A stretch of 41,486 bases of DNA from positions 1 through 41,486 of the forward strand of contig WGDO01000007.1 of assembly GCA_015493225.1 (NCBI GenBank). The letters are read 5' to 3'. The stretch is from Patescibacteria group bacterium. Its GTDB lineage: Bacteria > Patescibacteriota > Minisyncoccia > Moranbacterales > DUUL01. The first letter of the stretch is position 1, and the number at the start of each line of letters is the position of its first letter. Below are positions 1 through 41,486 of this stretch, in pieces. Made by a program: the position numbers and the translations under genes. The notes beneath the pieces were generated by a model. That model was not told where the DNA came from and did not search any database. It saw nothing but the letters and a program-made list of their open reading frames with translations.

Positions 1-72
1 CAAGAAAATATGAAAAGATTGTTAAGCAAAATCAAGCAAATCCAAAAAACAAAAAGAGGAAAATTATTTTAA
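1..72 (+). CDS. C-terminal fragment of an unidentified protein (ends ...QENMKRLLSKIKQIQKTKRGKLF*)
   Basis: Open frame 1 from the window edge to TAA at 70-72, immediately followed by a terminator-like hairpin. Position upstream of rpmH would fit dnaA, but the fragment is too short to identify. Confidence 0.45.
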   Translation, partial: QENMKRLLSKIKQIQKTKRGKLF

Positions 73-89
73 AAAATTTCTCCTCTTTT
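52..89 (+). terminator. Rho-independent-like hairpin AAAAGAGGA...TCCTCTTTT
   Basis: 9-bp inverted repeat overlapping/following the partial ORF stop, ending in a T-run. Confidence 0.6.
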
Positions 90-267
90 GGTAACCTATT
101 TATGGCCTATGCAGTTATGGTTTTGGTAACATTTACTTATGGCCTATAGCGAACACCTTATATACATAAAAAAACAGGGGGTAAAAAACCATTGACTTTA
201 AATAATTATAATGCTACAATTGGTTTTGTTAGATTAGATTAAATTAAATAATTATTTAGATAAAATT

Positions 268-405
268 ATGTCAAAAAGAACCTACCAACCCAAAAGCCGT
301 CGCCGAAAAAGAAGACATGGATTTTTAAAAAGGTCTGCCACCGCTAAAGGAAAAAATGTTTTAAAAAGTAGAAGACAAAAAGGACGAAAAAAATTGTCGG
401 TTTAG
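268..405 (+). CDS. rpmH: 50S ribosomal protein L34 (45 aa; absent from the supplied ORF track because it is short)
   Basis: [45 protein letters not shown]; typical L34 and directly upstream of rnpA. Confidence 0.97.
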
Positions 406-438
406 CCGGCATTATTTTGAATTTAAGGATTACAACTT

Positions 439-768
439 ATGTTACCAAACAGTGCTCGTTTAAGAAGTTCAAAAAGAATCGGGGAAATATTTAAACAGGG
501 AAAATATTCTCATGGAAAATTATTACTGATTAAATATTTACCAAACAATAAGAACTCTGCTCGAATAGCCATAAGCGTCAGCACTAAACTATTTAAACAA
601 GCAGTTAAAAGAAATAGAATCAAAAGACTAGTTAGGGAAGCCATAAAACCACATTTAGCAAATTTACCAAAAATAGATATTTTGATAATCACTAAAGGTT
701 CAATTGGTGTTTCTGCTTCTCTTTCAAAAATTAAAATAGAATTAGATAATCTTTTGTCTAAGGTATAA
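439..768 (+). CDS. rnpA: Ribonuclease P protein component
   Basis: RnpA-type sequence ...RIAISVSTKLFKQAVKRNRIKRLVREA...; between rpmH and yidC. Confidence 0.95.
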   Translation: MLPNSARLRSSKRIGEIFKQGKYSHGKLLLIKYLPNNKNSARIAISVSTKLFKQAVKRNRIKRLVREAIKPHLANLPKIDILIITKGSIGVSASLSKIKIELDNLLSKV

Positions 769-786
769 AAAACAAAATTTAAAATT

Positions 787-1527
787 ATGGCTTTTATTAA
801 ATCATTATTCTCAACTTTAATTTATCAACCTCTCTATAATTTGTTGATTATTTTTTATGTAATTATTCCAGATTTAGGAGTGGCAATTATCGCCCTAACT
901 ATTTTGACTAGGCTTCTTCTGATGCCTTTATCCAAAAAATCAATTGAATCTCAAAAAAAGATGCAGGACATTCAACCAGAGTTAAAGAAGATTCAGGAGA
1001 AGCACAAACATGATAAACAGCTACAAGGAAAGAAGGTAATGGAATTTTATAAAGAAAAAGGTGTAAATCCAGCCGGGGGTTGTTTACCAATGATCGTTCA
1101 AATGATTTTTCTAATTACCCTCTATCGAGTTTTTATGCTTGGTCTAAATAGTCCGGAAATTTCTGATTTATTATATGGATTTGTAAAAAATCCTGGACAT
1201 CTCAATCCCATCGCTTTCGGATTTCTAGATGTTACCAAACCAAGTCTATGGTTAGCTGGATTAACAGCTGTGGCTCAATACTTTCAAGGAAAGATGATGC
1301 TTAAAACCAAGAAACAAGAAACTCCTGTCAAAAAAGAAGTAAAAGAAAAAGATAAAAAAACGCCGGATTTTGGATCTATGATGCAACAACAAATGGTTTA
1401 TATGGGTCCAATTCTAACTTTAGTTATTGGTGCTAAATTTGCTTCTGGATTAATTTTATATTGGCTTATTACTACTCTATTTATGGTCGCTCAACAGTGG
1501 TTTGTGATGAAGAAGGATAATAATTAA
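787..1527 (+). CDS. yidC: YidC/Oxa1 family membrane insertase
   Basis: ...LTILTRLLLMPLSKKSIESQKKMQDIQPELKKIQEKHKHDKQ...GCLPMIVQMIFLITLYRV... YidC core motifs. Confidence 0.95.
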   Translation: MAFIKSLFSTLIYQPLYNLLIIFYVIIPDLGVAIIALTILTRLLLMPLSKKSIESQKKMQDIQPELKKIQEKHKHDKQLQGKKVMEFYKEKGVNPAGGCLPMIVQMIFLITLYRVFMLGLNSPEISDLLYGFVKNPGHLNPIAFGFLDVTKPSLWLAGLTAVAQYFQGKMMLKTKKQETPVKKEVKEKDKKTPDFGSMMQQQMVYMGPILTLVIGAKFASGLILYWLITTLFMVAQQWFVMKKDNN

Positions 1528-1539
1528 AAATTAACTACT

Positions 1540-2028
1540 ATGTCGTCAAAAGAACAACAAGAAAAACTCATCAAAGAAACAGCCCAGGAAATGTTAGACA
1601 AAATGGGATTTGAAACAAAATTAATCGTTAGCACTTCTCTGTCTGAAGATAATAATTCCAGAAAAAATATAATTCTAGAAATTGACTCGCCAGAATCAAA
1701 ATTTATTATCGGCAAACAAGGTGCCACCCTAGCCTCTTTACAACATATTCTAAAATTATTAGTCCGGAGTAAAACCGACGAATACATAAATTTTTCCGTA
1801 GATGTCAATGGTTACAGACGACAACAGGAAGATTATATTAGAGATACAGCCCAGGACACTGCCCAGGAAGTTATTCTCAACGGACGAGCTTCAACTCTAG
1901 AACCAATGAACAGCTATGACCGACGATTGGTTCACCTGGAACTGGAAAAAAATCCCAAAGTAAAAACGGAAAGTATCGGCGAAGGAGAAGACCGAAAAAT
2001 TATTATCAGCCCAGCAAACAACGCTTAG
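1540..2028 (+). CDS. jag: KH/R3H RNA-binding protein (Jag/KhpB-like)
   Basis: KH-like FIIGKQGATLASLQHILK, R3H-like PMNSYDRRLVHLEL; follows yidC. Confidence 0.9.
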   Translation: MSSKEQQEKLIKETAQEMLDKMGFETKLIVSTSLSEDNNSRKNIILEIDSPESKFIIGKQGATLASLQHILKLLVRSKTDEYINFSVDVNGYRRQQEDYIRDTAQDTAQEVILNGRASTLEPMNSYDRRLVHLELEKNPKVKTESIGEGEDRKIIISPANNA

Positions 2029-2084
2029 TAATCAGTGAGTGATATTGTAGTTTTCAAGAGGCAAATCACCAGACACAAACAGTA

Positions 2085-2230
2085 AACAACAAGAAACAAA
2101 TCACAAGATACAAACAAATTTCAATCACCAATTATCAAACACCAAACACTGAACTTCAAATATTGGTTATTGAGATTTGGAATTTATTTGTTTCTTGCAT
2201 CTTGTACCTTGGTTATTTATTATTTGCATC
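2085..2230. repeat. AT-rich imperfect inverted repeat (CAAGATACAAACAAATTTCAAT ... ATTGAGATTTGGAATTTATTTGTTTCTTGCATCTTG), no ORF inside
   Basis: Inverted arms read directly; right arm resembles the arm right of the four-helix-bundle gene at 4328-4377. Confidence 0.6.
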
Positions 2231-2319
2231 TTCTTGCTTTTTTAAACTTTATAGACTTTCAACTTTCGACTTTCAACTTACACTAATTTTTAATTCCTAA
2301 TTCTTAATTATTAATTACC

Positions 2320-3732
2320 TTGTCCACTCCTCGCAAAATAGCGCTCAACGTCATCATCGCTTCCATATCCAAGGTTTTAAATACAATTCTAGCCCTGGTA
2401 GGTTTAATGTTGATTACTCGTTACCTTGGACCAGATAAATTTGGTCTTTATATTACCGCTTTAGCTTTTAGCGGTCTTTTTAATTCCCTAGGAGACTGGG
2501 GAATATACCAAACTTCTACCCGGGAAATTTCTCGACCAAAAGCCAAGGAAAAAGTCATTATTGGAAATGTAATGGCCCTTCGAATCACTGTTTCTATATT
2601 TTTAGCTTTAATTATGCCAGTAGTAATTTATTTTCTACCATACACCTTTGAATTAAAAATTGCTCTGCTCTTAATTTTACTAACCTATATTTTCTATTCT
2701 TTCTATCAAGTTCTGATTGGCCTTTTCCAAAAAAGATTAATTATGTACAAAGTCACCCTAGTGGAATTAATAGGAAAAATTATTCAAGTTGCTTTAGTGT
2801 TTTTAACAATTAAATTAGACTTAGGATTCAAATTCATCGTAGCTGGAATGACCATCTCCATGTTCAGCAATTTTATATTAATTTATTTTTTGTCTCGTCA
2901 ATTTATTAAATTTAAATTAAACTTTAATATTAATCGCTGGAAAAATTTTCTCAAAGAATCCTGGCCCATTGGCTTATCTGTCATCGTAACCTTTATATAT
3001 TTTAAAGCTGACACTCTTCTCCTTAAGGCTATGAAAAGCAATGTAGATGTGGGAATTTATGGAGCCGCCTATAAAGTCCTGGAAAATATCACTTTTTTCC
3101 CAGGAATGATTATCGGACTAATGATGCCAATGTTTTCCTATTACATTTTTAAGGATCGAAAAAAGTTTCAACGTTTAGTTAATGAAAATTTTAAATTATT
3201 TGTAATTCTAATTATTCCCCTGATAATTATTGTAATGTTCTTTGCGGAAAATATCATAGCCATCGTAGCTGGTCCACAATTTACCGCCTCAGCCACAGTT
3301 CTACGAATAGTCATCTTTAGTCTAGCCTTCATCTTTTTTGGGATGCTCTTTGGAAATATTCTCCTGGTAGCTAAACTTCAGAAACAACAACTTCTCGCTC
3401 TAACTGCCGTAGCCATCTTCAATGTTTCTACTAATCTGATTCTCATTCCAAAATATTCTTATTTAGCAACCTCGGCCGTATCAGTGGCTACAGAATTTTT
3501 AGTTGTCTTACTAAGTGCCAGCATTGTTTACAAGCATCTACACTTTCTACCCCGAATGAAAAATTTTGGTTTAGTCCTTCTGTCTGGCTTAACCATGATT
3601 GCCTATTTTTTTATCCTTCATTCCCTACCATTTTTCTTCCTATTACTAACCGGCCCCTTGATTTATTTTGCCGTCTTGGTTTTTTCCAAAGTTATTACTA
3701 AAAAAGAAATTATGATGTTGGTTAAGAAATGA
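2320..3732 (+). CDS. Polysaccharide biosynthesis / MATE-like flippase (Wzx-type), TTG start
   Basis: About 12-14 hydrophobic segments; N-terminal ...SKVLNTILALVGLMLITRYLGPDKFGLYITALAFSGLFNSLGDWGI typical of oligosaccharide flippases. Confidence 0.88.
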   Translation: MSTPRKIALNVIIASISKVLNTILALVGLMLITRYLGPDKFGLYITALAFSGLFNSLGDWGIYQTSTREISRPKAKEKVIIGNVMALRITVSIFLALIMPVVIYFLPYTFELKIALLLILLTYIFYSFYQVLIGLFQKRLIMYKVTLVELIGKIIQVALVFLTIKLDLGFKFIVAGMTISMFSNFILIYFLSRQFIKFKLNFNINRWKNFLKESWPIGLSVIVTFIYFKADTLLLKAMKSNVDVGIYGAAYKVLENITFFPGMIIGLMMPMFSYYIFKDRKKFQRLVNENFKLFVILIIPLIIIVMFFAENIIAIVAGPQFTASATVLRIVIFSLAFIFFGMLFGNILLVAKLQKQQLLALTAVAIFNVSTNLILIPKYSYLATSAVSVATEFLVVLLSASIVYKHLHFLPRMKNFGLVLLSGLTMIAYFFILHSLPFFFLLLTGPLIYFAVLVFSKVITKKEIMMLVKK

Positions 3733-3796
3733 CATATTAAAAATATGCCCCACAAAAAAACACTCATTCATTATTCCAATGTTTTATAGAGATATT

Positions 3797-4377
3797 AATA
3801 ACCAAGATACAAAATACAAGCAACAAATAATAATCAAACCACAATAATCAAACTGCAAAAATATATAATCAACTTTTAAAACGCCATGCAAAATAATAAT
3901 AGACAAACCAAAAACCACAAATTTGACTTGGAAGACAGAACTCTTGAATTTGCCAAAAGAATCATACAAATGTGCAAATCTTTACCAAATGATACCGTTA
4001 ACTTTAAATTAATTGATCAAATAATAAGATCCGCCGGTTCTGTCGGGGCTAATTATAGAGAAGCTAATGATTCACTAGGCAAAAAGGATTTTTTAATGAG
4101 ATTAAGAATCGCCCGCAAAGAATGTAAAGAAACAGAATTTTGGTTGCATTTAATAATTGAAGCCAATCCCGCTTTTAAAGAACGAATAATGCCATTGTTA
4201 AATGAATCAATAGAATTAAAAAAGATATTTTCATCAATAATCACAAACTCAACAGCTAGAACAAAACATCACAAATAGCCAAAAAGATACTCCCAGAAAG
4301 ACATTCGGTAAATTACAGTTTGGGGTATTGATTATTGAAATTTATTTGTATCTTGGTGTTTGTACCTTGGTTATTAG
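3797..4377. repeat. Imperfect inverted repeats flanking a four-helix-bundle gene
   Basis: Left TAATAACCAAGATACAAA (about 3797-3814) versus right TTTGTACCTTGGTTATTA (about 4360-4377): 17/18 complementary. Confidence 0.6.
3886..4278 (+). CDS. Four helix bundle protein (S23/23S-rRNA intervening-sequence protein family)
   Basis: FDLEDRTLEFAKRIIQMCKSLPND...LIDQIIRSAGSVGANYREANDSLGKKDFLMRLRIARKECKETEFWL: family signature. Confidence 0.95.
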   Translation: MQNNNRQTKNHKFDLEDRTLEFAKRIIQMCKSLPNDTVNFKLIDQIIRSAGSVGANYREANDSLGKKDFLMRLRIARKECKETEFWLHLIIEANPAFKERIMPLLNESIELKKIFSSIITNSTARTKHHK

Positions 4378-4449
4378 TCTGACCATCAATGTCATTTATC
4401 ATTTGTCATAAAGTTATTGTTTATTAGTTAATCACCTAACCCAAAAATT

Positions 4450-5511
4450 ATGAAAAAATTAAACCACCTCTACCTCCTAACCTTAATCATTGCCATCGGC
4501 ATTGGTCTGTACTTTATTTTCAAACCGTTTCTGGTAGCCATTTTTCTAGCATTTATTTTATCCAGATTATTTAACGAATGGTATCAAAAAATACTCAGGG
4601 TTTTAAAAAATCCCTCCTTTTCTGCTTTCATAACTTCTTCCATCATTTTTCTAATCATATTTCTCCCTCTAGTCTTCGTTGGGAAATTGGTTGCCACGGA
4701 ACTAGTCAATTCCTATCAAGTCGTTACTTCTGAAAATTTTAAAACAGACTTTTTTACCTGGCGAGATTCTTCCCTAAAAACCATTAACCAACATCCCTCT
4801 CTAACAACTAAATTAGCCCAAACCAACCTATTAAATAATAAAAATATTAACACCTTACTAAAAAATACCGGCAACCTTTTAGCTACTTTAGCAAAATATC
4901 TATATCAAGGCACCAGTCATTTTTTGTTCACTCTTTTTATTATGTTTTTTTGTCTATATTATTTTTTCAAAGACGGCGACCGACTTATTAATAAAATAAT
5001 TCAACTTTCTCCTCTTAAAAATTCTCAGGAAAAAAAACTATTGGAAAATTTTATAGGCATTTCCAGAGCAACTCTAAAGGGATCTTTAATAGTAGCCATT
5101 GTCCAGGGAAGTTTAACAACAATTTTGTTCATTGCCACAGGCATTCCTTCGGCTATCCTACTTGGGGTAATTGCCACCATCTTCGCTTTAATTCCAATGT
5201 TAGGCACAGCTGTTGTTTGGCTTCCTGTGGGCTTAATAACTCTACTTTTGGGCAATATTTGGCAAGGTATTACAATTTTATTAGTTGGAGCCCTAGTTAT
5301 TAGTAGCATAGACAATATTCTCCGACCATATTTAGTAGGAAAAAACACCAGTCTACATCCGCTACTGGTGTTTCTATCAACCATTGGTGGTATCACTTTC
5401 TTTGGAATTACCGGTTTCCTACTCGGGCCAGTAACAGTTGTTTTATTTCTAAATCTTCTGGAAATATACAAAACTGAATTCGCCACTGAACTTAAAAAGT
5501 TTAATAACTGA
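4450..5511 (+). CDS. AI-2E family transporter (PerM-like)
   Basis: ...PLKNSQEKKLLENFIGISRATLKGSLIVAIVQGSLTTILFIATGIPSAILLGVIATIFALIPMLGTAVVWLPVG... family core. Confidence 0.92.
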   Translation: MKKLNHLYLLTLIIAIGIGLYFIFKPFLVAIFLAFILSRLFNEWYQKILRVLKNPSFSAFITSSIIFLIIFLPLVFVGKLVATELVNSYQVVTSENFKTDFFTWRDSSLKTINQHPSLTTKLAQTNLLNNKNINTLLKNTGNLLATLAKYLYQGTSHFLFTLFIMFFCLYYFFKDGDRLINKIIQLSPLKNSQEKKLLENFIGISRATLKGSLIVAIVQGSLTTILFIATGIPSAILLGVIATIFALIPMLGTAVVWLPVGLITLLLGNIWQGITILLVGALVISSIDNILRPYLVGKNTSLHPLLVFLSTIGGITFFGITGFLLGPVTVVLFLNLLEIYKTEFATELKKFNN

Positions 5512-5751
5512 TCACAGGTAACATAAAATTAAAAAAAATTTCCTTAATTCCCCTACTTTAGCAAAAAAAAAGTTAGGGGTAGATTTAGTTTTCAGAATTT
5601 GAAATTTGATTTTGAATTAAAATTTACAAATTACAAATTACAAATTAAAATTTAATCCAAACTTTCTATTTTATAGACTCTTAACCAGTGAATATCTGAT
5701 TTACAAACTTTTGACTTTGTAGACTTTATAAACTTTACAAATTTCTCAACA

Positions 5752-6270
5752 CTAAAACGTCGTCATCTCCTCCGCTCCCTTTTCTCTCTTCTTCCAAAAC
5801 TTAAAGCTATCCACATCAATCCTCCCATTTCCTCCATAGAAAGGATGTTTGAGGCAAGCAAACGCCAACCAAGTAGCCAAAGACATTACAACTAAACCAA
5901 AAAAAGACAATAAAATAAAACTTCCACCACTAGTATTACTATGACTGAAGATTTTTTTAATACCCGAAAATAAACTAGAAAAAATATTAATGATTGATAA
6001 AATTAAAACTAACATCACAACCAATCGTTTTCCTGTGAAAACACCAACTGCTAATAAAATCAATAAAGCCATACCTACAAAACTAATAAAATATAATAAT
6101 GGAAAAATACCCAGCATTTTAGCAGCAATCATAGCATTTTGAGAAAGTATATAAGCTTCTATGTACACATAAATTAATATTCCAGTTAAAATGGGAAAAA
6201 TAATACTTATTAAAGCATAAATAATTCCTAATACTGTTCCTTGCCACGGTCTTTTTAGTTCATTTTTCAT
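5752..6270 (-). CDS. Small polytopic membrane protein of unknown function
   Basis: 172 aa, about 4 hydrophobic helices, charged C-terminus; 9-bp gap to the upstream gene suggests one operon. Confidence 0.75.
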   Translation of the reverse strand: MKNELKRPWQGTVLGIIYALISIIFPILTGILIYVYIEAYILSQNAMIAAKMLGIFPLLYFISFVGMALLILLAVGVFTGKRLVVMLVLILSIINIFSSLFSGIKKIFSHSNTSGGSFILLSFFGLVVMSLATWLAFACLKHPFYGGNGRIDVDSFKFWKKREKGAEEMTTF

Positions 6271-6279
6271 AATTTTATT

Positions 6280-7557
6280 TTAATTTTTAATATCCAAAAG
6301 TTGTCTCAGTGTCATTATAAAATCCATAGTATGTGCCAGACTATCCACTCGAATAAATTGACTATTTTTCCTCACCTGTAAAGTTCCACAAAGCTTTCTG
6401 GGAACATTACTGAGAGGATTCAATTGATTACACAGCTGTAAACTGGCTATATTTCCAAGTGACTGCTTAATCGCAAACATATAATTTCTCTGACGAGTTT
6501 TATCATCTAACTCTAAAGCAATTCTATAAGCAGTTACCAATGATTCAGAATAAATAGCATCAGAAGCAGAGTGCGGTTTTCCATATTCTGGATGTTCCGG
6601 AGAATAAAATCTTCCAATATAATCCCAAGTATCTTGTATTTTTAATAATTCATCATTTAATTTAAAAATCGCTTCTGTATATTTTAAATCATTAGTAGCA
6701 TGCCACAACTTACTCAAAGCCATAGTATGCCAAGGAACATATGCCGGATAATAATTTTTTTGCATATTGTCAACATATTTCACCAAATAATAGTCCTCAG
6801 ACTTTTTAGCCATATCTAAAATTTGCTGATCGTTGGTTTTTCGATAATACTCCATTAAAGCCAAAATAGCTTCTCCGGAATAAAAATTTAATTTCCTTTC
6901 TTTATTATATTCAAAATTAGGTGAAACAACAAAAAATGGCGACTTAAATGATCCGTCTGAATTTTGCAAAAACTTAATACCAGCAACTAATTCTTGAAGC
7001 TGTTGAGAATATTCATTGGAATAGGGACTACTTATCAACAATCGTAATAATAAAGCACTTGACCCTAATTTAGCTTTGCTATCATATAAAATATAACCAA
7101 TTTTTTGCCCATCTTTTATTTCAGTCTTATATAATCCATGTCGAAACACAAAATCTAAATTCTTTTTATGAATTGCACAAAATTCTTGATTCCCCTGTTG
7201 ACACAACCTAGCTACAACTCTAAAGGTCAACAACTGTCTTATAATATTATTTTTGCCCCCCTCTTTATTTCTAATATCATAGAGATAAACAAAAGAACCG
7301 TCATCTTGAACATTGTGCAATAACCACCCTCTGCCCAAAGAAAATATTTCATTAATTTCCTGATAATATTTATTATCATTCCCAACTTTAATTTCCTGGG
7401 TTGTAGATACATTATTTAACAAATTACCACCCAAAATACTAGTAACAATATTATTAACAGTAATATCATTTCTTAGTAAATAATAAGTACCCATAAACAG
7501 TATTATTAAGAAAAAAATAATTCCTGTAATAATTGTTTTTTTATTTTTTCTAAACAT
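6280..7557 (-). CDS. Membrane-anchored protein, probable alpha/alpha-toroid (six-hairpin) fold
   Basis: N-terminal signal anchor; repeated helix-pair patterns GRGWLLHNVQDDGSFVYLYD..., FLQNSDGSFKSPFF..., GEAILALMEYYRKTND...; glycosidase/prenyltransferase-like toroid style. Confidence 0.6.
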   Translation of the reverse strand: MFRKNKKTIITGIIFFLIILFMGTYYLLRNDITVNNIVTSILGGNLLNNVSTTQEIKVGNDNKYYQEINEIFSLGRGWLLHNVQDDGSFVYLYDIRNKEGGKNNIIRQLLTFRVVARLCQQGNQEFCAIHKKNLDFVFRHGLYKTEIKDGQKIGYILYDSKAKLGSSALLLRLLISSPYSNEYSQQLQELVAGIKFLQNSDGSFKSPFFVVSPNFEYNKERKLNFYSGEAILALMEYYRKTNDQQILDMAKKSEDYYLVKYVDNMQKNYYPAYVPWHTMALSKLWHATNDLKYTEAIFKLNDELLKIQDTWDYIGRFYSPEHPEYGKPHSASDAIYSESLVTAYRIALELDDKTRQRNYMFAIKQSLGNIASLQLCNQLNPLSNVPRKLCGTLQVRKNSQFIRVDSLAHTMDFIMTLRQLLDIKN

Positions 7558-7603
7558 ATCAATACAATTTACTTAACAAACTTATACATTTTAATCTTAA
7601 TTT

Positions 7604-10600
7604 TTAATCTGAGTCACCATCGCCACCTTCAGGATCATCCCACTCACAGCTGTATCCAGTCCAATCCCAGCCCGCTCCTTTTTTCAAACATTCAGCTTCT
7701 TTCTTGGCCGTGTTATTTAAAACACATCTTCCTCCTCGCCAAATATAACCACCTCTATTTAAACAAGCTTGCTGATCTGATATACAAGCACGGGCATTAA
7801 AATCCCAACTAGTACCTCCACCACAGGAGTGCGCTTGTGATTTAATAAATTGTTCTCGAGCGTTATTTATGACTCGCCTCTGACTAGACAAACTGGATAC
7901 ACGAGATTGAAGCTCTAACCGCCTTTTTTGATCAGTAACCCTGTTAAGTTCCTCTTGTAATTTTAAAATTTCTCTATCAATCTCTCTAATTTTATCATTA
8001 AAATTATTTGTAACATAACTCATAACAGTTCCCTTTGCCTTGTGTAATTGCTTAGAAACATCCGTTACACAATCCTGATCATGTCTTCGGTAACAATCAC
8101 TCAACTTATTACTTAGATGGATGTAGTCATTTACCACATTATTTCCCGGTAAATAATCAACAGTATTAGCCTCTAAAACACCTGGCAAAGCTCTAACATT
8201 CATTGCCCGAGTAAACTCATTCTGAACCATTCGCTCTGCTATATCAAATATCCCTTCTAACCCAGCCATTCCAGCAATTTGTCCCAATGGCGTATTCTTT
8301 AATGAATTATTGACAATTCTATCTACCGCTCCTATATCATTATTTGCCAAAGCTTGATTAATACGCCTCATATCGTTAGGAGCAATGTTATTATTTAATA
8401 AATTGGGAGCAACAGCCTCTTCGGTAGTCCGTTGCCATTCTTTTAACATTCTTTCCGACGGTCCACCAGTACCAATTCCAAAAGCACCAGCTATAGCGCC
8501 CAATGCACCACCAATAACTGCCCCTATTGGTCCATAAATTTCCCCTCCAACCGTAGCTCCAGCAGCAGCTACTGTTGCCACACCAACTGTTTCAGCATGA
8601 ACCGTCCCAGTTTGCACCAAATCCATTCCTATAGCCATCAACATCGAAACAAATGGCACTATAGCCGTAGCAGCTTGAGCGGCAGTCTGAGATCCTGCCG
8701 CCTCTAAAATTGCTTCATTAGTAAGTGCTTGATCTATAGAACCAGAAATAGCAATATTATTTACAGCATCAAGACCAACTGTATCTATTAGTGTTTGATT
8801 AATAGCATTTTGAACCGCCTGTGTAGCTAAATATTGACTAACCACAGCATTAGTAATTTCAGTCGTAATAACCCCCTGCCCAACATCTATTGCTGTTCTT
8901 TCCAAGTCTATACTACCATTATTTATTAATTGCCCTATAACACTACTACCAAATGATGACAATCCAGTTGTAACAACCCCCGTTTGACCAATCGGCATAC
9001 TCCCCTCTCCCCAAAGACTGGCATTATTATTTATTACTTCTGTTAAATAGCCTGATGACACATCTGTTGCAAACACCTTCACTGTTTCTCCAATATCCCC
9101 TGTACTAACAAGAGTAGCAGCAGTGTGTTCCATGGCATTACCAATATAACCATTCAAAGAATCATGGACATCCGTACTAATTAAATTATTTTCCGCCAAT
9201 GTATCCCAGGCAGCATTAAGGGCTAATCCTCCAGCACTTTCCACTAAACGATCCGTATCACCCAAAGACACAGCCGAAATAACACCTGTCGCCAAATCTG
9301 CCAATCCACTTTGCAATGATGTTAGATGCTTTTCCCCGTCGTTTCCAGGATCACCAAAAAGTTGTCGGGCCGCTTCCTGCCCAGTACTTTGGATAACATT
9401 TTCAGCCAAAATTCTAGTTCCCTGGTCAGCAGTCAAAGTTCCATTACTTAACATTCCCAAAACTTCTTTTGACCCTCTCGCCAAGCCATTAACTAGACCC
9501 GAATCTAAAAATTGATCCAGATTAAAATTATTAGGCACCTGCGATTGTACTTGTGACTGTGACTGTTGTACATCCACCTGACCAGATTGCACAGCCTCCT
9601 GCCCAGCTGATTGCAAAACCCCACTATCAATCTGCCCGACTGGAAGAACAGAAGAATCATTAGCTAAACCAGAAATCATATCCGAATTAACATCTCCATC
9701 ATCAGCCAATTTTACCTCATCACTAACTTCAGAAAAATAATTTGATGGATTATCAGGAGTAACCTTAGTATATTCTCTTCCATTATTATCTTTAAATTTA
9801 TCACCAATCTCATTAACAACACTAGAATTAATCCATCGTATATTCCCATCCTTATCAGCATAAGCAATACTTTCAATAACCTCATCTTCCGTAACTTTAT
9901 TTACTTTCACAGACTCTTCTTGCTTATCCCTACTGTTGGCAGCATCTGTTCCTACTTTATACTGAGAACCAAACTCCTCCCCCGCCTGCTCATAAGCAGT
10001 TTTTTCCTTTTTTCCAAATAATAACTTAAAAGGGTTTATTCTTGACCAAAAACTTTTTTCTTCTCTTTCGCTAACTTTAAGTGGTTTAATATTAATTTTA
10101 CTTGACTTATTAACATTACCGCCCCCTGACGCATCACCTCCTTCTATCGCTATTCTTTGATTTCTTTCTCCTGGTTTTATATTCACCAATGAAGCATCTG
10201 TGCCTGAAATAACAGTACTATCCTTATTAATCACAGACTCATTCCTTGGTGTAGTCACATTATCATTTTTATAATCTACTTCTGTGCTTCCACCATCTCC
10301 ATGATCAGAATCTTCATACCCAGTTAAAGTCCCTCTACTATCACTTTTTAAAGCCACCCTGTTATTGTCCTTTTCTGCAAGATCTTCTCCACTATCACAA
10401 AACCAAGTTCCAAAAAAGCACTTTTTATACTCTCCCGTCTTCTTATCCTTTTCATAGCCTTCATCTGGCAATAAATATTGTTTTGAAGTAAACTTTTTTT
10501 CAGAAGTTACAACACTATCATTTTCTCTGCTTGCAACTTTGTCTTTATTCTCACCATTTTTCTCAATTTTAATATCATTTCCTTTATTTATACCCGACTT

Positions 10601-13600
10601 TACTCCCTGATTAACTTGAACAATCGTATCTACTGGGTTTTTTTTACTATCAGCCAATTCAACAGGAGCTCTTTTTAAATTTGTATCCTTGTATGCTCTA
10701 CCCGTATCCGGATTAATCCAGGCTGGTGCCTTTTCAGTTGATATATCATTATTATTCTTAGCTAATTCTGTACCACTTTTACAGCCACTAAAAAAGCTAA
10801 ATATACTTCCCAAGGTACCACATTGTTCATAAGTCTTTTTTCCATTTGTATCTTGAGAAACGGAATAACTCTTTTTTTTGTCTAAATATATTCTTCCTTT
10901 TGGATAATCCTCATTACTAAATGGCAAGACATCTTCCGGTCTTCCTGGTATGTATGTATCATAAGATTTTTGTCCTGCATCAATATTTTCATTGACAACT
11001 TTTTGTGCCTTCGTCGCTGCTTGGTTTATGCCCTCGGCTGCAGAATTTAAAGTTTTCACTAATTGTTGTCCTGCATTACCTACTTGCTTACTTAAATTAT
11101 CTAATGTTTGAGCCCTCTCTTTAGGTGGCATTTGTGATAATCCATAAGCTCCCACAGCAAATAAGGTTGGCGCCCCAATACCAGCAGCTACGGCAGTAAT
11201 CCCAACTGTCTTAATGAGTGCGTTTATTTCATTTTCTGACATACTTCCAACTTTATCTGCCATATTTTTCATTTGAATAATTTCACCTGTTTTATTAAAC
11301 ACACCCAACACTTCATTATTATTACCAACAACAACTTTTATTATTTGCTGTGACCCATTATTAGCTCTTACTTTTACCTCTTTGACAGCATAATCACCAA
11401 CTTTTTTAGAAAAATTTTTGTCAATTCTTTTGTTATTTTGTAAAATATTACTAACCGGCTTAATTACCGAATCTCCTATACCAGATAATATTTGAGCTAT
11501 ACTACTTTCATTTTTTTCAGTTCTAAAAAAAGAATATTTTGTGTTACCCTGAGCAAATTTTTCTCCTCCTTTAGAATAAATAACTTCTCCATTTCTTTTA
11601 ACATAAGCAATTGGCTGTTTATCATTACCATAAATAAGAACATTCCCAGATGGACTTTTTTCTTGTTTTTTCCCTCTAAATTGAGAAGATTGCAATACTT
11701 CCTCTTGAGTTTTAAAAGACTTTCCATCATCAGTTAACATCCGAGAGCTAACAACCTTACCACCATTATCATTAACCTGAGCAGCCCGCTGTAATAAACT
11801 CCTAATTGGTTCATATTCTTTTTTATCATCAGGAGCCGAATAAGTTACTATGGGGTAAGCAGACTTAACTTGTTCATATTTTGATGAACCAAACATGTGC
11901 AATATATTATCTCCAAATAATCTTGAAGTTAACTTAATTGCCACACCAGGTCCTCCCGTAAATATCCCAGCGGTAGTTACCTTATTCATAATTCTAGATC
12001 CCTTTGTTGGAATTTTAGTTAATGGTTGAGACAATATGGCAACATTTTTTGAATTACGCCCTATTAAATAATTCCCTCGTTGCTCCCAGTGCGTTACTTC
12101 GTTATCTTTATGTTTAACAGAGGAAACAACTTCTTTTCTACCACTTGGAAGCACGCTAGGTAATTTATACTTCCCCAATTCAATTGCTTTTGTAAACAGC
12201 CTATCCACTTTCTCTGGATCTTTACTTCTTAGAATTGGACTCCTGAGCATATATCCAGTTTTATCTTCTTGCAAAAGAACAGCCTCTGGCATACCACTCT
12301 TTGTAACAATTACTGCACCACTGGGCATCTTTGTATATTTAACAGAACCATCATTTTTTAACGGGTAATTCTCTTTTAACCATCTTTTCTGTTCACTAAA
12401 TTTAGTATTTTTATTACTCTTTACATCTTGACTAGATGATTTATCAACGGCAACCACTTGCGGTGGATTAGTCCTCCTGTCTTTTGATTCTACATACCCA
12501 TATTTCCTTTTTGCTCTTTCCAACATCTTCCCATCAAAAGGAAGATATTCACTATCTCTCTCAAACAATTTCCGTCCATTAGCCATCGCTACCGGTTGAC
12601 CATTATTCTTATCTTCAACTATTAGTGCATTATTTCTACTCTTAGGAAGTCTTACATAGTTAAATTTATCTATAGGATATTTATCTTTTAATAAATCACG
12701 ATTTTTACTACTTATATCCCTAATATCCTCCTCTGTGCTATACACAGTAAGATCTTTACCAGCCCTTAAGGTTTTATCAGCAAGAGTGCTATCAACATCA
12801 ATTATTATCGGATCATCTACAAACGACACCTTATTTCCGTCTGCCCCAGTCACAAAAGAATTATCTTTATCAATTTGTTCCTGAATACCAGCAATTTCAT
12901 CTCCATACCCACTTTTCATATCATCCTTTCCATATTTCGTCACTGCTTTATTGTAGGCAGTGTCATTATTTTTATCTCCCCCAAACCCCGCAATCATTTC
13001 CCCATCAGTTCCAAAATAATCCTTCGCTTTTTGCTCTGTAATTTGTTTATTTTTATTCCCCCCAAACCAACTCTTAAATTTCTCCCAACCGCTGGACAAC
13101 CAAGCTTTTTTCTCTTTTTTGGAGGTATTAAAAGCACTACCTCCCAATCCTGTTGGGCGAAAATTTCCATTTTCATCATAACCATCACTAGGGGAAGCAA
13201 TAATTGGTACTTGATTTCCATTGTCACTATTTTCCCCAACTAAGCCACTGTTTAATAGTCCCTGTAAACGTTCTCTTTCTTGTATTAATCTGCGCTTAGT
13301 TTCTCGAGAGTCATTACCATTTGAATCTACCCTAATTCCATGTATGTTATTTATTTGCCGATTTATTTCATTAAGTCTTTGCTGGATTTGTATTCTAGAA
13401 GCACCTCTAATAGTACCTGTTGTTGGCATCTTACTCAAATCGTTATATTCGGCAGACCCTTCTATGCTATTTATTAAATCAGCTTCATGTGGATTTTTCT
13501 CGAAAGCTACTTCTTGTTGATTATTGCTAAGTTGATTATTACCTTTATTTGTAGAATCATCCAAGCCAACAATCTCATCACCATAACCATCTTTCATATC

Positions 13601-15739
13601 TGGTTGTATATACTTTTTTGCTAGATCATTATAAGCGGTGTCATTGGTTTCATTTTTCCCATTTTCATCCCCGGCCGTATAAAAACTATCCAAGGCATTA
13701 ACCCTTTCATCACTCTTTTTCTCACCATCGAACCAACTAAATGGATTTAATTTTGATAGCCAACCCTTCTTTTCCTCAACAGCCCTAAGCTTGGCGGATT
13801 GTTGGGAAGTGTTGGTTGGATCTGATTGGATTTCTTGTCTGGTATTATCAGAATATTTCTTCCAAACTTCCGGAGCAGTACCTTTAAATAATCCGGTTTT
13901 TGAATCTGTTACATTTCCATATTGATCTATAACCAAATTAGTATTATCCCCTTCTCCGGCGACACTTTCCTTTGGGCTAAATACTTTTCCGATTAAACCA
14001 TTGAGCCAACCTTCTTTCTTTTTGGCTAATTGAACCTTGTCTCCGGTAATCGGATCAATAACATCTCCATCGGTTTTCGGATTATATGGTCTGGTCTCCG
14101 CATAAAGTTCTTTTTGGTTTCCGGTGGCGTATTGTTTGGTGTCGGCGATTTCATTAAGCAATTTCGCTGCATCTCGTGGAGTTTTAATAATATTTATAAC
14201 TTGAGTAGTGTTACCATTTAAAGATCCTGGAGATTTTTTTTCTATTTCTATTAATTTTTCAACATCATCTTTAGTTATTTTATCTCCATATTCCTTATGC
14301 AAATATTTCATTAAATCATGCCTAAGATACCATAATCTAGTACGCACCTCTCCTAAATCAGTAATATAATCATAGCCAGCTTTTTTATAAGCTTCTGACG
14401 CAACTTTTTTCCACTCATCCTCACTTTTTAATGAATTTTTTATTAAAATTTTTGTCTTTTCTGGAAAGTCCCATCCCCTATTTCCATTCATATCAATAAT
14501 ATGCCCTGCTTCATGTGGAAGCTCATAACCAAGTTCGCCACATTCGGAAGATTCACAATCTTTATCTGTTTTATTTAAAATATCATCTTTATTAAGATAA
14601 ATATCATGTCCACCTACAGTTACCGCCCCCGTTGTTACCCCATTTATATCATTTTGCAATTCTCTACTATCATAACCCACAACTGATATCCTAGCATTAT
14701 CAAGCCTATCTAATCGCCTTTGTCTTGCTGCCTTTGCTTTTTCCTCATCATTATCATACTGAATAAGTAAACGCTTAAAATAAGCTGGGGAAGTTATTTC
14801 GTCACGCATGTTATTTACAATATTTAGAATTCGTTTTTTTAAATCACCACCAGCCACAATATTAATACCTTTATTTTTATTATCAACTATAACTACATTA
14901 GTATCATGTTCATAAGCTTTAGCTGATTGGCAACCCGACTTAAAAATATCTAAAAATCTATTACATTCTTCATAATAATAGTCAGGGTCCTCGATAACAT
15001 GACTATCCTCATCAGAGTTATCATTTAGATCATCTTTACTTTTTTTACGTATGTACTTTTTTCCAACGTCTAAAAAAATATTATCATCTATAGATATAAC
15101 TTGCTTAGTTTCAAATGGGAATATGAGATTATCTCCATAATCATCATCTTCCAAGTCAGAATCACTCTCATCTTCTCCAAACCCTGCTAAAATGTCCGTT
15201 TTTAGTTGCTTGTTGAATAATCCCACAAAGTCTGCCCAAAGCTTTTTGAAAAATCCGATTTTCTTTTTGGGTTGTTTATTGCTTAAATCAATATATTTAT
15301 CAATACCATCGACGCTATCATCATCTTTGCTTTTAATTTCCAGATCTTTATCATCATTATTTTTAGTCGCCTTCAAATCATCACTTAAAGCATCCACGGT
15401 TTTGTCTCCTAAAACCTCTCGAGCCACCAGTTCGGTTTTTAGGTCTGAAAATCCATTGGCAGTTTGCTGATTTTCTGTTTTTTCTTTTTTCCAAAATTCC
15501 CACCAATGACTTTTGGGCTGACTTTCTTGCATAATCTCATCAACTGTAATTGCATCGGCGGTTTCGATAACCTTAGCTTGAGCTACGGCCGGTTCTCCCA
15601 GAAAGTTAAGCTGTCCTTCACTCAATCCCCAAACCAAAAAACTGCCATTACTGGTGGCAAACATTAAAAGGGATAAAATCCCAGCTATAATTTTAGAAAC
15701 TTTTCTGTTTTTTATTTTTTTAGTTTGATTTTTCAACAT
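7604..15739 (-). CDS. Giant secreted multidomain protein (2711 aa) with HEAGH zincin motif, Trp-rich repeats, glycine-zipper segment and C-terminal Cys repeats
   Basis: Uninterrupted ORF; basic N-terminus plus hydrophobic segment (signal); HEAGH motif at 14501-14515; glycine-rich hydrophobic stretch near 8458-8600; three C-(GW-rich)-C repeats at the C-terminus. Confidence 0.9.
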   Translation of the reverse strand: MLKNQTKKIKNRKVSKIIAGILSLLMFATSNGSFLVWGLSEGQLNFLGEPAVAQAKVIETADAITVDEIMQESQPKSHWWEFWKKEKTENQQTANGFSDLKTELVAREVLGDKTVDALSDDLKATKNNDDKDLEIKSKDDDSVDGIDKYIDLSNKQPKKKIGFFKKLWADFVGLFNKQLKTDILAGFGEDESDSDLEDDDYGDNLIFPFETKQVISIDDNIFLDVGKKYIRKKSKDDLNDNSDEDSHVIEDPDYYYEECNRFLDIFKSGCQSAKAYEHDTNVVIVDNKNKGINIVAGGDLKKRILNIVNNMRDEITSPAYFKRLLIQYDNDEEKAKAARQRRLDRLDNARISVVGYDSRELQNDINGVTTGAVTVGGHDIYLNKDDILNKTDKDCESSECGELGYELPHEAGHIIDMNGNRGWDFPEKTKILIKNSLKSEDEWKKVASEAYKKAGYDYITDLGEVRTRLWYLRHDLMKYLHKEYGDKITKDDVEKLIEIEKKSPGSLNGNTTQVINIIKTPRDAAKLLNEIADTKQYATGNQKELYAETRPYNPKTDGDVIDPITGDKVQLAKKKEGWLNGLIGKVFSPKESVAGEGDNTNLVIDQYGNVTDSKTGLFKGTAPEVWKKYSDNTRQEIQSDPTNTSQQSAKLRAVEEKKGWLSKLNPFSWFDGEKKSDERVNALDSFYTAGDENGKNETNDTAYNDLAKKYIQPDMKDGYGDEIVGLDDSTNKGNNQLSNNQQEVAFEKNPHEADLINSIEGSAEYNDLSKMPTTGTIRGASRIQIQQRLNEINRQINNIHGIRVDSNGNDSRETKRRLIQERERLQGLLNSGLVGENSDNGNQVPIIASPSDGYDENGNFRPTGLGGSAFNTSKKEKKAWLSSGWEKFKSWFGGNKNKQITEQKAKDYFGTDGEMIAGFGGDKNNDTAYNKAVTKYGKDDMKSGYGDEIAGIQEQIDKDNSFVTGADGNKVSFVDDPIIIDVDSTLADKTLRAGKDLTVYSTEEDIRDISSKNRDLLKDKYPIDKFNYVRLPKSRNNALIVEDKNNGQPVAMANGRKLFERDSEYLPFDGKMLERAKRKYGYVESKDRRTNPPQVVAVDKSSSQDVKSNKNTKFSEQKRWLKENYPLKNDGSVKYTKMPSGAVIVTKSGMPEAVLLQEDKTGYMLRSPILRSKDPEKVDRLFTKAIELGKYKLPSVLPSGRKEVVSSVKHKDNEVTHWEQRGNYLIGRNSKNVAILSQPLTKIPTKGSRIMNKVTTAGIFTGGPGVAIKLTSRLFGDNILHMFGSSKYEQVKSAYPIVTYSAPDDKKEYEPIRSLLQRAAQVNDNGGKVVSSRMLTDDGKSFKTQEEVLQSSQFRGKKQEKSPSGNVLIYGNDKQPIAYVKRNGEVIYSKGGEKFAQGNTKYSFFRTEKNESSIAQILSGIGDSVIKPVSNILQNNKRIDKNFSKKVGDYAVKEVKVRANNGSQQIIKVVVGNNNEVLGVFNKTGEIIQMKNMADKVGSMSENEINALIKTVGITAVAAGIGAPTLFAVGAYGLSQMPPKERAQTLDNLSKQVGNAGQQLVKTLNSAAEGINQAATKAQKVVNENIDAGQKSYDTYIPGRPEDVLPFSNEDYPKGRIYLDKKKSYSVSQDTNGKKTYEQCGTLGSIFSFFSGCKSGTELAKNNNDISTEKAPAWINPDTGRAYKDTNLKRAPVELADSKKNPVDTIVQVNQGVKSGINKGNDIKIEKNGENKDKVASRENDSVVTSEKKFTSKQYLLPDEGYEKDKKTGEYKKCFFGTWFCDSGEDLAEKDNNRVALKSDSRGTLTGYEDSDHGDGGSTEVDYKNDNVTTPRNESVINKDSTVISGTDASLVNIKPGERNQRIAIEGGDASGGGNVNKSSKINIKPLKVSEREEKSFWSRINPFKLLFGKKEKTAYEQAGEEFGSQYKVGTDAANSRDKQEESVKVNKVTEDEVIESIAYADKDGNIRWINSSVVNEIGDKFKDNNGREYTKVTPDNPSNYFSEVSDEVKLADDGDVNSDMISGLANDSSVLPVGQIDSGVLQSAGQEAVQSGQVDVQQSQSQVQSQVPNNFNLDQFLDSGLVNGLARGSKEVLGMLSNGTLTADQGTRILAENVIQSTGQEAARQLFGDPGNDGEKHLTSLQSGLADLATGVISAVSLGDTDRLVESAGGLALNAAWDTLAENNLISTDVHDSLNGYIGNAMEHTAATLVSTGDIGETVKVFATDVSSGYLTEVINNNASLWGEGSMPIGQTGVVTTGLSSFGSSVIGQLINNGSIDLERTAIDVGQGVITTEITNAVVSQYLATQAVQNAINQTLIDTVGLDAVNNIAISGSIDQALTNEAILEAAGSQTAAQAATAIVPFVSMLMAIGMDLVQTGTVHAETVGVATVAAAGATVGGEIYGPIGAVIGGALGAIAGAFGIGTGGPSERMLKEWQRTTEEAVAPNLLNNNIAPNDMRRINQALANNDIGAVDRIVNNSLKNTPLGQIAGMAGLEGIFDIAERMVQNEFTRAMNVRALPGVLEANTVDYLPGNNVVNDYIHLSNKLSDCYRRHDQDCVTDVSKQLHKAKGTVMSYVTNNFNDKIREIDREILKLQEELNRVTDQKRRLELQSRVSSLSSQRRVINNAREQFIKSQAHSCGGGTSWDFNARACISDQQACLNRGGYIWRGGRCVLNNTAKKEAECLKKGAGWDWTGYSCEWDDPEGGDGDSD

Positions 15740-15860
15740 TATTTACAATATAGTTACACCCCAATTATTTTTATTATATCATATTTTATTTATAGCGCAT
15801 AGTTTCTATAAACAACACCTTGAGTTAAATCAGCAATACAAAACAAATGCCGTGGCTGGG

Positions 15861-16826
15861 CTAGTAGCTCTCTTGCGCACACGGCGCCATATTACAAGCC
15901 TCCGGAATCTTTACTTTCAAACAATTACTCGTCTGTACATATCTAATTCGCTTTCCACCACCACAGGACTTACTACACGGCCCTTCTTCCTGTGTTTTAG
16001 GACAATCTTTTTCTAATTTAATATTTCCACTTTCATCTAAATCGAGACTTCCATCTTCATTCAGCTTAGCATGAAATCCCTTAGCCGGATAAAATTCACA
16101 AACGCCCATACCACATTCACTTTTTGAAGCCACCATACTACTAGAATGCATATTACTAGGACTGAAAAACATATCTGCACCATCACAAGCTTGAAGCTTG
16201 TTTTCATTTCCAACATAAACACCTGTGCAACACATTTTTTTACCAATTACAAAAATTTTTTCTGGAGCACTTGAATTCGCACATCCTGCCGGTCTCCGTC
16301 CCCAGGTATAAGCAAAATTACACACCTCTTCCGCAGAAGGCTTCCAGGCTTGCATATCAGTACATTTTTTCAACCCAGTAATTTTTCTATTCAAAGTATT
16401 AATTTTATTTGTCAAATCACCAATTAAACTTGTCTGTAAAGTCGGACCAAAATTACCCTGGGTGGCCAATTCCAAAAAAGTATCTTTAGTAAAAAACATC
16501 CCCATCGCTCCCAAAATAATTACCACAATAATTGTCTGTTTAAAATATTTATTTAACAAAGCCCAGACATAACAAAAAGCATATTTTCCTTTGTACTTCT
16601 TATAACGCAAACAACGAGACTGCTCCCGTCGTATCACCTGATTATATTTTCGCCATTTTTTTACTAAAAACCCAAACAAAAAAACAGACCTCTTTTTGGA
16701 TCTTTTTTTTATCACCCGACGACGCTTTAATCCCGAACGAACTGTCCGCCTTTTAACAATAGTAGAACTTTTTTTAACAACTCTTTTTTTAATAGCTTTC
16801 TTTTTTATTTTCTTTTTATTAACCAT
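15861..16826 (-). CDS. Single-pass membrane protein with strongly basic N-terminus and C-terminal thrombospondin type 1-like repeat
   Basis: First ~75 aa K/R rich; TM YFKQTIIVVIILGAMGMFF; C-terminal EGPCSKSCGGGKRIRYVQTSNC...EACNMAPC resembles TSP1. Confidence 0.75.
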   Translation of the reverse strand: MVNKKKIKKKAIKKRVVKKSSTIVKRRTVRSGLKRRRVIKKRSKKRSVFLFGFLVKKWRKYNQVIRREQSRCLRYKKYKGKYAFCYVWALLNKYFKQTIIVVIILGAMGMFFTKDTFLELATQGNFGPTLQTSLIGDLTNKINTLNRKITGLKKCTDMQAWKPSAEEVCNFAYTWGRRPAGCANSSAPEKIFVIGKKMCCTGVYVGNENKLQACDGADMFFSPSNMHSSSMVASKSECGMGVCEFYPAKGFHAKLNEDGSLDLDESGNIKLEKDCPKTQEEGPCSKSCGGGKRIRYVQTSNCLKVKIPEACNMAPCAQESY

Positions 16827-16849
16827 TTTGAATTTATAAAAAACTTTGT

Positions 16850-17011
16850 TAGACCTCTTGCAAAACCATTCGCTTAATAAAAAAGCTTAGATTTTCTGTT
16901 AATTTTTCTACATAAATTTTTTTCTTATGCCTTAGCATAGGACAAAAATTTTAAAGGAAAATTAGCAGAAAAGATTGGTTTTTTATAGTGAAGGATTTTG
17001 CAAGAGGTCTA
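16850..17011. mobile_element. 162-bp palindromic MITE-like element A (TAGACCTCTTGCAAAA ... TTTTGCAAGAGGTCTA)
   Basis: Perfect 16-bp terminal inverted repeats, imperfect pairing through the arms, apical TATGC-CTTA-GCATA; possible TA target duplication. Confidence 0.75.
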
Positions 17012-17061
17012 TTAAAATCTTAATATTTTTATTATAGCACACGATTTTTCCAGACGCTAGA

Positions 17062-17180
17062 CTTCTAGTTCCCCTCCTTTGTAAAGGAGGGGTTAGGGGT
17101 GGATTTAGATTTAAATTTTAAAATTCACAATTTTTTAAATCCCCCCTTAGTCCCCCCTTTTTCAAAGAGGAGAAAGCTAA
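17062..17180. repeat. G/C-tract palindromic intergenic repeats (AGTTCCCCTCCTTTGTAAAGGAGGGGTTAGGGGTGGATTT and an inverted relative)
   Basis: Near-identical copy at 25931-25976; inverted-orientation relative at about 17138-17180. Confidence 0.8.
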
Positions 17181-17195
17181 GGAGTAACTCCTTCC

Positions 17196-18533
17196 TTATT
17201 TCTCATACTGCTTCGCATAACGCAACACCTTATCACAATACCATTGATGACTTCCTCCTAAATAACGCATCGCCGCTCGACACTCTCCTTTTTTAGACCT
17301 AGCTCCATCGTTAGCCAGTTTTAGAGCCATCGCCATTACTCCATCACTCAAATTCCAAGGATCAGGATGTTTATGCCCAGTAACAGCAGTAATTTTATTT
17401 TTATATCCCATCCAAGTATCCGACATAAATTGAGCCACTCCCATCGCTCCACCAGTACCTTTGTAGCCAGACGGAGGACAAGACACTTTCATTTTTTTAT
17501 AATTATGTCCGGTCTCTTTAGTAATTTGTTTAAATAACGTCTTACGATAACTATTCATCCGACTACTCTTATAATTACAACCACCAGTATATCTACCCAA
17601 ATTAGTTTCCACCGTTAACATTCCCAAAATAAAAGCTCTTCTAACTCCAGTCGCCTTACTAGCAAATTTAGCAGCCACCTTAATATCATTGGTATTATAA
17701 CTCTTACCTAATAAAGACGAAATAGTTGATTGTAGCGCAGCCATTTCTTTTTCAATCTCTTTAATCTCTGCATCCTGTTCAGAAACTTTTTTTTGAGCAC
17801 CATTATACTGCCAACTTTTTTTAACTTTTTCTTTATTCAGAGTCTTTTTCTGGTCGGTTAAAACCTCCCGGGCTTCGCTAGCCTCTTTTTTCTGCTCATT
17901 TAATTCTCGTTTTTTTTCCTTCAGAACATCCATCTGAGTTAAAATATTCTTTTGCAATTCTTGTAATAAATCCTCATTACGAATGTATTCATCCATACTC
18001 CTCTTATTATTAAGCATAATAAGTTGTAATTCCAAATTTTCCTTATTAATACGCCTAACAATAGTAGCTAGATTTTTTTTATGATTATCTATTTTTTCCT
18101 CCTGTTTTTTAATGTCATCATTAATTTTATCCAATTCTGCTTGAGTACGCGAAACCTTTTTTTCAAGAACACTAATATTCCCCAAAATATTATTCAAACT
18201 ACTTTTAATAGTTCCAGCCTCATTAACATATTTTTCCTTAACTGCTTCTTTTTTCTTTTTTTGTTTATTAAGTTTATCTAACTTTTTTTGTTTGTCTTTA
18301 GCTTCGTCAGCCGCTTTTTGACGTTCTTCTTCCAATTTTTGTTTTTCAGCATCTGTTAATTGCGGGTTACTATTGCTACTAGCCCAAACAACTGAACGAA
18401 AATTAGAAATCGGTCCTGTAATGGTATTTGAAAATAACCCCATAAAAACTGGAAAAACAAAAACAATCACCAAGGTCATAATAATGACGGTAATTGTTTT
18501 TGTTAAAAATGTAAATTTTGTTTTATTTTGCAT
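17196..18533 (-). CDS. Secreted coiled-coil protein with C-terminal lytic transglycosylase (SLT/MltB-like) domain
   Basis: Signal/TM, long coiled coil (EnvC/PcsB-like), then LGMLTVETNLGRYTGG...GTGGAMGVAQFMSDTWMGY...DPWNLSDGVMAMALKLANDG. Confidence 0.88.
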   Translation of the reverse strand: MQNKTKFTFLTKTITVIIMTLVIVFVFPVFMGLFSNTITGPISNFRSVVWASSNSNPQLTDAEKQKLEEERQKAADEAKDKQKKLDKLNKQKKKKEAVKEKYVNEAGTIKSSLNNILGNISVLEKKVSRTQAELDKINDDIKKQEEKIDNHKKNLATIVRRINKENLELQLIMLNNKRSMDEYIRNEDLLQELQKNILTQMDVLKEKKRELNEQKKEASEAREVLTDQKKTLNKEKVKKSWQYNGAQKKVSEQDAEIKEIEKEMAALQSTISSLLGKSYNTNDIKVAAKFASKATGVRRAFILGMLTVETNLGRYTGGCNYKSSRMNSYRKTLFKQITKETGHNYKKMKVSCPPSGYKGTGGAMGVAQFMSDTWMGYKNKITAVTGHKHPDPWNLSDGVMAMALKLANDGARSKKGECRAAMRYLGGSHQWYCDKVLRYAKQYEK

Positions 18534-18612
18534 CCTTTAGAGTTTTACAATCCACTGTTCATTATTTCTATAAACTAAATTGACATTTGAAAAATAAAGA
18601 TGAGATTAAAAC

Positions 18613-19110
18613 AATTTTAATTTGTAATTTGTAAATTTTAATTCAATGCTCAATCTTTAATTTTAAATGCTTTAAACTTTTTTCTTCTTATTATTTAGAG
18701 TAGCAGTTATCTTTCCAAATATTAGTGTAAATTCGTGACATTCTTGCCATAATTCTCTAGCTTCTTTTTTAATTTCTGGAGCACTTTCACTAATCATCCT
18801 TAGCCAATGTTTTGTTTCTCTAGCTTCTTTCTGACAAATATGAATTTTATTTCTAAAATCTTTTTTTGAACTAGCTCCATTAGCTTCACAGTAATTAGCA
18901 CCAATACTAGTAGATGATCTAACTAGCTGGTTTATAATTGACTTATTGATTGTGTCCTGTTTTACTCTCCTACACAACTTTACAACATTCCCTCCAAATT
19001 TAGAAGTTCTTTCTTCTAAATCAAACCGTTTATCAATTTCAGTCATTTTGATAATTTAAAATTTGATTATTTAAAATTGAATTAAAATTTACAAATTACA
19101 AATTAAAATT
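18613..19110. mobile_element. Candidate mobile unit: four-helix-bundle gene bracketed by 35-bp perfect inverted repeats
   Basis: 18613-18647 AATTTTAATTTGTAATTTGTAAATTTTAATTCAAT is the exact reverse complement of 19076-19110. Confidence 0.55.
18672..19046 (-). CDS. Four helix bundle protein (S23/IVS protein family)
   Basis: RFDLEERTSKFGGNVVKLCRRVKQD...IINQLVRSSTSIGANYCEANGASSKKDFRNKIHICQKEARETKHWLRMI. Confidence 0.95.
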   Translation of the reverse strand: MTEIDKRFDLEERTSKFGGNVVKLCRRVKQDTINKSIINQLVRSSTSIGANYCEANGASSKKDFRNKIHICQKEARETKHWLRMISESAPEIKKEARELWQECHEFTLIFGKITATLNNKKKKV

Positions 19111-19121
19111 TAGATACTGCT

Positions 19122-19799
19122 CTATTCCCCCTCACCAGGCTTAGCTCCCTCTCCCTTTTTATCATCCCCATTTTCTTCTCCTTCCTCGACCTTCTCTTCC
19201 ATTCCCTCTACCTGAGAAATATCTCCTTCAACTTCTTCGTCCAATTTATCCATTTCAGCTTGAGTTCGTGGTGGAGTTACCAAAGCCACAACTGTGTCCT
19301 CCTCTATCAATACTTCAATAGTATCAGGAATACCTAAATCTTTAACGTAAATATGATCTTCAAAAGTTTTCAATAAGGAAATATCGACATCAACATGTCC
19401 AATCAGATTACCTGGCAAACATTTAATTGGTAATTTATCCAAACTCTTCACAAAGGTTCCGCCCAGCTCTTTAACTGCTGGAGCAATACCCTTAAATAAT
19501 AATTCTATATCCGTTTCAATCTTTTCATCCATTCTAACCTGATAAAAATCAATATGCAAAAAATCACCAGTTATAGGATGCAATTGAATATCATGAATAA
19601 GAACTGATCTAAGTTCTTCTCCAAATTTTAAATTAACCAATGTACTTTCTCCAGCCTCTTTAAATACTTTAGCAAATTTCTTTTTATTAACCCAAAGATT
19701 TTCATTTTTAATTCCTCGACCATACAAAACAGCCGGGATTTCATCATTTTTTACTTCCTTTAATTGTCTAACTTCTGTTTCTAATACGCTTTTTGACAT
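19122..19799 (-). CDS. rplY: 50S ribosomal protein L25 (Ctc form)
   Basis: IPAVLYGRGIKNENLWVNKKKFAKVFKEAGESTLVNL...SVLIHDIQLHPITGDFLHIDFYQV; acidic C-terminal tail. Confidence 0.95.
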   Translation of the reverse strand: MSKSVLETEVRQLKEVKNDEIPAVLYGRGIKNENLWVNKKKFAKVFKEAGESTLVNLKFGEELRSVLIHDIQLHPITGDFLHIDFYQVRMDEKIETDIELLFKGIAPAVKELGGTFVKSLDKLPIKCLPGNLIGHVDVDISLLKTFEDHIYVKDLGIPDTIEVLIEEDTVVALVTPPRTQAEMDKLDEEVEGDISQVEGMEEKVEEGEENGDDKKGEGAKPGEGE

Positions 19800-19859
19800 A
19801 ACTACTTAATTAAATTTTTATAAACTAGTTTGCTTAAATAATATCGAAATGCTTCAAAA

Positions 19860-20165
19860 TTATTTAAGCAAACTGGTGTAAACACTTAAAACATCGTCCA
19901 CAGTCAACGGCTGTTTATGAAAAGATTTACTTACTTCTTCATAATTACAATCCGTTAAAGTCTCTACTGAAACCAACCGCTTAACATTATTATTATAATC
20001 AGACTGACTACCAGCAATTGCTGATAAAAAAGCACTCTGACAATGAGGACATTTATTATAGACAATAATTGCTCCATTTCTTTTAGAAACAATTTTTCCA
20101 GTATACCAAAAACGCTGTTTTTTGCAAACTGGACAATGTAAATTTGTATCTACTCTTTTATCCAT
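19860..20165 (-). CDS. Small zinc-ribbon protein
   Basis: CPVCKKQRFWYTGKIVSKRNGAIIVYNKCPHCQSAFL: two CxxC knuckles. Confidence 0.7.
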   Translation of the reverse strand: MDKRVDTNLHCPVCKKQRFWYTGKIVSKRNGAIIVYNKCPHCQSAFLSAIAGSQSDYNNNVKRLVSVETLTDCNYEEVSKSFHKQPLTVDDVLSVYTSLLK

Positions 20166-20220
20166 AATGTTATTATTAGACTATTACTAGTTTATCATTT
20201 AAGCTGAAAATTGTCAATAA

Positions 20221-21303
20221 TCACCTCCTCAACCAAACGTTCTGTCCAATACCCATCAAAATCATTATGGTTAACAAAAAACTTCCTCCGTAACTTAGAA
20301 AAGGTAAAGACAATCCAGCTACCGGCATAATACCAAGATTCATTCCAATATTAATTAATATTTGAAAAAATAATAAACCAGCCACCCCACCAATAATAAG
20401 TTGTCCAAAACGGTCTTTGGAAGATTCAATTATTGTCTTAAAACGCCAAAAAATTATTCCAAAAAATAGCAAAATCAATCCCGCGCCCAGTAAACCACTC
20501 TCTTCGGCAATAGTGGCAAAAATAAAATCAGTATGTCTTTCTGGAATAAAATTTAACTGACTTTGTGACCCATGCCCAATACCTTTTCCAACTAAATCAC
20601 CAGAACCAATAGCAATCATAGCTTGATTAACATTGTAACCACTACCCAGAGCATCTTGACTAGGGTTTAAAAAACTAATGATTCTCTGTTTTTGATAATC
20701 ATGCAACACTGAAAACCACCCCAAAGCTCCAATTAAAATTCCACTCATTAACAATACCGTTACTTGTTTAAAATTTAAACCAGCCAAAAATACCATACTC
20801 AACCAAATAGCCATCAAAACCATAGCCGACCCCATATCAGGTTGCAAAATAACTAAAAAAATTGGTGGTAGAGCATAAATAAAAGACACAAAAAGGTCTT
20901 TCCATGATAAATTTTTTGATTGAACCTGTGAAAAATATTTTGCTAACAATAAAATAAGAGCTATTTTTACAAATTCCACTGGCTGAAAATTTAAAAAACC
21001 AAATTTAAACCAACTAATAGCGCCATTACTAGTTTTACCAATTAAAAATATTAACAATAACAAACCAATGCTAGTCACATAAAATATACTAGTATAATTT
21101 CGCCAGATACGATAATCGGTAAAACTAAAAACAAAAAAGACAATCAAAGCCACGCCAGCAAAAATTAATTGTTTATCAAAAATATTAAAAGAATTTATTG
21201 CACTATTGATGGATAAGGAATAAATTGCCAATAAACCAGTAGCCAATAATAATATCATAGGCATAATCAACAACCAATCTAATTTTGAAATATATTTCAA
21301 CAT
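20221..21303 (-). CDS. rodA: FtsW/RodA/SpoVE family SEDS protein, probably RodA
   Basis: ...FQPVEFVKIALILLLAKYFS...LQPDMGSAMVLMAIWLSMVFLAGL...ERHTDFIFATIAEESGLLGAG...LPFLSYGGSFLL. Confidence 0.9.
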   Translation of the reverse strand: MLKYISKLDWLLIMPMILLLATGLLAIYSLSINSAINSFNIFDKQLIFAGVALIVFFVFSFTDYRIWRNYTSIFYVTSIGLLLLIFLIGKTSNGAISWFKFGFLNFQPVEFVKIALILLLAKYFSQVQSKNLSWKDLFVSFIYALPPIFLVILQPDMGSAMVLMAIWLSMVFLAGLNFKQVTVLLMSGILIGALGWFSVLHDYQKQRIISFLNPSQDALGSGYNVNQAMIAIGSGDLVGKGIGHGSQSQLNFIPERHTDFIFATIAEESGLLGAGLILLFFGIIFWRFKTIIESSKDRFGQLIIGGVAGLLFFQILINIGMNLGIMPVAGLSLPFLSYGGSFLLTIMILMGIGQNVWLRR

Positions 21304-21380
21304 AGCTTAAAAACAAATATTAAAGCTGGTCATTATCGACCATCTATTAATTTTTACCACACCTCTTAACTCACGACAGT

Positions 21381-21551
21381 TAAATTTTAATTTGTAAATT
21401 TTAAATTTTAATTCAAGATCAATTGTATAAATTTTAAACAAACAAACATCAAGTTATTAAATTCTTTATTGTTATTTATATTTTATTTTAATCATTTAAA
21501 ATTGAGTATTTAAAATTTAATTAAAATTTACAAATTACAAATTAAAATTAA
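21381..21551. repeat. ORF-less inverted-repeat unit related to the arms at 18613-19110
   Basis: Left TAAATTTTAATTTGTAAATTTTAAATTTTAATTCAAG; right AATTTAATTAAAATTTACAAATTACAAATTAAAATTAA. Confidence 0.55.
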
Positions 21552-21558
21552 TTAATAT

Positions 21559-22602
21559 CTACAACCCATGCTCCACCCTATTCCTCCTATGCCCCTCCAA
21601 CGTTTTAGCAAAAAAAGTCTCTCCCGTCTTAGCATCATTTAAAAAATAAAAATAATCTGTTTCCCGTGGATGAACTGTAGCCAAAATAGCCTCTTGGCCC
21701 GGATTACAAATCGGACCCGGTGGCAATCCATTATTTTTATAAGTGTTATATGGAGAGTTTGTTTCTATTTCATCTTGATAATATTTCACTTTATCTGTTT
21801 TTAAAATATAAGCCAGGGTAGCATCGCTCTGCAAAGGGTGTTGCACGTTAAACCTATTCCAAAATATTCCAGCAATAATTGGTCGGTCTTTATCTTCCCG
21901 CGCCTCTCTTTCCACAATGGAAGCCATGGTCATAATTTCATGCAAACTTTTATTTTGATTTTTAATCTCCCTCCGTAAATCTTCACTCACTTTCTTATCG
22001 AAATTATTTAAAAACTTACTCAGTAAAGTTGCTCCCGTATCTTTCTTAGCTATGAAATAAGTATCTGGAAATAAATACCCCTCCAAATCTAACCCCGAAG
22101 GAATCTCCTTGATAAAATCATACTTCTTGCTAAATCTATCACAGGCACACTCAGGTTCATTCAAGCATTGACACTTAACTAATTTTTTAAACTCAGGAGC
22201 AAGCTTCGGTTTTTTCTCTTCTAATAGTTTTATTATTTTATCATTAGTAAAACCCTCCGGCACTACCAACTTAACAATATCAGATTTAACTTTACCTTTA
22301 GAAAATTTATCCACCATTTCCGGAATAGTCATATCTTTGGCAATTTCATAGGTTCCCGCTTGCAACTTACTATCCATCTTTGTTCGCCAAACATAATACC
22401 AAAAGTAATACTTGCTCTTGACCAATTTTGCTTTGGCCATATTTTCACCAACCTGGGTAGAACCATCACCCTTATTAATTACAAAATCTTGTGAAACATT
22501 ATTGTTTTTATCAACAACTCCTTCATAGGCCTCTTTATTAATTTTGGCATAAACCCCCAAAAACACCAAAAACCCAATCAAGATAAATATTACTTTTTTC
22601 AT
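21559..22602 (-). CDS. mltG: Endolytic transglycosylase MltG (YceG-like)
   Basis: LVVPEGFTNDKIIKLL...LEGYLFPDTYFIAK...MTMASIVEREAREDKDRPIIAGIFWNRF...PLQSDATLAYIL...NTYKNNGLPPGPICNPG. Confidence 0.96.
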   Translation of the reverse strand: MKKVIFILIGFLVFLGVYAKINKEAYEGVVDKNNNVSQDFVINKGDGSTQVGENMAKAKLVKSKYYFWYYVWRTKMDSKLQAGTYEIAKDMTIPEMVDKFSKGKVKSDIVKLVVPEGFTNDKIIKLLEEKKPKLAPEFKKLVKCQCLNEPECACDRFSKKYDFIKEIPSGLDLEGYLFPDTYFIAKKDTGATLLSKFLNNFDKKVSEDLRREIKNQNKSLHEIMTMASIVEREAREDKDRPIIAGIFWNRFNVQHPLQSDATLAYILKTDKVKYYQDEIETNSPYNTYKNNGLPPGPICNPGQEAILATVHPRETDYFYFLNDAKTGETFFAKTLEGHRRNRVEHGL

Positions 22603-22830
22603 TTGTTTAATTTGTTTAAAATTATCCTTCTTTCCTCTTTAATATGCTTTAATGATTTACTGCTAACTTTATAGCTATTTTAAAATATAAATTTACTTTT
22701 TATTTTAAATATTGATCATTGAAATTTGAGATTTGAGATTTGTTTGTATCTTGTATCTTGTATCTTGTGTCTTGTTACTTATTACTTATATTCCGCAATT
22801 TACATCCTTATGTCTTAAAAATTACATCCC

Positions 22831-24345
22831 TTATTTACTGTTCACCGTCCTCCTAAACTGTCTCCCCCGATCAAATTCATTATCAAACAAACCAAAACTA
22901 GCACAACCAGGTGATAATAATAATACATTTTCAGTAATTACTCCTAAATTTTCCGACACCTCTTCATTTACTTGATTATATCTCTCAATTTCTTCCATTG
23001 ATTTTTCTACAGCTTCTTTCATCTTATCAACAACAGTAACCACTTTTTTTTCTCGTCCCATTTTTTTTAATAAAGATAACAACTCCTCAGTAGCTTCCCC
23101 TTTCAGTAAAACGACTTTTTTCACTTCATCCGTTTTGGCAATTTTTTCTGCCAAAGAAGTCATATCCAAATTTTTACTGGAACCACCAGCTATTAAAAAT
23201 ATATTAGTTCCCACTGCTCTATTTAAAAAAGCATCAATTCCTGCCACAGCTGACTCTGGAGTGGTAGCCGCCGAATCATTATAGGCTTTAAATAATTTAT
23301 CTTCCCTAACCAGTTCTAAACGATGTGGCACTCCCTTAAAATTAATTATCGCCTTTTTAATAGTTTTAATTGGAATTTTTAAACGCAAAGCCAAGGCCAC
23401 CGCTGCCATCACGTTATAAATATTATGCCGACCCAAAATTTTTAATTTATCCACCGAACAAATCACCCCGTCGACGCTATCTAAGCGATATTTAATTTTA
23501 TCATCTTCCAAATAAACATCTTGAATAATAGAATACTTATCTTTCATTGAATAATATGAAATTGCCGCTTTAGTTTGATCAGCAAATTCTCTCACCTCTT
23601 TATTATCATAATTCAAAACAGCCAAATTATTTTTCTTTTGATATTTGACAATTGCTAATTTATCCTGAATATACCCCTTCATGGTTTTATAATAATTTAA
23701 ATGATCAGGGTAAATATTTGTTACCACCGCATAACGAGGACTTATTTTATGTCGACGCAAAGCCGATAATCGCCAAGAAGATAACTCAAAAATAACATAG
23801 GTTTTTTTACCTATCAACTTCAATCTATCCATCACTCCAGTTTGACTGGTACCAACCATCACTACTTTTTTTCCAGCTCTTTTCAAGATCGCTTCAATAA
23901 GATAAGAAGTTGTTGTCTTCCCCTTAGTTCCAGTTATACCAATTATTTTTTTAGAGGGACACAATTTAAAAAACAAGCTGGAATCCATTTCAACCTTAAT
24001 ATGATTTTTCTTAGCACGCTTAATGTAAGTATTAGTCCAAGGTACAGCTGGATTTTTAACAACCATACTTGCCGAACGAAAATCATCGAGTCTATGCCTC
24101 CCAACAATTAATTTGACCTTTTTATTTTTGATTAATTTTTCCAATTTTTTAATAGAGCTGGCCAAAGTTTCTTTAGTCTTTTTATCCGTAGCAACCACCC
24201 GAGCACCCTGTTGCACCAACCATTTAATCATCGAAACTCCTCCACCATGAAGACCAATGCCCATTACGACCACCTTTTTATTTTTTAAATTTATCTTCCG
24301 ACGAATTTTTTTAATTGTAAAAATCTTTTTGAAAAAGTCTAACAT
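22831..24345 (-). CDS. murD: UDP-N-acetylmuramoyl-L-alanine--D-glutamate ligase
   Basis: Mur ligase ATP motif IIGITGTKGKTTTSYLI; GVPHRLELV; C-terminal LLSPGCASFGLFDNEFDRGRQFRRTV. Confidence 0.95.
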   Translation of the reverse strand: MLDFFKKIFTIKKIRRKINLKNKKVVVMGIGLHGGGVSMIKWLVQQGARVVATDKKTKETLASSIKKLEKLIKNKKVKLIVGRHRLDDFRSASMVVKNPAVPWTNTYIKRAKKNHIKVEMDSSLFFKLCPSKKIIGITGTKGKTTTSYLIEAILKRAGKKVVMVGTSQTGVMDRLKLIGKKTYVIFELSSWRLSALRRHKISPRYAVVTNIYPDHLNYYKTMKGYIQDKLAIVKYQKKNNLAVLNYDNKEVREFADQTKAAISYYSMKDKYSIIQDVYLEDDKIKYRLDSVDGVICSVDKLKILGRHNIYNVMAAVALALRLKIPIKTIKKAIINFKGVPHRLELVREDKLFKAYNDSAATTPESAVAGIDAFLNRAVGTNIFLIAGGSSKNLDMTSLAEKIAKTDEVKKVVLLKGEATEELLSLLKKMGREKKVVTVVDKMKEAVEKSMEEIERYNQVNEEVSENLGVITENVLLLSPGCASFGLFDNEFDRGRQFRRTVNSK

Positions 24346-24378
24346 TTTGATTTAGCTTATTATTAATTCAAGCCTATT

Positions 24379-24466
24379 CCCTAGCTTCCCCCTTTTTTAA
24401 AGGGGGGATTGAGGGGGGATTTCCCTAGCTTCCCCCCTTTGGCAAAGGGGGGATTGAGAGGGGATT
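24379..24466. repeat. Two tandem copies of CCCTAGCTTCCCCC...GGGGGGATTGAGGGGGGATTT-type palindromic repeat (about 44 bp)
   Basis: Direct repeats read at 24379-24422 and 24423-24466. Confidence 0.85.
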
Positions 24467-24723
24467 TTAAGAATTTAAAATTTGAAATTTTTCAGCCCCA
24501 GGCTGACCAGCTTTGGGCCGGCAATTTAAATTCAATTTAAAATACTTTAATTTAAAAACTACTAGATACAAATTAAATACATCCCCTTTAAAACAGATTA
24601 TAAAATATACAGATAAATTAAAAATTCAAACATTAAAAATTGAATTTAAATTTTAAATTTTAAATTTTAAAACGACGCAAGTCCTTAGTTTCGTTAAAAT
24701 ATAAACAAAGTAAATTTTTAATT

Positions 24724-25740
24724 CTATATTTTCCCCACCAACATTCCCAACTCCACCAACCTATTACTATATCCCCACTCATTATCATACCAAGCAACAA
24801 CTTTTACCAAATTACCGTCCACAACTTTAGTTAAATCACTTTGGACAATAGAAGAATGTGGGTTACCAATTATATCATGAGTCACCAAGGGCTCATCAGT
24901 AACTTCCAAAATACCTTGCAAATCAGTCTGAGAAAATTCTCGACAAGCTTGATTAATTTCCTCTATGGTAACATCTCTTTTTAATACAGCAACCACATCA
25001 CTAATGGAACCAACCAAAGTTGGTATTCGAAAGGCCATTCCATCAAACCTATTCTCTAATTCTGGCAGAGCTTTAGTGGTGGCAATAGCCGCTCCGGTGG
25101 AAGCCGGCACTACATTCTGAGCAGCTGCTCTACCTCGACGAGGGTCTTTTTTACTAGCTCCATCCACCAAATTTTGAGTAGAAGTATAACTATGAATAGT
25201 AGACATTAAAGATTTTTCTACCCCAAAAGAGTCATTTAAAACTTTCATCACCGGAGCAATACAATTAGTAGTACAAGAAGCATTGGAAATAATATTATTT
25301 TCGGCTGTAATAGTATTATCATTCACACCCAAAACAACTGTTTTAATTGCTTCGTCCTTAGTCGGAGCAGAAATTACTACCTTTTTAGCTCCAGCCTTTA
25401 AATGCCCTCCAGCTCCTTCACTGTCTCGAAAAAATCCAGTACATTCCAAGACCACATCAACACCTAATTCTCCCCAGGGTAATTTTTCTGGTTCTCGATT
25501 AGCGTAAACTTTTATCTCCTGTCCGTCAATAATCAATAAATTATATTCTTCCTCAGGAAGCTCCTTTACCAACACCTCTTTATTATACACCCCGTAGGCC
25601 GTATCATATTTTAAAAGATAGGCCAAAGTATTAATATCACCCAAATCATTAATCGCTACCACTTCCACACCTTCTTTTTCCAAAGCGATTTTTAAACTTG
25701 GCCGACCGATACGACCAAAACCATTAATTGCTAATTTCAT
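24724..25740 (-). CDS. gapA: Type I glyceraldehyde-3-phosphate dehydrogenase
   Basis: MKLAINGFGRIGRPSLK...SNASCTTNCIAPVMKVL...PRRGRAAAQNVVPASTGAA...WYDNEWGYSNRLVEL. Confidence 0.98.
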   Translation of the reverse strand: MKLAINGFGRIGRPSLKIALEKEGVEVVAINDLGDINTLAYLLKYDTAYGVYNKEVLVKELPEEEYNLLIIDGQEIKVYANREPEKLPWGELGVDVVLECTGFFRDSEGAGGHLKAGAKKVVISAPTKDEAIKTVVLGVNDNTITAENNIISNASCTTNCIAPVMKVLNDSFGVEKSLMSTIHSYTSTQNLVDGASKKDPRRGRAAAQNVVPASTGAAIATTKALPELENRFDGMAFRIPTLVGSISDVVAVLKRDVTIEEINQACREFSQTDLQGILEVTDEPLVTHDIIGNPHSSIVQSDLTKVVDGNLVKVVAWYDNEWGYSNRLVELGMLVGKI

Positions 25741-25884
25741 TTTTTTATTTTAATTTTTAAGACACTACTATTCTAACACATTCCTGATTAATTTCCAATT
25801 AACGGATTTTCCTTAGTTACCCTCCCGGCGCTTGTCCCTCGTAGCTTTAGCGAAGTGGGATAAAGGAGAGGTTAGGAGCAAATT

Positions 25885-25976
25885 TACCTTAGTTCCCCTC
25901 CTTTTGTAAAGGAGGGATTAGGGGTGGATTTACCTTAGTTCCCCTCCTTTGTAAAGGAGGGGTTAGGGGTGGATTT
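25885..25976. repeat. Two tandem copies (about 46 bp) of TACCTTAGTTCCCCTCCTTTGTAAAGGAGGGGTTAGGGGTGGATTT
   Basis: 25885-25930 and 25931-25976 nearly identical; a degenerate copy precedes (about 25813-25884) and an inverted relative follows (about 26000-26040). Confidence 0.88.
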
Positions 25977-26080
25977 TGTTTTAAATTTAAAATACTTAAA
26001 ATCTCCCCTCAACCCCCTCTTTTCAAAAGGGGGAATTCCCGTAAATACAAAACCGTAAACTACGAACCGTAAACCCTAAA

Positions 26081-27817
26081 CTACACAACCTCCTGCTGAT
26101 AACACTCCTCACAATAAACCACAAAACCCTTTTTCGGATCATGCGCAGAAACAATTTCCTTCCCACATTTCACACAAACATCCTCAAATAATCTAAAAGT
26201 ATATTTGTATTTGGTTCTCTCCTTTATTCTCTCCAGAGGATGTTTTGTTGGTAGAGGAATATTTTGCTGTTTATAAAAATCAAATTCAGACTTAATAATC
26301 TTAAATGGTTTTTCTGTTTTTTCACAAATAAATACTTTCTGTAGTATGGAATTATCAACCTCTTTGATATTATCTGGAATTTCATTACCGGAGATAGTAT
26401 TCATCCCAGAAAGATCTAACTCAGAATCAACCTCCACATATTTTTGCCAACCCCTGGCTTCAACCTCTTTTTCTGACAAAGGATAATCTACTCCGGCTAT
26501 GGTATCTTGATAAGGATGTAAAGAATTTTTAGTCGGAAAAAATTCCCCGTATTCACCTTTCTTCAGCATTTCTGTTTTAATTTTATCAACCTTCTGCCAG
26601 TATTCTTCTTCCCTATACTGTTTATTAAAAATACAAAACTTCTTGTTTTTTAAACCAACACAGGCAAAACAATATTCACAATTATTACAATCTACACAAT
26701 ATTCCAATTGAAATCCTCCCCTAGTCATCATAGAAAATTTAAGGTCACTAACATTCTCACCCATTCCAGAAGATTCATAGCATCTACTAGGCACAAGGCC
26801 ACCATAAATATCCATTGAATCCTTAATTTGATTTGCATTATACACATAACGAATATTCTCACTTCCCCCAAAAACCCTTACGGCTTCATAACAATTATTA
26901 CATTCTCTTAATAAATTCCCCCTGGAATTATTTATCTTTTCATTGTTGAGATTTTTGTGAATAACTTTTTGTAATAATTCTTGGAATTCTTTTTTCAGCT
27001 GCTTCATAATTCTTCGACTACCAAAATTAATTTCTTGTATTTTCTGTTGATATTCTTCCTTGGATAATTTTTGATTTTTAAAATAATATTTCTGATGTCT
27101 CAAGTTTGCTGACATAAAACAATCCGTACAATTTTTACAATCATAGAGAAAAGCAGAGTCAACACAATCAGAACTTTCCAAAGAATACTTTATATTATAA
27201 CAATGATTAAGATAAACTGAGTCATAGCAAACCTGAGAATTATCCACATCAGCCACATCCATACTATCTTTAGTATTCATAGCAATAACAGAATAATCAA
27301 CATTCTCTGAATCCATGGGAGCAAAAGAATAATAACAATTTTTAGAATTATTTCCAGAAACGGTATATTCACAACCCACCGAAGCTAAGTCACGAGAAGA
27401 AGCCTGGTGAGGAACAGACAATTTAAATTTATTAAATTGTTTAAAAAAACTCTTCTTTGCATCATAGTCCCAAGTGAAATCCGATGCCGTCCATTCATTG
27501 GAAATAAAATATTTATCATCATAAATTTTTACCGGATTTTTTTCCGAATAAAACGAAATTACTTTTTCGCTATGACTGGGAGCAGAACAAGTTTTTTTAT
27601 AGAAGATTGGCAAAACAACTCGATGGGACATTCTTCTTTGCATCCGACATTGGGGACATAAAGTCGGTGGCGGAACTTGCAATTTTTCATAAAACTCAAT
27701 ATCTTCCGTCATAATTTCAAATTCCCCATCACACTCCTGACATTTTCTTTTATGCGGTTGAAGATTGTTTAAAATCTCTCCCAACGCCTCATCAAATTTT
27801 GGTGTTTTACCTGGCAT
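26081..27817 (-). CDS. Cys-rich zinc-ribbon protein with central S/D/C/Y repeats, uncharacterised
   Basis: CxxC knuckles at both ends (CQECDGEFEI...CPQCRMQRR; CVKCGKEI...CEEC) and repeats such as NSKNCYYSFAPMDSENVDYSV, SQVCYDSVYLNHCYNIKYS, SSDCVDSAFLYDCKNCTDCF. Confidence 0.75.
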   Translation of the reverse strand: MPGKTPKFDEALGEILNNLQPHKRKCQECDGEFEIMTEDIEFYEKLQVPPPTLCPQCRMQRRMSHRVVLPIFYKKTCSAPSHSEKVISFYSEKNPVKIYDDKYFISNEWTASDFTWDYDAKKSFFKQFNKFKLSVPHQASSRDLASVGCEYTVSGNNSKNCYYSFAPMDSENVDYSVIAMNTKDSMDVADVDNSQVCYDSVYLNHCYNIKYSLESSDCVDSAFLYDCKNCTDCFMSANLRHQKYYFKNQKLSKEEYQQKIQEINFGSRRIMKQLKKEFQELLQKVIHKNLNNEKINNSRGNLLRECNNCYEAVRVFGGSENIRYVYNANQIKDSMDIYGGLVPSRCYESSGMGENVSDLKFSMMTRGGFQLEYCVDCNNCEYCFACVGLKNKKFCIFNKQYREEEYWQKVDKIKTEMLKKGEYGEFFPTKNSLHPYQDTIAGVDYPLSEKEVEARGWQKYVEVDSELDLSGMNTISGNEIPDNIKEVDNSILQKVFICEKTEKPFKIIKSEFDFYKQQNIPLPTKHPLERIKERTKYKYTFRLFEDVCVKCGKEIVSAHDPKKGFVVYCEECYQQEVV

Positions 27818-28068
27818 GGTTTTTGATTAAGATTTATTTAAGTAACTCGTAACACGTAACTCATAACAAGTAATAATTCTCTTTGATTTAAAGGAATAAA
27901 TTTTCAACCACACCAACTATAACCAAATATTCACTGGTCAAAAATTTTAAATTTAAAACGTTTCAATTTAAAAATCACCGAAATTAAATATAAATTAAAC
28001 ATACTCAATATTTAGCGAACGCAGTGAGTTATTTGTAAATTTGTATTAAATTTGTAATTTCGTAGGGA

Positions 28069-30060
<1,992 letters not shown>

Positions 30061-30205
30061 TTATGATTTAATAATTTATCTAGACTTTGCCGACGCTCAA
30101 TAAAAAACTTTAAACAGTTTTTTAACCTCTTTATTTTACCATAAAAACACAAATTACACAAAGAAAAAAAGGTACAAAACAATAAGAATAATTGCCATTT
30201 TCATT

Positions 30206-30288
30206 TACAATTGACATTTATCTGTATACAATTGACAAACAATAAGAATAATATTATAATATTTTTAGTTTTGAGATGGACTCAAAAC
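30206..30288 (+). promoter_or_regulatory. Consensus sigma70-type promoter (TTGACA 30232-30237, 17-nt spacer, TATAAT 30255-30260) with duplicated upstream motif and a hairpin at the predicted start site
   Basis: TACAATTGACA at 30206-30216 and 30227-30237; AACAATAAGAATAAT at 30178-30192 and 30238-30252; GTTTTGAG-ATGGA-CTCAAAAC at 30268-30288. Confidence 0.85.
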
Positions 30289-30321
30289 ATGTTCCTTATA
30301 ATGATAAACTGGGAGTAAACA

Positions 30322-31416
30322 ATGACTTCACACAACAAAAAAATATTAAATATTGTCAATGGTGCCTTGAAGCGCTGGAAAGGCAAAACTATTTTGGATT
30401 TCCTTTCAGGCTCAATGAAATTAAGTGATACTCAGTGGCTACTATCATACCTTTTTGAGAATATCACAAATAAACTGAATATGACTCACATCATCAATCA
30501 AAGAACCAGAGATGCCTTTGTGCAACCGTGTGAGATTGATCAACGAATGCTTCAATTCTTTGATCGGATAGCCTCAGATACTCTTGGGAAAAAATATTCT
30601 ATGGTAGAGCTCTCACCACTCGCCAGTATTGGAAGTAACAGTTTGCTAACAAAAATTCAACAAGCAAATATACTGCCAACTTCTCGAATGAATGAGCTAG
30701 TTGCAGATATTGCGGTTGCACTTTCCATTGAGAGTGCACTGAAATATCGTAACACCAACAAGGAAGTATGCACTGCCTCAAGTCACAGGATTGTTCGGGT
30801 TCAAAACGTTAGTTCAATTCCCGGTTTTACACAACATTTCCGAATGTTTGGTCTTTGTTATATCGACAAATTTACAAATATGTCGGATATGAAGCCACTG
30901 GAAGAACAGCTTAGATTTTATTTGGATTTAATTAATCGATTATCAGATATTGGCACAGTACAAAATGTTAGCGTCTATTTATCTAACATTTTAGCAAGTA
31001 CACATATTATCAAAAAAAGTAGTCTTGCGATGGAGGAAGTGCGTAGTATGACAGATTGCGAAGATGAATATGATCTGTGCACCAAGTGCAACATGGATTG
31101 CACACGATACTCAAAAACAATATCCAATGTAGATACTAGCGTAAAAAGAATGCTAAAACCTCTTTACCCGATTATAGAAATATTACGCATGGAATACCCC
31201 AACGTGACAATTCTATATGACTTGGGAAGAATTGCCGGGATTGGCTACTACAATGGTATATGTTTTAAAATTACTGCCTGCAACAAAGATGGATTCGAAT
31301 TCCCTCTCGTTGATGGTGGATTATCCGATTGGGCAGCAAAGCTACTCCATAACAAAAAAATCGCTTGCATAACCAGTGGCATTGGAAGCGAATTGTTTTG
31401 TAAAAAATTTTTATAG
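30322..31416 (+). CDS. HisRS/HisZ-like class II aminoacyl-tRNA synthetase paralog
   Basis: C-terminal YDLGRIAGIGYYNGICFKI...FEFPLVDGGLSDWAAKLL...ACITSGIGSELF follows the HisRS/HisZ pattern (RG.dYYtG..FE; GGRYD; motif-3 strand). GGGAG ribosome-binding site before ATG. Additional CEDEYDLCTKCNMDC cluster. Confidence 0.6.
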   Translation: MTSHNKKILNIVNGALKRWKGKTILDFLSGSMKLSDTQWLLSYLFENITNKLNMTHIINQRTRDAFVQPCEIDQRMLQFFDRIASDTLGKKYSMVELSPLASIGSNSLLTKIQQANILPTSRMNELVADIAVALSIESALKYRNTNKEVCTASSHRIVRVQNVSSIPGFTQHFRMFGLCYIDKFTNMSDMKPLEEQLRFYLDLINRLSDIGTVQNVSVYLSNILASTHIIKKSSLAMEEVRSMTDCEDEYDLCTKCNMDCTRYSKTISNVDTSVKRMLKPLYPIIEILRMEYPNVTILYDLGRIAGIGYYNGICFKITACNKDGFEFPLVDGGLSDWAAKLLHNKKIACITSGIGSELFCKKFL

Positions 31417-31437
31417 CAAGTAAAACTACCAATGCTT

Positions 31438-31465
31438 AAACGCCCTAATATTAATTAGGGCGTTT
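31438..31465. terminator. Bidirectional palindromic terminator candidate AAACGCCCTAAT-ATTA-ATTAGGGCGTTT
   Basis: Perfect 12-bp stem, 4-nt loop, between convergent genes and overlapping the last codons of the minus-strand gene. Confidence 0.75.
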
Positions 31466-32719
31466 CTCATTCCACCCATGATAACTTAAAAACTGCCCTA
31501 AAGAGACCTTGTCAATCACGTCAGCAAAGCTTTCTTTTTCTAAATATACATAACGTGGAGTTCCATAAACAAATTCTTCTCTCATGACAGATGTATAAGC
31601 CCCACTATTTAATACAGCAACATATTGCCCCTCTGTTACATTAAAAGAAGCCTCGCAAATATGTCCTGCTGGAGAACATATACCATCAACAAAGTGCACT
31701 CTTTCATTAGCACTTAACACATTATCTTTTTTGCAAGGAATAACTCTATAGTTACTGCCAGGAGCAGGAATTAAATAATTTGTACCTATATCAAGTACAG
31801 CCCAAATACCGCCAGGGTTTCTTTTGATGGTTTTTATACGTGCAAATACAATAGTAGCATCAGCTACTATATAACGACCCGGCTCAAAAAAGATATGCGA
31901 TTTTTCCATTCCACCACTCTTAAAAAGTGAAATTATATGCCCCACAAACTCCCCGAAAGCGTAATCGTCTCTAAAAAACATTCTTGGGGCAATGCCACCC
32001 CCAAGATCTACATAGCTACAATCTATGGAAAATCGTTTTTCCATTTCTTTGATAAATTTAATAAAAGATCTAATGGGTTTATCATATGATAAATATTCTA
32101 TTTGATTTGAAAATATATGAAAACTAAATCCTTGCACTTGCAAACCAATTTTTTGAGAGAGCTGAATACATTCAATGGTCTCTTTATAGCTCATTCCTAG
32201 TTTTCCATAACGCTTAACAAAATTACCTTCTCCATCAAATTGAGGATTTATTCTTAACCCTATTTTTACATCAAGTGCAGAAAGTTGTTCCTTGTGCAAC
32301 TCAAGTTTATTAAGCTCAGATAATGAATCAATGTTTACTATTGCCCCAGAAATTAATGCTTCCATTAACTCATCATCTGTCCTACCAAGACCATTCATAA
32401 TAATGTTATCTGGTGAAAATCCCGCCCTTATTGCAAGTAACCACTCATACTCGGAGATCACTTCAGCACCAATACCTGTACCAAGAACTGTATCCACAAT
32501 TCTTCTGTCATAGCATGCCTTTATCGCATAAAACACTTTGCCCTTTGTTTTCTGAATATTATTCTGAAAAATATTAATATTTGATCTCACTCGATCAAGT
32601 GAAACACAAATAGTTGGAGAGGAGTCTTTTGATATTATTTTTGTATACGGGATACCATTAACACATAAAACACCGTTAACGTAGCTAATATATCCGGTAA
32701 TGTTGTATTGACGAAACAT
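31451..32719 (-). CDS. Fold-type III PLP-dependent decarboxylase (diaminopimelate/ornithine decarboxylase-like)
   Basis: FYAIKACYDRRIV (PLP Lys), GFSFHIFSNQ, YVDLGGGIAP, FFEPGRYIVADA, VDGICSPAGHI, LNSGAYTSVM. Confidence 0.88.
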   Translation of the reverse strand: MFRQYNITGYISYVNGVLCVNGIPYTKIISKDSSPTICVSLDRVRSNINIFQNNIQKTKGKVFYAIKACYDRRIVDTVLGTGIGAEVISEYEWLLAIRAGFSPDNIIMNGLGRTDDELMEALISGAIVNIDSLSELNKLELHKEQLSALDVKIGLRINPQFDGEGNFVKRYGKLGMSYKETIECIQLSQKIGLQVQGFSFHIFSNQIEYLSYDKPIRSFIKFIKEMEKRFSIDCSYVDLGGGIAPRMFFRDDYAFGEFVGHIISLFKSGGMEKSHIFFEPGRYIVADATIVFARIKTIKRNPGGIWAVLDIGTNYLIPAPGSNYRVIPCKKDNVLSANERVHFVDGICSPAGHICEASFNVTEGQYVAVLNSGAYTSVMREEFVYGTPRYVYLEKESFADVIDKVSLGQFLSYHGWNEKRPN

Positions 32720-32723
32720 ATTT

Positions 32724-33740
32724 TTATATAACAGTAGGCTCTATTATTTTTATTTGTGCATTTTCATAAGAAACATTCATGATGGCACGTACACCAAGAG
32801 GAAGCGTTACCATAGGATTCGTATGCCCAAAATCTAAATCACTAATAATTGGTATCTTATACTTCTCTCCAAGAGCAGATAAAATATCTACTAAAGTTCT
32901 ATTTTCTGAATCAGTAACAAATTGATATGGCCGAGCAAACAATAAACCTTTAATCTTACTCAATACTCCTATTTGCTCTAAATAATTAAATCGCCTCTCA
33001 GTGTAAGAAGTACTTTCTCCTTCATCTTCAAGAAATAAAATAGAGTCCTTAAAGTCTGGCATGTACTCAGTGCCACCAAGAAAACAAAGTGTGTTCAAAT
33101 TTCCACCCATAAGCACACCTTCAGCAAAACCTAAAGAAACCGATTTCATTGGATTCACTTCTTTCATAATACTAGGACGTGTATCCTCTTTTTCCCACCA
33201 CAAATTCTCATCGGAAGACTCAGTAGCAGATTCAATAGTCCCAATAGGCTCACTAAAAAAAAGTGCTTTTTTAAAATAGTTAAGGGTGTATTCATGCACT
33301 CCACCATATTCTCCAAAAATAGGAAGTAATGTAGGTCCATTAAAGGTTATTAATCCAGTCTTATGTGTTATTGTGTTGTTTAGTATTGTAATATCACTAT
33401 ATCCACAAAATATTTTTGGATTCTTTTGTATTATTCCATAATCAAGTAAGGGTAAAACTGCATTTGCATTTAAACCACCCGTGGAACACATTATTGCCTT
33501 AATTGATCTATCTAAAAACATTTGATTTATATCATCAGCCCTTTCTTGAGGAGTACCTGCATTATGTCCAAAACTCTTTTTTGCATTGTCTGCAAAGACA
33601 ACATCAACCCCAATATTTTCCAATGCCTGTACCCCTCTATTAATCCTCCTTGGAAAAGGCTCGATGGTAGACGAGGGACTCACTATCCCAACACGATCTC
33701 TTTTCTGCAATCTTTTAGGTTTGATGTACGTATTACTCAT
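32724..33740 (-). CDS. S66 family serine peptidase, MccF/LD-carboxypeptidase type
   Basis: VGIVSPSS, CSTGGLNANAVLPLLDY, CGYSDITILNN (Ser nucleophile), GVLMGGNLNTLCFLGGTEYMPDFKDSILFLEDEGES (Glu), DFGHTNPMVTLPLG (His); Trp-rich insert NLWWEKEDTRP as in MccF-like members. Confidence 0.9.
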   Translation of the reverse strand: MSNTYIKPKRLQKRDRVGIVSPSSTIEPFPRRINRGVQALENIGVDVVFADNAKKSFGHNAGTPQERADDINQMFLDRSIKAIMCSTGGLNANAVLPLLDYGIIQKNPKIFCGYSDITILNNTITHKTGLITFNGPTLLPIFGEYGGVHEYTLNYFKKALFFSEPIGTIESATESSDENLWWEKEDTRPSIMKEVNPMKSVSLGFAEGVLMGGNLNTLCFLGGTEYMPDFKDSILFLEDEGESTSYTERRFNYLEQIGVLSKIKGLLFARPYQFVTDSENRTLVDILSALGEKYKIPIISDLDFGHTNPMVTLPLGVRAIMNVSYENAQIKIIEPTVI

Positions 33741-34561
33741 GTTTTTTTACTTAAAAACAACTCCACTTCATCTTTCATTTTCCTCTTTTGGAACAATAAA
33801 ATCGAATACCCCGCATGTTGCAAATTTTCATTAAACAACTTATAGAAATATTCTGCCTTTTTCCTAATTAAATACTGTTCGTTTTTTTTAAACTGCAAAA
33901 CCTCATCTTTTTGCATCAAATAATTAATATATCCCGCGATATCATCTCTTGCATCAAGATAACGATAGTCTTCGCTAAAGAATAACTCTGCTGCAAATCC
34001 TGTAGTCTCTGCTATTTGTGTAATTAACTCTATCCAATCATGTTTATCTTGCACTTTTACCTCAACACCTATTGCTTCAGATACCTCCCCTAGCATTTCT
34101 CGAGATGGGCTTTCTATATAGTAAATTGGAATAAATACTAAAATACCTCCTAATTTCAAAACACGCATATACTCTGAAACAGCCTTTTCTTTATCGGAAA
34201 TGAAAGACGTTACGTTACTACACCAAATCATATCAAAAGAAGAATCTTCAAATGGAAGATTGCAGGCATCAGCATTTAAAAAAGAGACCCTATCTTCTAC
34301 ACTGTGCTTGATAGCATATTTTTCTGCTTTTGCGATAGAAGAAACATTTGCATCAATCCCAACCACTTCACATCCTGTAAATAAGCTGAGATTAACACTT
34401 GTAAAGCCAGTATTACTACCAATCTCAAGTATTTTTTTTGAAGGATTTAATTGAGAATTAATCGCTACAGTATGAACTGACTTAATTCCACCTGAAGGAC
34501 GATTTCTTTCATCTATAAGACCAACAAATTCAGAATAATTCATTTTAGTAATATCTTTCAT
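33737..34561 (-). CDS. Class I SAM-dependent methyltransferase
   Basis: ILEIGSNTGFTSVNLS (motif I), VVGIDANVSSIAKAEKYA, FEDSSFDMIWCSNVTSF, RVLKLGGILVFIPIYY. Confidence 0.92.
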   Translation of the reverse strand: MKDITKMNYSEFVGLIDERNRPSGGIKSVHTVAINSQLNPSKKILEIGSNTGFTSVNLSLFTGCEVVGIDANVSSIAKAEKYAIKHSVEDRVSFLNADACNLPFEDSSFDMIWCSNVTSFISDKEKAVSEYMRVLKLGGILVFIPIYYIESPSREMLGEVSEAIGVEVKVQDKHDWIELITQIAETTGFAAELFFSEDYRYLDARDDIAGYINYLMQKDEVLQFKKNEQYLIRKKAEYFYKLFNENLQHAGYSILLFQKRKMKDEVELFLSKKT

Positions 34562-34565
34562 AACT

Positions 34566-35684
34566 TTATGGATAAGTTATAACACCTTTTAATCTTGGAT
34601 AAATTGTAGTATTTTTTATATCATCCTGTGCTAATGCCCATGTTATAAAACGCTCTATCCCCAACCCAAATCCAGACGTTGTGGAGTATGTTGGTTGCCT
34701 TCTTAAATCTATATACCATTCGTATGGCTGAGCAGAAATATTTTGTCTTTTCAAAGATTTATACATTTCTTTTACATCACTCTGCCTTTCTCCACATCCA
34801 ACAATTTCTCCTCCGAAAGAATTTTTCAATAATGGTGGAAATAACAAATCTGCATTAATAACCTTATTTGAATCACTACTAGTCGGTTTCTGATAAAATG
34901 GTACTCTGTCCCTATCAAAATTATTTATCCAAATTGGCATATCTGCTTTTAATAATTTCATTAACTCCAATTCTCCGTCAGCACTAATATCCCTCCCTTT
35001 GCTTGTATAATTAATTAAATGTTTTTTGTCATTTCTCTCCAAGAGCTTTACAGCGTCATCAAAAGATATTTCTTTGAATCTTTTTTGTTTTAATATATTT
35101 TTTAAACTACTTTTAGTTTTATTACTATTTTTTGATATCACTGCCAATATATCTTCCGCTTCCAACAATACTTCACTCAACTTCTTTATGTACCCTTCGA
35201 TAATTGGCTTTACTTCTGTCTGTGTTCCTATCATTTCCATCTCACAATGATAAAATTGATTCAAATGCCTATTGTCAAAATCTTCACCTCTCATAGATGG
35301 TAAATAGCAATACACTCTACTCAACCCGTTCAACAGCAATGGCTCAAATCCAAATTGAGATGAATCCACTAAAAAAGAATCAACATTACCAAATTTTATT
35401 GAAATTGCCTCTGAGTCTGAGCCTGGTCCCATAGGAGAAGATACACTTGGCGTAAGCATAAACAAATCAACATTTTTAGCATCCATACTTACACTAAAAT
35501 AATAATCTGACATCAGCTTGATGTAACTCCTCAAATAAACCAGCGCTAAATAGTATTTATGTTTCGTTAAGTGCAGATAATGCTCATTTGAACTATATTT
35601 TGGCACTTTAAAAATATCACAATTTTTATTGTGAAATTTTTTACCATCCCCCTTTATCATTTTTGATATATACAATGGCAACAT
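34566..35684 (-). CDS. AsnRS-like class II synthetase catalytic core without the N-terminal OB-fold anticodon domain (AsnA-like or amide ligase)
   Basis: Motif 2 SRVYCYLPSMRGEDFDNRHLNQFYHCEMEM; motif 3 SGFGLGIERFITWALAQDDIKNTTIYPR; about 80 N-terminal residues instead of an OB domain. Start codon uncertain (35684 or an internal ATG). Confidence 0.85.
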   Translation of the reverse strand: MLPLYISKMIKGDGKKFHNKNCDIFKVPKYSSNEHYLHLTKHKYYLALVYLRSYIKLMSDYYFSVSMDAKNVDLFMLTPSVSSPMGPGSDSEAISIKFGNVDSFLVDSSQFGFEPLLLNGLSRVYCYLPSMRGEDFDNRHLNQFYHCEMEMIGTQTEVKPIIEGYIKKLSEVLLEAEDILAVISKNSNKTKSSLKNILKQKRFKEISFDDAVKLLERNDKKHLINYTSKGRDISADGELELMKLLKADMPIWINNFDRDRVPFYQKPTSSDSNKVINADLLFPPLLKNSFGGEIVGCGERQSDVKEMYKSLKRQNISAQPYEWYIDLRRQPTYSTTSGFGLGIERFITWALAQDDIKNTTIYPRLKGVITYP

Positions 35685-35715
35685 AAAAGAAGGTTAAACA
35701 CTAAAACCATTAATC

Positions 35716-36123
35716 TTATCGCTTGCTCCATTGAGGTGAGCGACGAGCTTTCTTGAGTCCTGGTTTCTTTCGCTCTTTTTGTCGAGGATCTCTTTTTAGG
35801 TAATCCAAATCTTTTAATGCTCTCTGGAATTCACCATCAAATTTAACCAAGGCCCTAGCTAATCCCAATTGAATGGCTTCTGCCTGACCTCTTTGCCCTC
35901 CACCATTTACCTTAATGGAAATATTAAACCTATCCTTAGCCGAAACAGCCTCCAAGGGTGAAAAAGCAGTTGTTTCTAATTCCTTGGTATCAAAAAAACC
36001 ATCTAATTCTTTACCATTAATAACAGTCTCTACAGACTTTTTAACCTCAGTAATTCTAACTCGAGCAACGGAAGTTTTTCGTCTCCCTACTCCTTCATAA
36101 TATTGTTCTTTTTTACTACTCAT
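35716..36123 (-). CDS. rpsI: 30S ribosomal protein S9
   Basis: YYEGVGRRKTSVARVRI...VNGGGQRGQAEAIQLGLARALV...DPRQKERKKPGLKKARRSPQWSKR. Confidence 0.98.
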   Translation of the reverse strand: MSSKKEQYYEGVGRRKTSVARVRITEVKKSVETVINGKELDGFFDTKELETTAFSPLEAVSAKDRFNISIKVNGGGQRGQAEAIQLGLARALVKFDGEFQRALKDLDYLKRDPRQKERKKPGLKKARRSPQWSKR

Positions 36124-36138
36124 ATTTTCACTTTAAAT

Positions 36139-36543
36139 TTATTTAGAAATAACCCTATTACCAAAATTATGTTTTTCATCCTTAAAAACTCGCAAACGCT
36201 TTAAAGCCTCCCGAGACAATTTATTTTTTGGTAGCATACCTTTAACAGCAAATTCAATAACTTTAGTGGAATCCTTTTTTAATAAATCATCAAAAGTAAT
36301 TGATTTTATTCCTCCCGGATAACCAGAATGTTTCCAATAAACTTTTTGCTTGGCTTTATTTCCAGATAATCTTACCTGATCAGAATTAATCACAATAGCC
36401 CAGGCTGAACCACCAATATTTGGAGCATAATCAACCTTATTTTTACCAGACAAAACTTTAGCAATTTCCACTGCCAAACGACCCAAGATCTTACCCTTGG
36501 CATCAAATACTATATATTCCGGAGTTGTTTCTTTCTTAGTCAT
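36139..36543 (-). CDS. rplM: 50S ribosomal protein L13
   Basis: DAKGKILGRLAVEIAKVLSGKNKVDYAPNI...KHSGYPGGIKS...VKGMLPKNKLSREALKRLRVF. Confidence 0.98.
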   Translation of the reverse strand: MTKKETTPEYIVFDAKGKILGRLAVEIAKVLSGKNKVDYAPNIGGSAWAIVINSDQVRLSGNKAKQKVYWKHSGYPGGIKSITFDDLLKKDSTKVIEFAVKGMLPKNKLSREALKRLRVFKDEKHNFGNRVISK

Positions 36544-36563
36544 CTTGTTTAAAATTAAATCTA

Positions 36564-37085
36564 CTACTTATCTTTTGAATCTTTTTTAACAACTTTTTTC
36601 TTTTTCTTTAACTCTTTTTTTGTACTATCTTTGCTAGCATTTTTATCATCATCTTTTTTAACAGCCTTTTTGGCTCCATTAGATTTAACCACCGATTTTT
36701 CACCCTTATCGCTTCCCAACCCCACAAATTCAATAATCGCCATTTTCGCCGTATCACTCAAACGAGGAGATAATTTAATAATTCTAGTATAACCACCTAT
36801 TCTAGTTTGATAACCCTCAGCTATTTTAACTAATTTTTTAGCTGATTCTATCGGCAATTCCTTTTTTAATCGTTGCAACACTACCGGCAAAGTGGTTTTG
36901 TCCTTAGGGTCAACTTTTTTTGCTCTGGTAATCATTCTCTCTGTAAATGGCTGTAACTCTTTAGCCTTGGCCAAAGTTGTTTTGATACTTCCAAATTTAA
37001 CCAAACTCACCAACATAGTTCTTTTGAGAGCTTGTCTTTGAGTGGTATTTCTTGATAATGTTCGTCCTTGTTTCCTTTTTCTCAT
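36564..37085 (-). CDS. rplQ: 50S ribosomal protein L17 with Lys/Asp-rich C-terminal tail
   Basis: MRKRKQGRTLSRNTTQRQALKRTMLVSLVKFGSIKTTLAKAKELQPFTERMITRAK. Confidence 0.97.
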   Translation of the reverse strand: MRKRKQGRTLSRNTTQRQALKRTMLVSLVKFGSIKTTLAKAKELQPFTERMITRAKKVDPKDKTTLPVVLQRLKKELPIESAKKLVKIAEGYQTRIGGYTRIIKLSPRLSDTAKMAIIEFVGLGSDKGEKSVVKSNGAKKAVKKDDDKNASKDSTKKELKKKKKVVKKDSKDK

Positions 37086-37109
37086 ATTTCCAAAAAATCA
37101 ATTATTAAT

Positions 37110-38093
37110 CTACTTTTTTGCTTTTAAAATTATTCCTAAACCACCAATGGCTTTTCTAATTTCCTTAACGCCCTTATCTCCCATGCCCTCTAACTCCAAT
37201 AAGTCCATTTCTGTCATTTTTTCTATTTGAGCAATGGTCGTAATTTTATTGTCTTCCAAAACACTAGCCGTTCTAGTTGGTAAATTTAACTCACTAATTT
37301 CTGTAACTTCCACAACTTTTTTCTTTGGCGCTTCTTCGTCTGTATCAACTTCAGTAACAGCTTCTTCTTCTGCCTCTTTTTTGGCCTTAGCAGCCTCTTC
37401 CGACCCATCACTGATGGTAGCTACAGCACCAAATTGAGCCAATAAAATTTCCACAGATTTTTGATAAGCATCATCCGGTGCAATACTACCATCAGTCACA
37501 ATATCCAAAACAACTTTTTCATAATCAGTTCTTTTCCCAACCCGCATATTACTCACAGTAAAATTAACTCTTTTTACTGGATTATAAATAGCATCCACAG
37601 CAATGGTTCCAATTTCTTTTTCATCGCCTCTTTGTTCCACTGGCACATATCCCAATCCTTTTTTAACTTTTACCTCTAAATCCAAAGTAGTACTAGGACT
37701 AGTAATTGTAGCAATATGCTCATCGGGAGTTACCACTGTTAGTTCAGAGGTTGTTTCAAAATCAGCTGCTGTTATATCCTTTTTGCCCTTAACTTTCAAA
37801 AAAGCAGTGGCTTCATCAACTCCATCCAATTTAAATCGCACTCCCTTTAGATTTAAAATAATTTGAACAACATCTTCAACCACACCATCAATTGCTGCAA
37901 ATTCATGGGTTACACCCTTAATTTTAACAGAAACTATAGCATTTCCTTCCAGAGAAGATAATAAAACCCTCCTTAGAGAGTTCCCGATGGTTGCCCCATA
38001 GCGAGGAAAACATTCCTCAATAATTATTTGTCCAGTTTTGTCGTCCTCTCCTTTTTTGTAAATAGGACTTTTTGGTAAAGAGATTGAAAACAT
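37110..38093 (-). CDS. rpoA: DNA-directed RNA polymerase subunit alpha
   Basis: FPRYGATIGNSLRRVLLSSLEGNAIVSVKIKGVTHEFAAIDGVVEDVVQIILNLK; alpha-CTD ISELNLPTRTASVLEDNKITTIAQI. Confidence 0.98.
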   Translation of the reverse strand: MFSISLPKSPIYKKGEDDKTGQIIIEECFPRYGATIGNSLRRVLLSSLEGNAIVSVKIKGVTHEFAAIDGVVEDVVQIILNLKGVRFKLDGVDEATAFLKVKGKKDITAADFETTSELTVVTPDEHIATITSPSTTLDLEVKVKKGLGYVPVEQRGDEKEIGTIAVDAIYNPVKRVNFTVSNMRVGKRTDYEKVVLDIVTDGSIAPDDAYQKSVEILLAQFGAVATISDGSEEAAKAKKEAEEEAVTEVDTDEEAPKKKVVEVTEISELNLPTRTASVLEDNKITTIAQIEKMTEMDLLELEGMGDKGVKEIRKAIGGLGIILKAKK

Positions 38094-38140
38094 TTGCTTT
38101 AAAATTAATGTTTATATTAAAACTTTTTATATTTGACTAA

Positions 38141-38302
38141 TAGACCTTTCCGGAAACTATCTCCCGCTGCAATTTTCCACTTTTGGTAAAATTTATTTCA
38201 AACTTTTTCAACTTAGCTAAGGCTAAATTTTCAAAAGTTGTTCAATAAATTTTACTCAAAACTAGCAAATTTCGTGACGAAGCTAATTTCCGGAGAGGTC
38301 TA
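38141..38302. mobile_element. 162-bp palindromic MITE-like element B (TAGACCTTTCCGGAAA ... TTTCCGGAGAGGTCTA)
   Basis: 16-bp terminal inverted repeats with one mismatch, internal complementary GTAAAATTTATT/AATAAATTTTAC and AACTTTT/AAAAGTT, same length and same central GCCTTAGC position as element A. Confidence 0.75.
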
Positions 38303-38315
38303 ATTAATAATCTAA

Positions 38316-38954
38316 TTATCTAGAATAAAATTCGATAACCATTGCCATATTAACATTTATTCCAATTTCATCCTTTGTAGGATTTGCCAATACTTTACCT
38401 TCCATTTTTCCAGCATCAAAACTAAGCCATTTTGCCTGAGTTGAACTTTTCTTTAGAGCGGTCTTAGCTTCTTTCATGAAAGCTTTGTCTAGTTTATTCT
38501 TTTTAACAGACACCTTGTCACCAATTCTCAAAAGAGCAGATGGAACATTTAAAGTTTTTTTACCAACCTTAAAGGCTCTATGAGAAACTAATTGCCTAGC
38601 CTGTGTTCTACTTTGAGCTACACCCAATCGATAAACAATATTGTCTAATCTGGACTCTAATAAAATTAATAAATTATCTCCCAGTACTCCACTTTTCTTT
38701 TTTGCCAAAGATAAATATCTTCTTAGTTGCTTCTCGGAAATACCATAAATTCTCTTCAACTTTTGTTTTTCAGCTAATTGTTTTCCATATTCTGAGAAAC
38801 CTCTTCTCATTCCTTCGGTATTACCATGAGCTCCAGGAGCATAGGCTTTTCTAACCAAAGCACATTTAGGACTAGAACAACGGTCTCCTTTCAAAAACAG
38901 TTTTTCTCCTGCCCTTCTACATTGTTTACATTTTGATGATAATATTTTTGCCAT
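38316..38954 (-). CDS. rpsD: 30S ribosomal protein S4 (start at MAKILSSK rather than the longer ORF-track start)
   Basis: MAKILSSKCKQCRRAGEKLFLKGDRCSSPKCALVRKAYAPGAHG...; zinc-type S4 with CxxC. Confidence 0.96.
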   Translation of the reverse strand: MAKILSSKCKQCRRAGEKLFLKGDRCSSPKCALVRKAYAPGAHGNTEGMRRGFSEYGKQLAEKQKLKRIYGISEKQLRRYLSLAKKKSGVLGDNLLILLESRLDNIVYRLGVAQSRTQARQLVSHRAFKVGKKTLNVPSALLRIGDKVSVKKNKLDKAFMKEAKTALKKSSTQAKWLSFDAGKMEGKVLANPTKDEIGINVNMAMVIEFYSR

Positions 38955-38976
38955 TTTTATGTCTGCTAAATCTAAA

Positions 38977-39492
38977 TTATACTCTTCTTGGTTTCTTTGG
39001 ACGACAACCATTGTGTGGTACTGGCGTCATATCTTTAATTGCCAATAGGTTATATCCCTTTTGAGCTAATGCTCTTAGAGCAGCGTCTCGACCACTACCA
39101 ACGCCCCTAACAAAAACTTCTATATCTTTTAAACCATATTTTTGAACTTTCTCATCAGCATCCAAAGCTACTTGATTCGCAGCATAGGTTGTTGCCTTCT
39201 TAGCTCCCTTAAATCCTAGTAAACCAGCCGATGACCAAGCCAATGAATTACCATGCATATCCGTAAACAACACTAAGGTATTATTATAAGATGACTTAAT
39301 ATAAGCTCGCCCTCTTCTAACTTGTCGTCTAATTTTACGACGCTTTTTCTTAGTTACCGGAGCATCCTCCGATGGAGTTTCAACGGCAGTCTTATCTTTT
39401 TTTATAACCTTAGCTGGAGAATCTTTCTTTGCTTCATCTTTTTTCTTTATCTCCTCTGGTATTTTTTTGTCTTCTGATGTGTTATCACTCAT
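38977..39492 (-). CDS. rpsK: 30S ribosomal protein S11 with charged N-terminal extension
   Basis: GRAYIKSSYNNTLVLFTDMHGNSLAWSSAGLLGFKGAKKATTYAAN...DMTPVPHNGCRPKKPRRV. Confidence 0.98.
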   Translation of the reverse strand: MSDNTSEDKKIPEEIKKKDEAKKDSPAKVIKKDKTAVETPSEDAPVTKKKRRKIRRQVRRGRAYIKSSYNNTLVLFTDMHGNSLAWSSAGLLGFKGAKKATTYAANQVALDADEKVQKYGLKDIEVFVRGVGSGRDAALRALAQKGYNLLAIKDMTPVPHNGCRPKKPRRV

Positions 39493-39512
39493 AGTTCAAA
39501 ATTAAATAAATA

Positions 39513-39902
39513 TTATTTTTTCTCAACAGACCTTCGTCCGCTTCCCATAGTCACTCGCTTGTTTCCACGAACAGTTCTAGTATTAGTTTTAGTTCTCTGT
39601 CCCCGAACCGGTAAGCCACGACTATGTCTTAAACCTCTATAGGAACCAATTTCTTTCAATCTTTTAATATTCATCATTACCTGTCTTTTCAACTCTCCTT
39701 CCAATGTATAGTTATCTTCAATTTCATTTCTTAATTTCACAATATCCTCTGCAGACATTTTATTTACTCTGGTATTTTTATCAATGCCAAGTTTATCTAG
39801 GACTTTATCAGCCGTGCTACGACCAATACCAAAAATATAAGTTAAAGCTATTTCAACTCTTTTATTGTCTGGGATGTTAACTCCTGAAATTCTAACTGCC
39901 AT
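39513..39902 (-). CDS. rpsM: 30S ribosomal protein S13
   Basis: MAVRISGVNIPDNKRVEIALTYIFGIGRSTADKVL...SYRGLRHSRGLPVRGQRTKTNTRTVRG. Confidence 0.98.
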   Translation of the reverse strand: MAVRISGVNIPDNKRVEIALTYIFGIGRSTADKVLDKLGIDKNTRVNKMSAEDIVKLRNEIEDNYTLEGELKRQVMMNIKRLKEIGSYRGLRHSRGLPVRGQRTKTNTRTVRGNKRVTMGSGRRSVEKK

Positions 39903-39952
39903 CTTTTTTATTTATAATTTATAATTTATACTTCACAATTTATAATTGCTCT

Positions 39953-40066
39953 TTACCCCTGTCGTTGTTTATGTCTTGGGTTAAAACAAATAACACGCAC
40001 TACTCCTTTGCGCTTAACAATTTTACATTTAGGACATCTTTTTTTTACCGAAGCTTGAACTTTCAT
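39953..40066 (-). CDS. rpmJ: 50S ribosomal protein L36 (37 aa; absent from the supplied ORF track because it is short)
   Basis: [37 protein letters not shown]. Confidence 0.97.
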
Positions 40067-40157
40067 ATACTTGTATTTGATTATTAACTAAATTCTTAAA
40101 TTTTCAAATTTTTAACTTCCCAAATTCGTAAATTCATAAATTCGTAAATTCGTAACT

Positions 40158-40373
40158 TTACAGTCGACGAGTAATTCTTCCCTTACTAAGATCATAAGGA
40201 CTCATCTCAATCTCCACTTTATCACCAGGCATCAATTTAATAAAATGGATTCTCATCTTTCCAGAAATATGCGCCAAAACAATATGCCCATTTTCCAATT
40301 TTACACGAAACATGGTACTTGGCAGTAATTCCACTACCTCTCCTTCTAATTGTACAATTTCTTTAGCCACCAT
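40158..40373 (-). CDS. infA: Translation initiation factor IF-1
   Basis: [65 protein letters not shown]. Confidence 0.98.
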
Positions 40374-40421
40374 TTTATAAACTTGAAAATATTTAAGTTA
40401 ATTCCTTGAAATCATTTACTA

Positions 40422-40522
40422 GTCAAATTTTCAAGGTATCATTTTCGGACGCATGTTTGACACTTTCTTGGTTCAACAAAGCGTCAAACATCAGGTAGAA
40501 AATGACACCTTGAAAATTTGAC
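40422..40522 (-). promoter_or_regulatory. 101-nt long hairpin in the predicted infA leader
   Basis: Nested perfect arms: 40422-40437/40507-40522 (16 bp), 40439-40446/40498-40505 (8 bp), 40453-40461/40483-40491 (9 bp); A40438/C40506 becomes a G-U pair only on minus-strand RNA. Confidence 0.8.
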
Positions 40523-40567
40523 GGAACAATTCAATTTAAACGAGTTTCCTATCTATTTTTTGCAAAC

Positions 40568-40656
40568 AAAAAAACGAAGGTTGCCAGTTATACCATGTTT
40601 AATGGTATGAGCAATACGGTCCTAGATCCTGAATGACAGGCTCAACTTCCACCTTC
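40568..40656 (-). ncRNA. Structured attenuator-like RNA element in the predicted infA operon leader (or free-standing small RNA)
   Basis: Minus-strand GAAGGU...ACCUUC closing stem, internal AGUU/AACU, AUACCAU-loop-AUGGUAU and CCUG/CAGG stems, followed by G and U7. Confidence 0.6.
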
Positions 40657-40704
40657 TCAACGCTTTAATATTTTAAATATCACTTAACTCACTTAACTTT
40701 TATA

Positions 40705-40732
40705 AGTATATACCATTTAAAAATATTGTCAA
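40705..40732 (-). promoter_or_regulatory. Sigma70-type promoter for the infA-rpsI operon (TTGACA / 16 nt / TATACT)
   Basis: -35 complement at 40727-40732, -10 complement at 40705-40710; no coding between it and infA. Confidence 0.75.
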
Positions 40733-40738
40733 GGGTTT

Positions 40739-41068
40739 TTATTTAACTATCTTCTTCCCCTGGCCGTACCAATCCACAATACCTCTGGCGAGATGCACAA
40801 CATTGGTATAACCAGCTTCCAATAGATTATTTAAAATATATCCACTTCTACTTCCTGTATGACAATAGATAGCTATTCTATCATCTTTGTTTAATTTTAA
40901 TTGATCAAAATGTGCCCAAAAATTTGAGGTTGGGACTAATTTAGAATTTTCCAGATGACTTTCAGCATACTCATATCCTTCACGAATATCTAAAAGATGC
41001 GTGTCTGGTTGAGAGATGAATTCCTCAAATTCATCAGGAGTTAAATTTCTATTCATTTCTTCTGTCAT
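40739..41068 (-). CDS. Rhodanese-like domain protein
   Basis: LLDIREGYEYAESHLENSKLVP...DRIAIYCHTGSRSGYILNNLLEAGYTNVVHLARGIVDWYGQG: CHTGSRS active-site loop. Confidence 0.93.
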   Translation of the reverse strand: MTEEMNRNLTPDEFEEFISQPDTHLLDIREGYEYAESHLENSKLVPTSNFWAHFDQLKLNKDDRIAIYCHTGSRSGYILNNLLEAGYTNVVHLARGIVDWYGQGKKIVK

Positions 41069-41181
41069 TTTCTTTTTATTAATTTTTAATTAAAGGCCTG
41101 AAATTAAAGTTTTCAACCCGTAATCAATATTATAATAAAAAATCATATCTCTGTCAAATTCTCTACCTATCCCCAAATATT

Positions 41182-41214
41182 AAAAAAGACATTACAAAGT
41201 TTTACTCTGTAATG
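41182..41214 (-). terminator. Rho-independent terminator of the partial minus-strand gene at the right edge
   Basis: Minus strand CATTACAGAGT-AAA-ACTTTGTAATG stem (11 bp with one G-U), followed by TC and T6. Confidence 0.8.
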
Positions 41215-41264
41215 CCTTTCCTGCTACACATATATTCATCTTTAATCAATTTTACCGATTAAGG

Positions 41265-41284
41265 ATATATATATATATATATAT
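41265..41284. repeat. (AT)10 dinucleotide tract
   Basis: Directly visible. Confidence 0.9.
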
Positions 41285-41339
41285 CAGATTCTAAGTTGAG
41301 GTTAAAAATTAAGATCAATTAGCCGGACCGGCCAAAAAA

Positions 41340-41486
41340 TCAATAAAATAATGTGATACATCCGGGTATTTCCAGCTTCCGATTGTTTCACAACTTCCGG
41401 CTCCACCTGGAAAATAAATAGCTGACTTATTATTCAGTGATTCAGCCAACAGCAAGCCATTGTAAATCTTCTCACAGGCCTGGGGA
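41340..41486 (-). CDS. C-terminal fragment of a protein with two cysteines flanking a Gly/Trp segment (...YFPGGAGSCETIGSWKYPGCITLFY*), unidentified
   Basis: Open minus-strand frame from the window edge to TGA at 41340-41342, followed downstream by a terminator. Confidence 0.5.

Follow-up and report, generated by a model that had tools for sequence, protein, structure and literature searches.

CPR bacteria are usually viewed as biosynthetically poor epibionts, and agrocin 84 and microcin C are usually treated as separate antibiotics. Here we ask what is encoded by a compact five-gene cassette of a Patescibacteria group bacterium, whose genes resemble parts of both. The cassette lies in a window of 41,486 nucleotides (contig WGDO01000007.1, the whole stretch of DNA that was analysed), and the source genome assembly comprises 1.3 Mb in 87 contigs and is about 91% complete. 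A biosynthetic precedent in the CPR is provided by reported graspetide clusters (PMC8939145). We determined the family of each gene, its relatives in other genomes and the genes that accompany them. Together these indicate that the cassette probably encodes an aminoacyl-nucleotide pathway with self-immunity, agrocin-84- and microcin-C-like, a reading to which we give a probability of about three in four.

Locus layout and gene families

ORF calls confirmed the five genes, their tight spacing and their gyrB and rpsI flanks as described in the initial annotation:

28069-30048, gyrB, flanking the cassette
30232-30260, plus strand, predicted sigma-70 promoter consensus TTGACA-N17-TATAAT, 12 of 12 consensus positions matched
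30322-31416, plus strand, HisL, ORF of 364 aa
31451-32719, minus strand, decarboxylase, ORF of 422 aa
32724-33740, minus strand, S66 peptidase, ORF of 338 aa
33737-34561, minus strand, probable MccD-like transferase (methyltransferase), ORF of 274 aa
34566-35684, minus strand, AgnA-like synthetase (AsnRS-core), ORF of 372 aa
35716-36123, same strand as the AsnRS-core gene, rpsI, flanking the cassette

Between successive minus-strand genes the gaps are 4 bp, -4 bp (an overlap) and 4 bp, and HisL converges on this operon across a 34-bp gap. The sigma-70 sequence, a consensus match only, precedes the HisL start codon by 61 bp. Just 31 bp lie between rpsI and the start of the AsnRS-core gene downstream. 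In the stretches examined from two genomes of the same order and one of the same class, rpsI and gyrB were not neighbours. No RNA element was found within the cassette by an Rfam search. The families assigned earlier were backed by Pfam and NCBIfam for four proteins, and the HisRS-like fold of HisL by a structure model. Anti-phage defence was rejected, with PADLOC returning a generic methyltransferase match alone. Viral spread was also rejected: no viral contig carried a relative of either the decarboxylase or HisL, and the AgnA-like matches in phage records were only about 23-28% identical.

The AsnRS-core protein matches PF00152 (101.7 bits) over residues 102-365 only of its 372 aa, and no anticodon domain or OB-fold was found in the Pfam domain search. 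It shares 54-62% identity with plasmid and CPR homologues, including 54% over the full 372 aa with a Bradyrhizobium plasmid gene, and about 31-32% with AgnA, the agrocin-84 synthetase of pAgK84. In strain K84, AgnA is the truncated AsnRS of the agn operon and AgnB2 is a resistant LeuRS (PMC4392301, PMC5059758). Class II motif 2 (R132) and motif 3 (R345) are invariant in the AgnA-family alignment. In a tree whose outgroups were of the AspRS and LysRS types, with true AsnRS rows not included, a 100/99 branch parts the AgnA-family rows from these outgroups. Identity and tree thus place the protein in the AgnA family, which refines its earlier description as a repurposed class II aaRS, and by analogy with AgnA we predict that it joins an amino acid and a nucleotide. 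It falls in a clade of 35 rows, mostly from CPR genomes. Since the same clade also holds Calothrix and a Bradyrhizobium plasmid, transfer of AgnA-type genes between phyla is likely. We found no description of an AgnA-type cluster family beyond AgnA itself in the literature searched.

The adjacent methyltransferase contains a Methyltransf_11 domain (73 bits, Pfam). Its top PDB match is MccD (5FCD, E=1.6e-15, residues 4-166 aligned), and a search of four proteins gave 29.6% identity to E. coli MccD over 162 aa (E=1e-21). MccD homology is clear over residues 4-166 only, which include the region before the SAM-binding domain. The best plasmid matches are methyltransferases of agrocin-type clusters. 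Its family, MT1, is the sole clearly MccD-like methyltransferase family in AgnA neighbourhoods, with 26/26 MT1 proteins at 51-106 bits and the others at 18 or below. The protein is probably a MccD-like SAM-dependent enzyme, and this likeness makes 3-amino-3-carboxypropyl transfer likelier than methylation: the family named in the initial annotation stands, but the reaction is probably a different one. In microcin C, the phosphate receives an aminopropyl group through the joint action of MccD and MccE (PMC10491745).

The decarboxylase matches Orn_Arg_deC_N (115.5 bits, Pfam) and, in a search of four proteins, the MccE N-domain (26.5% over 275 aa, E=1e-15). It keeps the PLP motifs and has CSPAG in place of CESGD, so that the CESxD motif of DAP decarboxylases is absent. 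The closest relatives that we found come from two AgnA clusters of Streptomyces (E about 1e-41 to 1e-43), although a CPR LysA-type protein scores near them (124 vs 142-146 bits). The enzyme is probably a fold-III, PLP-dependent, MccE-N-like protein that would decarboxylate the 3-amino-3-carboxypropyl group, and it is best paired with the MccD-like enzyme, by analogy with MccD/MccE aminopropylation. A DapA homologue is present in the source genome, where the cassette decarboxylase is the only fold-III decarboxylase found.

The S66 peptidase contains S66 N and C domains (Pfam) and is 36.4% identical to E. coli MccF over 324 aa. It scores 201 bits against MccF structures, compared with 112 against muramoyltetrapeptide carboxypeptidase. 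MccF residues S118, W186, E243 and H311 align with S115, W181, E238 and H306, and the Ser-Glu-His triad and MccF-specific loop Trp are retained in these residues. The peptidase is of the MccF type with a probable role in self-immunity, as had been proposed. MccF hydrolyses the amino acid-nucleotide bond, and MccF, MccE2 and the S51 protein MccG are immunity factors (PMC9239234).

AgnA-centred clusters in other genomes

We scanned 85,462 species genomes with two peptide patterns from the AgnA alignment and kept the best 80 of 141 loci, 28 of which (of the best 80) carry CPR names. These 80, plus plasmid and whole-genome loci and minus two fragments, gave 87 clusters. Six-frame profile searches up to 8 kb from AgnA then gave the gene content of each cluster. 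Because these profiles derive from the very loci being scored, the counts are descriptive of the family rather than an independent test; the co-occurrence was first detected with the cassette proteins alone as queries. S66 is present in 69 of the 87 clusters and a methyltransferase in 68. The latter belongs to MT1 (30), MT2 (28) or MT3 (11), one per cluster with a single exception, and the three families are exchangeable among AgnA clusters. The decarboxylase (DapD-type) was found near AgnA in three of the 87, namely the cassette and the two Streptomyces clusters, all with MT1 and S66 (p=0.04 for MT1, which is optimistic as some loci are close relatives). Such cassettes recur in many CPR lineages, Bacillota and Actinomycetota, and the same families stand together in dozens of other loci, so their grouping is not chance. 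An AgnA-family gene was present in 4/384 sampled genomes of the phylum, about 1%. The cassette is therefore rare for CPR bacteria, as first suggested, but not unique to its contig. Recurrence in unrelated genomes, together with the enzyme families, supports the general idea of a compact specialised-metabolism cassette.

HisL represents a divergent HisRS-like family for which Pfam has no dedicated model. It reaches 17.6 bits against the HisRS model, below the cut-off, and no anticodon or HGTP domain was found in the Pfam domain search. A structure model from 15 homologues (pLDDT 78.8, pTM 0.80) matches GCN2-HisRS-like, HisZ and HisRS folds with TM about 0.5-0.6. The RGxxYY-like and GG motifs of HisRS are retained, but motif 3 reads SGxGxEL instead of GxGxER, with the Arg replaced by Leu or other residues in homologues that reach the motif. 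Because this class II Arg is lost, HisL may activate no amino acid at all; the HisRS/HisZ-like fold assigned in the initial annotation is upheld, but amino acid activation is doubtful. A canonical HisRS is encoded elsewhere in the source genome. We regard HisL as part of the system despite its opposite strand, since the same convergent order occurs in five other clusters.

A second such protein, AlaL, is truncated, AlaRS-like and of AlaRS origin, and its motif-3 Arg is lost in 17 of 18 aligned members. HisL occurs in 17 and AlaL in 18 of the 87 clusters, and never together (Fisher p=0.018, again optimistic given close relatives among the loci). From their mutual exclusion, different aaRS origins and common motif-3 loss, we suggest that both do the same job, one for which normal ATP binding is dispensable. 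We know of no aaRS paralogue that serves as a toxin-binding immunity protein or a non-adenylating recognition/transfer subunit.

Other clusters also contain LeuRS, AspRS, LysRS-like, GlyRS, ProRS and HisRS genes near AgnA, with AlaRS in Peribacillus and GluRS in Bacillus pseudomycoides. AlaL is present in each of the five GlyRS-group clusters, two members of which were checked by NCBIfam. By analogy with AgnB2, the companion synthetases probably act as resistant copies and so reveal the target, although some may simply be housekeeping genes, above all where they lie several kb from AgnA. No resistant full-length aaRS was found among the ORFs of 27-38.5 kb, and no extra aaRS copy was obvious in the families searched across the approximately 91% complete genome (GluRS, AlaRS and others being outside that search). 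Immunity in the cassette should therefore rest on S66 and perhaps HisL. Exporter, uptake-part and nucleoside-modifying genes were not found in the cassette. Sister clusters also have genes for GNAT, S51 and nucleoside-phosphorylase proteins near AgnA, all of which are known from McC systems or plausible there.

Proposed pathway and alternatives

What we observed are the identities of the genes, their conserved residues, their recurrence and the exchange of modules; the chemistry, product and target we infer as follows. The AgnA-like core would activate a carboxylate with ATP and form an amino-acid-nucleotide conjugate, as judged from AgnA. Homology and pairing suggest that the MccD-like enzyme would then add 3-amino-3-carboxypropyl from SAM to the phosphate, and that the MccE-N-like enzyme would decarboxylate this group to aminopropyl, as in microcin C. 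We lean towards an aminopropylated product, since the cassette has a decarboxylase in addition to MT1. The MccF-like S66 peptidase would cleave the amino acid from the nucleotide in self-immunity, which is the best-supported part of the scheme. HisL could recognise the amino-acid part during synthesis, or bind the product as extra immunity. The product would be a stable, non-hydrolysable aminoacyl-nucleotide made without a ribosomal peptide, an agrocin-84/TM84-like mimic of an aminoacyl-adenylate that inhibits an aaRS of a competitor or host.

A more ordinary origin would be primary metabolism, with an archaeal-type AsnA, a DAP decarboxylase, an LD-carboxypeptidase and an unrelated methyltransferase gathered by chance. 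The best NCBIfam matches of the AsnRS-core protein, decarboxylase and S66 peptidase are indeed AsnA, LysA and muramoyltetrapeptide carboxypeptidase, but at 164, 158 and 142 bits they are far under the curated cut-offs of 389, 298 and 378, and the three do not resemble ordinary asparagine, lysine and peptidoglycan-recycling enzymes. S66 also groups with MccF, and the set recurs in many phyla, including on the known agrocin 84 plasmid. Lysine biosynthesis was rejected as the main role of the decarboxylase on its missing CESxD and low LysA score; because of the DapA homologue, and with no second fold-III decarboxylase found in the genome, a lysine role retains a small probability. Overall we consider the primary-metabolism origin very unlikely.

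The cassette could instead be purely protective, an island against neighbours' aminoacyl-nucleotide antibiotics with no biosynthesis. Its missing exporter would fit, as would the consensus promoter and lost motif-3 Arg of HisL, and S51-type resistance genes are mostly stand-alone (PMC9239234). However, the AgnA-like protein keeps the class II catalytic motifs that are invariant in its family, the microcin C counterparts of the MccD- and MccE-like genes are biosynthetic, and AgnA is linked with a known case of production, that of strain K84, which makes pure protection unlikely. A different product of aaRS-like ligases, such as an amide signal, a metallophore or a modified lipid or peptide, would accord with a cassette in which no target aaRS is visible and with fold-III decarboxylases of the same clade that serve siderophore and butirosin pathways (PMC7857480). 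Yet in the family as a whole AgnA is accompanied by eight full-length aaRS specificities, MccF, GNAT and S51, which fits aaRS inhibitors rather than metallophores, and we judge this alternative quite unlikely.

If the cassette does make an aminoacyl-nucleotide, it would suggest that CPR bacteria hold compact anti-translation weapons, and an epibiont touching its host or competitors would plausibly gain from a small aaRS poison. The aaRS of sister clusters hint at targets (Leu, Asp, Lys-like, Gly, Pro, His, Ala, Glu) and may guide the search for new aaRS inhibitors, and the small operons make the biosynthetic role of AgnA testable. Tentatively, and at clearly less than even odds, the clusters may make up a large and modular family of aminoacyl-nucleotide antibiotics that is widespread in the CPR and moves between phyla, in which HisL and AlaL are exchangeable "dead" parts for immunity or recognition/transfer and the cassette joins agrocin-type coupling to microcin-type aminopropylation.

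Comparison with known systems

HisZ and the GCN2 HisRS-like domain, like HisL, have a HisRS-like catalytic fold without tRNA charging. However, the sequence similarity of HisL to these proteins is marginal, and HisL is found in antibiotic-type clusters. The cassette layout recurs in five CPR-type clusters (L060, L061, L064, L067 and L111), which have the same row of AgnA, methyltransferase and S66 genes with a convergent HisL, and whose AgnA proteins are from the same clade. Unlike the cassette, they have no decarboxylase, and four of the five have MT2 instead of MT1. The Streptomyces clusters L107 (S. cinnamoneus JCM 4633) and L108 (Streptomyces sp. SID12501) contain AgnA, MT1, S66 and a decarboxylase of the same subfamily but no HisL; a LeuRS gene, an ATP-grasp gene and a GNAT-like reading frame are further present in L108. 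No description of either was found in the papers searched.

Compared with one E. coli mcc cluster, the cassette shares homologues of MccD, the MccE N-domain and MccF. It differs from microcin C in having no MccA peptide, ThiF-type MccB or MccC exporter, and no MccB homology was found in its five proteins; an AgnA-like enzyme would be the nucleotide coupler instead. In agrocin 84/TM84 (pAgK84), as in the cassette, an AgnA-type truncated AsnRS is followed by an MT1 (MccD-like) gene, and the MccF-like AgnC5 is the counterpart of the cassette S66. The cassette does not contain the resistant LeuRS AgnB2, the agnC side-chain genes or the genes for the N6-glucosyl-phosphoramidate uptake part, but adds the MccE-like decarboxylase and HisL. 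Agrocin 84 itself has no aminopropyl group despite the MT1 gene on pAgK84, so MT1 alone is no proof of aminopropylation. Common tailoring and immunity parts thus join agrocin 84 and microcin C, and the filing of this cassette as agrocin 84 plus MccD, MccE and MccF parts is new here.

Other genes in the window

Two further minus-strand genes of the window are listed here.

7604-15739, minus strand: giant ORF in a single reading frame, 2711 amino acids
26081-27817, minus strand: cysteine-rich protein of 578 amino acids with weak treble-clef zinc-finger matches

The first encodes a giant protein for a small-genome bacterium, and the second adjoins gyrB.

Loci outside the window

On Pantoea agglomerans plasmids, the AgnA-like match falls within a gene annotated as a GNAT acetyltransferase (locus L012, 9713-10996), apparently a GNAT-AgnA fusion, and an MFS transporter gene adjoins it. 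The GNAT portion may be an MccE2-like immunity domain. In a Bradyrhizobium elkanii plasmid locus (L006, 10988-14773), genes for an S66 peptidase, an AgnA-like protein, a HAD protein and a methyltransferase adjoin nodU; in soybean rhizobia this may be a locus for an antibiotic. A Chroococcidiopsis plasmid carries a HisL homologue (L008, 11995-12954) with no AgnA-like gene annotated nearby, and HisL may therefore be able to work alone as well. One class I aaRS-like frame (genome-contig G000:C31, 11808-12470) contains a single in-frame TGA, which may reflect a sequencing error, a frameshift or recoding.

Companion genes and predicted chemistry

AlaL and one or more GlyRS-group genes occur together in every one of five AgnA clusters (L068, L072, L080, L085 and L102). 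Their joint presence in these clusters points to a glycyl-type inhibitor. Three clusters with the MccD-like methyltransferase MT1 (L011, L103 and L104) contain a nucleoside phosphorylase family gene, whose product may clear MTA, the by-product of aminocarboxypropyl transfer, much as Mtn removes MTA for MccD in microcin C systems.

Follow-up and report, generated by a model that had tools for sequence, protein, structure and literature searches.

Concerted ends and a covarying hairpin in an IS5-family MITE from a Patescibacterial genome

The window analyzed here, a 41,486-nucleotide stretch of a Patescibacteria group bacterium genome (assembly GCA_015493225.1, contig WGDO01000007.1), contains two imperfect 162-bp palindromes and raises the question of how an inverted repeat can change in sequence while its arms continue to pair. 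Element B spans positions 38141-38302 (TAGACC...GGTCTA) and element A positions 16850-17011. A preliminary description of this DNA had reported that both are 162 bp long and share a common centre, with arms that differ but still pair; the sequence and the predicted folds agree. Each element is predicted to form one long hairpin, with a folding energy of -73.1 kcal/mol for A and, for B, of -48.2 kcal/mol on the plus strand and -63.8 kcal/mol on the minus strand. The better-folding (Q) strand of B is co-directional with the flanking ribosomal operon.

We compared A with the reverse complement of B. GCCTTAGC is central in both, with ATGCCTTAGCAT and TAGCCTTAGCTA at positions 78-89. The first nine bases are the same (TAGACCTCT) and are followed by TGCAAAA in A versus CCGGAAA in B, each of which pairs inside its own element. 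Ungapped, the cores (positions 20-143) are identical at 58 of 124 positions, compared with 37.4 ± 4.8 matches in shuffled cores (maximum 56 in 5,000). As this identity lies beyond all 5,000 shuffles, A and B are homologous rather than alike by chance. Judged from their sequences, they are two subfamilies of one family, with B in the CCGG/TCGG subfamily and A in the TTGCAAAA subfamily. Terminal inverted repeats measure 18-19 bp and match at 16 to 19 of 19 positions in the copies compared (17 of 19 in B). No open reading frame (ORF) of at least 100 amino acids overlaps B, which at 160 bp contains no transposase gene.

Table 1. Elements A and B, their parts, and the genes beside B (window coordinates)
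Feature	Position	Strand	Remark
rpoA (RNA polymerase alpha)	37110..38093	-	Downstream neighbor of B
B left target-site duplication, AAT	38139..38141	.	ANT rule
Element B, near-palindromic 160-bp MITE	38142..38301	-	Better-folding (Q) strand is -
B left terminal inverted repeat (AGACCTTTCCGGAAACTA)	38142..38159	+	
B right terminal inverted repeat (AGACCTCTCCGGAAATTA on - strand)	38284..38301	-	
B right target-site duplication, AAT	38302..38304	.	ANT rule
rpsD (ribosomal protein S4)	38316..39011	-	Upstream neighbor of B
Element A, 160-bp MITE	16851..17010	+	TTGCAAAA subfamily

Using sequence patterns, we searched the genome that contains the window (G000; 1.31 Mb, 87 contigs, 91% complete) and obtained 22 two-ended copies. 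Fifteen measure exactly 162 bp and one 161 bp; the other six, at 183-372 bp, contain nested inserts. Further family members, for which the preliminary description had proposed a search, thus exist in this genome, with relatives elsewhere. We then collected the flanks of 110 elements from many genomes. The left flank carried A in 105 of 110 cases and the right flank T in 106 of 110, and the middle base N was equal on both sides in 88 of 110 (38.6 expected). These statistics identify AGACCT...AGGTCT as the mobile unit and a 3-bp ANT as its target duplication; they rule out our first reading, an IS630-like duplication of TA only. Although the palindrome of B lies where the preliminary description had placed it, the mobile unit is therefore 160 bp long, as the outer T and A are part of the duplication. 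The flanks of A, GTT and ATT, are one mismatch away from an ANT duplication and retain its trace.

B interrupts the gap between rpsD and rpoA as an insertion. This gap measures 222 bp with B and 59 bp once the element and its duplication are subtracted; in 9 of 10 relatives it measures 43-70 bp. Relatives lack B in the orthologous gap. A recognizable relative of B was present in 11 of the 184 genomes searched, its own included, a patchy distribution.

Some copies carry other insertions. A palindrome of ~90 bp, CCAACC...GGCTGG, is inserted six times in five B-type or A-type copies (L082, L086, L090, L088, and twice in L079), always adjoining TTTG or TTTT and without a visible target duplication. 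It may represent a second miniature element, one targeted in the manner of IS200/IS605. In copy C48 of G000 (L087), a GC-rich 21-bp palindrome, CCTGCCTCGCCGGCAGGCAAG, sits in one arm.

Cyanobacteria and three Patescibacteria yielded autonomous relatives of these elements that share their ends and encode an IS5-type transposase (PF13359). Autonomous insertion sequences (ISs) of 943 bp (ends AGACCTCTTGCGAAATAA) and 1060 bp (ends AGACCTCTTGCAAAATAA) occur in two genomes of the window's order, and IS5-type transposases are scarce in this order (4 of 128 genomes). In Staskawiczbacterium, a 1100-bp autonomous IS has ends AGACCTGTCCCTAAATAA and flanks ACT/ACT (L321:955-2136); near its 5′ end it is interrupted by a 79-bp MITE with ends almost like those of the IS, and an identical copy of this MITE adjoins its right end. 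A Nostoc metagenome-assembled genome contains a 951-bp autonomous element with the same ends, flanks ATT/ATT, and a PF13359 transposase with one stop codon. Elements of the same plan are the plasmid elements of Nostoc (C057) and ISMae4 of Microcystis, whose proteins exceed the NCBI score cut-off for IS5 transposases (NF033581); the Patescibacterial transposase falls below it. Pairs of terminal repeats ~1-3 kb apart in our first set of loci were candidates for autonomous elements and turned out to be host genes between two MITEs.

From these relatives, A and B are IS5-family MITEs that probably lie near the ISL2 group. The ISL2 group makes a 3-bp ANT target duplication. This duplication, together with a survey of such elements in Amoebophilus (PMC3196728), suggests the ISL2 placement: relatives of the ISL2-group elements ISCaa2 and ISCaa3 occur in Orientia, Legionella, Parachlamydia, and a cyanobacterial sister group, and these intracellular and cyanobacterial hosts resemble those seen here. 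The exact pattern of TTGC-type ends matched at least 113 stretches of DNA, from Cyanobacteria, Chlamydiae, Rickettsiales, Legionella, gut Firmicutes, Verrucomicrobia, and Patescibacteria; among the scanned matches in viral contigs, only two had symmetric ends. That Patescibacteria, Chlamydiae, Cyanobacteria, Rickettsiales, and gut Firmicutes share these ends is a marker of wide horizontal spread of small elements. In G008 (L061, L070, L076), the interior of B occurs with quite different ends of the GGGACTGTTTTCAATTA type, and these elements look like a B core borne by another end system.

Searches of the 91% complete G000 returned no match to PF13359 or PF01609. As we found no IS5-type transposase in G000, G110, G034, or G084, we infer the mobilizer. 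A MITE does not strictly need a transposase in its own genome.

To ask whether the hairpin covaries beyond phylogeny, the comparison that the preliminary description had named, we aligned 26 Patescibacterial homologs over their full length. In the resulting 67-pair hairpin, with the pairing map derived from the same alignment as was tested, 88.5% of cells pair, compared with 73.7% in shuffles and 32-48% when the arms were slid against each other; the covariation score was 0.365 versus 0.119 in shuffles. For a tree-based null, each column's substitutions were redistributed over the branches in 200 replicates. The ends underwent 19 double changes from one Watson-Crick pair to another versus 1.4 ± 1.1 under the null (maximum 4 in 200), and the interior 49 versus 5.5 ± 2.2 (maximum 12). 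These changes are scattered across the tree of the 26 elements. The whole hairpin thus covaries beyond phylogeny, an unusual yet well-supported property for an IS5-derived MITE; by itself, such covariation is no proof of RNA function. The interior has kept its pairing slowly, by way of many intermediates that do not pair, and this looks like selection on the ability of the element to fold.

The ends behave differently from the interiors. When copies of one genome are compared, the outer 19 bp of both ends change together, even at hypervariable positions, and the interiors do not. On trees built from the interiors of three genome sets, we counted 30 changes to the same base on the same branch at the two ends (~5.7 expected) and nine in the interiors (~4.5 expected). 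Comparisons of the eleven copies in G110 revealed 6% difference in the interior versus 71% at end positions 8 and 13, where four and three bases, respectively, occur on near-identical interiors while neighboring end positions are fixed. Of 66 cells at polymorphic positions, 55 agree between the two ends of a copy (permutation maximum 53 in 20,000), and the relatedness of interiors does not predict that of ends. End matching stops sharply at position 19/20 in G185. A Parachlamydiaceae genome carries several end types (GCATAATTC, GCATCATTC, GCGTAATTA, TCGAAACTC) whose interiors are closely related; the two ends match up to position 19, and just inside it the arms differ. In G000, copy C72 has double changes private to that copy. 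In one G034 copy the apex is inverted, matching at 34 of 41 positions when inverted versus 25 of 40 when read directly. Thus, the ends evolve in concert.

We consider it probable that A and B belong to a non-autonomous hairpin MITE family that uses IS5-family transposases and whose pairing is maintained at two speeds. The element inserts with a 3-bp ANT duplication, exists in multiple, patchily distributed copies, and shares its ends with autonomous ISs of the same order and of Cyanobacteria. A transposase of the PF13613/PF13359 type, supplied from outside or since lost, would recognize a AGACCTNTTGC-like sequence at both ends. In the outermost 19 bp, template switching or hairpin-templated repair would most likely copy a change in one arm to the other, perhaps at the stage of transposition that brings the two ends together. 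Compensatory change, as observed among the homologs, retains the full-length hairpin. This scheme would combine trans-mobilization, template switching, and selection on folding. The contrast between concerted ends and interiors favors arm-to-arm copying by template switching together with long-term selection on the hairpin. Arm-to-arm copying would explain the one-step matching at positions where any base occurs, the sharp inner edge, and the inverted apex in G034. Such an inversion is a signature of template switching between repeat arms, for which one-step arm matching is described as well (PMC8604942, PMC8794818).

One challenge to this scheme is that the ends may be symmetric only because one transposase binds both, with each end variant following a different IS5 transposase and end pairing a by-product. 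We regard this as possible, though we doubt it. Autonomous ISs of ~1 kb, which are unable to form the hairpin, still bear matched, differing ends (GCGAAATAA, GCAAAATAA, GTCCCTAAATAA), and co-selection by a transposase therefore fits as well. In Cyanobacteria, the ends of the parent ISs are asymmetric beyond position 12, and the MITE ends are asymmetric too: positions 14, 17, and 19 are not matched beyond chance. Arm-to-arm copying is thus not inevitable, and transposase matching may set part of the pattern. However, binding should not require matching at a position that tolerates any base, such as positions 8 and 13 in G110, where adjacent positions are fixed and no matching transposase was found, and it leaves the interior covariation unexplained. 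The pairing may be kept by selection, template switching, or transposase matching. Of the two forces that the preliminary description had put forward, arm-to-arm correction is directly supported by the concerted, often copy-private end changes of nearly identical copies and by the inverted apex, and selection would account for the interior.

A doubtful variant is that one end is re-made from the other during transposition, by hairpin-templated synthesis or by correction at the joined ends. The two ends of each new copy would then be newly matched to each other and would diversify rapidly, and end copying would add a hitherto undescribed step to the IS5-type transposition cycle. The remark that 15 copies of ISCaa9, an IS5 element, differ solely in their inverted repeats (PMC3196728) would fit such re-making.

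The covariation could also be read as that of a conserved functional host RNA (a regulator, mRNA stabilizer, or small RNA) that spread by transposition, with one strand selected. One strand folds better in all 26 homologs (mean 12.8 kcal/mol), and strong covariation accompanies the conserved subterminal motifs CTACTGCAATTT and AAATTTCGTTACG. This reading is nevertheless unlikely. The orientation of elements relative to co-directional neighboring genes is neutral (18 sense versus 19 antisense), which speaks against selection for a sense transcript, and the distribution over 11 of 184 genomes is patchy. An Rfam search of the window gave no match. The excess of G-U over A-C for single changes is weak (48 to 28, p 0.03; 43 to 28, p 0.10); a strong G-U strand bias among RNAalifold pairs became weaker once pairs were chosen regardless of G-U. 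Selection on the interior could act on foldability as DNA or as RNA.

We think it quite unlikely that gene conversion between copies homogenized the interiors and preserved the end types, such that matched ends are old and interiors new. Interiors in G110 and G185 are indeed far more alike than ends and, as noted, do not predict end relatedness, but the matched ends would still need an origin, and neither the invariant positions beside 8 and 13 nor the private double changes of copy C72 would be explained. Finally, many MITE subfamilies have different arms, yet separate births by inverted duplication, with pairing due to common descent of the arms, are highly improbable given the A-B core alignment, and full-length alignment of the 26 elements with compensatory changes across their tree refutes them for the Patescibacterial set.

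Among known repeats, ERIC, the Correia element, RUP, and QMITE2 have ends and target duplications other than those of the A/B family. Like it, they are short MITE-type repeats present in multiple copies, and their transcripts fold strongly (PMC10969869). The preliminary description had called the elements unusual for a simple MITE; as hairpin-forming MITEs are already described (PMC10969869), that contrast is not supported, and A and B show every MITE feature we tested (terminal inverted repeats, ANT duplications, multiple copies, patchy distribution, and autonomous IS5 relatives with the same ends). The ISL2 group and ISMae4 share host groups, ends (AGACCTCTTGC), and, in autonomous relatives, a DDE_Tnp_4 transposase with the A/B family, whose elements differ in being ~160 bp long and without a gene. 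The cyanobacterial members can be likened, by description, to Nezha, an IS-driven cyanobacterial MITE for which mobilization by ISNpu3-like elements was proposed (cited in PMC3049150). Template-switch homogenization of inverted repeats and RNA hairpins likewise produces one-event arm matching, with spacer inversion as a by-product; its sources describe it for RNA genes and coding inverted repeats, not MITE ends (PMC8794818, PMC8604942). In the literature searched, we found no description of whole-stem compensatory change or of matching hypervariable ends, and searches for the end sequence returned nothing relevant.

A and B are thus IS5-derived MITEs of a known kind, with concerted ends and a covarying hairpin as their unusual, well-supported property. 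Little has been written on MITEs and their parent transposases in Patescibacteria, and our literature search found no paper joining the two terms. The matched hypervariable ends amount to a natural experiment on how inverted repeats stay paired, since each candidate process (compensatory selection, template switching, transposase matching) should leave a pattern of its own, to be counted across many copies. They also caution that a repeat family may covary for reasons other than RNA function.

The window contains other repeats. Near the ribosomal cluster, positions 40422-40522 form another near-perfect palindrome, with 49-bp arms that are 84% complementary, a 3-nt loop, and no TAGACCT ends. 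Hairpin repeats of the CCCTCCTTTGTAAAGGAGGGG type are dispersed, some in tandem, at 17072-17106, 24388-24467, and 25897-25976. An ORF of 2711 codons occupies 7604-15739 on the minus strand.
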